NCBI GenBank assembly: GCA_022827345.1
Contig: JAJDTB010000027.1
Span: 1-64,000 of the forward strand
Reading direction: 5' to 3'
From: Gemmatimonadota bacterium
Lineage (GTDB): Bacteria; Gemmatimonadota; Gemmatimonadetes; Longimicrobiales; Gaopeijiaceae
DNA: 64,000 nucleotides
The stretch's first letter is position 1; the number at the start of each line of letters is the position of its first letter. The position numbers and the translations under genes were made by a program. This document shows, piece by piece, positions 1 through 64,000 of the stretch. The notes under the pieces were generated by a model. It saw nothing but the letters and a program-made list of their open reading frames with translations, did no database searches and was not told the origin of the DNA.

Positions 1-123
1 CGTTTTCGGGGGCCCCCCCCCCCCCCCCGCCCCTACGGCTGGGCGGGGGCGTGCCTGAAATTTGGGCCCGCCGCTGGGTGAACCCCCCCGGGGGGGGCCC
101 CCCCGCTGCACTCGGCCCCTGCC
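1..123. other. G/C homopolymer-rich left edge
   Basis: The first 123 bases hold long C and G homopolymers (a run of about 17 C near position 13, and facing C and G runs near 86-107). No reading frame or promoter is visible. The pattern is unlike anything else in the window and could be a strong GC hairpin or terminator, or a low-quality contig end. Confidence 0.5.
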
Positions 124-960
124 TCAACCCACCCCGATGGACACTCCCACCCGGTAGGTGACCAGATTCGCGTCGCTCACGATGGGATCGTGCGGGATGC
201 CCCGCCGACCGCGCGTGTCACGGTACCAGCGATCCCAGCGCCCGCGACCCAGGTCGCCCTTGACCAGGTACTCGGCGATCCCGTTGCGCTGGTAGGACGC
301 TGAAAGGTCCACCGCGACCGACACCTCGCCCTGGTAGACCTCGACCGACACGCCGCCGCCGCCATTCAGCGCCATGTTGAAGTCGTCGAAGTTGATGCTC
401 GAGGCGAACGGCTCCGGGTCGCCGTGTCCGCGCACGTCGGTCTCGGTCACGAAATACGAAAAGCCGAAGGTGCCGTAGACATAGGGCCGGACTGCACCCT
501 GGATGAGGTAGAACTGCGGCCCGATCCCCGCCGAGACGATCGAGTTGGTCGTGTTGACCCTCACATCGACCGGGATCGTGGAACTCAGGGGCGCGTCGTA
601 GGACTCGCTGCCATACACCACGATGCTGCCATCGAAGCGCAACGCGGCCCGGCGGTCCCGGTCGAGATAGAGTGCCGCCCCAACACCCACGCCGCCGCCG
701 AGTTCCACGTGCGACTGAAACTCTCCCACCGGAAGAGCCACATGCCCGTACATGTAGAATTCGCCCTGGGGATCGTCCCAGAAGCCGAGGACACCCTGAT
801 CATCGGAGGGTTGGGCTGCGCTCGCGAGCACCCCGGCCAACGCTGGACGACCTTCGGACTCCTGCCCATGCAGGCTCGCCGCCGGAGGCATCCCAACCAG
901 CGCAACAGCCCCTGCCAGCACGACCGTCCACGACACCGATCCCAAGAATCGCAAACTCAC
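124..960 (-). CDS. Outer-membrane beta-barrel-like secreted protein
   Basis: This 278-residue protein has a Sec signal peptide of about 33 residues (hydrophobic VVLAGAVALVGM, then an AxA-like site before QESEG). The body alternates polar and hydrophobic residues in short strands with Gly/Asn turns (FYMYGHVALPVG, FYLIQGAVRPYVYGTFGFS, VTYRVGVSIGVG), typical of small OmpA/OmpW-type eight-stranded barrels. It ends in a hydrophobic strand. The GTG start at 960 overlaps the TGA of the upstream deacylase gene by 4 bases (GTGA), so translation is probably coupled. No specific family could be named. An outer-membrane location is inferred from pattern only. Confidence 0.6.
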   Translation of the reverse strand: MSLRFLGSVSWTVVLAGAVALVGMPPAASLHGQESEGRPALAGVLASAAQPSDDQGVLGFWDDPQGEFYMYGHVALPVGEFQSHVELGGGVGVGAALYLDRDRRAALRFDGSIVVYGSESYDAPLSSTIPVDVRVNTTNSIVSAGIGPQFYLIQGAVRPYVYGTFGFSYFVTETDVRGHGDPEPFASSINFDDFNMALNGGGGVSVEVYQGEVSVAVDLSASYQRNGIAEYLVKGDLGRGRWDRWYRDTRGRRGIPHDPIVSDANLVTYRVGVSIGVG

Positions 961-2774
961 TCGCTGACCCCCCTTGCCCGGGCGTCCTTCTCCCGCCGGT
1001 CGAGCACCTCTCCGGGCAGCGCCCCGGTAAGCTCGCCGTCGTCGACCGTGAATCGGCCATTCACCAGCACATACTCGATACCCGTCGGATAGAGGTCAGG
1101 TTCCATGATCGTTGCAGGGGACGTGATTTCGTCGTAGTCGAAAACGACCAGATCCGCCTTGTAGCCCTCGCGCAGGTGCCCGCGGTCCTTCAGCCCGACG
1201 ATCTGCGCCGCCAGCCCCGTCGACGAGCGGATCGCAAACGGCAGCGTGATCACGCCGCGCTCCTTGACGTAATGCGAGATCTTCCGCGCGAACGCCCCGT
1301 ACGACCGCGGGTGCTGACCGGGCCGCGTCCAAAGCAGGACGGAACCGTCGGTCGAGGTAGACGTGTACTCCTGCCGCATGTAGTTCTCGACGTCGAACCG
1401 GTGGCCGGCGACGGGACGGAAGCGCGCGCCTGCGGGCCCGAGTTCAGTCGATTCGAGGGCGAAGTGAACGAGTTGTTCAAAGGGCGACCGCCCCGCTTCG
1501 TCAGCGATCTCCGCAAGGTACCGTCCCACCGTCTCGGGAAAGTCGGGGGCGGAGACGACGATGTGCCTGTCCGCGCCGCCCTGCAGGCGCAGAATGTACT
1601 CCGTGTCGCGCTCGAGCTCTGCCGCGGCCACCGGATCGGCAAGGTTGGCGCGCAGGTTGCCCTTCGGGTCGCCCATCAGCTCGGGATCGCGCCACAGCGG
1701 CGAATCGAGCCCGCCCGAGCGGTCGGTGCCGGGCGGCGCGTAGCCCCAGTCCGGCAGCACGTCGACGGGACCGCCGCCGAAGGTCTCGTACGGGTACTGG
1801 TCGAGGTAGACGTCGACGCCCTCGCGCCGGGCGGCCTCGATCATGAGGATGTCGGTCTGCGAATGGCCCCAGGTGTCGGTGCCCTTGGCCTTGATGTGCG
1901 TGCCCACCACCCGGATCCCGGCCGCGCGTCCGATCTCGATCGTCTCGCGCATGCCGTCGGTGCCGGTGAGCGGCTGCCCATCCACGATCGAGGGGATCTG
2001 CCAGAGCGGCAGCGGCGACTGGCTGCGCTGGTGGGAGTAGTAGAAGCCGTCGTAGGGCGCGACCTCCTTCGCCAGCGCGATCAGCTCTTCCGTCGTGCTG
2101 AAACGCCCGGGCCGGTACTCGGGTCCGGCGCCGAGACCCCAGGCTCCGGCTTCCATCCCCCCGCGCACGAGCTCGGCCATCCGCGCGATCTCGTCGGCCG
2201 TCGCGGGGCGTTCGTAGTCATCCCCCATCACCAACCCACGCACGGTCGCATGGCCCACCATCGGCACCACGTTGGTCGCCACGCCCGGGGTCCGGTAGGC
2301 CTCCATCTCGTCGGGGATCGGCCACACCGGATTGCGTCCGTCGGGGCCGAAGACGGAGGTGGTGATCCCCTGCATGACCAGATTGTGCGCGCGGCGGCCG
2401 TCGATGTTGTCGGACGCGAAGGCCCGGTCGGCGTGCGAGTGCATGTCGATGAAGCCGGGCACGACGTACTTGCCCGTCGCGTCGATGATGCGGGTCGCGG
2501 TGGCGCCGGGGAGCCTGCCGATGCTGACGATCCGGTCGCCGGTGATGCCGACGTCGGCGGTGAAGGCGGGGCTTCCCGAGCCGTCGAGGACCATGCCGCC
2601 GCGGATGAGGAGGTCGAATTGCTGGGCGGAGGCGGGGGTGGCCAGCGCGGCACAGGCGACCGCGAGCGCGGCCGCGGCGAGCACGACCCGGGCAGGGACG
2701 GCGGCGCGGGTGGCAGGCGTAGCCAGGGCGAAGTGGACGCGGAGCGGGCGGGCGAAGTAGCGCATGTTTACCAC
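957..2774 (-). CDS. N-acyl-D-amino-acid deacylase family amidohydrolase, exported
   Basis: A 605-residue metal-dependent amidohydrolase of the D-aminoacylase/dihydroorotase-like family. It begins with a signal peptide (hydrophobic VVLAAAALAVACAALA, cleavage near PASA-QQ). Then come the typical DLLIRGGMVLDGSG entry strand and the VVPGFIDMHSHAD metal motif at about residue 110. A conserved GTHIKAKG lies mid-protein, and the C-terminus is DLVVFDYDEI...YVLVNGRFTVDDGELT. The family removes acyl groups from N-acyl-D-amino acids or related amides. Export suggests use of D-amino-acid or peptidoglycan-derived material, which is an inference. GTG at 2774 overlaps the vapC stop by 7 bases; ATG at 2765 is an alternative that avoids this. 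Neither has a clear Shine-Dalgarno. Confidence 0.85.
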   Translation of the reverse strand: MVNMRYFARPLRVHFALATPATRAAVPARVVLAAAALAVACAALATPASAQQFDLLIRGGMVLDGSGSPAFTADVGITGDRIVSIGRLPGATATRIIDATGKYVVPGFIDMHSHADRAFASDNIDGRRAHNLVMQGITTSVFGPDGRNPVWPIPDEMEAYRTPGVATNVVPMVGHATVRGLVMGDDYERPATADEIARMAELVRGGMEAGAWGLGAGPEYRPGRFSTTEELIALAKEVAPYDGFYYSHQRSQSPLPLWQIPSIVDGQPLTGTDGMRETIEIGRAAGIRVVGTHIKAKGTDTWGHSQTDILMIEAARREGVDVYLDQYPYETFGGGPVDVLPDWGYAPPGTDRSGGLDSPLWRDPELMGDPKGNLRANLADPVAAAELERDTEYILRLQGGADRHIVVSAPDFPETVGRYLAEIADEAGRSPFEQLVHFALESTELGPAGARFRPVAGHRFDVENYMRQEYTSTSTDGSVLLWTRPGQHPRSYGAFARKISHYVKERGVITLPFAIRSSTGLAAQIVGLKDRGHLREGYKADLVVFDYDEITSPATIMEPDLYPTGIEYVLVNGRFTVDDGELTGALPGEVLDRREKDARARGVSE

Positions 2775-3154
2775 AGGACGGGTGCGGGGTACCGGGCGAT
2801 CGCTTCATCCGGGGTCACGATCGTCAGGCCGTACAGGATGGCCTGGGTCACCAGTCCGCGGTCGAAGGGATCGCCGTGAAGCGGCGGAAGGAGATCATCG
2901 CGCGCGGCGGCTCGCTCGTCAAATGGAAGCGGCCGCAGCCCGAGCCACTCGCGGCGGCTCTGCACGTAGTGTCCTGGGGGCATGGGTAGCGGGAGACGGC
3001 CGATACGGTACTTGATCGATATTTCCCAGGCCGACAACGCGCTGAGGTAGACTTCGTTCGCAGGGTCGCGGCACGCCGATTTCGCCGCGTCGGACAGTCT
3101 CGGGTCCGCCGCGGCCAGCCACAGGAATGTGCAGGTGTCGACCAGGAGGCCCAC
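2768..3154 (-). CDS. vapC: VapC-type PIN-domain toxin
   Basis: This 128-residue PIN-domain ribonuclease is the toxin half of a type II toxin-antitoxin pair. The acidic active-site residues are visible: D6 in LLVDTCTFLW, E44 in SAWEISIK, D98 in GDPFDR and D116 in VTPDEAI. Its length is normal for the Phd-paired PIN group. The GTG start shares one base with the antitoxin stop (TAGTG at 3152-3156), the usual coupling. PIN toxins of this type cleave tRNA or rRNA; the exact target cannot be read here. The gene runs directly into the deacylase gene, so the toxin-antitoxin pair is embedded in a longer transcript. Confidence 0.88.
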   Translation of the reverse strand: MGLLVDTCTFLWLAAADPRLSDAAKSACRDPANEVYLSALSAWEISIKYRIGRLPLPMPPGHYVQSRREWLGLRPLPFDERAAARDDLLPPLHGDPFDRGLVTQAILYGLTIVTPDEAIARYPAPVLW

Positions 3155-3468
3155 TACTCGCCGCCGATACCGAACCGTCTATCGGCGGGTGCCTGGCCGC
3201 CGCGCCCCTGGCCGCCTCCGAGCTCGGAGCCGCCACCGCCCTCGAAAGCGCTCAGCACTTCTTCCGGAAGCGGCTCGAAGAAGCTGTCCGGAATGACCAT
3301 GCCCCGGTCGATGCCGATGGGACGCAACTCCATGGGCGTCGAGCGAATCGACCGGATTTCGGCCACGGGCACGTTGCGCCGGCAAAGCGTGATCGTTTCC
3401 CCGGCCTCAACCCGGGCAAGGTAGCGCGAGAGGTTGGCTCTGGCTTCCGCAATGTTGACCTTGTTCAT
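3154..3468 (-). CDS. Phd/YefM-type antitoxin
   Basis: A 104-residue antitoxin with the classic Phd/YefM N-terminus (MNKVNIAEARANLSRYL, then GETITLCRRNVPVAEI), which forms the DNA-binding fold. Its C-terminal tail (PDSFFEPLPEEVLSAFEGG) should wrap the VapC toxin. The tail ends in a Gly-rich, low-complexity stretch that is longer than usual. ATG at 3468 was chosen because the Phd fold begins there; longer frames upstream give no conserved sequence and run into queG. There is no Shine-Dalgarno in front of this ATG, and a promoter ends just upstream, so the message may be leaderless. Confidence 0.85.
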   Translation of the reverse strand: MNKVNIAEARANLSRYLARVEAGETITLCRRNVPVAEIRSIRSTPMELRPIGIDRGMVIPDSFFEPLPEEVLSAFEGGGGSELGGGQGRGGQAPADRRFGIGGE

Positions 3469-3503
3469 GTACAGTAACCTAGCGTTATAGATGTACATGT
3501 CAA
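3467..3503 (-). promoter_or_regulatory. Predicted phd-vapC promoter and operator
   Basis: Reading the minus strand, TTGACA lies at 3503-3498 and TAGGTT at 3481-3476 with a 16-base spacer, about 8 bases before the phd ATG. A 7-base inverted repeat, ATGTACA (3467-3473) and TGTACAT (3492-3498), brackets the spacer and touches both the -35 box and the start codon, as expected for Phd autorepression. The distances imply a leaderless transcript. This comes from motif inspection only. Confidence 0.45.
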
Positions 3504-3512
3504 TACAGCGCA

Positions 3513-4607
3513 TCACTGGCCGGTGGCAACCGCCGTTGCCTCTGCAACCCGTTCCAGCGCCCACCGGGCATGCTCGCGAACCAGCTCCGACCGGTCGGTC
3601 GCCGCCCTCTCCAGCACTGGAACAGCCTCCTCCGCACCCCAGTTGCCCAGCGCCACGCACACATTCCGCAGCAGGCCGTTCCGCCGCGCCCGCGACACCG
3701 GCGAGTCGCGGAACTCCCGCTGAAACCCCTTGCCGGACATGTCCAGCAACCGCGTGGCGAGGTCGATCAACCCCGGGTTGTCCAGTTCGGTGCGCGGGGA
3801 ATACGAGGACTCCGGCGTGGGCGTGGAAAACCGCTCGTTCCAGGGACACACCTCCTGGCAGATGTCGCAGCCGAAGACGCGGTTGCCGATCGCGGGGCGG
3901 AGTTCGCGCGGGATCGGTCCCTTCAGCTCGATGGTGAGATACGAGATGCAGCGCGTGGCATCCATGACGGGGGCGCCGTCGTCGTCGCGCCCGAGGAGGG
4001 CGCCGGTCGGGCAGGCGTCCAGGCAGCGCCGGCAGGTGCCGCAGTGGTCCTCGCGGAATGGGGCGGACGCCTCGAGGGGGAGGTCGGTGAGGAGGACGCC
4101 GAGGAAGAAGTACGAGCCCCGGCGCGGGTGGATGAGCATGGTGTTCTTCCCGAACCAGCCCAGGCCGGCGCGGGCGGCGAGTTCCCGCTCCAGGATCGGT
4201 CCCGTGTCGACGTAGGCGCGGCGCCGGAAGGGGCGCCCCGCGAGGGCTTCGAGGCGGGCCGCGAGGACCTCCAGCCGGTCGAGGACGACGTGGTGGTAGT
4301 CGCGGCCGCGGGCGTAGCGGGCGACGATCGCGCGGGAAGGGTCGCCGGGTGAGGTGGCGGGCTCATCGTCGGCGTAGGAATGGGCGACGACGAGCGCGCT
4401 CCGAAATCCCGGCAGGGTGAGGTCGAGGTCCGCGCGCCGCCTGACCGCGTCGGGGCGGGCGAGGTAGGCCATCTCGCCGTGCAGGCCGGCGGCGATCCAG
4501 CGGCGAAAGCGCGCCATGTGGTCGCTGCGTCCAAGGTTCACGGCACCAGCCATTTGGAAGCCGAGTGCGCGGGCTTCGGTGACTGCCTGTTCGGTGTCGA
4601 TGGTCAT
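3513..4607 (-). CDS. queG: Epoxyqueuosine reductase QueG
   Basis: QueG carries out the last step of queuosine tRNA modification, reducing epoxyqueuosine to queuosine with cobalamin and two 4Fe-4S clusters in the cytoplasm. Visible are the catalytic Asp in AYVDTGPILER (D134), GLGWFGKN, a first ferredoxin cluster (CGTCRRCLDACP, C189/C192/C195/C199) and a second (CDICQEVCPW, C247/C250/C254 with C220). A C-terminal HEAT-like tail (LGNWGAEEAVPVLERAA) follows. The 364-residue length fits the family. ATG at 4607 (MTIDTEQAV) was preferred over the longer frame to 4643 because it matches the usual QueG N-terminus; no strong ribosome site is seen. It ends 44 bases before phd. Confidence 0.93.
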   Translation of the reverse strand: MTIDTEQAVTEARALGFQMAGAVNLGRSDHMARFRRWIAAGLHGEMAYLARPDAVRRRADLDLTLPGFRSALVVAHSYADDEPATSPGDPSRAIVARYARGRDYHHVVLDRLEVLAARLEALAGRPFRRRAYVDTGPILERELAARAGLGWFGKNTMLIHPRRGSYFFLGVLLTDLPLEASAPFREDHCGTCRRCLDACPTGALLGRDDDGAPVMDATRCISYLTIELKGPIPRELRPAIGNRVFGCDICQEVCPWNERFSTPTPESSYSPRTELDNPGLIDLATRLLDMSGKGFQREFRDSPVSRARRNGLLRNVCVALGNWGAEEAVPVLERAATDRSELVREHARWALERVAEATAVATGQ

Positions 4608-4691
4608 GCTACTATTGTTTGCCGGGCGGGCGCGGGCCGCCAAGTCGGAAGGGCCCGCGGGGGCGCCCGCTCTCAGTCCGAAAGGGATGCC

Positions 4692-5861
4692 TTGCCGCTT
4701 GTTTCCGGGTCATGGGCGCCTCGCTGCGCCGTAGCTGTCGTCGTGGCCGCCGCACCGGTTTCCTCCGCCGCGTGCGATGCATTTACCCGGGACTACGACA
4801 TCTGGGTCGACACGCTCTCGACCGGGATGGTCCGCGTGTACAACCGCGATCTCCTCCGGAGCAGCCCGGAGCCGGATTTCGTTCTGCTCGAAGAACTGCG
4901 GTTGGGCCAGCTGACGGGCGGGCCCGCGGGCGAGGGACCGGAGGTGTTTGGTGATCTTGCGGGACTGGCTGTGGACGAAGCGGGACGGATCTACGTCGCG
5001 GACCGGACAATGCAGGATATCCGTGTCTTCGATCCGGAGGGGAGCTTCCTCCGGCGCTTTGGGGGCGAGGGAGACGGCCCGGGGGAATTCCGAGGGCTGG
5101 CTGGATTGGCATGGCACGCCTCGGGAATCCTCCTGGCCATGGACTTCGATGCCCGGAGGGTCACGGCGTTCGACTCTATCGGAGCGGTTCTGTCAACGGC
5201 GGCGCATCATCAAGCCACCCTCAACCTCCCGTCCGCCTGGCGGACCGAGTCCGATACGCTGGGATTCCTCTACGAGCGCGACTGGGACTCCCCGCCCTGG
5301 GCCGGGCTCGTTGTCAGACACCGGGTGCTTGCCGACATGTCTCTGGCTGCCGTGGACACGATCGCGCTGCCGACCCGGGAGGCCAATTTCGATACGATTC
5401 CGACCAGCTGGCGGCCCCTGTGGTCGGCAGACCCCGACGGCAGCATCTGGCACGGCAACATCGGCAGATTCCGTTTCTTCAAGGCCGCGGTCCGGGGGGA
5501 CACGACCCTGGCCGCGGAGTTGCGGCGACCGACGCCTCGGCTGGAAGGCCGCGAGCGAGACAGCCTCGGCGCCGCATGGGGACTGCCGTCGAACGCGCTC
5601 CCCAGATACAAGCCCGTCCTGCGATCGCTCCACGTCGCCCGGGACGGAAGGCTCTGGGTCTGGAATCCGCATGTGCACCGGACCTGGGGCAGGTGGGAGG
5701 TCTTCGCCGGGAATGGCTACCACCTGGGCCAGGTGGCCACACCGGTATTGCTGGCCGCCGTGCCCTCACCGGTGTTCGGACATGGCACGATTACAGGCGT
5801 CACCGAGGATAGTGCGGGGGTTAAATACGTCGTCCGCCTGCGCGCGCCCGAAATGGACTGA
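4692..5861 (+). CDS. 6-bladed beta-propeller (NHL-like) lipoprotein
   Basis: This 389-residue protein carries NHL/6-bladed-propeller repeats, such as LAGLAVDEAGRIYVADRTMQDIRVFDPEGSFLRRFGG and the LAGLAWHASGILLAMDFDARRVTAFD blade. TTG at 4692 was chosen because it sits 4 bases after AAAGGGA and gives a short lipoprotein signal (VAVVVAAAPVSSAAC) with the modified Cys near residue 27. The frame runs further upstream, but only antisense to queG. Such lipoproteins are common in Bacteroidota and Gemmatimonadota and usually have no assigned substrate. It ends one base before the convergent coiled-coil gene. Confidence 0.65.
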   Translation: MPLVSGSWAPRCAVAVVVAAAPVSSAACDAFTRDYDIWVDTLSTGMVRVYNRDLLRSSPEPDFVLLEELRLGQLTGGPAGEGPEVFGDLAGLAVDEAGRIYVADRTMQDIRVFDPEGSFLRRFGGEGDGPGEFRGLAGLAWHASGILLAMDFDARRVTAFDSIGAVLSTAAHHQATLNLPSAWRTESDTLGFLYERDWDSPPWAGLVVRHRVLADMSLAAVDTIALPTREANFDTIPTSWRPLWSADPDGSIWHGNIGRFRFFKAAVRGDTTLAAELRRPTPRLEGRERDSLGAAWGLPSNALPRYKPVLRSLHVARDGRLWVWNPHVHRTWGRWEVFAGNGYHLGQVATPVLLAAVPSPVFGHGTITGVTEDSAGVKYVVRLRAPEMD

Positions 5862-6467
5862 TCAGTTGGCCAGGATGTCCTTCAGGTCGTCGATGCGGGC
5901 CACTGTCACATCCTTCAAGTCGGCGATCCGGCTCGCCGTCACGTTCCTGAAGTCCTCCACTCTGGCCGCCATGACATCCTTCATGTCATCGAAGCGCTTC
6001 CCGATGTCGTCGAAGCGGTTGCCCATATCGTCGGAGCGCTTGCCCATGTCGTCAAAGCGTTTGCCCATGTCGTCGAAACGCTTGCCCATGTCGTCAAAAC
6101 GGTTCCCCATGTCGTCAAAACGCGTCTCGACACGCCGTTCGACATCCCGGATGTTCTGACCGATCGCGCTGTGAGCGTCCCGGCTCTCGGTCTGCACCAA
6201 TTCGATCTCGGTCCGCACTTCACTGAACCGCCGGTCCATGGAGCGTTGCATGTCGTCGAATCGCTTGTCGACGGACTCGAAACGGGTGTCTACGGCATCG
6301 AAACGGGTGTCTACGGACCTGAACCGCTCATCAACCAGTTCGAATTTCGTCTCCATCCATGCCTTCATGTCTTCGAACCGCCTGCCCATCCAGATGCTGA
6401 TGGCCGTAAAGCCGACGATCAGCACCACCATTTCGGCTGCGAATCCGATCCACTCGGTCGTTGGCAC
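5862..6467 (-). CDS. Membrane-anchored heptad-repeat coiled-coil protein
   Basis: A 201-residue protein with one N-terminal membrane segment (about residues 10-28, FAAEMVVLIVGFTAISIWMG) followed by an almost unbroken coiled coil. Heptads of the form RFxxVDT and then RFDDMGK repeat through the middle, and the end shifts to RIADLKDVT/RIDDLKDIL units. The GTG start at 6467 is preceded by AGGAG at good spacing. It resembles the short CCDC90/DUF1640-like coiled-coil proteins, which have no clear biochemical role. The DNA of the repeated part is itself a near-perfect 21-base tandem array. Its function is unknown. Confidence 0.7.
   Translation of the reverse strand: MPTTEWIGFAAEMVVLIVGFTAISIWMGRRFEDMKAWMETKFELVDERFRSVDTRFDAVDTRFESVDKRFDDMQRSMDRRFSEVRTEIELVQTESRDAHSAIGQNIRDVERRVETRFDDMGNRFDDMGKRFDDMGKRFDDMGKRSDDMGNRFDDIGKRFDDMKDVMAARVEDFRNVTASRIADLKDVTVARIDDLKDILAN
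5986..6125 (-). repeat. 21-bp tandem repeat inside the coiled-coil gene
   Basis: About seven 21-base units (plus strand: GTCGTCAAAGCGTTTGCCCAT and close variants) encode successive FDDMGKR heptads. Sequence identity exceeds what the protein repeat alone requires, which points to recent slippage or unequal crossing-over. A second, looser array (ACGGGTGTCTACG-type units) lies at about 6255-6320 in the same gene. Confidence 0.85.
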
Positions 6468-6709
6468 CGCGATGCTCCTGTTCTTTCCCCGATCTCGTCA
6501 TTTGTAATACCGCTTGCCGACATCAGGCAAGGGGTGCGATTCGAAGATCGCCCCGCGGGAGACCACGGGCCATGGCTGAATGGGACAGACGGACGTTCGA
6601 ACGGGCACAATGCCCTGAATCGATTTCCCCAAGCGCCGGGTACGCGCGGGTGCTATCCTTGGGCTGCCCATTCCGCCCCGCGGACACTTGAACTCTCGCT
6701 CCCGTTCGC

Positions 6710-7834
6710 ATGAACCTGGACCAGATCCGCAGCTCCTTCCCCATCCTGCAGCGCCGCAACTATCTCAACTCCTGCTCGCTCGGCGCGCTGTCGAACCGGG
6801 CGGAGGACCGCCTGCGCGACTTCACCGCCAAGTGGCACGACCTCGGCGCGTCGGCGTGGTACGAGCACTGGTGGGGCGCCCTCGGTGACCTCCGCGGCCG
6901 GATCGAGGCGATGTTCGGTGCCCCCGGCGGCACGATCGCGCTCATGCCGTCCACCTCGGCGTGCCTGGCGGCGGTCTCGTCCAGCCTGGACTGGTCGAAG
7001 CGCAACCGGATCGTCACCACCGAGCTGGACTTTCCCACCCTGCTCTACCAGTGGAAGGTGCGCCCCGACGCCGAGATGGTCGTGCTGGAGAGCCACGACG
7101 GCGTCCACATCGACCCGCAGCAGTTCGCGGACGCCGTCGACGACCGCACGCTCGCGATCGCCACCAGCCACGTCTTCTTCACGACCGGCGCGATCCAGGA
7201 CCTGGGCGCGATCGGCGACATCGCGCGGCGGGCCGGCGCGTACAGCCTGATCGACGGCTATCAGGGAGCCGGACAGGTTCCGGTCGACCTCCCCGCGACC
7301 GCAGTGGATTTCTACACGTCGGGCCCCCTCAAGTGGCTGTGCGGCGGCCCCGGCCTCGCCTACCTCTACGTCCGCAGCGACCGGATTGCCACGCTCCATC
7401 CCACGATCACCAGCTGGTTCGCGACCAAGGACCAGTTCCAGTTCAACTCCGGCGAATTCCGTTATCACGAGGATGCGCGGCGCTTCGAACTCGGCACCCC
7501 GGCGCTCGCGACGGTGCACACCTCGCTCGGCGGCCAGGAGATCGTGGACGAGGTCGGGATGGCAGAGATCCGCGCGCAGAACGTCGCGCTGACCGAGCGG
7601 CTGGTGGAGCGGTGCCGCGCGGCCGGGTTCGCACTTCGCGTCAGCGACGACCCCGATGCCCGCTCGGCCATCGTCCTCGTGCGGCACCACGAACCCGGCG
7701 CCGCGGTCGCACGTCTCGCCGAGCGCGGAATCATCGTCGACAACCGGCCCGGCGTCGTGCGCGCCAGCCCGCACTTCTACAACACGCTCGACGAGGTCGA
7801 CGAGTTCGTGGAGGCGCTGGGCGCAACGTCGTGA
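6710..7834 (+). CDS. Class V aminotransferase-fold PLP enzyme
   Basis: This 374-residue cytoplasmic PLP enzyme belongs to the class V aminotransferase / cysteine-desulfurase-like superfamily. Landmarks are the N-terminal YLNSCSLGALS, the PLP Asp in LIDGYQGAGQVPVDL, and the Schiff-base Lys in TSGPLKWLCGGPG. The C-terminal small domain holds GIIVDNRPGVVRASPHFYNTLDEVDEF. No signal peptide is present. The nearest functional groups are kynureninase-like and isopenicillin-N-epimerase-like enzymes; the substrate cannot be decided. It is followed after 107 bases by the M14 peptidase on the same strand. Confidence 0.8.
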   Translation: MNLDQIRSSFPILQRRNYLNSCSLGALSNRAEDRLRDFTAKWHDLGASAWYEHWWGALGDLRGRIEAMFGAPGGTIALMPSTSACLAAVSSSLDWSKRNRIVTTELDFPTLLYQWKVRPDAEMVVLESHDGVHIDPQQFADAVDDRTLAIATSHVFFTTGAIQDLGAIGDIARRAGAYSLIDGYQGAGQVPVDLPATAVDFYTSGPLKWLCGGPGLAYLYVRSDRIATLHPTITSWFATKDQFQFNSGEFRYHEDARRFELGTPALATVHTSLGGQEIVDEVGMAEIRAQNVALTERLVERCRAAGFALRVSDDPDARSAIVLVRHHEPGAAVARLAERGIIVDNRPGVVRASPHFYNTLDEVDEFVEALGATS

Positions 7835-7941
7835 CCGTGGCAAGCTGTCCCTGCGGCTGGACCGGAAGACGGTGCAGACGCGCGCGGATCGTGCAATAGT
7901 AAAGCCACCTTCCGTCCATCCTCCGACCGAGAGAACCTTCC

Positions 7942-10548
7942 GTGCTATCCACGCTCGCGCTCGCCGCTGTCATGCAGGTGTCCCCCCAGGTGCAGGAACT
8001 GGTGCCGGGGACCGACTACGACCCGTCCATTCCCACGCTCGAGGAGGTGGTTGGACACGGCTTTGGGGAGGTCGTCACGCCGCCGGACGACGTGATCCGG
8101 TACATCGAGGCGCTGGCCGGGGCGGCACCCGACCGCACGCACCTCGTCCAGTACGCAGAGAGCTGGGAGGGCCGGCCGCTAGTTGTACTTGTGATCGGGT
8201 CGGCGGAACGAATGGCACGTCTCGATGAGGTGAAAGCGGGTCTCCAGCGGCTCAGCGACCCGCGCGGAGTCTCCGACGAGGACGCGGAAGCGCTCCTGGC
8301 CGAACTCCCGGTCGTCACCGCGCTCATGCATTCGATCCACGGCAACGAGATCAGTCCCAGCGGCGCGGCCATGGCAGAGGCTTATCACCTGCTCGCAGCG
8401 AGAGGAAACGCCGATGTCGACCTGATCCTCTCCGAGTCGCTTGTCCTCATCGACCCGCTCGAGAACCCGGACGGACGGAACCGCTTCGTCTACCAGAACG
8501 AGATCGCACAGGCCAGGTGGCCGGACGAGGCCGCCTATTCCGCCGAACACGACGAACCCTGGCCCGGCGGGCGAAGCAACCACTACCTGTTCGACCTGAA
8601 CCGGGACCTGTTCATCCAGAGCCAGCCCGAGACGCGGGGGAAGGTGGACATTCTGCTCGAATACCGCCCTCAGATCGTGGCCGACCTGCACGAGATGGGC
8701 GGCGACGCGACCTACTTCTTCCCCCCCACCGCCCCGCCCTCCAACCCCTGGTACGGGGAGCGGCAGATCGCGCTGATGGACGTGTTCGGGTCGGCGACCG
8801 CGGCACGCTTCGACGAACGCGGATTCGCATACTTCAACCGGGAGGTGTTCGACCTCTTCTATCCCGGGTACGTCGACATGTGGCCGATGGGTCAGGGTGC
8901 GCTCGGCATGACGTACGAGCAGGCGAGCGCCCGTGCACTGCGGTTGAGACGGTCGGACGGCGACCTGCTCACCTACGGCCAGGGGGTGTTGCAGCACTTC
9001 ACGGCGGCACTGGAGACGGCACTGACCGCCGCTCGCAACCGCGAACGCATTTTGCGTGACTATCTCGCGTTCCGGCGCGAGGGCGTCGCCGCCGGGCGGA
9101 CGGGCCCGGCCGAGATCGTGCTCCACTCGGCTCACGACCCGGGAATGGCCGAGCGGCTCGCGATGATGCTGGTCGAGAACGGGGTCGAGGTCTTCCGTGC
9201 CTCGGGGCCGGTGACGGCCGGCGACCGCACGCTGTCCGCCGGCTCGAGCTTCATCGTGCCGCTGGACCAGCCGATGCACGGCTTCATACACAACCTCCTC
9301 GACGCACACGTGCCGATGGCGGAGGACTTCGTGCGCCGGCAGATCGAGCGCCGGGCGAACCGGCAATCGGACGAGATCTACGACCTCACCGCCTGGAGTC
9401 AGTCGCTGCTGTGGGACGTGGAGGCAATCGAGACGGACGCGACCGGCGCGCGCGGTGAGCCGGTGACTGCAATGACAACGCTGGAGGCGCCGGAAGCACT
9501 GCCCGAAGCGCTCGTCGGCTACCTGATCCCGTGGGGCACGAATGCGGCCGCGACGGTGGTTGAGGCGCTGCGCGAAGGCATTCGCGTACGGGCGGCGGGG
9601 GCCGAGTTCACTCTGGACGGCCGTGAGTACGGAACCGGCACGGCGATCGTCCGCGTGGCCGAGAACGGGCCGGATCTGCGGGCGCGACTGGGGGAGATCG
9701 CGGACCGGCACCGTGCCGAGGTCGTGGCAATCGATGACGCGTACGTGCGCGAGGGGATGTCGCTCGGAAGCAGCCGGGTGCGGGCGCTGCGCGAGCCGCG
9801 GGTGCTGCTCGTCTACGATTCGCCCGGGCAGAGCTATTCCGTGGGCTGGGCCCGCTATGTCCTCGAACGCCGCTACGGGCAGCGGACCACGGTCGTGCGG
9901 GCTTCGAGCCTCGGCCGTGCACGGCTGGCCGACTACGATGTCGTCGTTTTCCCAAGCGGCAACTACGGCAGCGCCGTCGGAAACGCGCTGCAGGATCGCC
10001 TGCGGGCGTGGATGCGCGACGGCGGCACGATGATCACCATGGCCGAGTCCTCGCGCTGGGCGTCCCGGGAGGGACTCCTGGCCACCGAAACCGAGCGCCG
10101 CGGCGGCCGCGCCGAGGGCGACGATCCCCCCGATCCCGGCACCCCGGACCAGCCTATCGAGTACCTGGACGCAATCTCTCCCGACGACGAATCACCCGAG
10201 GGCGTGCCCGGCGCGATCCTGCGCACGGTGCTCGACATGGAACACTGGCTGGCCGCCGGCACCGACGGTGAGATCGGCGTCCTCGTCGAGGGCTCCCGCG
10301 TCTTCCGCCCAATCACCCTCGACGCGGGCACCAACGTCGGCCGCTACGCCGAACTCGACGACCTCGTTCTCGGCGGGATCGTCTGGGAGGAGTCCCGGCC
10401 GCAGCTGGCCAGCAAGGCGTTCCTGATTCACCAGCCGGTCGGACAGGGGCAGCTGGTGGCGTTTGCGGAGGACCCGAACTACCGGGCCTACACCGAGGCG
10501 ACGCAGCTGCTGTTCATGAACGCGGTGTTGCTGGGGCCTGGGCGGTAG
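7942..10548 (+). CDS. Exported M14 family zinc carboxypeptidase-like protein
   Basis: An 868-residue protein with an M14 carboxypeptidase domain at about residues 40-370. The zinc ligands are H133 and E136 (HSIHGNE) and H250 (VADLHEMGGD). ENPDGRNRF and DLNRD match family motifs, and the likely catalytic Glu is E326 (GMTYEQ). The remaining roughly 450 residues resemble a glutamine-amidotransferase-like fold (VLLVYDSPGQSY, DYDVVVFPSGNYG), a combination seen in large bacterial M14 proteins. The GTG start at 7942 follows GAGAGAAC; the N-terminus is short and hydrophobic, a weak signal peptide. It probably trims peptides outside the cytoplasm. Confidence 0.85.
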   Translation: MLSTLALAAVMQVSPQVQELVPGTDYDPSIPTLEEVVGHGFGEVVTPPDDVIRYIEALAGAAPDRTHLVQYAESWEGRPLVVLVIGSAERMARLDEVKAGLQRLSDPRGVSDEDAEALLAELPVVTALMHSIHGNEISPSGAAMAEAYHLLAARGNADVDLILSESLVLIDPLENPDGRNRFVYQNEIAQARWPDEAAYSAEHDEPWPGGRSNHYLFDLNRDLFIQSQPETRGKVDILLEYRPQIVADLHEMGGDATYFFPPTAPPSNPWYGERQIALMDVFGSATAARFDERGFAYFNREVFDLFYPGYVDMWPMGQGALGMTYEQASARALRLRRSDGDLLTYGQGVLQHFTAALETALTAARNRERILRDYLAFRREGVAAGRTGPAEIVLHSAHDPGMAERLAMMLVENGVEVFRASGPVTAGDRTLSAGSSFIVPLDQPMHGFIHNLLDAHVPMAEDFVRRQIERRANRQSDEIYDLTAWSQSLLWDVEAIETDATGARGEPVTAMTTLEAPEALPEALVGYLIPWGTNAAATVVEALREGIRVRAAGAEFTLDGREYGTGTAIVRVAENGPDLRARLGEIADRHRAEVVAIDDAYVREGMSLGSSRVRALREPRVLLVYDSPGQSYSVGWARYVLERRYGQRTTVVRASSLGRARLADYDVVVFPSGNYGSAVGNALQDRLRAWMRDGGTMITMAESSRWASREGLLATETERRGGRAEGDDPPDPGTPDQPIEYLDAISPDDESPEGVPGAILRTVLDMEHWLAAGTDGEIGVLVEGSRVFRPITLDAGTNVGRYAELDDLVLGGIVWEESRPQLASKAFLIHQPVGQGQLVAFAEDPNYRAYTEATQLLFMNAVLLGPGR

Positions 10549-10699
10549 GGGGGCGGCCCAAGCCACCAAGGTCCTTGATCAGCAGGCCCCTCAGGTCGAT
10601 TGCGAACTTCCTCCTGAGGTCGGTGCCAGTCCCGCCCACCCTTCCGAACTGCTGCGCCACCGCTCCGAACCTTTCACATTCCTGAAGGGAACGCCAGTT

Positions 10700-11149
10700 T
10701 CACAGGGTGTCCTGGTCAGCTCTTGGTGACAATGCACTAATTGCTTGTACCAGTGGGGTTTCGCGAAGCTCATTCAGGAGAGGGCTGACAGAAACGCCGC
10801 GAAGGCTGGCGGACCGATACACTTCGCCACCACCCGAGAACACAAGCTCCATCGGTAGTGCCCCGATATCCAGGAGCGGCCGTTCTAGCACCCCGGAAAC
10901 GGGCAGTGGCGCGAGCCGCTGAAGTTCCCATGGTTCGGGGTTTCTTGATAGCACCAGGGCAAACGACTTCGGGTTCTGATGTCTCCAGTCCAGCCAGACC
11001 GCCAACAGGTTAGTGCAACTGAAGCACTGTGCCGGATCCATGAGGAGCACGACAGCCGGATCAGCGTCGGCAACCAACTGACCCAGGGTACGGCCATCTC
11101 GCAGTTCCCATTCGGCGGGTGACAGCGCGGGAGCGGTACAGCCTGTCAA
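10700..11149 (-). CDS. Small thioredoxin-like lipoprotein with CxxC, odd start
   Basis: A 149-residue product that opens with a lipobox-like LTGC. It then shows a thioredoxin-like pattern: a strand AVVLLMDPAQ, directly followed by CFSC (C42/C45) and a helix NLLAVWLDW, then SFALVLSRNPEPW. The CxxC after a hydrophobic strand fits a redoxin/AhpC-TSA-like fold, but the family was not matched with certainty. TTG at 11149 is the only standard start. Upstream in frame the sequence reads RFALACGIVELF, a plausible lipoprotein signal with no start codon before a stop, so the N-terminus may be damaged or the base call wrong. It lies 61 bases after the propeller lipoprotein. Confidence 0.5.
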   Translation of the reverse strand: MTGCTAPALSPAEWELRDGRTLGQLVADADPAVVLLMDPAQCFSCTNLLAVWLDWRHQNPKSFALVLSRNPEPWELQRLAPLPVSGVLERPLLDIGALPMELVFSGGGEVYRSASLRGVSVSPLLNELRETPLVQAISALSPRADQDTL

Positions 11150-11210
11150 GAAGAGTTCAACAATCCCGCACGCAAGTGCAAACCTCTACCTCGGTTGCCG
11201 GTGCATCCAG

Positions 11211-12374
11211 CTACCCTACCGGCAACCAGTCGCACCCGGACGTGTCGATCCGGTACCGGCGGATCCAAGTCTTGATGCCATCCTCATTCTCGTTGAGCGC
11301 TCGATCTAGCAGATAGAGGGTGTCGCCCGCCACGGTGTGGACCACTCGCATCTCGTTTGAGAAATGCACTGGCCCGTCCACGCACGCGGTGGTCCGGTCG
11401 CTCGACAGGACACTCACGTAGATGCTGGACAGGAAATCCACCATCGGCGGCTTCCCTTTCACCGACATGTCGTGGTGGATCAGAGCGGTTGAACCGCCCG
11501 ACATCCGGTAGATGCCGTGAAGAACCGACAGCATCTCCATGCGTTCATTGAAGGTTATGGATTCATCACCTACGCGATCGATACGTTCCTGTGCATCATC
11601 GGGCACTCCTCGCCGCAGACTACGGGGGGGATGTAGGGTATCCAGCACTAGACCGTCTCGCAAGGCGAGATAGAGCTCGTTGGTGCCGCCCATCCCCAAC
11701 AGAATCGTATCCGCCCATGCAGCCGCGCTGCCCAGTCCAAAGATGCCCGTGAAGACCCCGGCGCCCGCAAGCGACTGGCGGTAGGGCCCAGGCAATTCCA
11801 CGAGATGGCTGGATCGGTCTGTGACCTGGTCCCATACCATCACGGATTTGGCATCTTCTATACGCAGGATAGGAACAATTGCCGTGCCATCCACGACTGC
11901 AGCTGCAATCCCCACAATGCCCTCATAGCGAGTTGAGCCGAGGTACTCGCCGCCTTGTCGAGAGAACTGGGTAAAGAGCCTGCGTCCAGTATCCACACCA
12001 ACGACTACGGAGTCGTTCAGGATAAACACCGGACCCAGTCGCGTGAATTCGCCGGGCCCGGGGCCTGGTCGGCCATACCTCTGGATCACCTGCCCCTGCG
12101 GATGAAAGCGAAAGATCTGCCCTTCGAAGAAATCTGCTACAAGGAACGATCCGTCGAGTGAGTCGAGCACCAGGGTATGTGGATTGCCCAGGTAGTAGTC
12201 GGTACGCTCGTCAAGCAGTATTGGCTCAAGAGCAACAATCTCTGGCCCAACGACGTTATCTGCTCTCGGATCGCTGGTCCAGCCGACATCGGACGACGGT
12301 GCATCGCCGACGCAGCCACTAACACCACCGAGGACCACGAGCCACCAGTAACAGCTCCTAACTATGGAGAGCAA
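11211..12374 (-). CDS. 6-bladed beta-propeller lipoprotein
   Basis: A propeller lipoprotein of about 387 residues. TTG at 12374 (after AAGGAC, spacing about 10) gives the compact signal LLSIVRSCYWWLVVLGGVSGC. A longer frame to GTG 12452 would overlap the preceding peptide gene and place the lipid Cys near residue 47. The body resembles the Bacteroidota 6-bladed-propeller (BF2992-like) family: NPHTLVLDSLDGSFLVADFFEGQIFRFHPQG, GRPGPGPGEFTRLGPVFIL, and a C-terminal YLLDRALNENEDGIKTWIRRYRI. It sits between a Cys-rich peptide gene and a CxxC lipoprotein gene, a layout that recalls NVEALA-peptide loci of Bacteroides. Function is unknown. Confidence 0.7.
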   Translation of the reverse strand: MLSIVRSCYWWLVVLGGVSGCVGDAPSSDVGWTSDPRADNVVGPEIVALEPILLDERTDYYLGNPHTLVLDSLDGSFLVADFFEGQIFRFHPQGQVIQRYGRPGPGPGEFTRLGPVFILNDSVVVGVDTGRRLFTQFSRQGGEYLGSTRYEGIVGIAAAVVDGTAIVPILRIEDAKSVMVWDQVTDRSSHLVELPGPYRQSLAGAGVFTGIFGLGSAAAWADTILLGMGGTNELYLALRDGLVLDTLHPPRSLRRGVPDDAQERIDRVGDESITFNERMEMLSVLHGIYRMSGGSTALIHHDMSVKGKPPMVDFLSSIYVSVLSSDRTTACVDGPVHFSNEMRVVHTVAGDTLYLLDRALNENEDGIKTWIRRYRIDTSGCDWLPVG

Positions 12375-12409
12375 GGCAGGACCGTCCTTGACACTGCTAG
12401 AGCCAGCGA

Positions 12410-12688
12410 CTATGCCTCGACTATTATCGGGTCTAGCTGGATACACCAACACCCAGATCCCGGATCATAGAAGGGGCATCTGTAGTCGCATCTGGAAACG
12501 AAATTGATGATGTAGAGCTGGTCCCCTTGTGCGCTCACCGACGTGGCCTGAGAGTTCGGTAGCACCGGACCACTAACAAGTGGTAGTGAGGCGACTACAG
12601 CAATCAGAGCCATCTTTTTGAGAATCCGAACGAGTCTCGTGAGTTGTTCCTCCCGGCATCGTTTGGGATGGAAAAAAAGGAGTGGCAT
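12410..12688 (-). CDS. Small exported Cys-rich peptide
   Basis: This 92-residue gene has a strong ribosome site (GGAGGG, 5 bases before ATG 12688). A charged 24-residue leader (KRCREEQLTRLVRILKK) precedes a hydrophobic stretch MALIAVVASLPLVSG and a likely cleavage region SVSAQ-GDQ. The mature part is about 40 residues with four clustered Cys (SRCDYRCPFYDPGSGCWC), which could form two disulfides or be matured further. No known family is recognised. Its layout (leader, short Cys-rich core, then propeller lipoprotein and CxxC lipoprotein downstream) resembles NVEALA-type natural-product-like precursors of Bacteroides. That parallel is inference. Confidence 0.6.
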   Translation of the reverse strand: MPLLFFHPKRCREEQLTRLVRILKKMALIAVVASLPLVSGPVLPNSQATSVSAQGDQLYIINFVSRCDYRCPFYDPGSGCWCIQLDPIIVEA

Positions 12689-12958
12689 ATTCGCCCTCCG
12701 AGCAGATTACCTCGAGAACCTCCGACGATAGTGTCGTAGTCTGTGGTGGTGAAGTATGCACCATCACTATAACTGTCATGAGTTATTGTGTCAACGGACG
12801 GGCTTCTCAGAACCGACGTCAGCAGGTTGATCTGCCGGATACACCGCTACCCACAGCGCTACGGTTTCCGCACCAGGACGCCGTCCGAAGTACCAATAGG
12901 ACTCTGCAGCCTGTTGCTCGAAATGGTCGACAAACTCGCCCCCAGCATCCCACCCACC
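12689..12958. other. Intergenic region upstream of the peptide cassette
   Basis: About 270 bases separate the end of the first FG-GAP/LVIVD gene from the peptide start. The minus-strand message leader contains the GGAGGG ribosome site and an AT-richer stretch near 12760-12790 (AGTTATAGTGATGG on the minus strand) where a promoter would be expected. No convincing -35/-10 pair and no other gene is seen. Confidence 0.4.
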
Positions 12959-15409
12959 TCAACTCACCGGCCGCACCCGCTTCTTCAGAATGAAGAGCCC
13001 CTCCTGCATGCTGGTCACGATCACCGTGCCGCTCTCGAAATAGGGGTAGTTGCTCCACGCGCCGCCGAACCCCGGGCCCTCCTTGTGCGGGGCCGTGTCG
13101 AAGTAGCCGACTTCGCGCGGGTTCTCGGGGTCGGAGACGTCGAGGATGTGCAGGCCGTAGAGGTAGTTGGCCTGGAACATCAGGTCGTCGCGGATGTAGA
13201 GGTTGTGCGCGCTGGCGGGCATCGAGCCCATGAACTCGCGGACCAGCACGGGGTCCTCGATGTCGCTGACGTCCCAGATCAGGGTGCGGGTGGTCTCCGC
13301 GTTGCCGGCGATCACGTCGGCCTCGTCGTTCTGGTAGAAGTAGCGATGATCGGCAGTGAGCCAGCCCTGGTGGATGTACGCGGGGTTGGGTGACGATGGA
13401 TTTGCCACGACGACCGGGTCGTCCTTGTCGGTGACGTCCTGGATCTGGAAGTTGCGGCCGTTGGAGTTGAAGCAGAGCTCGCGGCCCGTGTAGTTCTCGT
13501 CGGGGCCGCGGTAGATCACGCACTGGGTGTCGTGGGTGCCGCCGGTGGGGGCGCAGCCGACGAACTCGGGATTGGCGGGATCGTCGATGTTGATCATGTG
13601 GAGCCCGCCGCCGCAGGTGTCGCCGGCGCCGCCGCCCCCGATCGTGTAGGCGATCCCCGTCTCCTCGTTGATCGCGATGTTGTGAGAGCTGCCGATGCGG
13701 GTGTAGTGCACGTCCGGCTCGAAGAGCGCGGGCATCTCGCCTGGGGAGATGTCGCGCAGGCGTCTGAGGTCGAAGACCTGCATGCCGTGCTCGCCCGCCC
13801 CGTCGGCGACGATGAAGGCATGGTCCTTGTACGTCTTGATGTCGCGCCAGAGCTGGGACGGCGGAGTGCCCCACGGCTTGGGCAGGTCGCCGACCAGCAT
13901 GGGGTTGGTGGGATCGGTGATGTCGACGAAGGACGTGCCGTCGTTGCGGCCCACCAGCGCGTATTCGCGTCCCGTCATGGGGTCGGTCCAGCCCCAGTTG
14001 TCGTTGGCGCGGACGCCGCGGGCGCGGTCGCCGGCCCGAAGGAGCGAGGGCGGGATGTATGCCAGCAGCTCGACCTCGTCGCAGTCGAAGGGGCCGACCT
14101 TGCCTTCGACGCAACGGCGCTCCTCACCCACCAGGGCCCCGAGCATGTCGGGTGCGCTCACGAGCATCTCGCCGTCGCCCCAGCCGCCGCCGGTGTGCTC
14201 GAAGACGTGGACCGAGCCGGCCTGGTGGTGCATGCCGGGGGCACCGACAGTGACCAGGCCGTCGCTCGCGACGACCAGGCCGCCGAACCGGTCGCTCTCG
14301 ACCGTCTCCTCCTGGGGGAGCTGGATCCGGCGCGGCTCGTCCGGCAGCGATCCGTCGCCGCCGGCCTCGTACACGAAGACCGAGCCGAGTTCGTAGCCGC
14401 GCGTGGTGGGGGCACCGACCCACACGTCGTCGCCGGCGAAGGCCACGGCTTCGCCGAAGCGGTCGCCGCTCTCGCCGCCGGAAACAGCAAGCCGTCCGTC
14501 GCCGGGGACCCACCGGGCAAGGTCGGCATCCCATGAATGCGTGTAGACGGCGCCACGGCTGTCGTCCGCTCCCGGCGCCCCGATCAGGACCCTTTCCCCG
14601 GAAGCCGCGAGGGCCGACCCGAAGTTGGCGTTCGATTCGGCGGGCGATTCGAGGACGCCGCCCTCCTCCCAGCCCCCATCCACCATGCGGTAGTGATGTA
14701 CGCGGCCGGCGCGCTCGCCGTCGTCGCCAGCGGCATTCCACTGGGGAGCGCCGATCAGGGCACCGTTGGCGGTGAACAGGATCGCCGCGCCGAAGCGGTC
14801 TCCCTCCGCCCCGTCCGCGGGTTGGAGCTGGCCGCGTCGGGTCCACTGGCCGTCGGCGCCGCGCTGATAGGTGTAGACGGCGCCCTGCGGCACGGCCTCT
14901 TCCTCGCCGCCTCGCCCGCGGGGGGCGGGGGCGGCTCCGGGTGCGCCCACGAAGAGCCAGTCGTCGTGTGCGGCGATGGACAGGCCGAAGTCGTTACCGC
15001 AGTAGCCGTCGTAGCGGCAGGTCGGGGACGCGCCGGCGATATCGTCGCCCTCGATCGTGCCGGTGGCCTGCCATGTGCCGCCGCCCGTGCGCTCGAAGAT
15101 GTGGATCGGACCGCCGCGCTGGCCGACGAAGAGGGTGTTGCCCGTCCTGGCGAGCATGGTGCCGAATCCGTCGGCGCGCTCGGAGCCGGGAGCGCGCAGC
15201 ACGCTGGACTCCCGCCACTCGCCCCCGGCGTTGCGGTAGATGTACACCGATCCGGGGCGGAAGCTGGTCGTCGGCTCGGCGATGAGGAGTTCGCCGTCGT
15301 CGATGATCACCGAGTTGCCGAAGGCGCCGGACTGTGCGGTGAGCGGGGGTGCGGCCCAGGTCAGGGCGGCGAGAGAGGCGAGGAGGGCGATGGTCGGCTT
15401 GCGAATCAT
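12959..15409 (-). CDS. FG-GAP plus LVIVD repeat secreted protein (choice-of-anchor B type), copy 1
   Basis: An 816-residue secreted protein with a Sec signal (MIRKPTIALLASLAALTWAAPPLTAQ). Residues of about 27-430 form an integrin-like FG-GAP propeller, with repeats such as SERADGFGTMLARTGNTLFVG and ESGDRFGEAVAFAGDDVWVGAP. Residues of about 450-815 carry LVIVD-type repeats (EYALVGRNDGTSFVDITDPTNPMLVGDL, GLHILDVSDPENPREVGYFD), as in the choice-of-anchor B family. It is probably a surface or periplasmic propeller protein; no enzyme motif is seen. It is a close paralogue of the next gene upstream, keeping even the same start MIRKP and end RVRPVS, so the pair arose by tandem duplication. Confidence 0.82.
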   Translation of the reverse strand: MIRKPTIALLASLAALTWAAPPLTAQSGAFGNSVIIDDGELLIAEPTTSFRPGSVYIYRNAGGEWRESSVLRAPGSERADGFGTMLARTGNTLFVGQRGGPIHIFERTGGGTWQATGTIEGDDIAGASPTCRYDGYCGNDFGLSIAAHDDWLFVGAPGAAPAPRGRGGEEEAVPQGAVYTYQRGADGQWTRRGQLQPADGAEGDRFGAAILFTANGALIGAPQWNAAGDDGERAGRVHHYRMVDGGWEEGGVLESPAESNANFGSALAASGERVLIGAPGADDSRGAVYTHSWDADLARWVPGDGRLAVSGGESGDRFGEAVAFAGDDVWVGAPTTRGYELGSVFVYEAGGDGSLPDEPRRIQLPQEETVESDRFGGLVVASDGLVTVGAPGMHHQAGSVHVFEHTGGGWGDGEMLVSAPDMLGALVGEERRCVEGKVGPFDCDEVELLAYIPPSLLRAGDRARGVRANDNWGWTDPMTGREYALVGRNDGTSFVDITDPTNPMLVGDLPKPWGTPPSQLWRDIKTYKDHAFIVADGAGEHGMQVFDLRRLRDISPGEMPALFEPDVHYTRIGSSHNIAINEETGIAYTIGGGGAGDTCGGGLHMINIDDPANPEFVGCAPTGGTHDTQCVIYRGPDENYTGRELCFNSNGRNFQIQDVTDKDDPVVVANPSSPNPAYIHQGWLTADHRYFYQNDEADVIAGNAETTRTLIWDVSDIEDPVLVREFMGSMPASAHNLYIRDDLMFQANYLYGLHILDVSDPENPREVGYFDTAPHKEGPGFGGAWSNYPYFESGTVIVTSMQEGLFILKKRVRPVS

Positions 15410-15595
15410 GGTGCGGTTCCGGTCTGGCGTGGGTGTGGTGTATGGAAGCTATGGCCGCGGACGGAACGGTGCGGCCGGTTTGTCCGCCAAATCGAGGCAA
15501 AACTGGCGGACAAACCCGCACATGTGGCGGTTGTCGGCCATTTCCGGGCCGAAGTGGCGGACAACGGGCGTCTTGATGACAAGAGACTGCGACCC
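15410..15595. promoter_or_regulatory. Intergenic region with 12-bp inverted repeat between the paralogues
   Basis: GTTTGTCCGCCA (15478-15489) and TGGCGGACAAAC (15504-15515) form a perfect 12-base inverted repeat around a 14-base loop. A further half-site, TGGCGGACAAC, lies at 15555-15565. It could be an operator for the downstream copy 1 gene or a hairpin terminator for copy 2; there is no U-tract, and the extra half-site favours a protein-binding site. Confidence 0.5.
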
Positions 15596-18097
15596 TCAAC
15601 TCACCGGCCGGACGCGCCGCTTCAGCACGAACAGACCTTCCTGCAGGCTTGTGACGATCACGGTGCCGCTTTCGAAGAACGGGTAGGTGCTCCAGGCGCC
15701 GCTGAACCCCGGGCCGTCCTGATAGGGCGACGTGTCGAAGTAGCCGGCCTCGCGCGGGTTCACCGGGTCGGAGATATCGAGCACGTGCAGCCCGTAGCGG
15801 TAGTTGGCCTGATAGGCGTAGCCGTCCTTCAGGTAGAGGTTGTGGGCGCTGGCCGGCATGGACCCCATGAACTCGCGGATCAGGATGGGCTCTTCCACGT
15901 CGGTCAGATCCCAGATCAGGGTGCGCGTGGTCTCGACGCTGCCGCGGATCACGTCGCTCTCGTCGTCCTGGTAGAAGTAGCGGTGATCCGGGGTGAGCCA
16001 GCCCTGATGGATGTAGGCGTAGTTGGGCGATGAGGCGCGCGCGACGGCGACCGGGTTGTCCTTGTCGGTGACGTCCGAGATCTCGAAGAACGCGCCGTTC
16101 GAGTTGAGGCACAGTTCGCGGTCGTGGTAGCGCTGGTCGGGCCCCTGGTAGATGACGCACTGGGAGTCGTGAGTGCCGCGCTCGTGGGCGGAGCAGCCGA
16201 CGAACACCGGGTTCTTCGGGTCGCGGATGTCCATCATGTGGAGGCCGCCGCCGCAGGACTCGCCGCCGCCGCGGTTGCCGACGGCGTAGGCGTAGCCGCT
16301 CTCCTCGTTGATGACGATGTTGTGCGAGCTCGCGATGCCCATGTAATGGGTGTCGGGTTCGAAGAGGGCGGGCATCTCGTCCGGCTCCACGGCGCGCAGG
16401 CGGGTGAGGTCGAAGACCTGCATGCCGTGCTCGCCCGCGCCGTCCGCGACGATGTAGGCGTGGTCCCTGTACGTCTTGATGTCGCGCCACAGCTGCGAGG
16501 GCGGAGTGCCCCAGGGTTTCGGGAGGTCGCCGACCAGCACCGGGTTCGAAGGGTTGGTGATGTCGATGAAGGAGGTGCCGTCGTTGCGTCCAACCAGGGC
16601 ATATTCGCGTCCGGTGACGGGGTCGGTCCAGCCCCAGTTGTCGTTGGTGCGGACGCCGCGGGCGCGTACGCCGTCCCGCAGGATGGAGTTGGGGATGAAT
16701 GAGAGCAGCTCGACCTCGTCGCAGTCGAAGGGACCGACCGTGCCGTCGATGCAGCGGCGTTCCTCGCCGATGAGCGGGGCGATCGCGTCGGGGGCGCTGA
16801 CGAGGGTGCCCGCGTCGTGCCAGGCCGAGGCGGGGTCATCGGGAGTGGCGTCCGCGCCGCGCTCGTAGAGGTGGACCGAGCCGGACTGGTGGTGCATGCC
16901 GGGGGCGGCGACGGCGACGACCTCGTTGTTTGCAACGATCAGGCCGCCGAAGCGGTCCTGCTCGACCGTCTCTTCCTGGGCAAGCTGGATGCCGCGTGGT
17001 TCGGGCGGCAGGGAGCCGTCGTCCCGGGTGGTGTAGACGTATGCGGAACCGGTCTCGTAGCCGCGCGTGGTGGGGGCCCCGACCCAGATGTCACCACCGG
17101 CGAATGCCACCGCCGCGCCGAGGCGGTCGCCGCTCTCGCCGGTCGGGAGCGTGAGGGCGTCGGCTGCCGGCGTCCACCGGGCAATGTCGTCGTCCCAGGA
17201 ATGTGCGAAAACGGCGCCACGGCTTTCGTTGGCACCCGGTGCGCCGACCAGGACCCTTCCATCGGCGGCCGCGATGGCCGACCCGTAGTTGGCGTTGGCC
17301 TCGGGCGCCGCTTCGAGGGCGCCGACCTCTTCCCAACCCCCCTCCACCAGGCGGAAATTATAGACACGGCCTGCGTTTTCGAGGCCCGCGAGGTCGCTGG
17401 TGGGGGCGGTCCACCGGGGTGCGCCGATCAGTGCGCCCCGGGGTGTGAGGACGATGGCGCTGCCGAATCCGTCGCCCGGCATGCCGTCGGCGGGGTGGAG
17501 GGTGGCGCGCTGGATCCAGGCGCCGCCGTCGCGCTCGTATGCGTGGACCGCACCGGGGACCTCGGGTTGCTCGGGCTCATTGCGGCGCTGCCGCTGGGGG
17601 TCGGGTGCGGCGCCGGGTGCGCCGACGAGAAGCCAGTTGCCGGCGGCCGCCAGCGCCAAGCCGAAGTCGGTTCCGCAGTAGCCGTACTGGCCGCATCCGG
17701 GGTCGATCCCGCCGACCCCGTCTCCGTCTACCGTCCCCGTGGCGAGCCAGGTGCCGTCGGCGGACCTCTCGAATACGTGCAGCGGCCCGCTGCGCTGACC
17801 GACGAACAGGGTGTTGTCGGCCTTTGCCAGTACGGTTCCAAAGCCGTCGGCGCGCTCGGAGTCGGGAGCGCGCAGAACCGTGGATTGGCGCCACGCGCCG
17901 CCTGATTTCTCGTAGACGTAGACGGCACCGGAACGGAAGTTGGGGTTGGGCTCGGCGATGAAGATCCCGTCGCTGTCGATGACGACCGAGTTGCCGAAGG
18001 ACGGGGACTGGGCGGCGAGGGGTGGTGCGGTGAGGGTCGTCGCGGCGGCGCAGAGCGCGGCCAGCGTAACCAGCGCGATGGGCGGCTTGCGGATCAT
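15596..18097 (-). CDS. FG-GAP plus LVIVD repeat secreted protein (choice-of-anchor B type), copy 2
   Basis: This 833-residue paralogue of the 12959-15409 product has the same architecture: a Sec signal (MIRKPPIALVTLAALCAAATTLTAPPLAAQ), an N-terminal FG-GAP propeller (RADGFGTVLAKADNTLFVGQ, ESGDRLGAAVAFAGGDIWVGAP) and a C-terminal LVIVD propeller (EYALVGRNDGTSFIDITNPSNPVLVGDL, GLHVLDISDPVNPREAGYFD). ATG at 18097 was taken because it begins the signal peptide shared with copy 1; the frame continues upstream only as an antisense artefact over the esterase. The gene follows the esterase by 32 bases, so both are likely co-transcribed. The divergence is moderate and spread evenly, which suggests an old duplication under similar constraint. 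Confidence 0.85.
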   Translation of the reverse strand: MIRKPPIALVTLAALCAAATTLTAPPLAAQSPSFGNSVVIDSDGIFIAEPNPNFRSGAVYVYEKSGGAWRQSTVLRAPDSERADGFGTVLAKADNTLFVGQRSGPLHVFERSADGTWLATGTVDGDGVGGIDPGCGQYGYCGTDFGLALAAAGNWLLVGAPGAAPDPQRQRRNEPEQPEVPGAVHAYERDGGAWIQRATLHPADGMPGDGFGSAIVLTPRGALIGAPRWTAPTSDLAGLENAGRVYNFRLVEGGWEEVGALEAAPEANANYGSAIAAADGRVLVGAPGANESRGAVFAHSWDDDIARWTPAADALTLPTGESGDRLGAAVAFAGGDIWVGAPTTRGYETGSAYVYTTRDDGSLPPEPRGIQLAQEETVEQDRFGGLIVANNEVVAVAAPGMHHQSGSVHLYERGADATPDDPASAWHDAGTLVSAPDAIAPLIGEERRCIDGTVGPFDCDEVELLSFIPNSILRDGVRARGVRTNDNWGWTDPVTGREYALVGRNDGTSFIDITNPSNPVLVGDLPKPWGTPPSQLWRDIKTYRDHAYIVADGAGEHGMQVFDLTRLRAVEPDEMPALFEPDTHYMGIASSHNIVINEESGYAYAVGNRGGGESCGGGLHMMDIRDPKNPVFVGCSAHERGTHDSQCVIYQGPDQRYHDRELCLNSNGAFFEISDVTDKDNPVAVARASSPNYAYIHQGWLTPDHRYFYQDDESDVIRGSVETTRTLIWDLTDVEEPILIREFMGSMPASAHNLYLKDGYAYQANYRYGLHVLDISDPVNPREAGYFDTSPYQDGPGFSGAWSTYPFFESGTVIVTSLQEGLFVLKRRVRPVS

Positions 18098-18129
18098 CGG
18101 TAAGCTCCGGTCTGGCAGGGGCCTGGCAT

Positions 18130-19080
18130 TCAGCGGGCGAGGATTTCGGCGGCGCGCGGGGCCATGAGCGCATTGCTGTGGCCGGCGCCGGGGACGGTGT
18201 CGAGGGCCCAGCCGAACGGAACCCCGAGGGATTCGGCGGCCGACCGGGCGGCGGCATGGAAGGTGTGGCCGCGGGTGAAGCGGTGCGGTCCCTGAAGCAT
18301 GGCCTCGGGCGTGCGGCGCAGGTTGCTCGAGGTGGTGATGGTGTCGGCATCGCCGAGCAGGACGGTGACGGGGAGCTGCAGGAGGCCCGCGAGGCCGGCG
18401 ACTTCGAATCCCGAGCCGCCCAGGCCGTAGGGCCACGCGGTCCCGTCGTCGGGCATGGTGTACCAGCCGGCGTTGGCGGCGACGGCCCGTTCGACGGGCG
18501 CGTCGGGGCGGGTCATCAGCAGCCGGTGTACGAACTGGCTGCCTGCGGAGTGGCCGAAGATGCGGAAGGTGGTGCGGGTGCTGCCGGTGGCGGTGCGGAC
18601 GGCGTCGAAGAGGTGTTCGATGGCGGTGAAGGTCCAGGCGGACTCGGGGTTGCGGGCGCCGCCCGAGGCCTCCGGCGAGTCCGCGTCGGGGAAGACGTTG
18701 CCGAGGTTGTACCACTGGTTGCCGGGGTAGCTGTCGGTGTCGAAGACGGGGACGAGGAGGAGGAAGCCGTGGGCGGCGGCGTGGGGCTCCCAGTCGTTGA
18801 AGTACCGCTCGCCGGCCCTCGAGTTGCCGTGCATGACAAAGACGATGGGCGTCTCGGGGCCGTGGCCCTCGGGCATGTGGTAGCGGACGGTGATCGGGCG
18901 ATCGGCGTTGCCGCGGGCGTCGCGGAAGGTGAACTGGCCGGAGCCGGGGTGGAGTTCGATCGTGACAGGCGCTTGTGCGGCTGCCGGATCCTGGTCGCCA
19001 CCATCACTCTCACCGCACCCGCCGCAGGCCACGGCCAGGATCGCCAACGGCAGCAGTGCCAGGCTACGCCGCTCTCTCAT
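18130..19080 (-). CDS. Alpha/beta-hydrolase (esterase/depolymerase-like) lipoprotein
   Basis: A 316-residue alpha/beta hydrolase behind a lipoprotein signal (LLPLAILAVACGGC). The oxyanion region is IVFVMHGNSRAG, the nucleophile elbow is FGHSAGSQF, the acid is likely in VLLGDADTI, and the His is in VPGAGHSN near the end. The fold resembles PHB-depolymerase/feruloyl-esterase-like (LpqC) enzymes that cleave esters at the cell surface. ATG at 19080 is preceded by GAGGAGAAGG. It lies 76 bases after the TolB/amidohydrolase gene and 32 bases before the copy 2 FG-GAP gene, forming a probable operon. The substrate is unknown. Confidence 0.82.
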   Translation of the reverse strand: MRERRSLALLPLAILAVACGGCGESDGGDQDPAAAQAPVTIELHPGSGQFTFRDARGNADRPITVRYHMPEGHGPETPIVFVMHGNSRAGERYFNDWEPHAAAHGFLLLVPVFDTDSYPGNQWYNLGNVFPDADSPEASGGARNPESAWTFTAIEHLFDAVRTATGSTRTTFRIFGHSAGSQFVHRLLMTRPDAPVERAVAANAGWYTMPDDGTAWPYGLGGSGFEVAGLAGLLQLPVTVLLGDADTITTSSNLRRTPEAMLQGPHRFTRGHTFHAAARSAAESLGVPFGWALDTVPGAGHSNALMAPRAAEILAR

Positions 19081-19101
19081 CCCACCTTCTCCTCGGTTGG
19101 T

Positions 19102-19141
19102 CTTGTGCCCGCTCGGCTGGGCTTGTGCTCGCTCGGTTGGG
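19102..19141. repeat. 2 x 20-bp tandem repeat
   Basis: Two 20-base units (CTTGTGCCCGCTCGGCTGGG and CTTGTGCTCGCTCGGTTGGG, two mismatches) fill the gap between the amidohydrolase and esterase genes. A partial third unit overlaps the esterase ribosome site. It is probably a small slippage array with no clear function. Confidence 0.7.
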
Positions 19142-19156
19142 TGCGCATGGGTCTCG

Positions 19157-22100
19157 CTAACGATTCACCGGCCGGGGTCCGGACCGCCAGACTTCCTCGT
19201 GGATCCACGGGCGGGCGCCATAGCCCCGGGCATTCGGCCAGATCTCGTCGAGGGTCATGCCTTCGTAGAGGATGCCGCCCTTCATGATGTACTGGATGTC
19301 GGTCGTGTTGCGGATGTTGTCGAGGGGGTTGGAGTTGAGGACCATGAGGTCGGCGAGTTTGCCTTCGGTGAGTGTGCCCAGGTCTTCCGTCGCGCCGAGG
19401 AAGTAGGCGCCTTCGACGCTGGCCAGCTCCAGCGCGCCCATCGGGCCCATCGCCGATTCCGCGATCCAGACCTCCCAGTGGGACGCGAGACCGTGCTGCT
19501 GGCCGTGGGCTCCGATCGCGCCGTGGGCTCCCTCGGCCATCCAGTCGGCGAGGACCTGGGCGAGCATCGGATAGCTGTAGTCGGTGAAGGGGCGCTGGAA
19601 GACGCGGCGCGCGTGCGGCACGAGCTGCTTCCACGGCATCCACAGGCAGAGCTTCTCGTCGCGCCAGACTTCGGTCTCCTGGAAGAACCACTCGTCGTTC
19701 CAGGGTCCCGGGCCGCCAACCACGAAGGTGGGCGAATAGACGGTTTCGGCGCGCCCGAAGAAGCGGGCGGCGTCGGAGTACATGGGCACGTAGCTGATCG
19801 GGTGCTCCCAGGCCGTTTGGCCGTCCATGATCATGCCCATGTTGAACGCCAGGTCGCTGCCCTCGGAGGTGACCATGAGGCCGCGGTCGCGCGCGATGTC
19901 CGACACCCACTGGCGCTGGTCGCGGCGGGGCTGCAGGTACTGCTTGAGCGACACGGCGCCCCACGACTGGAGGCGCGCGATGTTGTCCTCGGCGACCTCG
20001 TAGCTGGTGAGTTCGTTCTGGCGGCCGGCGTCGCCGCGGTAGAGGGGGTCGCCGGTGGTGTAGGTGCGGGGCCCGACGAGGACGCCGGCTTCGATCATCT
20101 GCGCGGCCGGGAAGACGTCCTGCGACCACTGCGAGTTGTCGAGGTTGGAGGTGACGCCGTAGGCGAGCGCGACGGCCATCTCGAAGGCGTTGGGCGGGAT
20201 GATGCCGCGGTACTCGCGGAAGAAGTGCGAGTGCATGTCGATGAAGCCGGGGATCAGCGTCTTGCCGGTACCGTCGACGGTGTGGTCGGCGCCTGCGGCG
20301 TCGCATTCGGCGGCCGTGCCCACGCAGGCGATGCGGCCGTCGGTGGCGACAAGGGTGCCGTTGTCGACGACTTCGCGGTTCTCGAGGGTGATGATGCGGG
20401 CGTTGGTGATGGCGACCGTGCCGGGGGCGAGGGAGCCGCGGGGAACGTCGAGAGCGATGGTGAAGGTGTCGGTGGTCTCGGAGGCGACGTTGTGGGTGTA
20501 GTAGCTGGCCGCGCTGCCGAATTCGACCGTGCCTGCGTCGCGCCAGCCGGGGAAGATGCCGCCCCGCCGGCTGAGTTGCCGCACGGGGAGCTTGCCGTTC
20601 TTCTTGGCGACGGCGACCGCGCCGCCGATGCCGGCAGCCCCGCTCGGCACGGGGACCAGATATGCGTTGTCGCCCTCGTTGAAGGCGGCGTGGCGGCCGT
20701 CGGGCGAGATCATGATTTCGTCGGCGTAGGGAAGGACGAGGTGGGTGCGGGGGTCGCTGCCGTCGCGCGCTACGGAGCGGAGCCGGGTGGAGTCGCCCAT
20801 CGTGCGGTAGAAGATGCGGCCGTCCGGGCCGAAGGCGCCCCGCACGAACTGGGTGCGGGTGGGCAGCGTGTTGCCGGGGACGCGCACGACGCGGCGGCCG
20901 GGGGCGGGGGCGGCCTCGTCGCCGGTTTCGGCGCCGCCGGATGGGCCCGCTGCCGGGAAGAGGACCAGGTCGTACCAGGGATTGTGCGCGACGGATCGGT
21001 AGCGGACGGTCGCGCCGGAGCCCCGGGTGGCCAGGATCTCGGAGCCGTCGGGGCTCCACTGGGTGTGGGCGTATTCGCCGGGGTCGGCGCTGATCTGCCG
21101 CGCGTTGCCGCCATCGCTGTCGATTCTCATGACGTGGCCGGTGCCGTTTTCGTCGACCGTCGTGTAGGCGAGCGAGCGGCTGTCGGGGGACCAGGAGGGG
21201 GAGTATTCGAAGCGCTTGCCGGCATCGGAGGTGAGGCGGCGGGGCGCGCCGTCCGGCAGATCCATGACCCATACGCGGCCGGCTGCGGTGAAGGCGAGGC
21301 GTTCCCCGTCGGGCGAGCCGGTCGCCCAGCGTGTGAAGGTGATCGGGACCGGGCCGTCGTCGATGCGGAAGGCCTGGTAGGCCTGCTCGGAGATGGTGCG
21401 CTGGACCCGCGCGGTGAAGGGGATTGTCTCGACCTCGCCGCTGGCCACGTCCAGCCGCCTCAGCTTCCCTCCCTGCGCGATCACGATGGACGCACCGTCG
21501 GGCGCCCACGCATAGCCGGGGAGCACGCGTATCGTCTTCATCCCCTCGGACATGTCCTGCGCGATCGGGTCCATGGCTATCCGCTCCGCGCCCGTGTCGA
21601 GGTCGCGCAGCCAGAGCGCCGTGCTGGGGCCGAATTCGTGGCCCTTCCACTCGATCGTGGCGTCGGGGAGGCGGCGTGCAAAGGCGATGTGGCGGCCATC
21701 GGGGGAGGGTTCGCCGGAGAATCCGCCGCCGCCGGAGAGCCGGTACTGGCGTGAGGGGACGCCGCTGGTGACCTGGGTGATCTCGCCGCTCTCGAGGTCC
21801 ATGCGGCGGATGTTCATGGTGCCCTGCAGCGCGTCGCGCACAAGTGCGCCGTCCACCGGTTCGGCAAAGATGTCGTCGTCCACCGCCCACGGCACGGTCT
21901 GCCCGGGAGTGCGCACATGGTAGTAGAGGTAGCGCCCGTCCTCGGACACCGACGGCCACGACGCGCTGCCCCCGTCGCTGTTCACGACCTCGATCCCGGT
22001 ACCGCCGTCCTGATGGTACATCCAGATGCCGCCTCCCTGCGCGACCAGGATGTACTCGCCGTCGGCCGTCCACTCGGGCATGGTGACCCGCGTGTCCATG

Positions 22101-22570
22101 CTGGACTGTACCTGGCGCGGGTTCGACCCGTCCGCGTCCATCACCCAGAGGTTGGTCTGGCCGCCCCGGTCGGAGATGAACGCGATGCGCGTCCCGTCGG
22201 GAGAGTACTTCGGGTGGTAGTTGACCGCGACGCCGCTCTCCTGGGTCAGGCTCTCGGCTGTGCCGCCGTCGGCGGGGACCCGGTAGACGTGCGCGAGGAG
22301 ATCGAAGACGATCCAGCGGCCGTCGGACGAGATGTCCACCGACATCCACGTCCCCTCGTGCGTCTCGAAGTCGATCTCGCGGACCTCGCCCCGCGCGAGG
22401 GTGACGTCCCAGTCGGGGCCTTCGCCGCCGGCCGTGCCGGCCACGTCCTGCGCGAGGGTGGGGGTGGGGAGGGCGGCGGCGGTGATCCCGGCCGCGAGGA
22501 AGAGCGCGAATGCGCTGAGGGCGCACCGGGCGGGGGGGGTGAACGGTGCGCGGGCGAGGACGCGTGACAT
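19157..22570 (-). CDS. TolB-like propeller / amidohydrolase fusion, exported
   Basis: A very large (1137-residue) exported protein. ATG at 22570 follows GGAGG at 5 bases and starts a signal peptide (LSAFALFLAAGITAAALPTPTLAQ). Residues of about 60-690 are TolB/WD40-like beta-propeller repeats of the form WSPDSRSLAYTTVD and FSPDGTRIAFISDR. The C-terminal part, from about 740, is a metal amidohydrolase with ITNARIITLENREVVDNGTLVATDGRI, LIPGFIDMHSHF and GKLADLMVLNSNPLDNI. This fusion occurs in Gemmatimonadota, Acidobacteriota and relatives, often linked to peptide or imidazolone-like substrates, but the true substrate is not known. It heads the run esterase, FG-GAP copy 2, FG-GAP copy 1. Confidence 0.88.
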   Translation of the reverse strand: MSRVLARAPFTPPARCALSAFALFLAAGITAAALPTPTLAQDVAGTAGGEGPDWDVTLARGEVREIDFETHEGTWMSVDISSDGRWIVFDLLAHVYRVPADGGTAESLTQESGVAVNYHPKYSPDGTRIAFISDRGGQTNLWVMDADGSNPRQVQSSMDTRVTMPEWTADGEYILVAQGGGIWMYHQDGGTGIEVVNSDGGSASWPSVSEDGRYLYYHVRTPGQTVPWAVDDDIFAEPVDGALVRDALQGTMNIRRMDLESGEITQVTSGVPSRQYRLSGGGGFSGEPSPDGRHIAFARRLPDATIEWKGHEFGPSTALWLRDLDTGAERIAMDPIAQDMSEGMKTIRVLPGYAWAPDGASIVIAQGGKLRRLDVASGEVETIPFTARVQRTISEQAYQAFRIDDGPVPITFTRWATGSPDGERLAFTAAGRVWVMDLPDGAPRRLTSDAGKRFEYSPSWSPDSRSLAYTTVDENGTGHVMRIDSDGGNARQISADPGEYAHTQWSPDGSEILATRGSGATVRYRSVAHNPWYDLVLFPAAGPSGGAETGDEAAPAPGRRVVRVPGNTLPTRTQFVRGAFGPDGRIFYRTMGDSTRLRSVARDGSDPRTHLVLPYADEIMISPDGRHAAFNEGDNAYLVPVPSGAAGIGGAVAVAKKNGKLPVRQLSRRGGIFPGWRDAGTVEFGSAASYYTHNVASETTDTFTIALDVPRGSLAPGTVAITNARIITLENREVVDNGTLVATDGRIACVGTAAECDAAGADHTVDGTGKTLIPGFIDMHSHFFREYRGIIPPNAFEMAVALAYGVTSNLDNSQWSQDVFPAAQMIEAGVLVGPRTYTTGDPLYRGDAGRQNELTSYEVAEDNIARLQSWGAVSLKQYLQPRRDQRQWVSDIARDRGLMVTSEGSDLAFNMGMIMDGQTAWEHPISYVPMYSDAARFFGRAETVYSPTFVVGGPGPWNDEWFFQETEVWRDEKLCLWMPWKQLVPHARRVFQRPFTDYSYPMLAQVLADWMAEGAHGAIGAHGQQHGLASHWEVWIAESAMGPMGALELASVEGAYFLGATEDLGTLTEGKLADLMVLNSNPLDNIRNTTDIQYIMKGGILYEGMTLDEIWPNARGYGARPWIHEEVWRSGPRPVNR

Positions 22571-22651
22571 GGGTGCCTCCGGGGCAGGGGCGGAGCGGTG
22601 GGACACCCGGTCAGAATAGGGGACGGCGGCGCGGTGGGCCACCGGAAGAAA

Positions 22652-22724
22652 CTCCCGCGGCAGGACTCGAACCTGCGACCCGACGGTTAACAGCCGTCTG
22701 CTCTACCAGCTGAGCTACGCGGGA
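22652..22724 (-). tRNA. tRNA-Asn (GTT)
   Basis: The minus strand folds into a complete 73-base tRNA: acceptor TCCCGCG pairs with CGCGGGA, the discriminator is G, the D-arm is AGCTCAGCTGGTAGAGC, and the T-arm contains GGTTCGAGTCC. The anticodon loop CTGTTAA carries GTT, which reads Asn codons. CCA is not encoded. No integrase lies next to it. Confidence 0.95.
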
Positions 22725-22816
22725 TTGGATTTGGGGCCACGAAAGATTGTCCCCGGCAACGTTCGAGTCAATGACCGTGCGTCCGCAGGCGCCCTGGCCG
22801 CGGGCAGACCGGGCTT

Positions 22817-23857
22817 CTACACGTTGAACCGCACCAGCATCATGTCGCCGTCGGACACGATGTACTCCTTGCCCTCCACCCGCATCATGCCGGCATTCTT
22901 CACCGCCGCCTCCGACCCGTACTCCGCAAACACCTCGAACGGGATGATCTCGGCGCGGATGAAGCCGCGTTCCATGTCGCTGTGGATTCGTCCGGCGGCG
23001 GCGCGCGCCGCGGTCCCGCGACGGATGGTCCAGGCGTGCACTTCCTCGGGACCGACCGTGAAGAACGAGATCAGGTCCATCATCTCGTAGGTCGCACGAA
23101 TGAACCGCGCCAACGTGGGTTCGGCGAGCCCCATGTCCTCCAGGAACTCGGCCTGGTCCTCGGGTTCCAACGACGAGATTTCGGCCTCGACCCGAGCCGA
23201 GAGAATCATCGCCGCTCCGCCCATCGTCCTGATTTCCTCTGCGAGCGCCCCGTCGAGCGGCTCGGCGGCGCTCTCCTCTTCCACATTGACTGCGGCCAAC
23301 AGCGGCAGGTCACTGAGGAGTCCATAGCCCTTCAGAAACCGGCGATCCAATTGCGTCCGCGGCACCAGACGGAGGGGACGCCCGTCCTCCAGCGCTGCGG
23401 TCATTGTCTCGAAGGCGTCGATCTCCCGGACATCCGCCCGTTCCTTGCGGGCGCGGTCCAGCCGCCGCTCCACAACGCCGAGGTCGGCGAGCACGCACTC
23501 CGCGTGGAACGCCTGCAGATCGCCCAGCGGGTCCGGCGCCCCCTCCAATGCCGGGTTGACGAAGTCGCGCAGCACCAGGCAGAGCGCTTCCCGGTCCCGA
23601 ATCTGCTGGATCGCGGCGGGCGACAGGACCTGGGACCGGGCGCCGTAATCGCCCGGAACGTCCCGCAGGTTGATCGTGGCGTAAACGGTCTTCTTCGGCT
23701 CGTAGACCCGCGAGAGCAGGTCGACACGCGGATCGGGGACCCGAACGGTGCCCACGCGGACCTCCCCGCCGTACCTCACGGGCGCGTCCAGTCCCGTCAT
23801 GGCGTTGAACAGGGTGGTCTTGCCGGACCCCGCGAAACCCGCGACGACGAACTTCAT
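22817..23857 (-). CDS. YchF/Obg-like GTPase with divergent P-loop
   Basis: This 346-residue protein belongs to the Obg/YchF P-loop NTPase group. The P-loop is GFAGSGKTT (residues 7-15), not the usual GxPNxGKST. The second motif is DVPGDYG, the base-recognition site is NVEE (YchF-type NxxE, which favours ATP), and the C-terminus is a TGS-like domain (ISFFTVGPEEVHAWTIRRGT...EYIVSDGDMMLVRFNV). ATG at 23857 starts the Walker strand directly (MKFVVAGFAG). YchF proteins bind ribosomes and influence stress responses; this variant may be a paralogue rather than the main ychF. It stands alone between tRNA-Asn and SusD. Confidence 0.8.
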   Translation of the reverse strand: MKFVVAGFAGSGKTTLFNAMTGLDAPVRYGGEVRVGTVRVPDPRVDLLSRVYEPKKTVYATINLRDVPGDYGARSQVLSPAAIQQIRDREALCLVLRDFVNPALEGAPDPLGDLQAFHAECVLADLGVVERRLDRARKERADVREIDAFETMTAALEDGRPLRLVPRTQLDRRFLKGYGLLSDLPLLAAVNVEEESAAEPLDGALAEEIRTMGGAAMILSARVEAEISSLEPEDQAEFLEDMGLAEPTLARFIRATYEMMDLISFFTVGPEEVHAWTIRRGTAARAAAGRIHSDMERGFIRAEIIPFEVFAEYGSEAAVKNAGMMRVEGKEYIVSDGDMMLVRFNV

Positions 23858-24004
23858 GGGGACGCAGCGGCACCGGAGGCCGACCCCGCCCCGGAAGAGC
23901 GCCGGGAGCACCACCGGCGCGGCCAGGGAAGTACCGTGATGACCGCCCCCGCAAACGCCGTCGCCGCGGCCGGACCGAAGCCCGGCCGCAGCGCGGCGAA
24001 GTTG

Positions 24005-25237
24005 TCAGCTTCCTCCGAGATTCGGATTCGATGCCCACTCGTCGATACCGATTTCGAAGCATACGTCGCGGCCGGCAAGCGAGGGATCGTTGATTCTCCT
24101 GAGGTCGTAGAGGCGATGGGCCTGCAGCCACAGTTCAGCCGAACGCTCGTACATCAGCTGATCCATCACAGCCGATTGACTCATCTCTCCCTCGTAGGGG
24201 TCGAGAGCCACGAAAGCCCGCACCTCGTTGATGAGCGCGACCGCGCGTTCAGCGCTCCCAATATTCAACTCGGCCTCCGCTTCGATCAAGCGTGCCTCCT
24301 GCCAGGTCGAAATCGGAATGGGTGAGTCACGCAGCTTGTACTTCTCCTGCTCCACGTACTTTCGGGTCGGATCCGGTCCGGTTTCGTTGGGCCCCCGGTC
24401 GATGAAGGACGTTCTCGGGTCCGCGATGAAGCGAGGATCGTCGTAGAACGTCGGATGCACGCCCGCTTCACGCCTGGTAAGGGTGCGAGTCAGGCCGGCG
24501 ACCGAGTTCTCTTCCCGCCCGCTGTTCTGGGAATAGATGGCGTCGAAGCGGAATCCGGCCGGGATCGCCGACGCGTCAGCCAGGGCGCCCGCATGATCGC
24601 CCAGCATGGACCGAGTGCGGGCTCGTCCCAACTGGGCACGCATCGCCCAGTCAGGGGCTCCCGCCCCCGTCGCGCTCGACATCGCATCGCTAAAGTCCTG
24701 CTCGGCCAGCCGGTAGAACTCTGCGGGTGGCATTGCCGGCCCTCCGTTGAGGGTGCCTTCGCAGAAGTTGTCGGCGAGCATGACCTTGCCGAGTCCGCCA
24801 TACATTCGCACCTGGGCCGGCTCGGATCTGGCCTCCGGGAAGCCCTCGGCGATCCGGCGAGCCGCGTCGTCCGCGACCCAGATCGACCGTGCCATCTGGT
24901 TGTAGACGCCGTTTCCGTTTGAGATCCGGTCCATGAGGCCGGTCTCCACCGATCGCCAGCTCGGGAACGAGCCGGTGTGGATCAGCTCAAAGGAAACGAG
25001 TCCCATGATGTTGATCGCGTTGTCGTACATGTCGATCCAGTCTCCGGCCACTCCGTTTACCAGAGGAGTCAGCGCCGCTTCCTGGTCGAGATCCTGCTCG
25101 AGGATGTCCTGCTCGTTCTGCACCTCGAACAACCCGTCGCACGCCGGCAGCGACAGAATCAGGGCCGTGAGCCCGATCGTGCCGAGCGGTGGCAAACGGA
25201 AGGTCACGCCACGAAATACCTTGTAACCGCGCGCCAT
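24005..25237 (-). CDS. SusD/RagB-like nutrient-binding lipoprotein
   Basis: A SusD/RagB family lipoprotein of about 410 residues that acts as the surface lid of a SusC transporter. The signal ends in LSLPAC, giving a lipidated Cys. The TPR-like helical family pattern is visible (ARRIAEGFPEARSEPAQVRMYGGLGKVMLADNFCEG, then QEARLIEAEAELNIGSAERAVALINEVRAFV and a C-terminal LMYERSAELWLQAHRLYDLRRI). This length is short for SusD (often about 500). ATG at 25237 was chosen, preceded by AAGGAAGAA; an in-frame ATG 30 bases upstream is possible. It lies 42 bases after susC, forming the usual operon. The ligand is unknown. Confidence 0.9.
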   Translation of the reverse strand: MARGYKVFRGVTFRLPPLGTIGLTALILSLPACDGLFEVQNEQDILEQDLDQEAALTPLVNGVAGDWIDMYDNAINIMGLVSFELIHTGSFPSWRSVETGLMDRISNGNGVYNQMARSIWVADDAARRIAEGFPEARSEPAQVRMYGGLGKVMLADNFCEGTLNGGPAMPPAEFYRLAEQDFSDAMSSATGAGAPDWAMRAQLGRARTRSMLGDHAGALADASAIPAGFRFDAIYSQNSGREENSVAGLTRTLTRREAGVHPTFYDDPRFIADPRTSFIDRGPNETGPDPTRKYVEQEKYKLRDSPIPISTWQEARLIEAEAELNIGSAERAVALINEVRAFVALDPYEGEMSQSAVMDQLMYERSAELWLQAHRLYDLRRINDPSLAGRDVCFEIGIDEWASNPNLGGS

Positions 25238-25279
25238 GGTGTTTCTTCCTTTCTGATGGTTTGTCATGTCATCCTCCCG

Positions 25280-28174
25280 TCACATCGATGTCCGGAAGGT
25301 CATCAGGAAGATCCTCGGCGGTGGCAGGGTGTCGAAGTCCTGTGCGTTTCGCAGGTTGGACGCTCCGTCCCAGTTGGTCTCGGGGTGTATCCCCGAGAAC
25401 ACGCTCCACATCCACAGATTCCTCGCGGAAAGCCTGATGCTCGACCGAGACATGCCCAGGTTGGTCAGCCACTCGTCGGGCAGGTCGTAGCCGACGCTGA
25501 TCTCACGAATCGTGAAGAAGTCGGCCGGTTCCCAGAAGCCGGTGTAGCCCAGGGTCGTTGTGTAGTTGTAGACCGAATCGGATGCCGGGGTCGGAGTCCC
25601 GTTCGGCTGCTCGACCAGAGACAGATACTCGTCTCCCGTGCGCACGCGGGCGGACCAGTACCGTGAGAAGTTGTTCTTCACCATTCCGCCCCGGAACTCG
25701 GACATCGCGGACATGGTGATGGACTTCCATCGGAGCTGGTTCGAGTACGAGCCGAACCAGCTCGGGTCCTTGCGGCCCTGGTAGGCCTGCTCTTCGCTGC
25801 GGCTGTGCGTGCGTGTGTTCGGGTCCCAGCCATCGAGCTCGAAGCCCCAGGCGCCGTGAACGGGATACCCCTCCGTGATCCTGTAGCCGAAGCCGCTGAG
25901 GTCGGCGACTCCGCCCATATCCGTAACTTCGTTGTGCTGGGTCGCGAACTGCGCGTTCCCCGACCACTCGAAGTCCTGAGAGCTGTAGAGCAGCGCGTTC
26001 ACGCCGATCTCCACCCCGCGGTTTTCGATCGCCCCGATGTTCGTCAGCTGGTCGGCGAGAAAGCCCTGTGACGATGGGAACGGCTTGAAGAGGAGAGCGT
26101 CCCTGGTCTTCTGGAAGTACGCGGTTGCCTCGACGCCTATGCGGTCGTCGAGGATACCCGCGTCGAATCCCACTTCGACTTCCTGGGAGCGCTCCGGCCC
26201 CAGGTCCGGGTTTCCGATGTTGCCGGGGGTGACCGCGGGCAGACCTCCCTGAGCCGACACGGGCACCCAGGTGCGGTCTGCGGCAAACTGGGCAGGGGCG
26301 AGGCCGGACTCTCCGTACGCCACCCGGAGTTTCATGGTCGGGATCAGGCCGGTGGGCCAGAATCCCTCTTCGGAGATGTTGTAGGCCAGCGACGCTTTCG
26401 GGTAGAGCTGCGTATTGAACTCGTTCCCGAAGGCGGAGTTTCCATCCAGCCTCATGCCGGCGGTAAGGAAGAGCTTGTCCCAGAGGCCGAATGTCCCCTG
26501 CGCGAACACGCCGGCGTTGATCTCTTCAACGCGGCGCTCGGACCCGGTGGTTACCGAGGTCGCGTCGACCGACTTGACCCCTGGCGCCGGGAAATCCGTC
26601 CCCCTCGCATCCACCCGGACGGTATTCTCGAAGTTGCCCTGGAAGCCGCCGGTGACCTCCGACGAGATCCAGTCGGTAAAGTCATTGGAAAGGGTCGCGC
26701 GGTACTCCGTGGTCACGTCGCGGAATGTGCGGGTGTGGTTGCGCTTGTTGCCCAGCTTGTTGCCCGAGCCCTCGTAGCCGAAGGGGAAGAACTTGGTGAA
26801 CTCGTCCGTGAACCAGTCGACCCCGGTTCGGAACGTGTGGCCGAATCGGTCGTTGGGCCGGTGGACGACTTCGAAGCCGGACGTCGCCCGCAGGACCCGC
26901 TGCAGGTTTTCCAACGTGCTGTTGGCCGCCACGCTCCCGAATCGCTCTCCGTATGGCCGGTCCACTGTAGCCGTATAGGGCAGACCACTCGCGAACTGGG
27001 AATAGAGTCCGTGCAGCGCGTTGTTGTCGTCGGGAACCCGCAATCGATTGTGGATGAGATTGGATGTCGCCGTTACCGTCACGGTCGGGCTGAGAACCGT
27101 GGTGAGGTTCAAGCGGCCGCTGATGACCTTGTTCCAGTTCGCGTCGCCCTTGAGCGAGGCCTCCTGGCCCTTGTAGCTCCCCGAGATGAAGTAGCGGACC
27201 GACTGCCCGCCTCCGCTCACGGAACCGGCGTAGCGGTGGTGGTAGCCATTCTCGACCAGCTCCGTGGGGTCGCGGGCCTGGAAGCCGTCGGGTCCCCGGA
27301 AGAGGTGGTTCATTCGGCCCGGGAAGGTGTCGGTCGGTGTCCGTTCGAATCCCTGTTCGACCTCGAAGTCCCACTGCGGTGCGCCTGTCCGTCCCCGCTT
27401 CGTGAAGATCTGGATGACCCCGTTGGCGCCCTGTGTTCCATACATCGTGGACGCGGCCGAGCCCTTCACGATCTCGATTCTCTCGATCTCCGAGGTCGAG
27501 ATGTCCTGCAGCCGCGAGATGTCCATACCGCCGAACCAGACACCCCCCTGGTCGTGGGAGGCGTCGACTCTGATCCCGTCGATGTACACGACCGGATCAC
27601 CGCTCAGCGACACGGAAGTCATGCCGCGGATGCGGATGATTCCACCGAGGCCCACGGTTCCGGAAGCGAGATTCATCGCGACACCCGCCGACCGACCCTG
27701 AATGAGCTGGTCGACACTCGTGATTGGTGCCGCCGCAGTCACATCCAGGGCGTTCACCGTCGAGATGGAGTTGCCGAGTTTGCGCTTTGCGGTTTCCTGG
27801 GCCGACCCTGTAACCACCAGTTCGTCCAGGCTGATGGCGCGCTCGGTCAGCGTAAGGTCGGCCAGCGCAGTCTCACCGACCAGAACCGATACCTGGGCTT
27901 CCTCTACCCCGAAGCCGATCATGTCCGCGCGGACCGTCACCGGCCCGGCGGGCACATTGGGGATGAGAAAGCGCCCGTTGTTGCCCGTGATGGTGCCGAA
28001 ACCCGTCCCGACGATCGTGACTTGCACTCCGGAGAGTGGCCGACCGCTGGTCGCGTTGGTCACAAGCCCCGTCACGGTGCCGGCCTGCTGTCCAAACAGC
28101 GGTGCCGCGCCCAGGACGAGCGCGGCGCAGGCTGCGAGACAGGGCCAGAGTGGATGGCGTAAGCGAGTGTTCAT
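25280..28174 (-). CDS. SusC/RagA-type TonB-dependent receptor
   Basis: A 964-residue outer-membrane importer of the SusC/RagA family. A signal peptide (LAACAALVLGAAPLFGQ) is followed by a carboxypeptidase-regulatory-like domain (GTVTGLVTNATSGRPLSGVQVTIVGTGFG, residues of about 32-115). A TonB-box-like segment (ISLDELVVTG), the plug domain (DQLIQGRSAGVAM, YGTQGANGVIQIFTKRG) and the barrel follow, ending in RIFLMTFRTSM. ATG at 28174 follows AGGAGG, a strong site. With SusD it imports oligomers by TonB energy; no hydrolase next to the pair reveals whether the substrate is a glycan or a peptide. Confidence 0.93.
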   Translation of the reverse strand: MNTRLRHPLWPCLAACAALVLGAAPLFGQQAGTVTGLVTNATSGRPLSGVQVTIVGTGFGTITGNNGRFLIPNVPAGPVTVRADMIGFGVEEAQVSVLVGETALADLTLTERAISLDELVVTGSAQETAKRKLGNSISTVNALDVTAAAPITSVDQLIQGRSAGVAMNLASGTVGLGGIIRIRGMTSVSLSGDPVVYIDGIRVDASHDQGGVWFGGMDISRLQDISTSEIERIEIVKGSAASTMYGTQGANGVIQIFTKRGRTGAPQWDFEVEQGFERTPTDTFPGRMNHLFRGPDGFQARDPTELVENGYHHRYAGSVSGGGQSVRYFISGSYKGQEASLKGDANWNKVISGRLNLTTVLSPTVTVTATSNLIHNRLRVPDDNNALHGLYSQFASGLPYTATVDRPYGERFGSVAANSTLENLQRVLRATSGFEVVHRPNDRFGHTFRTGVDWFTDEFTKFFPFGYEGSGNKLGNKRNHTRTFRDVTTEYRATLSNDFTDWISSEVTGGFQGNFENTVRVDARGTDFPAPGVKSVDATSVTTGSERRVEEINAGVFAQGTFGLWDKLFLTAGMRLDGNSAFGNEFNTQLYPKASLAYNISEEGFWPTGLIPTMKLRVAYGESGLAPAQFAADRTWVPVSAQGGLPAVTPGNIGNPDLGPERSQEVEVGFDAGILDDRIGVEATAYFQKTRDALLFKPFPSSQGFLADQLTNIGAIENRGVEIGVNALLYSSQDFEWSGNAQFATQHNEVTDMGGVADLSGFGYRITEGYPVHGAWGFELDGWDPNTRTHSRSEEQAYQGRKDPSWFGSYSNQLRWKSITMSAMSEFRGGMVKNNFSRYWSARVRTGDEYLSLVEQPNGTPTPASDSVYNYTTTLGYTGFWEPADFFTIREISVGYDLPDEWLTNLGMSRSSIRLSARNLWMWSVFSGIHPETNWDGASNLRNAQDFDTLPPPRIFLMTFRTSM

Positions 28175-28466
28175 CCGTACCTCCTACGATTCGGTCCGGC
28201 GAACTACCCTCTCTTGCTCAGGTCTGCATTCCCCGGACCTGGTGCATTGCGATAAACATACTTGTTTGTATACACTTTTGCGAACGTTCGCCCGGACCTC
28301 TGTCGCATTCGACATCCGTGCAACCGGCCATGAAAGCGCCTCTTCCCGCGCGGATAAGCTCGGCGTCTCACCGAGGTTGGTGAAAGATCGCTCGCCGGGT
28401 TGCCAATGCTGGCGACAGGGCGTCCCTCGGCTGTAGTCTCTTCCTTCCAACGCCCACCCTGTCTGC
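28175..28466. other. Divergent intergenic region between susC and the Tat aminotransferase
   Basis: About 290 bases hold the start regions of two divergent genes. An AT-rich island at about 28250-28285 (AAACATACTTGTTTGTATAC) stands out in this GC-rich sequence and next to it is GCGAACGTTCGC, a perfect 12-base palindrome. These probably mark the susC promoter and an operator, though no unambiguous -35/-10 pair was found. Confidence 0.4.
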
Positions 28467-29789
28467 ATGCACCAAATGGCACATTACCAAGGCACCCACC
28501 GCCCCTCCCACCACCTCACGCGGCGCAGCTTCTTCACCGCCGGCGCTGCCGGACTCGCGGCCACCTCGCTTTCCGCCTGCTCGGGCACGTCCGGCACCGA
28601 TACCAGCGCACCTCCCTGCCCCGACCTGACCCGCCCCACGAGCCTCGACGACGCAGCCTGGGCCCACGTCCGCGCCCAGTTCATCCTCGAGCCGGGCACC
28701 GCCTACATGAACAACGCCAGCCTGGGGATGCCGCCGGCCTCGGTCGCCGAAGCCGTGGCCGCGGGGTACGACGCGCTTTCCCGGGAGCCGCTGAAGGGGA
28801 AGACCGCACTCGGCCGGGCCATCGCCGGGCGCGTGGTGCCCGGTCTTGCAAGTCTCTTCGGCGCGGAACCCGCCGAGATCGTCCTCACGCGCAACGCGAC
28901 CGAAGCGCTGCACATGGGGGCGGTCGGCGTGCGGCTTCAGCCCGGCGACGAAGTGCTGATGACCACGCAGGAACACCCGGCGGGGAGCCGTCCGTGGGAC
29001 TACCGGGCGACGCACCACGGCGTGAAGGTGAGCAAGGTCTTCATCCCCAGCCCCTTCGAGACCGGCGAAGAGGTGGTGCGACTGGTCGAAGAGGCGCTCA
29101 CCCCGGCGACCCGTGTGATCGCGTTCTGCCACGTCACCCGCGGCGGGCATCTCTACCCGGTACGGCAACTGTGCGCGCTGGCCCGCGAGCGCGGCATCGT
29201 CAGCCATGTGGACGGCGCGCAGGCGGTGGGAATGTTCCCGGTCGACCTCCACGACCTGGGGTGCGACACCTACTCCGCCAGCCTCCACAAATGGCTGCTG
29301 GGTCCGATGGGCACCGGCGTATTCTACGTGCGAGCGGACGCACGGGACCGCGTGGAGTCGGCGTTCGCCTTCGACGCCACTCCCGAGGCGCCCGCCTACC
29401 AGCCGCCGGGGACGACCGGGTTGCCGGTCCAGGCCGCCCTGTCCGCGTCGCTGGACTTCGTGGAGACGGTCGGAATCGACAACATCGCCGCCCGGACACG
29501 GCACCTCTCCGACTACCTCAAGGCGCGGCTCGCCGAGATGCCCGGAGCGACCATCCTCAGCGGACCCACGCCCGCCACCTCCTGCCCCGGCTCCACGATC
29601 TTCGAGCTGGAAGGGGTCGACGCCGTCGAGGCGGTCACCCTCATCGCCGAGCGCGCGGGCATCCACATCGACGAACACCAGCGCGACGGACACAACGCGA
29701 TCAGGATCTCCACGCACGTCTACAACACCACCGCCGAAATCGACCGGGTCACCGAAGCGCTGGATGGGTTGCGTTCAATCCCATCATGA
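28467..29789 (+). CDS. Tat-exported class V aminotransferase-like PLP protein
   Basis: A 440-residue protein with a twin-arginine signal (HLTRRSFFTAGAAGLAATSLSACSG) that also ends in a lipobox, so a Tat-exported lipoprotein is likely. The body is a class V aminotransferase fold: TAYMNNASLGMPP, PLP-binding GDEVLMTTQEHPAGS, HVDGAQAVGMFPVDL with the cofactor Asp, and the Schiff-base Lys in ASLHKWLLGPMG. It is closest in pattern to isopenicillin-N-epimerase-like enzymes. Tat export fits a cofactor loaded before secretion. It is a distant relative of the cytoplasmic enzyme at 6.7 kb. The substrate is unknown. Confidence 0.83.
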   Translation: MHQMAHYQGTHRPSHHLTRRSFFTAGAAGLAATSLSACSGTSGTDTSAPPCPDLTRPTSLDDAAWAHVRAQFILEPGTAYMNNASLGMPPASVAEAVAAGYDALSREPLKGKTALGRAIAGRVVPGLASLFGAEPAEIVLTRNATEALHMGAVGVRLQPGDEVLMTTQEHPAGSRPWDYRATHHGVKVSKVFIPSPFETGEEVVRLVEEALTPATRVIAFCHVTRGGHLYPVRQLCALARERGIVSHVDGAQAVGMFPVDLHDLGCDTYSASLHKWLLGPMGTGVFYVRADARDRVESAFAFDATPEAPAYQPPGTTGLPVQAALSASLDFVETVGIDNIAARTRHLSDYLKARLAEMPGATILSGPTPATSCPGSTIFELEGVDAVEAVTLIAERAGIHIDEHQRDGHNAIRISTHVYNTTAEIDRVTEALDGLRSIPS

Positions 29790-29836
29790 TGTCGGTGCCG
29801 ATGTGCTCTTCAATGTCCCCACAAATGTAATGTGAC

Positions 29837-29866
29837 GTTTACAAAATGTAATGTAAACCATACATT
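29837..29866 (+). promoter_or_regulatory. Predicted promoter and operator of the acetamidase gene
   Basis: TTTACA (29838-29843) and TACATT (29861-29866) are spaced by 17 bases, an ideal sigma-70-type pair. Between them lies an inverted repeat, GTTTACA (29837-29843) and TGTAAAC (29852-29858), which could bind a repressor. The start codon is 35 bases beyond the -10 box. TGTAATGT occurs twice here (29826 and 29847). Confidence 0.5.
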
Positions 29867-29900
29867 TCCAATCGCGTGTCACCACGGAAGGAGTCACCCC

Positions 29901-30911
29901 ATGTTCCGTTCACCGATCTCGAGGGCAGCGCTCGCGTTCGTCCTCCCACTCGTCGCCACGGCGTGCTCCATCGAGCCCATCCCCGAGGAGCCGGCGAGCC
30001 AGATCCCGGCCCCCGACTACACCCTCGGCACCGAGAACACGCACAACCGCTGGAGCCGGACGATTCCCCCCGTGCTGACCGTGCCCGCCGGCGCCGTGGT
30101 CGAAGTGCACACCAAGGAAGCCTCCGACGGCCAGATTACCGAGGCCACGACGGTGGATGAACTGGCGGACGTCGACTTCGGCCTGATCCACGCCCTGACC
30201 GGCCCGATCCATGTCGAGGGGGCCAGCCCGGGCGACATCCTCGCGGTCACGCTGCACGAGATCGAAGTCGAAGGCTGGGGCTGGGCCACGATCCTCCCCG
30301 GCTTCGGTTTCCTCGCCGACGAGTTCACCGAGCCCTGGATCCGGGGCTTCCCCATGGAGCCGGGAGCGACCGAGGTCCCCTTCAACGAGGACATCACGAT
30401 CCCCCTGTCCCCGTTCGCCGGCGTCATGGGCGTAGCGCCCGACACCGACTCGATGCTGGTGACGATCCCGCCACGCACCAACGGCGGCAACATGGACAAC
30501 CGGCACATGAAGGTCGGCACGACGGTCTACATCCCCGTTCAGGTGGAGGGGGCACTCTTCTCGATCGGCGACGCGCACGCGGCGCAGGGCGACGGCGAGG
30601 TCTCCGGCACCGCGATCGAGGCTCCGATGCGCATCGTGCTGCAACTCGACGTCCTGGAGAACACCCGCGGCATGGTCGAGCCCCAGTACGAGACCGACGA
30701 GTTCTACGGCGTGACCGGCTTCGGCACCACGATCGACGAGGCAGCCCGCAAGGCCACCCGCTACATGATCGACTACCTGGTCGCGGAGCACGGCTTGACG
30801 CCGAACGAGGCCTACGTACTCTGCTCGCTAGTGGGGGACCTGAAGATCTCGGAGACGGTGGACGTTCCGCACATGCTGGTGAGCATGCACATGCCGAAGT
30901 CGATCTTCTGA
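29901..30911 (+). CDS. Acetamidase/formamidase family lipoprotein
   Basis: A 336-residue member of the acetamidase/formamidase (FmdA_AmdA) family, which hydrolyses short amides to ammonia and an acid. Conserved parts include the opening HNRWSRTIPPVLTVPAGAVVEVHTKEASDGQI, the core IHVEGASPGDILAVTLHEIEVEGWGW, GGNMDNRHMKVGTTVYIPVQVEGALFSIGDAHAAQGDGEVSGTAIE, and the tail EAYVLCSLVGDLKISETVDVPHMLVSMHMPKSIF. ATG at 29901 has GGAAGGAG upstream. The signal (LPLVATACS) carries a lipobox, so it acts outside the cytoplasm, unlike the classical cytosolic enzymes. Its last 84 bases overlap the end of the convergent M28 gene. Confidence 0.92.
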   Translation: MFRSPISRAALAFVLPLVATACSIEPIPEEPASQIPAPDYTLGTENTHNRWSRTIPPVLTVPAGAVVEVHTKEASDGQITEATTVDELADVDFGLIHALTGPIHVEGASPGDILAVTLHEIEVEGWGWATILPGFGFLADEFTEPWIRGFPMEPGATEVPFNEDITIPLSPFAGVMGVAPDTDSMLVTIPPRTNGGNMDNRHMKVGTTVYIPVQVEGALFSIGDAHAAQGDGEVSGTAIEAPMRIVLQLDVLENTRGMVEPQYETDEFYGVTGFGTTIDEAARKATRYMIDYLVAEHGLTPNEAYVLCSLVGDLKISETVDVPHMLVSMHMPKSIF

Positions 30912-33791
30912 GTATCTGACCGTGTCGGGTTGAGCCGCTCCCGGGATGACGGCCTCGCCCGTCACCGTGTCCGGCTGCTCGGTGGCCTCCGGCACCACCA
31001 CGTCGGCCGCGTCAGTTGAGCTCTCGCCGCCCGGCACCGCACCGGCACCGGGCCCCTCAATCCTCACCTCGCGGGTCCCGAGGTCTACGGTCACCATGGT
31101 CCGGACCATCGCCCGGTCGGACAGCATGCGGATGTTCGGCGCGAGCTCGGGAGGCCGCGAGAACCGGTCGGCGCCCACAAGTTCGCCGGGGCGGAGATGG
31201 TGTTCCACGACCGTGAAGCGCAGCAGATCGTCGGTCGGGCCGCGGGCGAAGTCGAGCAGCACTCCTCCCGCGCGCGCGCCCCAGTGTTCGAGCCTCACGA
31301 GCTGACCGTTGGGGGGCAGCGCGGTTTCGTTGACGGCGTTCGGCCGCGCGCCATCGTCATCGAAACCGAAGAGCATCATCTCGGCCCCGATCGCTGACGT
31401 GACCGCCACGCGAACCATGTCGCTCCTCTCGGGATCGCTGACGATGGAGACGGTCGGCCGCGCCAGATCGGCCGGCGCCGCCTGCGCAACGGAGTATCGG
31501 CGCGGCAGGGGCGTGAACCCGGCGAGGGAGTCGGGAGCGCTGACAGCGCCGAAAGGTCCGGCCGCCGCGGCCGCCCAGGCGGTCCCCGGGTCCGATTCGT
31601 CGCGCGAGGGGTCGGTGCCCCAGTAGGCCGAACCCGTTTCGTGGTCCAGCGCGTAGACCAGCGTCGACGGCGCCGGGCGCTCGGCGGAGGGGGTCGCGGT
31701 GGACATCCCGAGCAACAGGAACGCTCCGGCGGCCAGGAACCCCGCAAGCGGCGCCCACCAGCCGTTGGGTTCGCGCACGGCATCGAGCACGGGCACCAGC
31801 ATGGCAAAGGCCAACCCCATCAGGACGGCCAGCACCGCGGCGAGCTCCAGACCCATCGCCGCCCAGACCCCCTCGGTCAGCGGCGTCAGCACGACCAGGA
31901 CCGGGATCGACGCAATCACCACGCCCAGCCACCGCACCAACCCCACCGGATTCCGCCCCTGGACACCGGCCACCACCAGCACGCCCACGCACCCCGCAAT
32001 CGCGGGCCATTGGAGATTCATCGCCGCCATCGGGAACATCACCGTCGCGGCGCCGGCCAGCACGACCGGCACCAGCAGCGCTCCCAACGCCAGCTCGGAC
32101 GCGCTCAGCCAGCGCCGGAACGGGTTCATCACCGCGAGAGCCAGCGCGAACGCCGCCGCGGCGATGGCCAGCACGTACCATCCCTCGTCGTGGAACGACC
32201 CCGCGTGCAGCGCCCCCAGCTCGACGTGCGCACCGCTGCGCCACCGATACAGGTAGAACGCCGCCGCGCCCAAGAGGCCCAGGTACACGAGCGTCACCAG
32301 AAGCCCGCCGACCAGCCCTCCGGGCCTCAGTCCGGCCCGGCGCGCGACCAGAAACGCGATCACCCACAGCAGCACCGCGGCGACCCCCAGCCCCCGGATC
32401 CACGTCATTCCGTAGGTCACGAGCCCCACGAACGGGACGGACAGGTAGCTGACGCTCGGCGCGTTGACCGTGGTGAGATCGGCGTTGCCGAAGTGCGTGA
32501 GCATCGCCAGCGCGTGCTCGCCGTGGTGTTGCAGGGTGGCTTCCGAGAGGTTCGCGGGGGAGTCGTAGTACTGGTGATACACATGCGCACGCCCGACGGC
32601 GGCGAAATTCAGCCCCTGTCTGCCCGCTTCCCTGAATGGGGTGAAGTCGGTGTCGTTGGGCATGCGCTGGTAGATTTCGTAGCCGATCGAGTTCGCCGCC
32701 GGGTAGGGGTCCGCCTGACGCAGCGCATCAACGACCCAGCCGTTGTCCTCGCCGGTCTCGAACATCATCGAAGGGCCGCCGCCGCCCCGCATTTCGATCG
32801 AGATCACCAGCGTCACATCATCCATCCAGGGATGCTCGTCGACGAACGCGCGCGCGCCCAGCAGGCCGAGTTCCTCGGCGTCGGTCAGCAGAACGATGAC
32901 GTCGTTGCGCAGCCGCTCCCGCGCACCCAGCGCCCGCACCGTCTCCAGGATCGCGGCCACCCCCGCACCGTCGTCGCCCGCGCCCAGCGAGATTCCGCGG
33001 CTGTCGTAGTGCGCGGTGACCAGGACGGCGCCGCCGCCCGGGGCGGAACCGGGGATCCGGGCGAGCACGTTTCGCACCGTCGCGGCTCGCGTCATGAACC
33101 GGCCGGGCAGAAGCGAAGTCGCGGTCTGCACCTCCGGCTCGCGCCCCAGCGCCCGCAGCTGACCGAGCAGGTAGTCGCGCATCTCGCCGTGGGCCGGTGA
33201 ACCCGTGGGCCGCGCCTCGGAGGCGATCTCCACCACGTGCGTCATCGCCCGCGCCGAAGAGAACACCGAATCCGGGGCGCCGACCGGGACCGGCGGCGGT
33301 ATCGACCTGTAGGAACTCGAAAACCAGGCCGTGACGAGGAGTATGACCAGGGTTACAGGGCCGCGGAGGCCGCGCCATGGCGGAGCTGACGGGGTCACGC
33401 CGGAGTCAGCCGCGGAATCCGGCGGACCGAAATCGTCTGCTCGCATGGCTGCCCTGGCCTCCTTCTTCGCCTGCTTCTTCCGCTGCCGCTCGGCCCTCCG
33501 CTCCGTCCGCGCCCGGCGCTTCAACTCCGCGCGACTCGGCCCGGCGTCCTGGGAGCGCGGCTCCGGGCCGGCGGCGGAACCGCGGGCCGGCTGACCGGCA
33601 GGATTCTCCCCATGTGTCCGTGGGGGGGCGGGGGCGGAATCGCGGTCTCCCGCAGGCGCACCCTTGCCCGCCTCTCGCCGTTTGCGCGCGGCCGACTCCT
33701 CGGCAATCTCGCGCTCAAGCTCCTCTATCTCATCTTCGCTGATCCCGAGTTCGGCGAACGATGGAATCCTCGGTAGCTTGTCCTTGCCCAT
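30828..33791 (-). CDS. Membrane M28 family zinc peptidase
   Basis: A 987-residue protein. The first 145 residues are cytoplasmic and highly charged (ELEREIAEESAARKRREAGK, RAERQRKKQAKKEARAA), followed by one membrane segment (GPVTLVILLVTAWFSSS). An M28 aminopeptidase domain (about 170-430) then shows the metal ligands HYDSRG, GAGDDGAG, DAEELGLLG and HVYHQYYDSPANL. Several further membrane segments and a C-terminal extracytoplasmic beta domain follow, as in Fxna/ER-metallopeptidase-like proteins. ATG at 33791 follows GGAGG at 6 bases. The last 28 codons lie antisense to the acetamidase gene and look non-conserved, so the ancestral stop was probably lost. Confidence 0.87.
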   Translation of the reverse strand: MGKDKLPRIPSFAELGISEDEIEELEREIAEESAARKRREAGKGAPAGDRDSAPAPPRTHGENPAGQPARGSAAGPEPRSQDAGPSRAELKRRARTERRAERQRKKQAKKEARAAMRADDFGPPDSAADSGVTPSAPPWRGLRGPVTLVILLVTAWFSSSYRSIPPPVPVGAPDSVFSSARAMTHVVEIASEARPTGSPAHGEMRDYLLGQLRALGREPEVQTATSLLPGRFMTRAATVRNVLARIPGSAPGGGAVLVTAHYDSRGISLGAGDDGAGVAAILETVRALGARERLRNDVIVLLTDAEELGLLGARAFVDEHPWMDDVTLVISIEMRGGGGPSMMFETGEDNGWVVDALRQADPYPAANSIGYEIYQRMPNDTDFTPFREAGRQGLNFAAVGRAHVYHQYYDSPANLSEATLQHHGEHALAMLTHFGNADLTTVNAPSVSYLSVPFVGLVTYGMTWIRGLGVAAVLLWVIAFLVARRAGLRPGGLVGGLLVTLVYLGLLGAAAFYLYRWRSGAHVELGALHAGSFHDEGWYVLAIAAAAFALALAVMNPFRRWLSASELALGALLVPVVLAGAATVMFPMAAMNLQWPAIAGCVGVLVVAGVQGRNPVGLVRWLGVVIASIPVLVVLTPLTEGVWAAMGLELAAVLAVLMGLAFAMLVPVLDAVREPNGWWAPLAGFLAAGAFLLLGMSTATPSAERPAPSTLVYALDHETGSAYWGTDPSRDESDPGTAWAAAAAGPFGAVSAPDSLAGFTPLPRRYSVAQAAPADLARPTVSIVSDPERSDMVRVAVTSAIGAEMMLFGFDDDGARPNAVNETALPPNGQLVRLEHWGARAGGVLLDFARGPTDDLLRFTVVEHHLRPGELVGADRFSRPPELAPNIRMLSDRAMVRTMVTVDLGTREVRIEGPGAGAVPGGESSTDAADVVVPEATEQPDTVTGEAVIPGAAQPDTVRYSEDRLRHVHAHQHVRNVHRLRDLQVPH

Positions 33792-33813
33792 GCCCGTCCT
33801 CCGCAGGGGCCGC

Positions 33814-35274
33814 CTAGATCGGCCCGTCCTCCCAGGGTCCCCACAGCGCGTAGGTTGCGCTGGCCCGCGAGCCCCCGGCGGTGCGAGAGCCCTGCACGTT
33901 GAAGAATAGCACACGACCGTCGGGACTGAAGCACGAACCCGCGAACTCGCCCGGCTGGCGCGTCCCCTCCGGATGCGGAGCGCGCACCATGTTCACGATC
34001 TGTCCTTCCCGGTTCAAACCGCGCACGTACTGCTCGCCGCTGCCGTCCTCGCACATCACCAGGCCACCGCGCGGGCTCAGCACGATGTTGTCCGGGCTGT
34101 CCAGCACGTCGTGGGAAGGAGACTCGAAGACGAGGGTGAGCTCACCCGTCTCGGCGGTGGTCGGACGGTAGTGGAACACCTGGCCCGCCATCGCGTCACC
34201 GCCGTTGGTGGAAACCACATAGATCCCGCCATCTCCGTGAAACGCGCCTTCAAGCCGGGCGAAGCGTGCGGCACCCTTTTCGACACCCTGTCTAAACACG
34301 GCGAGATTGTCGGACTCCGCCTCTGGCGGGTCCGGATCGTCAATGTCCACCCAGTGGGCGGGGAGGGTTGCTCCGACCGTCTGGCCGCGCGCGGTCAGAT
34401 AGCCGGACTGTCCGGTGACCGCCATCATCTGCAGTCGTCCGCCGGCGGCGAGGGCCCCGGGCTCGTTGGGGATGAAACGGTAGAATCCCGCGCCGGGAAG
34501 TCTGTCGGGGACGTACCAGGTGTCTTCGGTCTCGTAAACGATACCCGTATCGGGATCGACCGCGATCGCCTCGTGGACGAACCGCCCCATGTCGCGCAGC
34601 GGGACCGGATCGACGGGGCCGGTGGCGGCCGCCGGGACTTCGAAGATGTAGCCGTGAGGCCGCGCATAGCCCCGTTCGGATCCGTGCGTAATCTCTTCGC
34701 ACGACAGCCAGCTGCCCCATGGCGTCGAGCCGCCGGCACAGTTGACGATGGTGCCGGCCAGGGAGGCGAATTCGTCCACCAGCTCCACCCCCAGGTCCCC
34801 ATTCACCTCCGAGATACGCACCTCCAGCGATGTAGTCCCGCCACTGCCACGGGGATCGTACGCGGGCTGTCCGATCGGTCGTCCTTCGTCCGGGTCGTCG
34901 ACCATTTCGTGGTTGCGGATCAGGCGGATGTTGCCGTTGGGGAGGGGGAAGGAGGCCATCCCGTCGAATGCGTTGGGTACGGTGAGCCCATCCCGCACGG
35001 TCGACGGCTGCCCCCCCGAACTGAGGCGCACGCAGGTGAAGCTCTCCGGGATCTCCAGTTCGGGGCAGTCGACGCTGGGCGCCAGCTCGCCGTAGGGCTT
35101 GATGACGGGCGTGAGACGTGCCTTGCGCCCCACTTCCGGCAACCGCGGGTGGCTTGCGGGTGCCAGCCCGCTCACCCGATTGTGGGCGATCAGTCCGGCG
35201 AGCGACGGCGTCAGCACGGCGCCCCCGCCGGCCGCAGCCAGCTTTCGGATGAATACGCGACGGTCCATGGGCAT
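33814..35274 (-). CDS. PhoX-like (DUF839) Tat-exported phosphatase-family protein
   Basis: A 486-residue protein of the PhoX/DUF839 family, calcium- and iron-dependent alkaline phosphatases exported by Tat. The twin-arginine signal is MDRRVFIRKLAAAGGGAVLTPSLAGL. Family features include RLIRNHEMVDDP, NCAGGSTPWGSWLSCEEI, GRFVHEAIAVDPDTGIVYETEDT and FAGSCFSPDGRVLFFNVQ. ATG at 35274 follows AGGGGA. It may supply phosphate from organic esters, but many DUF839 proteins are untested. It lies 22 bases upstream of the M28 gene on the same strand and probably shares its transcript. Confidence 0.88.
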   Translation of the reverse strand: MPMDRRVFIRKLAAAGGGAVLTPSLAGLIAHNRVSGLAPASHPRLPEVGRKARLTPVIKPYGELAPSVDCPELEIPESFTCVRLSSGGQPSTVRDGLTVPNAFDGMASFPLPNGNIRLIRNHEMVDDPDEGRPIGQPAYDPRGSGGTTSLEVRISEVNGDLGVELVDEFASLAGTIVNCAGGSTPWGSWLSCEEITHGSERGYARPHGYIFEVPAAATGPVDPVPLRDMGRFVHEAIAVDPDTGIVYETEDTWYVPDRLPGAGFYRFIPNEPGALAAGGRLQMMAVTGQSGYLTARGQTVGATLPAHWVDIDDPDPPEAESDNLAVFRQGVEKGAARFARLEGAFHGDGGIYVVSTNGGDAMAGQVFHYRPTTAETGELTLVFESPSHDVLDSPDNIVLSPRGGLVMCEDGSGEQYVRGLNREGQIVNMVRAPHPEGTRQPGEFAGSCFSPDGRVLFFNVQGSRTAGGSRASATYALWGPWEDGPI

Positions 35275-35597
35275 CGGTTCGGTCCCCTGATCAGTCAGTG
35301 CGCCGCGGGTACTCCGCGAAGGCGCTTTCGGTTCTCGGGCGGTCATAATCCTGTCGCCGGGCCAGCACGATGTGCAACCCTGCCGGACTACGGAGAGTCA
35401 CCGGGGCGATGTCCCGGGTCCGATGCCCGATCCCCGGTTGGGCCTCGCGAAAACGGCGCAGACACGGGCAACGCCAACTGCGCCGCTGGCGGCAATGGCG
35501 TCACCGAGGTAAGGTTTACGGTTGCGCGATGGTGCGCCGGCACCGGTTCCCGGCAGGGGAGCGCACCCGATGGTGACAACACGAACAGAAGAGAGTC

Positions 35598-35942
35598 ATG
35601 GCAATTCAGGTGAATTGGACGCGGACGGATGAGGTCCTCGTAGCAAAGCCCGTAGGCCGTATCTACAGTTCGGATTACCTGGATTGGCAGAGCGAGTTGG
35701 AATCCGGGATCCGTCCGGATGACAAGAAGCTCGTGGTCGACTTCAGCGAGGTTCCCTATATCGGCAGTGCCGGTCTCCGGGTTCTCCTGATGACCGCAAA
35801 GCGTTTCAGCGGCGATGGAAACGCCTTCGGCATCTGCCAGTTGCGCCGGCCTATCACGAAGGTCATCCGCTCCTCGGGGTTCGATGGAATCATCAAGGTC
35901 TACGACTCGGCGGACGCGGCCGTCGCGGCAATGACCGGGTGA
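35598..35942 (+). CDS. STAS-domain anti-sigma factor antagonist
   Basis: This 114-residue single STAS-domain protein is of the SpoIIAA/RsbV type. The phosphorylation loop is clear in VDFSEVPYIGSAGLRVLLMTAKR, with the Ser at about residue 58 as the likely site for an RsbW-like kinase. Such proteins act in partner-switching control of a sigma factor or of another output. No kinase or phosphatase partner is encoded nearby, so the partners must lie elsewhere. ATG at 35598 has AGAAGAGAG upstream. It stands as an isolated single gene. Confidence 0.88.
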   Translation: MAIQVNWTRTDEVLVAKPVGRIYSSDYLDWQSELESGIRPDDKKLVVDFSEVPYIGSAGLRVLLMTAKRFSGDGNAFGICQLRRPITKVIRSSGFDGIIKVYDSADAAVAAMTG

Positions 35943-36008
35943 GAGAACGCCCGGGCCGACGACTGCAGTCCCGGTCGCGCCCGGTGTCGTGTCCCGGAAG
36001 TTCGCGAG

Positions 36009-36881
36009 CTACCGAGAGCGCCGAGGCGCCGGGGAATCGCCCGGGTTCTCCGCCTTCCACCGGTCGTAGCGCATCCGCAGCGTCCTGACCGGGTTGGCGT
36101 TCTCACCCTCCCGGATGTTCTCGTCGGTCACGTCGATGTAGAGCGAGTATTCCCCGTCGTTGAACGACTCGCCCTCCGGATCGTCGGCGTCGGCCACCAG
36201 AATGTAGGCCACGTGCGAGGTCTTGCCGTCGCAGGGGACATGGTCGAGCAGCGGCTCCGATTCGCAGGTGCAGCGCACGTCGCCGCCCGCGTCGTCGGCC
36301 GCCTCCATCGCGGCCATCACGCGGTCGGCCATCGAGCCGGCTTCGTCCTTGAACGCCGCGACCGCCAGGTGCACCACGTCGTCCGACGCCAGGATGTTGC
36401 CCTGCACCGAGAAGTAGATGCCCTGGGCGGGAATGCTGTCCGCGACCGCCAGAGACGCCTCGCCGTTCCCGCTTCCCGAGTGGCCCGCGCAGCGCCCCCG
36501 CAGGTCCACGATCCCGAACTGCCGCCGCTCGAACTGCGGGTCTTCCGAGAGCATCTCGATGATGCGGTCGGGCGCCGTGCCATTCTTCAGTTCGGCGTAG
36601 ATCAGTTCCTGGTTGGCGCGGGTCCGGTCCACCCCCGCCTGGGCCGCCGCCACCGCCACCCCCGGCACCACGATCGCCTGGATGTCCATGAGCCCCTCGG
36701 ACGGGAATCCCGCGAACCGGCCCTGCGCCACGCAGGTCGCCGAGGCGATGACCACCTGCCCCGTGCGGGTGTCGATGGCGATGACCGACCAGGTCGCCGA
36801 GAGGACGGCCGGGAAGATCGTGAGCAGCAGCAGGGAGACGAGCAGGCGGCGGGCTTGCCGCGCCAGGGAGAAGCGGGCCAT
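36009..36881 (-). CDS. DUF1028 family secreted protein
   Basis: A 290-residue exported protein of the DUF1028 family, which is related to Ntn-hydrolases. After a signal peptide (LLVSLLLLTIFPAVLSA) the mature chain begins TWSVIAIDTRTGQVVIASATCVAQGRFAGFPSEGLMDIQAIVVPGVAVAAAQAG, typical of the family. GRCAGHSGSGNGEAS and YFSVQGNILASDDVV follow. ATG at 36881 follows GGAGG at 5 bases. The family has been linked to peptidoglycan or nucleoside-like contexts without a settled reaction. It is divergent from the oxidoreductase gene, with about 130 bases between the starts. Confidence 0.9.
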   Translation of the reverse strand: MARFSLARQARRLLVSLLLLTIFPAVLSATWSVIAIDTRTGQVVIASATCVAQGRFAGFPSEGLMDIQAIVVPGVAVAAAQAGVDRTRANQELIYAELKNGTAPDRIIEMLSEDPQFERRQFGIVDLRGRCAGHSGSGNGEASLAVADSIPAQGIYFSVQGNILASDDVVHLAVAAFKDEAGSMADRVMAAMEAADDAGGDVRCTCESEPLLDHVPCDGKTSHVAYILVADADDPEGESFNDGEYSLYIDVTDENIREGENANPVRTLRMRYDRWKAENPGDSPAPRRSR

Positions 36882-37012
36882 GATAACCTCCGTTTGCGGT
36901 TTGTGAACCGACAACGTCCGGGACGGTGACGCACCGCGCAACCCGAGCGCCATCGGGATGCCCCCCAGCGTCACCGAACCGGCAGTCCCCGACCCCACCG
37001 GAGCATCCACCC

Positions 37013-38500
37013 GTGTCCGACCGAATCAGCCGCAGAGGTTTCGTGAAGCGCGGCGCCAGCGTTGCCGCCGGCGCCATGATCGTCCCCCGCCACGTCCTCG
37101 GCGGCCCCGGTTACCAGGCGCCCTCCGACCGCCTCAACCTCGCGATCATCGGGGTCGGCGGGCAGGGCACCGAGAACGCGCAGGAGTTCGGCACCGAGCA
37201 CATCGCCGCGATCTGCGACGTGCACTGGGGCATCGTGCACCGCCGGGTACAGGAGCGCCTCGTCGACGGCGACGGCAGCCCCCGCGAAAAGGGTCACCGC
37301 TGGCGCGAGCAGTTCCTCGAGGCGCGGCAGTACACCGACTTCCGCGAACTCCTCGACCGCGAGGACGACCTCGACGCGGTCCTCATCGCGACCCCCGACC
37401 ACCTCCACGCCACCATGGCCAAGGCGGCAATGGAGGCGGGCAAGCACGTCTACGTCGAGAAGCCGCTCACCTACACCGTGCACGAGGCCCGCGCCCTGGC
37501 CGAGATCGCCGAGCGCACGGGCGTGGTCACCCAGATGGGCAACCAGGGTCACTCCGGCGACGACGCCCGCCTCGTCAACGAGTGGATCGAAGCCGGCATC
37601 CTCGGCGACGTCACCGAGGTGCACATCTGGACCAACCGCCCGATCTGGCCGCAGGGGGTCCGCCGGCCGGCGCCCTGGGAGGAGGGCCTCAACCCCGGCT
37701 GGTACCAGCAGTGGCACCAGGGCGCGATCAACTCGCTCGCCGCGGACGTCATGGACGCGGGCTACCCGCTGCCCACCGGCATGGACTGGGACCTCTACCT
37801 GGGCCCCACCACGAAGGACATCCCCTTCCACCCCGTCTACCACCCCTTCAACTGGCGCGGCTGGGTCGACTTCGGCGTCAGCGCGCTGGGCGACATGGGC
37901 GCCCACCTCGTCGACCACCCCTACTGGGCCCTCGGGCTCACCTACCCCACCACCATCGAAGCCACCTCCACCCCCTGGGGCGGCCCCGCCGAAGACCCCG
38001 AGTCCTTCCCCCTCGCCATGCGCGCCCACTACGAGTTCCCGGCGCGCGGCTCCATGCCGCCCGTCGACCTCCACTGGTACGACGGCGGCCTCATGCCTCC
38101 CCGTCCCGCCGCCCTCCCCGACGACGTCGACCTCAACCGCGGAGGCGGCGTCATGTTCGTCGGCGAGCGCGGCATCCTCATGCACGGCACCTACGGCCGC
38201 AACCCCCGCCTCTTCCCGGAATCGCTGGCCGCCGAAGCCGCCGAGGTGCCTCAAACCCAGCCCCGCATCGAAGACACCCACCAGATGAACTGGGCCAACG
38301 CCTGCAAGACCGGCGGCGAGGCCTCGAGCCCCTTCGACTACGCCGCCCGCCTCACCGAGGTCATGCTGCTCGGCATCGTGGCGCTCCGCACCGGCCAGGG
38401 CAAAAAGATCCATTACGACGCCGACGCGATGCGCGTGACGAACGTCGAGGAGGCGAATCGGTTCCTTACGCGTGAGTACCGGCCGGGGTGGGAGGTATGA
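37013..38500 (+). CDS. Tat-exported Gfo/Idh/MocA family oxidoreductase
   Basis: A 495-residue NAD(P)-dependent oxidoreductase with a twin-arginine signal ([26 protein letters not shown]). The Rossmann motif is [50 protein letters not shown] holds the catalytic EKP Lys. The C-terminal Gfo/Idh/MocA fold is visible in [48 protein letters not shown] at 37013 gives the shortest product with an intact Tat signal. Exported members are abundant in Planctomycetota, Gemmatimonadota and related groups; many act on sugars, but this substrate is unknown. An exported cofactor-dependent enzyme fits Tat folding before export. Confidence 0.9.
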
Positions 38501-38609
38501 CAGGGTCGCGGCCTCGCCGACGGTCACGGACCCGGCGCAACCGGCCCCCTCCCAATCCGGTGTTGCCTGCGTGATCGACTCAAGATCATGTTGTTCAACC
38601 ACCATCAAC

Positions 38610-38910
38610 GTGAAGACCCTCCGCGCGGAAATGGGACGCATCGTCGAGGGGGTGGGGCGAGGCGAGGATATCACCGTGCTCTACCGCAGCCGTCCCGTGT
38701 TTCGGATCGTGCCATTGGGTGGAGGGCTGCCTCGGGGTCTTCCCGAACACGACGCGCTCTACGGGACGGAATGCGCGCGACGCTTGGCTGCGCCGCGGCG
38801 GCGTACTCACGACGACGGACCATGTCGTTAACGAGACGTTGACGCTGCCGTATGCCTGTCCTGGGCGGAATGCGGCCGTCCGCTGGCGGGCTCAGGTGGA
38901 CGCGAGCTGA
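38610..38910 (+). pseudogene. Decayed VapBC-like toxin-antitoxin locus
   Basis: From GTG 38610 one frame reads VKTLRAEMGRIVEGVGRGEDITVLYRSRPVFRIVPLGGG, a Phd/YefM-type antitoxin core. After about 38720 the coding sense moves to another frame, with ARDAWLRRGGVLTTTDHVVNETLTL, the signature middle of a PIN-domain toxin (the TTDxVVxETLTL motif), before it breaks off near 38870. The toxin's N-terminal Asp and C-terminal acidic residues are missing. Deletion plus frameshift best explain the fused remnant. A complete Phd/VapC pair exists at 2.8-3.5 kb. Confidence 0.6.
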
Positions 38911-39688
38911 CGCGTGCAGTGGGAACGGATCGGCCCAGAAGCCGCCGAGAGGGCGGATCGCTTGCGGTCTGACTCCCGGCAGGAATCACGTAAGGTCCTG
39001 CAGGACTGCACGATCTGCGTTTCCTGCCGTTGTACTGGACCTTGCCGCAAATGCGGGAAACCGGACATGAATCGCGGGGCTCCCGAACGCGCCACCGCCG
39101 GTCACGACACAGGACTCACCCGCGAGTCGATTGCCTCGACGGGCGGTTATCGGGGTCGCCGGACGCCCCGCCGACAGAGACCCGATTGTCTTCACCGGAG
39201 GGTGCGCTTGTCCTGGCCGCTACCGACAATCCGCATCTCTCTCACCAACTGTATTCCAGGGCCACGGACAGTCCCCGCAGGCGTTCGAAAACCAGCTCGA
39301 TCTAAGCTGCGGAATTCGCGAACGTGGAACTGCAGGTTACCCATCGGCCATCGGCCATACCGGCCACCGAAGTGAGGTGGCGGTGAGGTGGCGAAATCCG
39401 ATGCGCTTTGCTAGCCTAGAGTGTTCCCGTCAACATGGGCGGGCGGCCCGAGCCTTTCTTCCGGGTCTCCTCGGAATACGAAAACCGAGCAAAGCAGATC
39501 GAACAGGACTGCGAGTCTCCGCTGACAGGAGTGTGGCTCTGGGTCCGCGTGGGTAGCTCCTACAGCGGATGTCGGTAAAAACGCAGGACCCATTTGCTTC
39601 CGCCCGTGCATGTTGACAACGGCCCGGCTTCATGCCGAAGCCAATTGCGCAAGGCCTTCGCGGCCACATCCTCACAGGAGCTAAACGA
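38911..39688. other. Long non-coding stretch, no gene recognised
   Basis: About 780 bases without a convincing gene. Several open frames exist (one of 153 codons from 38914), but they lack ribosome sites and protein-like composition. Small repeats such as GGCCATCGGCCATACCGGCCA (39346-39366) and GAGGTGGCGGTGAGGTGGCG (39375-39394) are present. The last 60 bases form the leader of the next gene, with AGGAG at 39676. Confidence 0.5.
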
Positions 39689-40189
39689 ATGAGACATCAC
39701 CCATCACCCTTCGGCCTCATGGCGGTCCTGTTTCTTCTGGCGCCGGTAGTGGTCGGTGCCCAGGAACGCGATGCGCTGGTCCAGTATGAGCTCGAGAAGA
39801 AGAACGAGCTCGCGGCTGGCGCTCTCGAGTGGCTGATTCCGATAGTCGGCCACCACTACGCCGGTGACGCGAGAGCCGGCTTCGCCCCGGCTGCGGTCTC
39901 GGGCGCGGGCATCGTCGGCGTCATCCTCGGTGGGACCATTAAGTCGGACTGCGTAGTCGGGGGCGGGATCGAGGTGTGCCAACGGGGAAACGGAACGATC
40001 GTGACCCTGGGATGGATGACCTACCTGGGTGGACGCGTATGGGGTATCCTGTCTGCCCTGGATGTCGCTAGAGAGTTCAACCGGGACTTGGCGGATCGCC
40101 TCGGCATCGGCCTCGATGACGTCGACCTCTCCTTGGCGGCTTCGCCAACCGGAGTGTCGGTCGGTCTCTCGTTCCCATTCGGACGATGA
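39689..40189 (+). CDS. Hypothetical secreted/membrane protein
   Basis: A 166-residue protein with a Sec-type N-terminus (MRHHPSPFGLMAVLFLLAPVVVGAQ). After a charged stretch (YELEKKNELAAG) it has a glycine-rich hydrophobic segment with an internal membrane-like hairpin (AAVSGAGIVGVILGG, then GTIVTLGWMTYLGGRVWGILSALD). The end is GVSVGLSFPFGR, strand-like and closing with a hydrophobic/aromatic pair. ATG at 39689 follows AGGAG at 8 bases. It resembles small secreted proteins with DUF5683-like hydrophobic cores, but no family can be assigned. No operon partner is seen. Confidence 0.65.
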   Translation: MRHHPSPFGLMAVLFLLAPVVVGAQERDALVQYELEKKNELAAGALEWLIPIVGHHYAGDARAGFAPAAVSGAGIVGVILGGTIKSDCVVGGGIEVCQRGNGTIVTLGWMTYLGGRVWGILSALDVAREFNRDLADRLGIGLDDVDLSLAASPTGVSVGLSFPFGR

Positions 40190-40468
40190 CCGCCTCCCCT
40201 CATCGCCCATGAGTCCATCGCACGGACAGCGCGGGAGGAACGGAGTGCCACCCAGGGAGCACTCTCGACCTTGTCCGGCGCTTCCGACACCCAAAGGGCC
40301 GGGGAGCTTCCCTGCGGCGGCAGGGTGGACGCTGTTCCGGGCGGTTCCCGGGGCGGCGGTTTCGGCGGCTCCGCCGGTCGGGCGACATCGGCCCGGTTGC
40401 CCGCTCGCACCCTGCACCCGACAATACACATACCGTCCAGTACGCCTTTCCAACACCGGACCAGCAAC

Positions 40469-41605
40469 ATGTCACACACCCGCCGCACCTTCCTCGCCGC
40501 CTCGGCAGCTGCCGCAGGCGCCGCCGCGCTCAAGCCCGCGACCGCCTTCGCCGGCTCTGCTCCAGGCGCGGCCGACGCCGCCCTCCTCCCCACCCCACCC
40601 GACCCCGCACCCCGCCCCCTGAACATCCTCATTCTGGGCGGCACCGGGTTCATTGGCCCGCACCAGGTGCGGTACGCGATGTACCGCGGCCACAACGTCA
40701 CGATCTTCAACCGGGGCCGCACGGCGCCCGACCTCTTTCCCGGCGTGGAGGCGCTCGTCGGCGACCGGGACGGGCAGCTCGGCGCGCTGGAGGGGCGGAC
40801 CTGGGACGCGGTGATCGACAACAGCGGCTACGTGCCGCGCCACGTGCGCGATTCGGTGGCGCTGCTGCGCGACAACGTGGGGCGCTACCTGTTCACCTCG
40901 ACCGGGTCGGTGTACAGCTTCGATCAGGACGAGATCACCGAGGACGGCGTGCTCCTTCCGATCGAGGATCCCGAGAGCGAGGACGTGGACCGCTACTACG
41001 GGCCGCTCAAGATCCTGTGCGAGAACGCGGTCACCGACGGCTTCAGGGAGCGCGGGACGGTGCTGCGGCTGCACGTCGTGGCAGGACCCGGCGACACCAC
41101 CGACCGCTTCACCTACTGGCCGGTGCGGATCGACCACGGCGGCGAGATCATCGCGCCGGGCAGCCAGCACACGCCGGTGCAGTACATCGACGTGCGTGAC
41201 CTGGCCGAGTTCATGATCCTGTGCCTGGAGCGCGACATCGGCGGGACGTACAACACGGCCGGGCCCGCCCTCGACCCGACTTCGATGGCCGAATTTCTGT
41301 ACGGGATCCGCGCGATTACAAGCACGCCGCTCTCGTTCACCTGGGTCGACGAGGAGTTCCTGGCGGAACGGGAGGCCCGGTTCCAGCTGTGGTATCCGCC
41401 CACCGAGGGGCCGGTCCGCGGGCTTTCGCGGGTGCGGTCGCACAAGGCGGTCGCGGCGGGGCTGAAGTTCCGGCCGATCGCGGTCACGGCGCTGGATACG
41501 CTGGAGTGGTTCCGGACGCTACCGCAGGAACGCCGCGATCAGGTGGCGCTGAACCTGGAGCGGGACGCGGGGCTGCTTGAGGAGTGGAGGGCGCAGCAGG
41601 GTTGA
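40469..41605 (+). CDS. Tat-exported NAD-dependent epimerase/reductase-like protein
   Basis: A 378-residue extended SDR-family protein with a Tat signal (SHTRRTFLAASAAAAGAAALKPATAFA). The Rossmann entry is LNILILGGTGFIGPHQVRYAMYRGHNVTIFNRGR, close to the isoflavone-reductase/CSP41-like epimerases. Catalytic-type residues appear in FTSTGSVYSF and in the YYGPLK YxxxK motif. HTPVQYIDVRDLAEFMILCLE and GTYNTAGPA follow. ATG at 40469 has no clear ribosome site; the frame upstream carries no conserved sequence. Like the oxidoreductase at 37-38.5 kb it is an exported NAD(P)-binding enzyme. Its substrate is unknown. Confidence 0.87.
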   Translation: MSHTRRTFLAASAAAAGAAALKPATAFAGSAPGAADAALLPTPPDPAPRPLNILILGGTGFIGPHQVRYAMYRGHNVTIFNRGRTAPDLFPGVEALVGDRDGQLGALEGRTWDAVIDNSGYVPRHVRDSVALLRDNVGRYLFTSTGSVYSFDQDEITEDGVLLPIEDPESEDVDRYYGPLKILCENAVTDGFRERGTVLRLHVVAGPGDTTDRFTYWPVRIDHGGEIIAPGSQHTPVQYIDVRDLAEFMILCLERDIGGTYNTAGPALDPTSMAEFLYGIRAITSTPLSFTWVDEEFLAEREARFQLWYPPTEGPVRGLSRVRSHKAVAAGLKFRPIAVTALDTLEWFRTLPQERRDQVALNLERDAGLLEEWRAQQG

Positions 41606-41773
41606 GTGGGTTGGATTGAAAACGCTGTGAATCCACGAACACGAGCGTTTTCCGGGGTACCTTACTATGAGAACGACTTGGTTACGCTGATTTCATAGGG
41701 CTGGTGATCCGCTGGCTCCGCTGGTGCTGATCGTATTGTGATCCGGAACTTTCGGATGCTGTTATCGTATGGC

Positions 41774-41803
41774 TTGACCCGGGCAGGCCGCCATCCGTAG
41801 TAT
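41774..41803 (+). promoter_or_regulatory. Predicted sigma-70 promoter of the membrane pair
   Basis: TTGACC (41774-41779) and TAGTAT (41798-41803) are separated by 18 bases and lie 34 bases before the ATG at 41837. This is the most consensus-like housekeeping promoter noticed in the window. Confidence 0.55.
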
Positions 41804-41836
41804 GGTCGCCCGCCGGAAACACGACGGAGAAGAGAG

Positions 41837-42205
41837 ATGGCCCCAACCGCAACCACAAGACACCTGGAAGCCGACACTACCACGGCTCCCGAGCTTGAAA
41901 CGGCGCGTCGTGTCCATGGCGAAGTGATGCAGGCGATCGGGCAAACAATGGGCCCCGGGCAGTCCCAATCGACCTCTGCGGCACTCCGCGAGTTTACGCT
42001 TTGGGTTATGCAGCAGGCCCGAGCAGACGGCATCGTCCTCTCTGACGAAGACTATGTCGAGTTGATCGACGCGATCACAAGAGTGGAGGTGGCACATCGG
42101 GTGGGAACCCTGATCTCCGAGTTGCTCCACGTCCCGGAAGAGGACTTCCAATGGTCCGGGGGGATGGCAGCGCTGCGACACTACTCCTCAAGGGAGGAGC
42201 GGTAG
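41837..42205 (+). CDS. Hypothetical soluble protein, first gene of a coupled pair
   Basis: A 122-residue, mostly helical protein with no signal peptide or membrane segment (LETARRVHGEVMQAIGQTMG, ALREFTLWVMQQARADGIVLSDEDYVELIDAITRVEVAHRVGTLISELL). ATG at 41837 follows GGAGAAGAGAG and a consensus-like promoter. The stop codon overlaps the start of the next gene by one base (TAGTG), so the two products are probably made in fixed ratio. No family was recognised. It may be a cytoplasmic partner of the membrane protein encoded next. Confidence 0.65.
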   Translation: MAPTATTRHLEADTTTAPELETARRVHGEVMQAIGQTMGPGQSQSTSAALREFTLWVMQQARADGIVLSDEDYVELIDAITRVEVAHRVGTLISELLHVPEEDFQWSGGMAALRHYSSREER

Positions 42206-42621
42206 TGCCCGACATCCAGAAGGGCAGTGGCTCCTTGCCCGAGCGTTCCGAGGCTGTCGAACCGACGGAGGACCAGACCACCCGCCGCGAAACCAAGCTG
42301 ACGGAGGTTGTCGCGGCCTGGGTGCGTCAGCAGCCGCACGCGGGACCGCATCCAGATATCGCCTCCAAGGTGACATCGGAGCATGTCAGCAAGAGTCTGG
42401 AGATGGTGGACGCCCACGACCGTCGAGTTTTGGACGACCGCAAAGATCAGAGAAAGCACTCCCTACGCCAGAACGCAGTTTTAGCATTCACCCTGGTGGT
42501 GGGTATTGGGATGCTGGTCTTCTCCGGAAATGCACCGCTGCTCAGCGACATCTTGCAGTGGGCAATTCCCTTGGCGGCAGGGGCAGTTGGTGGTTTCGGG
42601 TGGGCCAAACGTCGAACCTAG
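42205..42621 (+). CDS. Hypothetical two-TM membrane protein, second gene of the pair
   Basis: A 138-residue protein. About 85 hydrophilic residues (RRETKLTEVVAAWVRQQPHAGPHPDIASKVTSEHVSKSLEMVDAHDRR) are followed by two C-terminal membrane segments (NAVLAFTLVVGIGMLVFSG and ILQWAIPLAAGAVGGFGW) ending in AKRRT. GTG at 42205 shares a base with the preceding stop and has GGGAGGAG upstream, so it was chosen over in-frame starts further upstream. The layout (soluble N-terminal part, hairpin tail) recalls DUF2335-like membrane proteins, but this is a weak resemblance. Function is unknown. Confidence 0.6.
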   Translation: MPDIQKGSGSLPERSEAVEPTEDQTTRRETKLTEVVAAWVRQQPHAGPHPDIASKVTSEHVSKSLEMVDAHDRRVLDDRKDQRKHSLRQNAVLAFTLVVGIGMLVFSGNAPLLSDILQWAIPLAAGAVGGFGWAKRRT

Positions 42622-42728
42622 AACTCCGGCGAGAGCTGGAGTGTCCGCTTCGCAATGTTGGTCCAGGTCTTCAGTATGTCAATCGCATGTAATCTATACA
42701 TGTCATACTGTAATGTACGCTTTACATG

Positions 42729-44552
42729 TTACATCGGATCCCCGTAGAACCGCCACTCTGCCCTGAAGTCCCGCGGCGGCGCCTCGCCCAGCAGCCGCGC
42801 CCGCACCATCTCGATCGGCATGCGGCCACCCTTCAGGATCGTGTCGTGGAACTCGCGCTCGGTCATCTCGCCGCCACCGACCAGTTGCTCCTGCAGCGCG
42901 CGGATCTGCAGCCCCCCCAGCATGTACGCGGCCTGGTAGAGCGGCGAATAGCTCCCGTTGAAGGAGCGGCGCACCTCGGCGGTGGCGTTTGCGGGCTCGT
43001 GACCCACGCGGTCGACCAGGAAGGCGATGGCCTCGTCGGGCGTCATCTCACCCAGGTGAAAGCTCAGCGAGAAGATGATCCGCGCCGCCCGGTGCATGCG
43101 CCAGAAGAGCATCCCGACGCGGTCCTCGGGAGTCGACGGGAAGCCCATGTCCCACAGCCGCATCTCCCAGTAGAGCGCCCAGCCCTCTCCCCAGAACGGG
43201 GTACGGAAGAGGTTCCGGTGCGAGTTGTAGCGGTCGGTCATGAAGCCCTGCAGGTGATGACCAGGGATGAGTTCGTGGTGAACGGTCGCGCGCGAGAAGT
43301 GGATGTTGTTGCCCCGCATGCTCATGAGCTTCTCGTCGTGCGTCATCTCGTCGGTCGGGAAGGAGACGCGGATGACCTCGCCCCCCAGGAAGAACGGGCT
43401 GACGCGCTGGCGCTCGGGCGACATCATCTCCAGCCGCCACACTTCGTTCGCGAGCGGCGGAATGGTCAACAGGTCGCGTTCCTCGACGAAGTCGACGGCC
43501 TCCTGCGCCAGCTCCATGATCAACTCGGGCTGCCGGCCCGGTTCCATGTGCAGCGTCTTCACATGCTCGAGCGCCGCCCGCCAGTCGTCCCCGTACCCCA
43601 GGTCGCGCGACGCCTCCAGCATCCGCGCATCGCACCAGGCGAACTCCTGCTCGGCGATCGCGATCAGCTCCTCGGGCGTGTACGGGATCATGTCGCGCCG
43701 AAGGTCCGCCTCCATGCCGTCGCGCCCGATCGGATCGCCCACGATCGGCTCCTCGGCGCCCTCGGGCCACCCCACGACGCGCTCGCGCACCGTCATCAGA
43801 TAGCGGCCGAGCGCGGCGTCGGCCTGCTCGAAAGGCTGACTCGCCCACCAGGTAAAGAGCGGGTCGTAGCCTGAGTAGTGGCGGTACCAGGTGCCCAGCG
43901 CGCTTCGGTAGGACTGAAGGAGCCGCACGGCGCGAAGCCCGGTGATGGGCGTCGGGGTCGGCTGCCCGGCCCCACCCAGGCCAGCCCCCCCGGCGGCTGC
44001 GTTGGACCGCATCGCCCGGTCGGCTTCCTCCACCAGGCCCGCCAGCGCCGCCAGGCTCCCCGCGATTGCCTGTCCGTCCACCTCCTTGCGCGAGTGGCGG
44101 ATGTCGAGGAGGGCCACGATGTCGTCCGCAAACGGCAGCAGCGGGAGCACTTCGGCGACCATGCGCCCCTCCCGCGCGAGCAACTCCTGGCGGTAGCGCA
44201 CCTCGCTGCTGAGAAGGGTGAGATCGATGGCGGCTTCGACGTCGTCCGGGTCGACCTGCAGCTCGTTCAGCTCTTCGGCCCAGCCCGCGAGGAAGTCGCG
44301 CATGCGGGCTTGGCGCGCGGCCGAATAGGGGATGTCGGCCCAGCGGCGCTCAAGGGTGCCCAGGTCCTCGCTGAACTGCTCGACAACCTGGGCGAGGCTG
44401 GACTCCTGGAAGGCGGCGAGATCATCGAGAGCCGGGACGGGTGAGCTGGCCTGTCCCGAAGTGGTTCCCGTCATGACCACGACGGCGGCCAGTGTGGCGG
44501 ATCCCGCCACGATCCACGATCGAAGAAGCGGTCGAGGTCGGTGAGTTTTCAC
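42729..44552 (-). CDS. DUF885 family exported protein (putative metallopeptidase)
   Basis: A 607-residue DUF885 protein with a signal peptide (LLRSWIVAGSATLAAVVVMTGTTSGQ). The family hallmark is the zinc-binding-like HHELIPGHHLQGFM, with the downstream GEGWALYWEMRLWDMGF supplying the likely Glu ligand. LGGLQIRALQEQLV and DFHDTIL-like endings also fit (REFHDTILKGGRMPIEMVRARL). The length matches the family. GTG at 44552 follows GGAGG at 5 bases, which settles the start against longer frames. DUF885 proteins are considered metallopeptidase-like and are often secreted in Gemmatimonadota. The gene is divergent from rtcB with about 90 bases between starts. Confidence 0.88.
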   Translation of the reverse strand: MKTHRPRPLLRSWIVAGSATLAAVVVMTGTTSGQASSPVPALDDLAAFQESSLAQVVEQFSEDLGTLERRWADIPYSAARQARMRDFLAGWAEELNELQVDPDDVEAAIDLTLLSSEVRYRQELLAREGRMVAEVLPLLPFADDIVALLDIRHSRKEVDGQAIAGSLAALAGLVEEADRAMRSNAAAGGAGLGGAGQPTPTPITGLRAVRLLQSYRSALGTWYRHYSGYDPLFTWWASQPFEQADAALGRYLMTVRERVVGWPEGAEEPIVGDPIGRDGMEADLRRDMIPYTPEELIAIAEQEFAWCDARMLEASRDLGYGDDWRAALEHVKTLHMEPGRQPELIMELAQEAVDFVEERDLLTIPPLANEVWRLEMMSPERQRVSPFFLGGEVIRVSFPTDEMTHDEKLMSMRGNNIHFSRATVHHELIPGHHLQGFMTDRYNSHRNLFRTPFWGEGWALYWEMRLWDMGFPSTPEDRVGMLFWRMHRAARIIFSLSFHLGEMTPDEAIAFLVDRVGHEPANATAEVRRSFNGSYSPLYQAAYMLGGLQIRALQEQLVGGGEMTEREFHDTILKGGRMPIEMVRARLLGEAPPRDFRAEWRFYGDPM

Positions 44553-44641
44553 GGATCCCTCCTCTGCGCGTACATTGGACGCCCCTTCGCGGACGCGATC
44601 CTGCGGCCCCGGGGCGATCATCTCCCTTGGACTCTGAACCC

Positions 44642-45850
44642 ATGCAGGTATTCGGGCAACACGAGAAGACCACGCTCGACCAGCTCACGCGGGTCGCGAG
44701 GCGCGCCGAACACGCCGCCCTCATGGCCGACGGCCACCTCGGGTACGTCATGCCCATTGGCGGCGTGGCGGCCTATGACAACCAGGTCAGCGTGGCGGGC
44801 GTGGGCTTCGACATCGCGTGCGGCAACGCGGCGATCCGGACCGATCTGCAGCTGAACGACCTTCGCGGCCGCCCCGGCGGACTCCGCCGCAACCTCGAAC
44901 GCATCGGCGACGAGATCCGCGCCGAACTCGCCTTCGGGATCGGCGGCACCAACAAGTCATCCGATGCACCCACCGATCACCCGCTCTTCGAAGACCCGGC
45001 CTGGTCGGCGGTCCCCGGCAAGCACCGCTCCGCCCTGCGGGACAAGGCGCGCAGGCAGCTCGGCACCGTGGGCTCGGGGAACCACTACGTGGACGTCTTC
45101 GCCGACGAGCGGGACAGGGTCTGGGTCGGGGTGCACTTCGGCTCGCGGGGATTCGGTCACACCGTCGCCTCGTCGTTCCTGGCCATCGGACAGGGGGCCG
45201 AGTGGGGCGCGCGCGTGCCCGAGGCCGAGGTCATCTTCGACCTCGACGCACCCGCGGGCCACGACTACTGGCACCTGATGAACCTGGCGGGCCGCTACGC
45301 GTACGCGGGCCGGGAATGGGCGGTGCGTAAGGCGGTGGAGATCATCGGCGGGCGCGAGGTCGAGCTCGTCCACAACCACCACAACTTCGCCTGGAAGGAA
45401 GAGCACTTCGGGCGGACGTTCGTGGTGGTGCGGAAGGGGGCGACCCCGGCGTTCCCCGGGCAGAAGGGGTTCGTGGGGGGCTCGATGGGCGACGACTCGG
45501 TGATTCTGGAGGGGACGAGCGGAGAAGGCCGGGAATCACCCGCTTCCGAGATGCAGGCGCTCGCCCTCTTCTCCACCGTGCACGGCGCAGGCCGCGTGAT
45601 GAGCCGCACCGCCGCGCGGGGGAAGCGTCACCGCCGCACGGGCAAGGTGCTGAAGCGCGGCAAGGTGTCCCGCGAGATGATGCGCGACTGGGTGGAGCGG
45701 AAGGGTGTGGTGCTGCGCGGCGGCGGCCTGGACGAGAGCCCGCACGTCTACCGCCGCCTCACCGATGTCCTCGCCGCTCAGGGGGACACGATCAGGGTGC
45801 TGCACACACTCCGCCCGCTGGTGGTGGTGATGGCCGGGGCGGGGCGGTAG
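44642..45850 (+). CDS. rtcB: RtcB family RNA ligase
   Basis: A 402-residue RtcB-type 3'-phosphate/5'-OH RNA ligase, which repairs or splices RNA with GTP and Mn2+. Family motifs are all present in variant form: MADGHLGYVMPIGGVAAY, GVGFDIACGN (metal Cys), LGTVGSGNHYVDVF, GVHFGSRGFGH, NHHNFAWKE, RKGATPAFPGQKGFVGGSMGD, and STVHGAGRVMSRTAARG with the GMP-accepting His region. The end reads VLHTLRPLVVVMAG. ATG at 44642 begins the family-typical N-terminus; no archease gene is nearby. Sequence details (HHN in place of SHN) mark it as a divergent subgroup. Confidence 0.9.
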   Translation: MQVFGQHEKTTLDQLTRVARRAEHAALMADGHLGYVMPIGGVAAYDNQVSVAGVGFDIACGNAAIRTDLQLNDLRGRPGGLRRNLERIGDEIRAELAFGIGGTNKSSDAPTDHPLFEDPAWSAVPGKHRSALRDKARRQLGTVGSGNHYVDVFADERDRVWVGVHFGSRGFGHTVASSFLAIGQGAEWGARVPEAEVIFDLDAPAGHDYWHLMNLAGRYAYAGREWAVRKAVEIIGGREVELVHNHHNFAWKEEHFGRTFVVVRKGATPAFPGQKGFVGGSMGDDSVILEGTSGEGRESPASEMQALALFSTVHGAGRVMSRTAARGKRHRRTGKVLKRGKVSREMMRDWVERKGVVLRGGGLDESPHVYRRLTDVLAAQGDTIRVLHTLRPLVVVMAGAGR

Positions 45851-45880
45851 CCGCTGAGCCGCGCGGCCGGCCGTCCCCCG

Positions 45881-47143
45881 CTACCCCCGTATCTCCGCGT
45901 CGATCCCCTCCTCGCCTTCCCATTTCCCGACCACCGCCGCCGCACACGAGTCGCTGTAGACGTTGACGGCCGTGCGGGCCATGTCGAGCGGCCGGTCGAT
46001 CGAGAGCATCGCGGCCACGATCAGCATGGCCTGGGGATTGTCGCCGATGCCGATCGCGCCGAGGATGATGAAGATCACCACCAGCCCCGCGGATGGAACC
46101 GCCGCGGCGCCGATCGACGCCAGCAGGGCCGTGAGGACGACGACGACCTGGGTCGCAAAGCCGATGTCGGCTCCCAGCGCCTGCGCGATGAAGAGCGCGC
46201 CCACGCACTCCATCACCGCCGTTCCGTCCATGTTGACGGTGGCGCCCATGGGCAGCGTGAACGACGACACGCGATCGGACACCCCGACCTTTTCCTGCAC
46301 CGTCTTCAGGGTGACCGGCAGCGTGGCAGCGGAGGAGCTCGTCGAGAACGCCACCAGCAGGGGCTCCCTCATGTTCATCGCGTGCTTCCATGGAGACACG
46401 CGCGCCCAGAAGTACAGCAGGAGAGGCAGCGTGATCAGGAAGTGGATGGCGAGACCCGAGGTCAGCGCCACGACGTATTGGGCCAGGTTGCCGAAGGCCA
46501 TCAGGCCCGTCTCGGTGACCATGGTGACCATCAGCCCGAAGACCCCGATCGGCAGCAGCTTGATGATGCCGGTCGTCAGGGCCATCATCGCCTGGAAGAG
46601 CGCGCTGACCAGGCCCGTGATCTTCGTGCGCGGACCCTCCGGCAACGTCGTGACCGCCGCTCCGAAGACGATGCAGAAGAAGATGACCATCAGCATGTCG
46701 CCGGCCGAGGCCGCCTCGAAGAAGTTCGAGGGAACGATGGTGTAGAGCAGATCGACGAACGACTCGGGGGTCGCGAGGTCGGGCGGGGCCGCTCCGGTGT
46801 CGGTAACCGGATACCCGCGGCCCGGATTGATGATGTTGAACAGGAGCAGGCCGGTGAGCGCGGCCAGCAGGCTCGAGACCATGTAGTACCCCAGCGTCTT
46901 GCCGAACATCCGGCCCACGGTGCGCCCGCTGCCGGCGGATGCCACGCCGGAGATGATGGAGGTTATGACCAGCGGCACGATGATCATCCGCAGCAGGCGC
47001 ATGAACAGGCCGCCCACCCAGCCGACGCTGTCCGCGACGGCTGATCCTCCCGGAGACAGGCCGATGCCGATGCCCAGAAGCATCGCGATCAATACCTGCC
47101 AGTGAAGGCGCTTGTACCAGGGTTGGTCAGGATTGTAGTCCAT
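45881..47143 (-). CDS. Dicarboxylate/amino acid:cation symporter (SDF family)
   Basis: A 420-residue inner-membrane symporter of the DAACS (GltP/DctA-like) family, importing dicarboxylates or acidic amino acids with Na+ or H+. The typical eight-helix plus two-hairpin core is clear: LLRMIIVPLVITSIISGVASAG, the serine-rich hairpin FSTSSSAATLPVTLKTVQEKVGV, TLPMGATVNMDGTAVME, and PSAGLVVIFIILGAIGI with DNPQAMLIVAAMLSIDRPLDMARTAVNVYSDS. The length is normal. It faces rtcB tail to tail and is divergent from the Cache/barrel gene. Which substrate it prefers cannot be read from sequence here. Confidence 0.93.
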   Translation of the reverse strand: MDYNPDQPWYKRLHWQVLIAMLLGIGIGLSPGGSAVADSVGWVGGLFMRLLRMIIVPLVITSIISGVASAGSGRTVGRMFGKTLGYYMVSSLLAALTGLLLFNIINPGRGYPVTDTGAAPPDLATPESFVDLLYTIVPSNFFEAASAGDMLMVIFFCIVFGAAVTTLPEGPRTKITGLVSALFQAMMALTTGIIKLLPIGVFGLMVTMVTETGLMAFGNLAQYVVALTSGLAIHFLITLPLLLYFWARVSPWKHAMNMREPLLVAFSTSSSAATLPVTLKTVQEKVGVSDRVSSFTLPMGATVNMDGTAVMECVGALFIAQALGADIGFATQVVVVLTALLASIGAAAVPSAGLVVIFIILGAIGIGDNPQAMLIVAAMLSIDRPLDMARTAVNVYSDSCAAAVVGKWEGEEGIDAEIRG

Positions 47144-47429
47144 GGGTCTCTCTTGGGAGCAGGAGGCTGGGGGCGGCGGGCGCCGGGCTCGGGCGCGGAT
47201 CTCCGCGATACTCGGTCAACGCGGCAAGGTGGTGGCCGGGGCCGCGCCGCGTCAAGTGAAGGGGGGACCTGAAGGGACGTCTGTGGACATCGCACGGGAC
47301 CGCGTTGTAGCGTTACCCAGGGTACGATCCGGAACGCGGTCGAGACTGCTGCACCTCGGAGGCGTTTCCGCTTGTGCAACTTTGATTGACAACGAATCTG
47401 CCCCACCCAATTGCCTCGGAGGCTCTGCC
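47144..47429. other. Divergent control region between symporter and Cache-barrel gene
   Basis: About 285 bases separate two divergent starts. TTGATTGACAACGAATCTG (47380-47398) lies about 30 bases before the right-hand ATG and contains TTGACA-like sequence, but no matched -10 box was found. CGGAGG at 47416-47421 is the ribosome site of the right gene. Confidence 0.35.
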
Positions 47430-49991
47430 ATGCGGTTCACTGCGTCAGTTACCAGGGCTGTCACCCTCCTGTTCCTCCTGCTCGCGGTTTCACCCCTCCC
47501 GTCGGCCCATGCCCAGGTACCCAAGGTCACCGCCGGTGAGGTGGTCGACAGGGAGACGCTCAAGGGGTTCGTAACCTGGGCCACTTCCGAATTCGCAGGG
47601 GTCACAAACCTTGCGGAAGGCTCGATGCTCCTCACGGATTTCAGGGTCGAGGGGAGCGACTGGAATGTGGGGAACATGTACCTGATCCTCTTCGCCGAGA
47701 CGGGACACGTATTCATCCATGGCGAAGATCCGAACATCGACGGCAAGAACGCCGCCGAGGTGGTGGACGACGACGGAAGACTGATCGTCCAGGAGCTTCT
47801 GGCCGCGGGGGCCAGGGACGGAGGCGACTTCGTTGAGTGGTGCTGGGACGATCCGCAGGATCCGGCGGACACCAAGTGCAAGGACGCCTACGCCCTCAAG
47901 TACCATTCCCAGGTGGCCGGAAGGGACTTCGTCGTCGTGGGCGGGTACTATCAGGACTTGACGCACGCCGGGACCTCCTTGCCGGATGTTCCGCTTCCGG
48001 AGGTATCCGCCACCGATGTCGTGGACCGGGAAACGCTCAGGCAGTTCGTGCATGGCTCCGTCGAATGGCTCCAGGAGCTGATCGAACTCGTCGGGTTCGA
48101 GCGTGCAAACGAATGGAAGGCGGTGCTGAGGGAAGACGGTGGCCACTTCAGGTCCGGCCCCATCTATCTCTTCTTCTTCACCGCCGACGGCTACGTGATC
48201 TTTCACGGCGCCAATCCCTGGCGTGAAGGCCGCTTCGCCGAGGATATCGTGGACATCAACGGAGTGCCGTTCTTCGAGCTGATTATTGCGGCTGCCCGGG
48301 CCGGGGGAGGGTTCGTCGAGTACTTCTGGGACGATCCGACGGTAGAGGGCGACGAGGACACCGGATCCCCCAAGGTCAGCTACGCTCTATCCTTCACCAG
48401 TAATCTCGATGTCTTCCAGGGGCAGGAATTCATTATCGGGGCGGGATTCTACCGCAACTTCTCGACTGCCGAGGCAGAGGCGGCCGCGGAGGACTGGCTC
48501 CACCGTTTCGGCCGGTCGGTGGCGAGCCAGGCGATGGATATGATCGGCAATCGCGTCTCGCATCCGCATCAAATGGAAGACCATGTCACGGTCGGCGGCC
48601 GGTCGCTCGATTTCGGCTTGCCGGGCGGTTTGGACAGCCCGTACAGCGGCATGGACCTGGCTTCCCTCGGGTCCTGGCTGAACTCGGCCGGTGCTTCCGG
48701 GAACATCGGCAGGCAGGGACTGGCCTCCTTCCTGCCCCTTTCCACCAGTGCCCTCGTCGGTGGGAGCTCATTCCAGGTTACGCCCGGGGCGTCGGATGGC
48801 GGAGGGGGCTATTCCGTGTGGGGTGGCGGCGAGATCATGCGCTTCACCAGCGGCGATGGAGAGGGATTCGGGGACGGCGAGGTCATGACGGGTGCGCTCG
48901 GGGCCGACTACGAGTTCGGGTCGCTCGTGACCGGGCTCGCGGTGACCTACAGCACCGGATCGGGCCGATTCGAGCTGGGCCGTCCCGGCGAGGACGATTT
49001 CGGCGACGCATCCACCACGCTCACCAGCGCCTTCCCGTATGCACGGCTGGCGCTGAGCGAACGACTGTTCACCTGGGGCGTGCTGGGCTACGGGTCCGGC
49101 CAACTGGGCATCGAGGGCGGCGGGGAAGTCGACCCCGACAGCGACATCACGATGCAGATGGCCGGTGTGGGTGCGAAGGGAGAACTGGTGCCCTCCGAAG
49201 CAGCGGGCGACCTCGAACTGGCTCTGCGCGCGGACGCATTCATCGCGCGCATGAACTCCGCCGAGGTCGAGGGACGACGGGAGCTGAACACCGACGCCAG
49301 CCGGGTGCGGCTGATGCTCGAGGCCTCGAACGGATTCGCGCTCGGGTCGGGGACGCTCCAGCCACAGGCGCGAATCGGCATGCGCCAGGACGGCGGCGAG
49401 GTCGACAGCGGATTCGGAATGGAAGTCGGCGGCGGGCTGACCTTCCTCGACCGCAATGGCACCGTAACGATCCGCGTCCACGGCCGCACGCTGGTCCTGC
49501 ACCAGGAGAGCGAGTACGAGGAATGGGGACTCGGCGGATCCATCACGATCAACCCGGGCGGCGGCGGCGAGGGACTCTCTCTCGGCGTGAGGCCGTCCTG
49601 GGGATCGACGGCGAGCGGGGCCGCGCGTCTCTGGGCCCAGGGTGCTGCGGGGCTGACCGGAGGCGGTTACGACTACGGCAGCCGCAGAATCGATGCGGAA
49701 GTCGGGTACGGCATCAATGCCTGGAAGGATCGCGCGCTCGTCACGCCCTATGCGAGGCTCCTGCTCTCCGAACAGCTCGATGCGGCGTACTTCCCGCTGG
49801 CCGGGATGGGCAGCGCAATGGCGATATCGCCCCTCGATATCGCAAACCAGGGGATCTACGGGTACCAGCTGGGAAGCCGCGTGCGCCTCGGTCCGGATCT
49901 CACGGCGAGCATCGAGGGCGGACGGGGCGCCGGAGCACCCGGATCCGGGGCCGCGCACCGGGCGGCCGTGAGTCTGTCCATGCGCTGGTAG
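47430..49991 (+). CDS. Tandem Cache-domain protein with autotransporter-type beta-barrel
   Basis: An 853-residue protein with a Sec signal (LLFLLLAVSPLPSAHAQ). Two similar Cache-like ligand domains follow at about 30-185 (VVDRETLKGFVTWATSE, MYLILFAETGHVFIHGEDPN, FVEWCWDDPQDP) and 190-345 (VVDRETLRQFVHGSVEW, IYLFFFTADGYVIFHGANPW, FVEYFWDDP). A linker with FGRSVASQAMDMIGNRV leads to a barrel (about 455-853) whose strands alternate in sequences such as YSVWGGGEIMRFTSG and LRADAFIARMNSAEVEGRRE, ending VSLSMRW. ATG at 47430 follows GGAGG. Cache domains usually sit in inner-membrane receptors; here they appear tied to an outer-membrane barrel, suggesting surface ligand capture. The function is inferred. 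Confidence 0.78.
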   Translation: MRFTASVTRAVTLLFLLLAVSPLPSAHAQVPKVTAGEVVDRETLKGFVTWATSEFAGVTNLAEGSMLLTDFRVEGSDWNVGNMYLILFAETGHVFIHGEDPNIDGKNAAEVVDDDGRLIVQELLAAGARDGGDFVEWCWDDPQDPADTKCKDAYALKYHSQVAGRDFVVVGGYYQDLTHAGTSLPDVPLPEVSATDVVDRETLRQFVHGSVEWLQELIELVGFERANEWKAVLREDGGHFRSGPIYLFFFTADGYVIFHGANPWREGRFAEDIVDINGVPFFELIIAAARAGGGFVEYFWDDPTVEGDEDTGSPKVSYALSFTSNLDVFQGQEFIIGAGFYRNFSTAEAEAAAEDWLHRFGRSVASQAMDMIGNRVSHPHQMEDHVTVGGRSLDFGLPGGLDSPYSGMDLASLGSWLNSAGASGNIGRQGLASFLPLSTSALVGGSSFQVTPGASDGGGGYSVWGGGEIMRFTSGDGEGFGDGEVMTGALGADYEFGSLVTGLAVTYSTGSGRFELGRPGEDDFGDASTTLTSAFPYARLALSERLFTWGVLGYGSGQLGIEGGGEVDPDSDITMQMAGVGAKGELVPSEAAGDLELALRADAFIARMNSAEVEGRRELNTDASRVRLMLEASNGFALGSGTLQPQARIGMRQDGGEVDSGFGMEVGGGLTFLDRNGTVTIRVHGRTLVLHQESEYEEWGLGGSITINPGGGGEGLSLGVRPSWGSTASGAARLWAQGAAGLTGGGYDYGSRRIDAEVGYGINAWKDRALVTPYARLLLSEQLDAAYFPLAGMGSAMAISPLDIANQGIYGYQLGSRVRLGPDLTASIEGGRGAGAPGSGAAHRAAVSLSMRW

Positions 49992-50045
49992 CACCGCGCG
50001 GCGGGTGGTGAGCGTGGCGCTGTTTCGTCACGTTAGGGACACGCC

Positions 50046-50969
50046 ATGCATCATCCCGCCCCGGACACCTGGAGAGCGCCCGCGCTCCTGATCGCCGCAG
50101 CCGGCCTGTGGCTTGTCGTCCCCAGGTCCTACGACGCCCCCCGCGCGGCATCCCCGCCTGCCATCGACGGCATCCTGGACGATGCGGCGTGGCAGGCCGC
50201 CCCCTGGACCGACCCGTTCATCGACATACGCGGTGAGGATTGGCCGGCCCCGCAGTGGAACACGCGCGCCAGGATCGTGTGGGACGACGCCCACCTCTAC
50301 ATCGCGGCCGAGCTCGAGGAGCCCCACCTGTGGGCCACCCTCGCCGACCGCGACGCGATCCTCTACCGCGAGCACGACTTCGAGGTCTTCATCGACCCCG
50401 ACGGCGACGCCCTGGCCTACTACGAACTCGAGATCAACGCCCTGGGCACCGAGTTCGACCTCTTCCTCGACCGCCCCTACCAGCGCCGCGGCAAGGCGAA
50501 CATCGCCTGGGACATGGCCGGGCTGCGCACCGCGGTGCACCTCGACGGCACCCTGAACGATCCGGCGGACGAGGATGGGGGATGGAGTGTCGAGATCGCG
50601 ATTCCGTGGTCGGCGCTGGTGCCACCGGCGGGCTTCTCCCTCGCTGCCGCGGACGATTCCGTGCGGGACGCGATCGGCGACAGCACCCGCGCCCGGCCGC
50701 CCGGCGCGCGCCCCGTTCCACCACCCCAATCGCGCACATCCTTCCAGCCCGGCGCGCCCCCCCGGCCCGGCGACACCTGGCGAATCAACTTCTCCCGCGT
50801 ACAATGGCCGCTGGAGGTCGTGGACGGCGCCTATCGCCGGGGCCGCGAACCGTCGCCGGACGATCGGCACCCCGAGCACAACTGGGTGTGGTCGCCCCAG
50901 GGAGAGATCAACATGCACATCCCGGAACGGTGGGGCGCGGTCCGGTTCGTCGCCGGGGCGGGGCGATGA
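50046..50969 (+). CDS. CBM9-like carbohydrate-binding exported protein
   Basis: A 307-residue exported protein with a CBM9/DOMON-like beta-sandwich. It starts with a membrane or signal stretch (RAPALLIAAAGLWLVVP), then IDGILDDAAWQAAPWTDPFIDIRGEDWPAPQWNTRARIVWDDAHLYIAAELEEPHLW, a typical family entry. EHDFEVFIDPDGDALAYYELEINALGTEFDLFLD and GWSVEIAIPWSAL follow. The C-terminal PRRPGDTWRINFSRVQW-type motif is present (RPGDTWRINFSRVQWPLEV). Its stop overlaps the start of the next gene (ATGA), so the two are coupled and probably act on the same saccharide. Confidence 0.85.
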   Translation: MHHPAPDTWRAPALLIAAAGLWLVVPRSYDAPRAASPPAIDGILDDAAWQAAPWTDPFIDIRGEDWPAPQWNTRARIVWDDAHLYIAAELEEPHLWATLADRDAILYREHDFEVFIDPDGDALAYYELEINALGTEFDLFLDRPYQRRGKANIAWDMAGLRTAVHLDGTLNDPADEDGGWSVEIAIPWSALVPPAGFSLAAADDSVRDAIGDSTRARPPGARPVPPPQSRTSFQPGAPPRPGDTWRINFSRVQWPLEVVDGAYRRGREPSPDDRHPEHNWVWSPQGEINMHIPERWGAVRFVAGAGR

Positions 50970-51595
50970 AGCGGCGCGAGTTCATCCGGACCGCGACCGG
51001 CGCCGCAACCGCCGGCACCGCGCTCGCCGCCATCAGCCGGACCGCGTGCGCGCCCGGGCCCGAACCGCCGCCGCCCTTCACCGCCTGGACCTGGGTCCAC
51101 GGCAACCGCGACTACGACGCGGCCGAGTGGCGGCGGCGGTTCGCGCGGCTGAGACAAGCCGGCCTCGACGCCGTCCTGGTCGGCGGCGGCGACGTCGCAC
51201 TCGTGTCGGAGGCCGCCCACGGCGAAGGACTGGAGTACCACCGCTGGTTCTGGACGCTCAACCGCAACGGTGACGAATGGGCGCAGACGAATCACCCCGA
51301 GTGGTTCACCGTCAGCCGCAATCTCGAGTCATCGCTCGCGCAGCCGCCCTACGTCGGCTACTACCGATGGGTCTGCCCGTCGCGTGAACCCGTGCGCGAT
51401 TACCTCCGCGGCCTCGTCGGCGAATTGGCCGCGAACCCGGCGGTCCACGGCGTGCACCTCGACTACGTGCGCCACTGCGACGTGATCCTCCCGCGCGGCC
51501 TCTGGGACACCTACGACCTCGTCCAGGACACCGAGCTCCCCGAGTTCGACTTCTGCTACTGCGGCGGAAGCTATCGAGCTCACATCTTACTGTGA
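50966..51595 (+). pseudogene. Glycoside-hydrolase-like Tat protein truncated by element insertion
   Basis: A Tat signal (MKRREFIRTATGAATAGTALAA) leads into a TIM-barrel-like glycoside-hydrolase N-terminus: FTAWTWVHGNRDYDAAEWRRRFARLRQAGLDAVLVGGG, HRWFWTLNRN, YYRWVCPSREPVRDYLRGLV and VHGVHLDYVRHCDVILPRGLWDTYD. The frame stays intact to ELPEFDFCYC (about 51562), then reads an unrelated tail GGSYRAHILL and stops, giving 209 residues. Family members continue for well over 100 residues after this point. The integrase of a mobile element begins 65 bases further on, so the element most likely entered here. The ATG overlaps the upstream CBM9-like stop by 4 bases. Confidence 0.65.
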
Positions 51596-51606
51596 AGATA
51601 GAGCTT
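51568..51606. repeat. Imperfect palindrome at the likely element junction
   Basis: AAGCTATC (51568-51575) faces GATAGAGCTT (51597-51606), with an inner stem ATCTT/AAGAT (51584-51588 and 51595-51599). It lies between the cut glycoside-hydrolase gene and the integrase stop, where an attachment site or integrase-binding arm would be expected. A terminator role for the truncated gene is also possible. Confidence 0.4.
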
Positions 51607-51659
51607 ACGGGACTCCTACCCCTAATTCCCGCTTTTCGATTCCCGCCGAACGCCTTGGG

Positions 51660-52817
51660 TCAGGCGCGAACTCTCGGGCGGCTCTCCAACGCCTTCCTGA
51701 GCTGTCCAGCGTCGGCCTGTTGATAGCAGCGCAGCACCGTCTGGGCCTCCTTCCAGCCACCGAGCTCGCAGAGCACCTTCAGCGGGAGAGCCATGAGGTC
51801 GGATGCGAACTTCCGCCTCAGCGAATGCCAGCCCCTCCCGCGTCTGGGTTCCAGCCCCGCAAGCACTTGGGCACTGTCCCACCAGTACCGGACCGCCGAT
51901 ATGCCCGCGCACCGCGAGGCGTCCCTGGGGGCAGGCAACACCGGAGAGTCCCCGGCGTCGGGATCCCCGCGTTGCGCAGCCTCTTCCAAGGCAACGATGG
52001 CCTCGTCGGTCATCGGCGTGACGTGCTCGTAGCCCGTCTTCTCATGCTCCGCCCGCCACACGATGGTCCTGTCCTCGAAGTCGACATCCGCCCATCTGAG
52101 GTGGCGGATCGCGCCGATTCTGTGTCCGGTCTCGTGCGCGAGCACAAGCGCGACATGGAACCGCCAGTCGACCCGCCGGGAGACCCCGAGCAACGCCCCG
52201 TACTCTTCGTCGGAAAGGACGACCCGGGTGGGGTTCTTCTCCTTGGGCGTCTTCAAGCCCCTCAGCGGATTCGAGTCGAGAAGGAGTTTCCCGTTCTCGT
52301 CCCGGGACTTCGACGCCCAGTTGAGGACGGCGATCAGGAATCTCAAGTCGAACTCGACGGTCCGGTCGGACACCGGTTTGCCGCTGGGTCCAACCTTGCC
52401 AGTCCTCCGCTCCCGGATGAAGCGATCCCAGTCGCGCTGCGACAGGGTCGCCGGATCGCGGTCCTTACCGAAGAACCCGAGGAACATCCTCATCGCAACC
52501 CGGTCGTATCGCCGCGATCTGTCGGCCTTGGTCGGCGTTACCTCCTCCCCGTAGATTTCAAAAAGCCTTCCCAGCGTGAGCGGCTCGGGATCGGTTTTGC
52601 CGTTGGGCTGATGCACCTCGAAGCCCGCAGCAGCCTCGTCGGCCTGCTTCTTCGCCCGAGTCCAGTTACGGTGCCCCAGCGACCGGCTCAGCCTGCGCCC
52701 GTTCTCGCGCCACTCCATCTGGTAAAGGCCGGTCTTGGGATCGGTGAACACCCTCACCCGGTTCCGGCCCCATTCGCCGGCGCTGTACGAGCGCCGACTT
52801 CGTTTCGTGCGTGCCAT
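51660..52817 (-). CDS. Tyrosine-type integrase
   Basis: A 385-residue tyrosine recombinase. The N-terminal part has a SAM-like core-binding domain (LTLGRLFEIYGEEVTPTKADRSRRYDRVAMRMFLGFFGKD). The catalytic domain shows R233 (ETGHRIGAIRHLRW), K260 (EHEKTGY), H331/R334 (HSLRRKF), W355 at the His/Trp position (ELGGWKEAQTV) and the nucleophile Y365 (LRCYQQ). ATG at 52817 follows GAGAGGAA and matches the start of the basic N-terminus. It lies at the very end of an element, next to the truncated glycoside-hydrolase gene, and reads toward that junction, as usual for integrases beside their attachment site. All catalytic residues are intact, so the enzyme is probably active. Confidence 0.92.
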   Translation of the reverse strand: MARTKRSRRSYSAGEWGRNRVRVFTDPKTGLYQMEWRENGRRLSRSLGHRNWTRAKKQADEAAAGFEVHQPNGKTDPEPLTLGRLFEIYGEEVTPTKADRSRRYDRVAMRMFLGFFGKDRDPATLSQRDWDRFIRERRTGKVGPSGKPVSDRTVEFDLRFLIAVLNWASKSRDENGKLLLDSNPLRGLKTPKEKNPTRVVLSDEEYGALLGVSRRVDWRFHVALVLAHETGHRIGAIRHLRWADVDFEDRTIVWRAEHEKTGYEHVTPMTDEAIVALEEAAQRGDPDAGDSPVLPAPRDASRCAGISAVRYWWDSAQVLAGLEPRRGRGWHSLRRKFASDLMALPLKVLCELGGWKEAQTVLRCYQQADAGQLRKALESRPRVRA

Positions 52818-53142
52818 CGTTCGATTCCTCTCGATTGATGGACTGCACGATCTGCGCAACGGAATCTCGCTGGACGAAGGCGGCTTGACCAGTGCGGCAC
52901 TCGTGCCGTTCGCTTCTCGTAAGCGATGGGGGAGCGGCTGCCGGAGCCCGTTCCGCATCCGGGACCGCGCCGGATGGCTCGGGACCATAGCCCGCAGACG
53001 CGACTTGACGCGCCCGGAGGCGCGCTCCCCGATTTCTCTCGGCAGGGACCATCAGCCCTTGGTCCCCACCACGGAGTCCGAGTCCTACTGTGGGAGCAGG
53101 AACCCTCGTACAAAGCAAAGCCCTCGACCAACGGCGGCCGAG
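52818..53142. other. Divergent non-coding region behind the integrase
   Basis: About 325 bases hold the integrase leader (GAGAGGAAT) and the upstream region of the winged-helix gene. The frame of that gene continues to the left through this stretch but without conserved sequence. A Cys-poor, Arg-rich composition suggests non-coding DNA. No promoter was found with confidence. Confidence 0.4.
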
Positions 53143-54078
53143 ATGATCCACCATCTACAGGGGCGGGAGAAGGCGCTGGAGCCGTTCGGCCTGACGGGCC
53201 GCCGCGCGGAGTGGATCGCCTTGGCGAGCCTGCACGGAGGCGTGTTCACCCGCACGCAGCTTTCGGCGTGGCTCGGGGTCAGCCGCTTCACGGCGCTCCG
53301 GTTCGTGCAGGCGCTGAGGGACCGACGGCTGGCCGCCGAGGAAACGGTCGGAGATCTGAAGGTTTGCCGGATCTGCGCGCGCGGCATCTACCGCGCGCTC
53401 GGTGCCGAAGGCTTTCGCCACCGGAGGATCACCTCGCCCGAAGTGGCGCTGCGCCGCCTGCTCTCGTTCGACTACGTGATCGAGCACACCGGCCTGCCCT
53501 GGCTGCCGACCGAGCCGGAGAAGGTCGCCGCGTTCGAGACGCTCGGCATCGACCGCTCGCTCCTGCCCGCCCGCATCTACCGGGGCGCCGCCGAGGGCGC
53601 GCGGCGATACTTCCCGCGCGGGATGCCCGTGGCGCTGGACTCACGCCGCGCCGTGTTCGTCCACGCCGATCCCGGCTACGACACCTCGACGGCGCTCCGT
53701 TCGTGGCGGGATCGGCACCTGAAGCTCTGGGAGGCGCTGAGGGAGCTGGGCTGGTCGGTCGAGGCCGTCGGGGTCGCCGGCGGCCCCAAAGAACTCCGAC
53801 GGGCAGGGACGATCCTGGGCAACTGGGTCGGTGCCGCCGCCACCCAAGCACACGGCCAGCAGCCCGAGACCATCGCTGCCGTCCGGCGCGAGATCGTGCG
53901 CGTCGAGAATGCCATCCGGGGAAGGGACGAGGCGGCCGTCGAGGAACTGGGCGGTCTCAACGGCTGCCTTCACCGCCTCGTTGAGATGCGGGAACTGCTC
54001 CGATCGGGCCTCCCCGGAGGCGTGATTCACGGCTATTCCGTTTGGGGTTCGAGCCGCTTCTCCGAAGGCGGGATTTGA
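53143..54078 (+). CDS. Winged-helix element protein (replication-relaxation-like)
   Basis: A 311-residue protein encoded next to the integrase. Its N-terminus is a winged-helix-like DNA-binding domain (GGVFTRTQLSAWLGVSRFTALRFVQALRDRRLAAEE, KVCRICARGIYRALGAEG), as in replication-relaxation/conjugal accessory proteins of integrative elements. The middle (RRLLSFDYVIEHTGLPWLPTEPEKVAAFETLGI) and the remaining part (HLKLWEALRELGWSVEAVGVAGGPKELRRAGTIL) look like a small nuclease- or relaxase-linked fold, but no catalytic motif is visible. ATG at 53143 lacks a clear ribosome site. A mobilisation or plasmid-like replication role is inferred from the domain and context only. Confidence 0.55.
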   Translation: MIHHLQGREKALEPFGLTGRRAEWIALASLHGGVFTRTQLSAWLGVSRFTALRFVQALRDRRLAAEETVGDLKVCRICARGIYRALGAEGFRHRRITSPEVALRRLLSFDYVIEHTGLPWLPTEPEKVAAFETLGIDRSLLPARIYRGAAEGARRYFPRGMPVALDSRRAVFVHADPGYDTSTALRSWRDRHLKLWEALRELGWSVEAVGVAGGPKELRRAGTILGNWVGAAATQAHGQQPETIAAVRREIVRVENAIRGRDEAAVEELGGLNGCLHRLVEMRELLRSGLPGGVIHGYSVWGSSRFSEGGI

Positions 54079-54358
54079 CGGCCCGTGGACATGGCCCGTT
54101 GCCGATCCGTAGGTGTCCGTCTCAAATCAGGGTCGTTGTGCAAGGGAATGCCGCTTGGGCGTGCGGAACGCGGGATTCGTAAGGCGCTGGACGGCTTAGA
54201 GTTGTGCCACAGCCCATGGATCGCCGATGCCGATCCGGGTCTCCGGGCCGTGGACGGGAGTATCCATGTCAAGCAGATGCCGGTTTTTCTCGAAGTGACC
54301 TGCCTCGTAGCCTCCCTCGCGACGCCTCGGCTTCGACGCCCGTTCGTGCCCGGCGCGA

Positions 54359-55360
54359 TCATCCGTGACCGCCGCTCGCCGGGCAGGGTGCCGGGAAGGC
54401 CGGGCAGGAGTATTCCCGCGGCGGATGCGGCGTCCAGGTACGGTCCTGCTGGACGAGCGTGTTGGCGAGGACGAGGAGCTTCCGCATCACGGCCGTCAGG
54501 GCGACCTTGGGCGGCTTTCCCTTGGCGACCAGCGCCTCGTACTTCCGCCTCAGGTCGGGGTTGTACTGGATCGCGACCATCGCGGGCATGTACAGCAACC
54601 TTCGGAGCCGGTGCCTGCCGCCCTGGATGAAGCCGCGCCCCTTCCACTGTCCGGACTCCCGGGTGACCGGCGCGAGTCCGGCGAGGCTGGCGGCACGCGG
54701 CCCGGTGAGCATGCCCAGTTCCGGCATGTGGACGATCAGTCCCGCGGCGGTGATGTCCGAGACGCCGGGGATTGAGGTCAGGATCTCGGCCCGGCGTTCC
54801 AGCTCCTTCTCCTCCCTGAGCCGATCCCGGATCTCGCCATCGACGAGCTTCAGCTGGCGGTCGATCTGCCTCAGCCTCTGCTTGGTGACCCGCTTGCCCA
54901 CGGGCGTGCGCAAGTTCTTGCCCCGGTTGATGGTTGCGGTCCGGTCCCTGACCAGCGCGTCGCGGATCTGCTGGAGCTCGGCGAGGTCGCGCTGCCCCTC
55001 CGATCTCGCCTCGACCGGCCGCAGATCCTCGATGGCCGCCGCCATCGTGGCCAGCATCCGGGCGTCCACCGCGTCGGTCTTGGCGCGCCGCCCGAGGGAG
55101 CGGGCGAAGGACCGGACCTGGAAGGGGTTGATCGCGTAGACGGGGAGTCCGGCCTTCAGGAGGGCATCCTCGAGGTCGCGGTGGAAGGCTCCGGTCGGTT
55201 CGTACGCGATCCGGTCGACGCCGGAGCCGATCCAGGCGATCAGCTTGCGGAAGCCGGCCTTGTCGTTCGAGAACCGGGACGATCTCCCCTCGGGCGCCGC
55301 AAAGGCGTCGAGCCGGTCCTTGGAGATGTCGATCCCGACGGTGCGGAGGATGTTGCTCAT
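54359..55360 (-). CDS. IS110 family transposase
   Basis: A 333-residue DEDD-type transposase of the IS110 family. The RuvC-like acidic residues are D11 (VGIDISKD), E54 (AYEPTG), and D96/D99 (KTDAVDARML). The Transposase_20 C-terminal part carries SIPGVSDITAAGLIVHMPELG, GLAPVTRESGQWKGRGFIQGGRHRLRRLLYMPAMVA and the following helices. The last residues (REYSCPAFPAPCPASGGHG) are not typical and may read through the element end. ATG at 55360 follows AAGGGAAGAA. IS110 transposases use a bridge RNA encoded upstream of the gene to pick target and donor; a structured upstream region is present here. Confidence 0.93.
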   Translation of the reverse strand: MSNILRTVGIDISKDRLDAFAAPEGRSSRFSNDKAGFRKLIAWIGSGVDRIAYEPTGAFHRDLEDALLKAGLPVYAINPFQVRSFARSLGRRAKTDAVDARMLATMAAAIEDLRPVEARSEGQRDLAELQQIRDALVRDRTATINRGKNLRTPVGKRVTKQRLRQIDRQLKLVDGEIRDRLREEKELERRAEILTSIPGVSDITAAGLIVHMPELGMLTGPRAASLAGLAPVTRESGQWKGRGFIQGGRHRLRRLLYMPAMVAIQYNPDLRRKYEALVAKGKPPKVALTAVMRKLLVLANTLVQQDRTWTPHPPREYSCPAFPAPCPASGGHG

Positions 55361-55560
55361 GTGTTCTTCCCTTCTCCTGTGCTTGTCATGCGAGCCTCGA
55401 TGCTCGTGTATCCATTCAGGACAGAGGGAAGGACGGTGGCGACCAAACTCCCGTACGGCCCCTTACGGCCAAGCGACCCATCGATCCGACCACCGTCCCT
55501 GTTGAGCGCCCGCTCCGGCTCGCTACGCTCGCCTCTGCGGGCGCTCAACAGTCCGGGCCT
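55361..55560 (-). ncRNA. Candidate IS110 bridge RNA region
   Basis: The non-coding stretch upstream of the IS110 transposase folds strongly. GGACGGTGG (55431-55439) pairs with CCACCGTCC (55490-55498), and GTTGAGCGCCCGC (55501-55513) pairs with GCGGGCGCTCAAC (55537-55549). Two successive hairpins with open loops upstream of the gene match what is known for IS110 bridge RNAs, which lie 5' of the transposase. Exact ends and the target and donor loops cannot be fixed from this window alone. Confidence 0.45.
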
Positions 55561-55615
55561 TCCCCGTGACCCGGTCATGCAAATCAAGCGGGGTTGCCGA
55601 AGAATGGAAGAGACA

Positions 55616-55747
55616 AGCGACCCATCCCTTCGGGGTGCCTGGTACGGCACGGCGATCGTTGGGATGTGCAAGGCCATCCCACCGTCGCCCTGGGTCGCTC
55701 CCGATCCAACAATCCCTGCGGGAAGGCCATTGAGCGCTCCGCGGGTT
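55616..55747 (-). repeat. Dispersed palindromic unit, copy C
   Basis: On the minus strand this matches the leader of copies A and B (GCGCTCAATGGCCTTCCCGC, then AGGGATTG and GGGAGCGACCC). AGCGACCC (55616-55623) and GGGTCGCT (55692-55699) form the outer arms, 68 bases apart, with an inner ATCCC/GGGAT stem. It lies between the IS110 element and the first barrel gene. Confidence 0.5.
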
Positions 55748-55797
55748 GGCTGCGCCCGTGCGCCGAAGCAGTCGCCTACGGGGCGGTCGTGGAGGGC

Positions 55798-56232
55798 TCA
55801 GAACGAGACGTACCCGCCCATCTGGAAGAGCGTCAGGGAGCCCCCGGAGGCCTCCCCGAGGTGGAGGATGAAGCGCGCTCCGTAGCGCCGTCCAAACGTC
55901 AGGCTCGCCCCGGCGGTCGGCGACACGTCGCCGCCATCGTACTCGACGCCCGCGCGAAGCGCCGGGCGAACGAACCAGCGCTCCCGCCCGAGCCGGACGG
56001 ACGTTCCGACGCGGTTGGCGGAGCCCGCGAAATCGGCGCAGCGGTAGGTCTCGACCATGCCGTACAGGGACACCGGCCCGGCGACCCGCCCCTTGATGCC
56101 GACGTAGTGTCCCGGGCAGGCGTCGCCGCTACCGCCAGCGAGGCCCGCTTCGAGCATCGTCCGGCCCGGCTTCTCCTGCGCCTCGACCTGCGCGGGCAGC
56201 AGCGCCAGCCCCAAGAGCAACAGCTTCCTCAT
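55798..56232 (-). CDS. Small outer-membrane barrel-like protein, paralogue 1
   Basis: A 144-residue protein with a short signal (MRKLLLLGLALLPAQVEAQ) and a strand-rich body: CPGHYVGIKGRVAGPVSLYGMVETYRC, LRAGVEYDGGDVSPTAGASLTFGRRYGARFILHLG, ending FQMGGYVSF with a terminal Phe as expected for an outer-membrane barrel. It is a close paralogue of the next gene (56572-57063), and its leader is copied there and at 60.4 kb. The ATG at 56232 was chosen to match the paralogue start. It is probably part of the cargo of the integrative element. Function is unknown. Confidence 0.72.
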   Translation of the reverse strand: MRKLLLLGLALLPAQVEAQEKPGRTMLEAGLAGGSGDACPGHYVGIKGRVAGPVSLYGMVETYRCADFAGSANRVGTSVRLGRERWFVRPALRAGVEYDGGDVSPTAGASLTFGRRYGARFILHLGEASGGSLTLFQMGGYVSF

Positions 56233-56460
56233 CGCGATTGTCCGATCCCCCAAGTGGAGAACGCACCGACCGGTCGCAGCTGAGCCGGTGGTCAGGGTGC
56301 GAAGCCGAAACGTTGGAGCCAACCTAACTCAAGAGCGAATGGATCGCCCTGTCGCGTCGGACCACAAAGGCTCGTCCGGCGAAATCGATTGGCAACGGGG
56401 GCGCCCGCCGCTCCGACAGATCCGGGGAGCTCGTCCACCGCGCCGCGACCAGATGTCGCC
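56229..56460 (-). repeat. Repeated leader region, copy 1
   Basis: About 230 bases upstream of paralogue 1 match the regions upstream of paralogue 2 (57061-57300) and of the orphan signal peptide (60420-60660). The shared core includes CATCGCGATTGTCCGATCCC next to the ATG and GAAACGTTGGA/ATCAACGTAAC-like sequence. It may hold a promoter copied along with the gene. This stretch to 56571 contains no other gene. Confidence 0.6.
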
Positions 56461-56571
56461 GTGGAGTCAGCGCGATCCACTCAGCCCGGAAGCCTGTGTG
56501 CCTCCGAGGGGCTCAAGCCGCCTCTTCGCGCTTCTTCGAGTGAGTAACGTCACTGGAACGGTCGTTGCGGC

Positions 56572-57063
56572 TTAGAACGAGACGTAACCGCCCATCTGGA
56601 AGCGCGCACAGGCTGTGCTGCCGCACTCCTCGACATGGAGGATGAAGCGCGCCCCATAGCGCCGTCCGAAGGTCAGGCTCGCTCCGGCGGTCGGCGCAGC
56701 GTCGGCCCCGCCGCCATACAGGATCCCCGCCCGCAACGCCGGGCGAACGAGCCAACTGGCACGTCCGAGCAAAATCTCCGCGCCGAACCGAATGTCCGAC
56801 GCGACCCGACGAGGGTAGATGGCCGTCCCGGTGATGCCGCCGCCAAGGTCGATGTCCTCGGTCCGCTCGGAGCACCGGTAGTTCTCCACCATCCCGTACA
56901 GCGACACCGGCCCCGCGACCCGCACGTTGATGCCGACGTAGTGTCCGGGACACTGCCTGGTGTCCCCAGCGAGTCCGATTTCGAACATCGTCCGGCCCGG
57001 CTTTTCCTGCCCCTCGGCCTGCGCGGGCAGAAGCACCAGCCCCAAGAGCAACAGCTTCCTCAT
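56572..57063 (-). CDS. Small outer-membrane barrel-like protein, paralogue 2
   Basis: A 163-residue paralogue of the 55798-56232 product. It shares the signal (MRKLLLLGLVLLPAQAEGQEKPGRTMFE), the core CPGHYVGINVRVAGPVSLYGMVENYRC, the segment AAPTAGASLTFGRRYGARFILHVE and the end FQMGGYVSF. It is about 20 residues longer, with an insert GGGITGTAIYPRRVASDIRFGAEILLGR forming extra strands. Two Cys pairs (CPGHY...YRC and ECGSTAC) could form disulfides in the periplasm or outside. ATG at 57063 matches paralogue 1. The pair arose by tandem duplication with its leader, and a third leader copy at 60.4 kb has lost its gene body. Function is unknown. Confidence 0.72.
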   Translation of the reverse strand: MRKLLLLGLVLLPAQAEGQEKPGRTMFEIGLAGDTRQCPGHYVGINVRVAGPVSLYGMVENYRCSERTEDIDLGGGITGTAIYPRRVASDIRFGAEILLGRASWLVRPALRAGILYGGGADAAPTAGASLTFGRRYGARFILHVEECGSTACARFQMGGYVSF

Positions 57064-57300
57064 CGCGATTGTCCGATCCCCCGGGTGGAGAACACACCGG
57101 CCCCGTTGAAGCCGAGACGGCGATTCGGGTGCGAAACCGAAACGTTGGGAATCAACGTAACGCAGGGGCGAATGGATCGCCCGGTCGCGTCGGACAACAA
57201 GGGCTCGTCCGGCGAATCGATTGGCCACGAGGATGGCCGCCGCTCCAACGGAAGGATGGACGGCGAGCGCTTACTCCGCCGCCTTGTAGCGGCGCTGAAC
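57061..57300 (-). repeat. Repeated leader region, copy 2
   Basis: This leader of paralogue 2 is homologous to 60420-60660 along its full length and to 56229-56460 in part. The most conserved stretch is GAAACCGAAACGTTGGGAATC followed by AACGTAACGCAGG. It passes directly into the palindromic unit copy A. Confidence 0.65.
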
Positions 57301-57418
57301 GAGCCCTTCCCGCCAGGGATCGCTGGTCTGGGAGCGACCCGAGGGATCGGGGCCGGAGGTGCGCAAACGCGCACGGCCCCGAACCCGCAGCAGTCCCTCG
57401 GACTGCCGGGTCGCTCCC
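57288..57418 (+). repeat. Dispersed palindromic unit, copy A
   Basis: AGCGGCGCTGAAC starts a leader of about 40 bases shared with copies B and C. GGGAGCGACCC (57330-57340) and GGGTCGCTCCC (57408-57418) form perfect outer arms 67 bases apart. Inside is a second stem (GGTGCGC/GCGCAC with flanking GGCC). The IS1111-type element begins shortly after it. Confidence 0.6.
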
Positions 57419-57639
57419 GGCCCCGCCCGAACGGTCCCTGCGGCCCGGGCTCCCCGGGACCGCGAGGCGCAAGACGTTCGCGCGCTGCGGCTTGCGCCGC
57501 CCCGCCGGTGCGCACGCCGGGATCCACGGGGTGCGCATCGACACCCCGTGTCGATGGAATGGACGCCCCCTCCCGACGGCATCGCGATGTGCCAAGATGG
57601 TACTGAGCACTTCTGACCATCTGAAGGAGGAGGCATCCA

Positions 57640-58662
57640 ATGGAGGAGATTAGCATCATCGGCATCGATCTGGCAAAGAACAGCTTTCAGGCACACGGCG
57701 CGCGAGCGGATGGGTCGGTGGCATTCCGCAAGAAGCTGAGCCGAGGGAAGCTTCTGAGCTTTCTTGCTTCGCAACCGCGCTGTGTGGTGGCGATGGAAGC
57801 GTGCGCCAGCGCCCACTACTGGGGCCGGGAGATTCGAGAACTCGGCCACGAGGTGAGGCTGGTTCCGCCGATCTACGTGAAGCCGTTCGTCAAGAGACAG
57901 AAGAACGATGCGGCGGATGCGGAGGCGATCTCGGAAGCGGCCCAGCGGCCGACCATGCACTTCGTGGCGGTCAAGACGGAGGCGCAGCAGGCGCAGGCGA
58001 TGCTCTTTCGCACACGCGACCTGCTGGTGCGTCAGCGCACGCAGACGATCAATGCGCTACGGGGCCACTTGGCGGAGTTCGGTGTCGTGGCTCCGCAGGG
58101 CACCGCCCAGGTGGAGAGGCTGGCCGGGGTGATCGATGGCGGGGACTCCCACCTGCCGGAGCCGGTCCTCGAACTGGGCAGGCTGCTGCTCGGGCAGATC
58201 GACGAGCTCGATGAGAAGATCTGCGGAGTGGACAAGAAGCTCCGGGTGAGCGCACGGAAGGACGAAGAGACGGCGCGCCTGATGACGATCCCGGGAATCG
58301 GACCGATCACCGCGCTGGCCATCCAGGCTTTCGCGCCACCGATGGAGACCTTCCGGCGCGGGCGCCACTTCTCGGCTTGGCTAGGCCTCGTGCCGCGGCA
58401 ACACACGACCGGGGGCAAGCCGAGGCTGGGCAGGATATCGAAAATGGGCCAGCGAGACCTGAGACGGCTGTTGATCATCGGAGCCATGGCCGTCGTCCAA
58501 CAGGCGATCCGCCGCGGAGAGACATCGGATCCGTGGCTGGCCAGGATGCTCGCGCGCAAGCCGAGGATGCTGGTCGCGGTGGCGTTGGCCAACAGGACGG
58601 CACGGATCGCTTGGGCATTGGCCACGAAGAAGGAGTCCTACCGGGCTCGCGCCGCTGCCTGA
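57640..58662 (+). CDS. IS1111-type transposase
   Basis: A 340-residue DEDD transposase of the IS110 superfamily. Acidic residues are D10 (IIGIDLAKN), E53 (VVAMEACASAHYWG), and D90/D93 (KNDAADAEAI). The C-terminal Transposase_20 domain shows LMTIPGIGPITALAIQAF, FSAWLGLVPRQHTTGGKPRLGRISKMGQRDLRRLLIIGAMAVV and ALANRTARIAWALATKKESY, which are typical of IS1111 members. ATG at 57640 follows GAAGGAGGAGG. The frame is intact and all key residues are present, so the element may still move. It is distinct in sequence from the IS110 transposase at 54.4 kb. Confidence 0.94.
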   Translation: MEEISIIGIDLAKNSFQAHGARADGSVAFRKKLSRGKLLSFLASQPRCVVAMEACASAHYWGREIRELGHEVRLVPPIYVKPFVKRQKNDAADAEAISEAAQRPTMHFVAVKTEAQQAQAMLFRTRDLLVRQRTQTINALRGHLAEFGVVAPQGTAQVERLAGVIDGGDSHLPEPVLELGRLLLGQIDELDEKICGVDKKLRVSARKDEETARLMTIPGIGPITALAIQAFAPPMETFRRGRHFSAWLGLVPRQHTTGGKPRLGRISKMGQRDLRRLLIIGAMAVVQQAIRRGETSDPWLARMLARKPRMLVAVALANRTARIAWALATKKESYRARAAA

Positions 58663-58934
58663 GCGGGGCGTAGAAGGGAGAAGAGCAAACGGGAGAACAG
58701 CCGCCGGGACATGCGGACAGGGACGTACGAACGAGTAAGGGCAAACGGTCAATGAGACGGGATCGGGAAAACCAGGGCGGAAACGAAGGCTTCGAGCCTG
58801 CCGTGTCGATATGGACCCGATCCGCGCATTTCCATACGGGCCAGCGGCGCACCACGGGCCGCACCAACAGGCCGGATAGACGACAGCATCTGACCACAAC
58901 GCCCCGATCCGTTCCACGGGACTCTTGCATCCCC
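58663..58934 (+). ncRNA. Candidate IS1111 guide (seek/bridge) RNA region
   Basis: The 270 bases between the transposase stop and the right inverted repeat are non-coding and structured. GGATCGGG (58760-58767) pairs with CCCGATCC (58816-58823), enclosing the hairpin AGGCTTCGAGCCT (58787-58799). In IS1111 elements the guide RNA is encoded downstream of the transposase, so this is the expected place. Its ends and guide loops remain undefined. Confidence 0.45.
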
Positions 58935-59172
58935 GGGGGCGTCCATAGACGTTTTCGCGGGCGTGTGCGGTCCTGACCCGGGGCACTGGAGGTGCGCAAA
59001 CCATCGCCGAGGTACGCATTCCGGTCAAGCGTGCGGGGCGCGGGGGCTCCCCCGCTTCCCTTGGTCGTCCGGTCTGCTGGCGGGCTGGCCCCCGCCGCAG
59101 TCGCCGTCCCCTCGCTGGCCGAACGGAGTGGGAGGCGCGGTTATACGTTGGGCTGGTTCCAGTCGCTGAAGC

Positions 59173-59385
59173 TTGGCATGGCTGGCAGCGCGCCGCGTGA
59201 GGTTGACCGCGGACTGGTACACCGACGCCTACTGGACGGTGGACGCATACGTCAGCTTCGGCGGCGAAGCGCTGAGCGACCTCTTCCAGTCAACGGAGTT
59301 CTCGATTGTCGCGAACAACCTGCTCGACACCCCCTACCTGTCCGCGATCACCGAGAACGCGGCATGGCTCGGGCGCTGCCCGTAA
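59173..59385 (+). pseudogene. C-terminal remnant of a TonB-dependent receptor
   Basis: About 70 codons read LTADWYTDAYWTVDAYVSFGGEAL, then FSIVANNLLDTPYLSAITENAAWLG, which looks like the last barrel strands of a TonB-dependent receptor (the NNLLDTxYLSAITE pattern). There is no start region, signal, plug or terminal aromatic strand, and the frame ends abruptly. It is read as a fragment left by recombination next to the IS1111-type element. Confidence 0.5.
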
Positions 59386-59621
59386 CATATCCATGACCGC
59401 GACCGTCGCGTTCTGACGCCGCCGCGTGAATCCGGGGAGCGTTCCGGCGTGAGTCGACCCCGCACGTTGAATGCATATCGCAGTGCGGCACGGCACATGG
59501 CACGGATCATCATTCGCACCGGGCGCAGGGGGTTCAGGCGTGGACAGCCACGCCAACCCATCTGCGAGGTGCCGCTTGGGGACCCAATGGGGTAAAGCGG
59601 AGCCCACGCCCCACGTCCCGA

Positions 59622-60233
59622 TCAATAGAGTTCGGTCCGCGCGCTCTTCGCCTCACCGTCGTCGATCTGGCGGGCATCCGCGCCTTCGATCTGGTCCGCC
59701 AACACCTGCCCGTAGGTCGGATAGCACGACCGTTCGACCTGGGCTGACGGGTCCCAGAGCCGCGCCCGAATCAGGGCCTTGGCGCAATGAAGGAACGCTT
59801 CCTCGACCGCCACCTTGAGGACCGAGATGGGCGGCTTGCCCTTGATCGCGAGCAGTTCGAGCAGCGCCGGGTCGGTGGAGATATCGGCCCGGCCGTTAAT
59901 GCGCAGCGTCTCGGTCAAACCCGGCACGAAGAACAGCAGGCCCACGTAGGGACGTTCGACGAGGTTCATCAACGTATCCACCTGACGGTTCCCCGGCCGG
60001 TCGGGAAGCAGCAGGGTCGCGTCGTCCAGAACATGCGCCAACGAGCCGGGCGGATCGCCGCGCGGGGAGGCGTCGGCACGCCCGTCAGCGCGTGCGGAAC
60101 TGATGACGTAGAACGGCGAGAGGGCGATGAAGTTCCGGCAGTGGGCGTCCAGACGATCCAGGACCTTGAGCTCGGCCCTCGGCGCGGGCGGACGATAGAC
60201 CGTGCGTAGTTGCTCCATTGTGTCGATGGCCAC
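59622..60233 (-). CDS. PPOX-class FMN-dependent flavoprotein
   Basis: A 203-residue pyridoxamine-5'-phosphate-oxidase-like split-barrel protein, close to the MSMEG_1061/PPOX group that binds FMN or F420. Conserved parts are the HCRNFIALSPFYVISSARADGRADASPRGDPPG entry, LLPDRPGNRQVDTLMNLVERPYVGLLFFVPGLTETLRINGRADIST and the C-terminal FLHCAKALIRARLWDP. GTG at 60233 follows AGGAG at 6 bases. Such proteins reduce or oxidise small substrates; the specific one is unknown. Next to it lies the orphan leader of a lost barrel gene. Confidence 0.88.
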   Translation of the reverse strand: MAIDTMEQLRTVYRPPAPRAELKVLDRLDAHCRNFIALSPFYVISSARADGRADASPRGDPPGSLAHVLDDATLLLPDRPGNRQVDTLMNLVERPYVGLLFFVPGLTETLRINGRADISTDPALLELLAIKGKPPISVLKVAVEEAFLHCAKALIRARLWDPSAQVERSCYPTYGQVLADQIEGADARQIDDGEAKSARTELY

Positions 60234-60339
60234 GTGTGTCTCCTCTGGATCGGGCGATGCTGGTCCTCCAAGCTAATCGCGGGAAACCAACGAGGGCCAC
60301 TCTCGCGCCTGCAAGACACGCCCATCCCCGCAGGCTCGG

Positions 60340-60421
60340 CTTCAGCGGGTCGGCGCGGCCTCTCCCGCGCCTCGACGTGAGCGGACAGCAGCGCAAGACC
60401 CAAGAGCAACAGCTTGCCCAT
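60340..60421 (-). pseudogene. Orphan signal peptide of a third barrel paralogue
   Basis: From ATG 60421 the frame reads MGKLLLLGLALLSAHVEARE, clearly homologous to the signal peptides of the barrel genes at 56232 and 57063. The barrel itself is absent; unrelated sequence and the PPOX gene follow. The gene was probably cut by deletion or replacement. Confidence 0.6.
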
Positions 60422-60660
60422 CGCGATGGTCCGATCCCGGGGTGGCGAATGCACCGGCCCGTCGAGGCCGGGCCAGTGGTTCGGGTGCGAAACCGAAACG
60501 TTGGAATCAACGTAACGCAGGGGGTGAAAGGGCCGTCCGGTCGCGTCGGACCACGAAGGCTCGTCCGGCGAATCGAGTGGCAACGGCGACGCCCACTGCT
60601 CCGACGGACGGTTGGACGGCGACCGCTAGCTCCGCCGTCTCGAAGCGGCGCTGAACGGCC
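60420..60660 (-). repeat. Repeated leader region, copy 3
   Basis: This region matches the leader of barrel paralogue 2 (57061-57300) nearly throughout, including GCGAAACCGAAACGTTGGAA and AATCAACGTAACGCAGG. The downstream palindromic unit (copy B) was copied along with it, so the duplicated segment was at least 350 bases. Confidence 0.65.
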
Positions 60661-60770
60661 TTCCGGCACGGATCTCTGGCGCTGGAGCGACCCCTGGAAG
60701 GCGGGCGGCGAGTTGTGAAAACACACTCGCCGCTATGCCGCACCAAGCCCTCTGGGCGGGGGGTCGCTCC
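60644..60770 (+). repeat. Dispersed palindromic unit, copy B
   Basis: AGCGGCGCTGAAC (60644-60656) opens the shared leader. GGAGCGACCCC (60684-60694) and GGGGTCGCTCC (60760-60770) form perfect 11-base arms 65 bases apart. The interior differs from copy A, yet also folds into a stem (GGCGAGT.GTG / CAC.CTCGCC). The stretch from here to 61131 contains no recognisable gene. Confidence 0.6.
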
Positions 60771-61131
60771 CGCCACCGCCCGAGCCGCTGGTGCGCCACG
60801 GGCGATCCGGCCGCTCATCCGTAAGACGTTGCTGCACCGCAGGATAAGCAGGACGGCCAGTGTGAATCGCGGGCAGGCCGAAGTGTGAATCGACCCCCCG
60901 CGTCGTTTTCACATTCCGGTGCGGTCGCAAGTCGGAGCGTTCGGGGCTATCAAACGCGCTCGCCCGACAGCTTGCCGGTTGGAGGATCCAACTTCGGGAC
61001 GAGGTCTCACTTTCAAGCTCTACGGCGTCCGCCTCGACCGGGTTTCTCTGGAAACCGGGGGCCAAGCCGTGAAAATGCCGAGGGCGCGCGATGGCTGGAC
61101 TGGGTTGGGGGATGCCGTTCCGAATGCGTGG
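60771..61131. other. Non-coding stretch before the HD gene
   Basis: About 360 bases with no supported gene. Two copies of GTGTGAATCG occur at about 60860 and 60884 and resemble GCGTGAGTCGACCCCGC near 59447, so a decayed mobile-element end is possible. No promoter was found. Confidence 0.35.
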
Positions 61132-61728
61132 TCATGCTTGCTCCCTCGACGCAAGACTGAACGGGTCGCGCGCGAAGACTCGGCGCACCATCGGCTCGAA
61201 GAACTCCAGCGGCAGCGAATCGTAGTCGGGATCGAATGCGCACTGGTCCCAGCGGTGACAGAAGTCCACGGCGTCCTGATACCAAGGGTGGTCGCGGTAC
61301 TTGTCGCGAGCGTTGCGGTCGCCGCCCCCATGATGGGCGTAGTAGTAGTACTGGAACAGGCCGTGGTGCCGGACGATCCAGCAGGTTCGCTCGGTCACAT
61401 AGGGACGCAGCAGCAGGGCGGCCAATTCCCCGTGGCTGTGCGGGGCCAGGAGATCGTCGATGTCGTGGAGGAGCGCCGCCACCACCATCTCCTCGTCCGC
61501 GCCGTCCCGATACGCACGGGTGGCGCTCTGCAGCGAATGCTCCAGCCGGTCGACCTGGTAGCCGGACAGCGAACCGGACAGCTCACGGAGGTGCGTCAGC
61601 ACCCGGTCGGCGGTTCCGGCGGCGAACTCCTCCTCAAGGCGATCAAGCAGTTCGTAGTCCTCCCGGGTGCCGTCCGCCATCCTGGTGAAGCTCACCTTGG
61701 GATTGTTGGGCTTTGTCGCATCCTCCAT
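61132..61728 (-). CDS. HD-domain mixed-valent diiron oxygenase (TmpB/PhnZ-like)
   Basis: A 198-residue HD-domain protein with the full metal set of PhnZ/TmpB-type mixed-valent diiron oxygenases: H64 (RLEHSLQSA), H88/D89 (ALLHDIDD), H99 (HSHGELAA), H121 (IVRHHGLFQ) and D161 (RWDQCAF). H64 to H88 spacing equals that in PhnZ. Such enzymes split a 1-hydroxyalkylphosphonate, as TmpB does with hydroxylated trimethylaminoethylphosphonate to give glycine betaine and phosphate. The N-terminal Tyr/Glu lid of PhnZ is not clearly conserved (SGYQVD). ATG at 61728 follows GAGAG. It is divergent from a BBOX-like dioxygenase, the expected partner. The substrate assignment is inference. Confidence 0.78.
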   Translation of the reverse strand: MEDATKPNNPKVSFTRMADGTREDYELLDRLEEEFAAGTADRVLTHLRELSGSLSGYQVDRLEHSLQSATRAYRDGADEEMVVAALLHDIDDLLAPHSHGELAALLLRPYVTERTCWIVRHHGLFQYYYYAHHGGGDRNARDKYRDHPWYQDAVDFCHRWDQCAFDPDYDSLPLEFFEPMVRRVFARDPFSLASREQA

Positions 61729-62035
61729 GCATGTCACTCTCGAAACAAGGGCTTCCGACCGAAGGAAGCGTGGGTCCAAACCGAGAGCCGAGTCAAGGGA
61801 GTGACGCCCGAGCCCCGGACCTACACCCGGCCCGCTTCGCGCACCACTCGGAGCTAGGGATGGCGACCGGGCTGCCTCAGCCGGGGCCCTGCAGCTTGAC
61901 GCGCGCTGGAAGGGCGCATTCTGATACTCGGTGGCGTGTGCGTGCGTCGCGCTTCCGGCTCGAAACACCGACGCCCGAAGTCCTTCCGGTCGAGCAAGCA
62001 TCGGGCCGGTCACCACGCAGCCGAGGGAATCGACC
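61729..62035. other. Divergent control region of the HD/BBOX-like pair
   Basis: About 305 bases lie between the two divergent starts. It carries the GAGGGA ribosome site of the right gene and no further frame with protein-like sequence. A shared regulator site would be expected here, but no clear operator or promoter pair was recognised. Confidence 0.4.
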
Positions 62036-63151
62036 ATGCATCACTCGATCAGCGACCTCACCCGCAACGCGGATTCCCTGTGCGCCACCTGGAGCGGCGG
62101 CGCGCAGACCGATCTTCCCTACCTCTGGCTGCGCGACAATTGCGGTTGCGGCGAGTGCCGCGTCGAGCAGACGACGGAGAAGCGGTTCCACCTCTTCCGG
62201 GTCCCCAAGGACCTGCGACCCCTCAAAGTCGGCATCGAACGCGCCGGATCCAAGGACGAGGCGATCTTCATCGAGTGGCCGGACGGACACCATACCCGCT
62301 ATCGGTCGAGCGAGGTCCACGGCTTCTTGAGCCAGCCTCGCTTCGACCTGCACTACTGGGATGGCCGGTTCCGACCGCGGAGATTCGACTATCAGCGTTT
62401 CTTGGCGAGCGACCGCGCAGCGGCGGAGCTGATCGAGGAGTTCCTGCGGACCGGGGTCTGCGTGCTGGTCGACGCCTCCACCGAACCGGACTCGTCGGAG
62501 CAGCTCGCGGCCCGGCTCGGCCCGATCCGCGAGGTGCTGTTCGAGCGAATCCACAACGTCAAGGTCGATCCGAAGGGATACAACATCGCGCACACGGGTC
62601 TGGCGGTCGCGCCGCACAACGACTTCACCAGCTACACATGGCCGCCGAACGTGCAGGCGCTGCATATGCTGGAGAACGAGTGCGAAGGAGGCGAATCCGT
62701 CGTCGTGGACGGCTTCGGCCTGCTCAGCGAACTGCGCCGCGATCACCCCGACAAGTTCGACGTGCTGTGTGCGGTGCCGGTGCCATTCCGCATTTTCAGT
62801 GAGGAATACGAGTGCTACGCCGTCAAGCCGATGGTCGGGCTTGACGGCGACGGCGAAGTCAGGCTGGTCCGCTTCAACACCGCACAGATGCAGACCATTC
62901 CCCTGTCCGAGCCTCGGCTGGCCGACTTCTACGCCGCCTACCACGAGCTGTCCAGGCGCGTCAACTCCCCCGGCGCGCAGGTCACCTTCCGCTTGGAGGG
63001 CGGGCAGATTCTGCTGTGCGACGGGCACCGGGTGCTGCACGGCCGCACGGCCCTTCGCTCGGACGGTCGGCGCCACCTTCAGGACGCCTATTTCGAGCAC
63101 GACAACGTGCGCAACCACCTGAGATGGCTACGGCTCGGCGGTCGGATCTGA
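62036..63151 (+). CDS. Gamma-butyrobetaine hydroxylase-like 2OG-Fe(II) dioxygenase (TmpA-like)
   Basis: A 371-residue member of the BBOX/TauD group. The N-terminal DUF971-like zinc domain has LWLRDNCGCGECR (C36/C38/C41) with a likely His ligand at H95. The catalytic jelly-roll holds H194/D196 (APHNDFTSY) and H335 (HRVLHGRTA), with R346 region GRRHLQDAY for 2-oxoglutarate. ATG at 62036 follows GAGGGA. BBOX enzymes hydroxylate trimethylammonium substrates; TmpA uses trimethylaminoethylphosphonate. Pairing with an HD oxygenase points to that pathway rather than carnitine synthesis. Both the substrate and the pathway are inferred. Confidence 0.82.
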   Translation: MHHSISDLTRNADSLCATWSGGAQTDLPYLWLRDNCGCGECRVEQTTEKRFHLFRVPKDLRPLKVGIERAGSKDEAIFIEWPDGHHTRYRSSEVHGFLSQPRFDLHYWDGRFRPRRFDYQRFLASDRAAAELIEEFLRTGVCVLVDASTEPDSSEQLAARLGPIREVLFERIHNVKVDPKGYNIAHTGLAVAPHNDFTSYTWPPNVQALHMLENECEGGESVVVDGFGLLSELRRDHPDKFDVLCAVPVPFRIFSEEYECYAVKPMVGLDGDGEVRLVRFNTAQMQTIPLSEPRLADFYAAYHELSRRVNSPGAQVTFRLEGGQILLCDGHRVLHGRTALRSDGRRHLQDAYFEHDNVRNHLRWLRLGGRI

Positions 63152-63215
63152 AGACCGTAGAGCCGCCATCGGTCGGCCAGCCTCCCCGGCGGCGGTCAGC
63201 CAGATCGTGTACCGA

Positions 63216-64000
63216 ATGCCACCTTCGCTAAAGACGCGGACCCGTGCAGCGCTTCGCGACTTGGCTCTCGGCGCCTCGGTCGAGGTCTTGGCAGGTCAGG
63301 TCCCGCCGCCGAGAGCCCTCGCCAGCCACCTCCCGCGCGGATCTTCCATCTATGTGCCGTTCCCGCCCAAGGGCCGGTGGGCGGACACGGTCGTCGCCTG
63401 CGAACGGGTGCTGGCGGCTGGGATGGCGCCGGTGCCGCACCTGCCAGCGCGCTCGGTGCGGAGTTCGGGTCAACTCGACGACTGGCTCGCCGCACTGGTC
63501 GAGACCGGAGTGGTTTCCCTGATGCTGGTGGCCGGAGACCGCGACACGCCCGCAGGCCCGTACCCCGATACGCCGTCCCTGCTCGATTCCGGGCTGCTCG
63601 CCGGGCACGGTCTCCGGCGGCTGGGCGTCACCTCGTATCCGGAGGGGCACCCCCTCGTCGGCCAGGCCGATCTGGATGAAGCGCTCCGGCGCAAGACGGA
63701 ATACGCCCGGGCGACGGGTTCGGAGCTATGGATCGTGACCCAGTTCGTGTTCTCGCACTCTCCCGCGCTCGCCTGGCTGGCGCGGACGAGGGAGGCCGGA
63801 TGCACCCTGCCCGTCCGCATCGGCGTGCCGGGACCGGTCGCACTGAGCGCACTGGTCGGGTACGCTGTCCGCTCCGGCGTCGTGGCGTCCGCCCGGGCGT
63901 TGATGCGCAAGCCGGGCCTCGCACGCTTGGCGGGCAGTTGGTCACCGACCCCCGTTGCGTTGGCGCTCGCCCGGCACTTGGCCGCCTTGGAGAACACGCC
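63216..64000 (+). CDS. Methylenetetrahydrofolate reductase-like protein, cut by window end
   Basis: About 261 residues run open to the window edge. The pattern is that of MetF-like flavoproteins: SVEVLAGQVPPPRAL, YVPFPPKGRWADTVVACERVLAAGMAPVPHLPARSV, SLMLVAGDRDTPAGPYPDTPSLLDSGLLAGHGLRRLGVTSYPEGHP, ELWIVTQFVFSHSPALAWLARTREAGCTLPVRIGVPGP. ATG at 63216 is preceded in frame by GTG 63207, a possible start. MetF reduces methylene-THF to methyl-THF. Next to betaine-forming oxygenases it could handle one-carbon units from demethylation, an inference from context. Confidence 0.75.
   Translation, partial: MPPSLKTRTRAALRDLALGASVEVLAGQVPPPRALASHLPRGSSIYVPFPPKGRWADTVVACERVLAAGMAPVPHLPARSVRSSGQLDDWLAALVETGVVSLMLVAGDRDTPAGPYPDTPSLLDSGLLAGHGLRRLGVTSYPEGHPLVGQADLDEALRRKTEYARATGSELWIVTQFVFSHSPALAWLARTREAGCTLPVRIGVPGPVALSALVGYAVRSGVVASARALMRKPGLARLAGSWSPTPVALALARHLAALENT

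What the first reader, a model, noticed from the sequence alone, without database searches (positions are those of the whole stretch)
10700..12688. Peptide / propeller-lipoprotein / CxxC-lipoprotein cassette
Three minus-strand genes in a row encode a 92-residue exported peptide with four clustered Cys, a 6-bladed-propeller lipoprotein and a small lipoprotein with CFSC right after a hydrophobic strand. This layout matches, part for part, the NVEALA-type loci of Bacteroides (peptide, BF2992-like propeller, redoxin), but the peptide shares no NVEALA sequence. If real, it is a disulfide-bearing secreted peptide with its own redox and propeller partners in a high-GC phylum.
Basis: partly seen in the sequence, partly recalled or inferred. 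Interest (0 to 1): 0.62.

Follow-up and report, generated by a model that had tools for sequence, protein, structure and literature searches.

The report
Mobile secreted cysteine-peptide gene cassette
A small block of genes that moves between sponge-associated Gemmatimonadota bacteria encodes a fast-changing exported peptide with four fixed cysteines, next to a propeller-shaped lipoprotein and a thioredoxin-like lipoprotein; it is laid out like the still unexplained NVEALA peptide loci of gut Bacteroides, with an unrelated peptide sequence.

Summary
The cassette is real and recurs. In 39 Gemmatimonadota loci (partly redundant; about 5 served to build the profile) found through the small lipoprotein alone, 38 have a same-strand 6-bladed propeller nearby. 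An exported peptide with at least three cysteines lies on the same strand in 31, against 1 on the opposite strand. In the close group the peptide keeps C-x3-C-x(4-9)-C-x(0-1)-C, usually followed by (D/P)PII(V/L), while most other residues vary. The small lipoprotein is predicted to have a thioredoxin fold. Real NVEALA loci fetched from Bacteroidales show the same three parts, in two regions in the window's order. The peptide is not NVEALA, and common descent of the partners is not shown. The cassette moves: several congeners lack it at this site, and a 3.1-kb copy 98.8% identical sits in a genome of another family. About 20 related propellers stand alone. Two corrections: the window's small lipoprotein frame has a TAG inside its signal peptide, and only the second Cys of CxxC is invariant. 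I favour a secreted disulfide peptide folded and held by two dedicated lipoproteins, perhaps for antagonism. Disulfides, binding and function are untested.

The parts
12410..12688 (-). Exported Cys peptide gene (92 aa; ATG 12688 behind GGAGGG; hydrophobic signal segment, then the mature core QLYIINFVSRCDYRCPFYDPGSGCWCIQLDPIIVEA)
   Evidence: homologous or analogous peptides in 31 of 39 lipoprotein-anchored loci; profile of the core in 395 genomes gives 23 matches at E <= 2.1e-10, then a gap to 2.7e-4
11211..12374 (-). 6-bladed NHL-type propeller lipoprotein; likely start TTG 12374, lipobox VSGC; open frame reaches GTG 12452
   Evidence: Pfam DUF5128; model pLDDT 91.1, Brat NHL Z 23.9, Bacteroides DUF4221 3s9j Z 22.8 over 315 residues
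10700..11206 (-).
   Evidence: model pLDDT 82.5 with all top PDB matches thioredoxin-like
11186..11188 (-). In-frame TAG inside the lipoprotein's signal peptide
   Evidence: relatives L030, L033 and L074 have no stop there
10557..12920 (.). Cassette insertion between an M14-peptidase-like gene (+, ends 10548) and a repeat-protein gene (-, from 12959); 58% GC in the three genes against 67-69% in the flanks
   Evidence: in G230 the same two flanks lie 86 bp apart; seven further congeneric sites have both flanks and no match to the cassette between them; GC

Best explanation
This is a mobile three-gene cassette for a secreted, disulfide-bonded peptide. The precursor leaves by Sec and is cut by signal peptidase, giving a mature peptide of about 35-40 residues with four fixed Cys and a hydrophobic tail (shown: sequence anatomy and conservation; inferred: cleavage and disulfides). 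The thioredoxin-fold lipoprotein oxidises, isomerises or briefly holds the peptide's Cys through its invariant second Cys (inferred from the predicted fold and the co-occurrence). The propeller lipoprotein binds the mature peptide as holder, receptor or protector (inferred from co-inheritance). The purpose I think most likely is antagonism between close relatives, with the propeller as protector. That rests on the variable peptide, the mobility and the many lone propellers, and on its own I put it at about 0.3.
For: Co-occurrence: 38 of 39 lipoprotein loci have a same-strand propeller and 31 of 39 a same-strand exported Cys peptide, against 1 of 39 on the opposite strand. In a pattern search of all loci, 36 of 39 candidate peptides lie within 700 nt upstream of a propeller, a zone that is about 5% of the strand length. 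Three Cys are invariant and the fourth nearly so, in a core with 39% mean column identity. Peptide, propeller and lipoprotein distances correlate (Spearman 0.45-0.75, Mantel p <= 0.001). The peptide is under protein-level constraint in the close clade and much less in the second clade, with pairwise dN/dS up to about 1 or slightly above. Thioredoxin fold and NHL propeller fold. Mobility: absent at the same site in several congeners, low GC, and a 98.8% identical 3.1-kb block in genomes of different families. About 20 propellers without peptide or lipoprotein, several 83-94% identical in DNA to cassette propellers.
Against: No direct evidence for disulfides, binding or activity. The first Cys of CxxC is replaced in eight loci, so a classical two-Cys oxidoreductase cannot be general. 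The window's lipoprotein gene carries a nonsense codon, so this copy may be decaying. No killing domain, dedicated transporter or regulator is in the cassette. Lone propellers could be paralogues with other roles: the genome has 39 propeller matches. Several loci have no recognisable peptide.
Confidence: 0.55

Rival explanations
1. Peptide pheromone or host-directed signal: the mature peptide is released and the propeller lipoprotein is its receptor or carrier; there is no killing.
For: Small secreted peptide with a dedicated surface lipoprotein; many relatives are in sponge-associated genomes, judging by record titles; peptide types and propellers co-diverge.
Against: No sensor kinase, sigma factor or other cytoplasmic output lies in the cassette; a cassette absent at this site from congeners is unusual for a core signalling system.
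Confidence: 0.22
2. Metal or haem handling: the C-x3-C...C-x-C peptide binds a metal, and the thioredoxin-fold lipoprotein acts like an Sco or TlpA metallochaperone.
For: Four fixed Cys; Sco, ResA and CcmG proteins are among the fold matches.
Against: The rest of the peptide is hypervariable and Cys patterns change in distant loci, unlike a metal site; one lipoprotein Cys is often missing; no metal transporter in the cassette.
Confidence: 0.1
3. Thioether-type RiPP (ranthipeptide-like) precursor whose Cys are cross-linked by an enzyme.
For: Ranthipeptide clusters are reported in another Gemmatimonadota order (PMC11651109); small Cys-rich precursor.
Against: A Sec-type signal peptide instead of a cytoplasmic leader; no radical SAM or other modifying gene in the cassette; the neighbouring M14 and repeat-protein genes stay when the cassette is absent.
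Confidence: 0.05
4. The small frames are chance or decayed sequence beside a common propeller gene.
For: The window's lipoprotein has a TAG; L032 has lost the peptide's signal segment next to a tRNA; the phylum is rich in propellers.
Against: 31 of 39 against 1 of 39; protein-level constraint; clean profile gap.
Confidence: 0.03

Closest known systems
NVEALA peptide loci of Bacteroidales (PF14055 peptide, PF15869 or related propeller lipoprotein, CxxC lipoprotein)
   Same: Same three parts; same gene order as the window in L225 and L226; the redox motif sits alike, VDSTGCTSCKLQLPKW against MDPAQCFSCTNLLAVW; some NVEALA peptides also end in C-x-C
   Different: No NVEALA leader motif; different conserved tail (PII(V/L)); propeller hits DUF5128 rather than TolB_like; two of the four NVEALA regions also hold signal peptidase I and some lipoproteins a DUF1573 domain; profile comparison does not prove common descent
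Thioredoxin-like extracytoplasmic lipoproteins and relatives (ResA, CcmG, Etrx, FetE)
   Same: Predicted fold and place of CxxC at the start of the first long helix
   Different: No Pfam thioredoxin match above cut-off; first Cys replaceable; short domain
DUF6520 small proteins (PF20130)
   Same: One distant peptide (L034) matches weakly, E 0.0028, 18.4 bits against a cut-off of 25.4
   Different: Below cut-off; the other nine peptides tested do not match
Bacteriocin-type modules with separate immunity genes
   Same: Small variable secreted peptide, mobile cassette, lone partner genes
   Different: No activity shown; no dedicated transporter; the partners are two lipoproteins

Membership tests
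NVEALA-type locus (Bacteroidota) | Peptide matches PF14055 (NVEALA) | tested here: not met
   No Pfam match for the window peptide or NVEALA match in ten relatives; no match in the whole genome
NVEALA-type locus (Bacteroidota) | Peptide gene just upstream of a 6-bladed propeller lipoprotein, same strand | tested here: met
   Window and relatives; the 11 NVEALA peptides compared in L223-L226
NVEALA-type locus (Bacteroidota) | CxxC thioredoxin-like lipoprotein in the same operon | tested here: met
   Present in the window as a frame with an interrupted signal peptide; intact in relatives; in NVEALA regions L223, L225 and L226
NVEALA-type locus (Bacteroidota) | Partners homologous to those of Bacteroides | tested here: inconclusive
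   hhalign probability 10-15% for the lipoprotein, aligned in register at CxxC; 43% and out of register for the propeller; fold match to Bacteroides 3s9j and 4raa
NVEALA-type locus (Bacteroidota) | Signal peptidase I gene in the locus (seen in two of the four NVEALA regions) | tested here: not met
   No such frame between the flanking genes of the window cassette; present in L223 (PF10502) and, by its sequence, in L226
Pfam DUF5128 6-bladed propeller | Score above Pfam's gathering cut-off | tested here: met
   25.5 against 22.9 bits
Thioredoxin superfamily | Thioredoxin fold with CxxC at the first helix | tested here: met
   Model pLDDT 82.5; top 50 Foldseek matches and nearly all listed VIA matches are thioredoxin-fold, best Z 8.7 at 4.5 A over 125 residues; moderate support
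Thioredoxin superfamily | Both Cys of CxxC conserved, as in classical oxidoreductases | tested here: not met
   First Cys replaced in L034, L036, L077, L081, L086, L091, L092 and L140; second invariant. Activity not testable here
RiPP (ranthipeptide-like) | Radical SAM or other modifying enzyme beside the precursor | tested here: not met
   Only the three genes lie between flanks that persist in cassette-free congeners
Bacteriocin and immunity module | Killing of relatives and protection by a partner gene | not testable with these tools
   Only circumstantial: mobility, lone propellers, variable peptide

The most novel reading that the evidence does not exclude
Two phyla, Gemmatimonadota and Bacteroidota, share one mode of making surface or secreted disulfide peptides: a hypervariable Cys peptide, its own thioredoxin-fold lipoprotein and its own propeller lipoprotein, carried as a mobile cassette and used in competition between neighbouring bacteria, with lone propellers as protection.
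Probability: 0.25. Interest if true: 0.85.

Novelty: new variant of a known kind. Interest (0 to 1): 0.62.

Why it matters
The NVEALA peptides of gut Bacteroides have a family name but no paper on them in the library searched. Finding the same three parts, with an unrelated peptide, in Gemmatimonadota suggests that the unit of function is the trio and not the NVEALA motif. It gives a clear comparative handle (four fixed Cys, a conserved PII(V/L) tail, a dedicated thioredoxin-fold lipoprotein, a co-evolving propeller) and makes the question of what these peptides do testable in genetically tractable Bacteroides.

Tried and rejected
BLAST of the peptide alone finds only three credible relatives beyond the window in 96 genomes, of which the best (1.0e-4) has lost its signal segment, so the lipoprotein was used as bait instead. 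Pfam, NCBIfam, PHROGs and PADLOC give nothing for the peptide or small lipoprotein, and PHROGs and PADLOC nothing for the propeller; a weak Kringle hit and a weak DUF6520 hit on relatives are below cut-off. PDB by sequence gives nothing credible for the lipoprotein profile. A first scan for organism names with the lipoprotein alignment had no usable conserved stretch; the propeller alignment worked. No target-site duplication or terminal inverted repeat was found at the insertion, so no transposase or integrase route is claimed. Literature searches for NVEALA, DUF6520 and DUF4221 gave no paper. Rejected: RiPP reading (no modifying enzyme) and chance.

Full report
What is there. On the minus strand the window holds a peptide frame (12410-12688), a propeller frame (open from 12452, most likely started at TTG 12374) and a small frame with CFSC (10700-11149). 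The peptide has a hydrophobic export segment and the core RCDYRCPFYDPGSGCWCIQLDPIIVEA. The propeller passes Pfam DUF5128. The small frame has no family match. Read upstream, its signal peptide MHRQPR*RFALACGIVELFLTGC begins at ATG 11206 and is broken by a TAG. A related locus, L036, has a TAG at a similar place, and L034 has lost its signal peptide; L030, L033 and L074 are intact. The window copy of this gene may therefore be decaying, or the base may be an assembly error.

It recurs. A search with the small lipoprotein alone found relatives in 7 of 96 genomes of the family, the window's own included, and a profile of six found 32 of 395 genomes of the phylum, over several families and orders. 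Nothing about the peptide entered these searches. Of 39 loci with a lipoprotein match, 38 have a same-strand propeller within 2.5 kb and 31 an exported peptide with at least three Cys on the same strand, against 1 on the opposite strand. Some of the 31 are near-identical copies, about five loci were used to build the profile, one call (L082) picks the wrong frame although a Cys-rich frame is visible there, and in L087 and L095 the peptide was missed by the criterion but is visible. A separate count over all loci gives 36 of 39 pattern matches within 700 nt upstream of a propeller, a zone of about 5% of the strand length. A profile of the core, run over 395 genomes, gives 23 matches at E <= 2.1e-10 and then nothing until 2.7e-4; most of these are the training loci or near copies.

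Peptide anatomy. In the close group the core is C-x3-C-x(4-9)-C-x(0-1)-C, usually followed by (D/P)PII(V/L); three Cys are invariant and the fourth nearly so, with 39% mean column identity overall. In distant loci the Cys pattern changes but the peptide stays small, exported and Cys-rich. One locus has two different peptides in tandem (L083). Pairwise dN/dS is about 0.2-0.4 in the closest clade and higher, up to about 1 or slightly above, in the second, so the frame is coding and part of it is free to vary.

The partners. AlphaFold with an alignment of 14 gives the lipoprotein a model of pLDDT 82.5. The fifty best Foldseek matches are thioredoxin-fold proteins, and a second aligner agrees, best Z 8.7. 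The second Cys of CxxC is invariant, the first is replaced in eight loci, which speaks for a single essential Cys rather than a classical CxxC enzyme. The propeller model has pLDDT 91.1. The best matches are NHL domains (Brat, Z 23.9), and among the matches covering most of the chain are the Bacteroides proteins 3s9j (Z 22.8 over 315 residues) and 4raa. Peptide, propeller and lipoprotein distances correlate over 20 cassettes.

Mobility. In eight of the ten congeneric sites fetched, both flanking genes were found again and no match to the cassette lay between them, though the distance between the flanks varies; in G230, 97% identical at the flanking protein, 86 bp replace 2.36 kb, and in three others the flanks are likewise within about 0.1 kb. 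The remaining two showed only the left flank. No target duplication or terminal repeat was found. The cassette has 58% GC against 67-69% around it. A 3.1-kb block is 98.8% identical between a genome of the window's family and Candidatus Palauibacter denitrificans, with differing sequence beyond one end, although misbinning of metagenome contigs cannot be excluded. In a closed genome (OX638356) a cassette abuts a tRNA-Ile and its peptide has lost the signal segment. About 20 related propellers stand alone, several 83-94% identical in DNA to cassette propellers.

Comparison with NVEALA loci. Real ones were fetched from two Bacteroidales genomes. The 11 NVEALA peptides compared lie ahead of a propeller lipoprotein on the same strand, and regions L225 and L226 have peptide, propeller, CxxC lipoprotein in the window's order. 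The redox motifs sit alike (VDSTGCTSCKLQLPKW against MDPAQCFSCTNLLAVW). The window peptide and its relatives are not NVEALA. Profile comparison leaves the ancestry of the partners open. So it works like an NVEALA locus in layout, but membership is not claimed.

Where it lives. Named relatives are mostly Gemmatimonadota MAGs, several from sponge projects judging by the record titles, including Ca. Palauibacter and a Longimicrobiales genome; some carry doubtful phylum labels (Gammaproteobacteria, Deltaproteobacteria). The sponge link is my reading of sample codes, not a tested fact.

How it most likely works. Shown: co-inheritance, export signal, fixed Cys, predicted folds, mobility. Inferred: cleavage, disulfides formed with help of the thioredoxin-fold lipoprotein, binding by the propeller. 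Purpose is the least certain step; antagonism between relatives with the propeller as protector fits mobility, lone propellers and the variable peptide, and I give it about 0.3, signalling about 0.2.

Noticed in passing
window 11186-11188: In-frame TAG in the signal peptide of the small lipoprotein; L036 has a TAG at a similar place (MLRRRMRMGVYGSLAILA*GCAEP).
   Followed up: partly
L032 8567-8823 (OX638356): Cassette peptide core directly abuts a tRNA-Ile(gat) gene and lacks its signal segment, as after integration at a tRNA end.
   Followed up: partly
L101, L103, L105, L108, L111, L112, L114, L115, L118-L121, L124, L128, L129, L131-L134, L136: Propellers closely related to cassette propellers without a recognisable peptide or lipoprotein in the fetched stretch.
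   Followed up: partly
L083 3112-3621: Two different exported Cys peptides in tandem ahead of one propeller.
   Followed up: no
L034, L036, L077, L081, L086, L091, L092, L140: First Cys of the lipoprotein's CxxC replaced by A, W, T, V, L or Y while the second stays invariant.
   Followed up: partly
L223 11835-12725 and L226 1-680: Signal peptidase I genes inside NVEALA loci of Bacteroidales (Pfam-confirmed for L223 only).
   Followed up: partly
L225 5496-6365, L226 3304-4167: NVEALA-locus redox lipoproteins carry a C-terminal DUF1573 domain.
   Followed up: no
window 12959-15409 and 15596-18715: Two adjacent, similar long repeat-protein genes with the same ending (EGLFxLKxRVRPVS); the frame listed for the second reaches further upstream.
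   Followed up: no
L030/L031 and L067: 3.1-kb block 98.8% identical between genomes placed in different families.
   Followed up: partly
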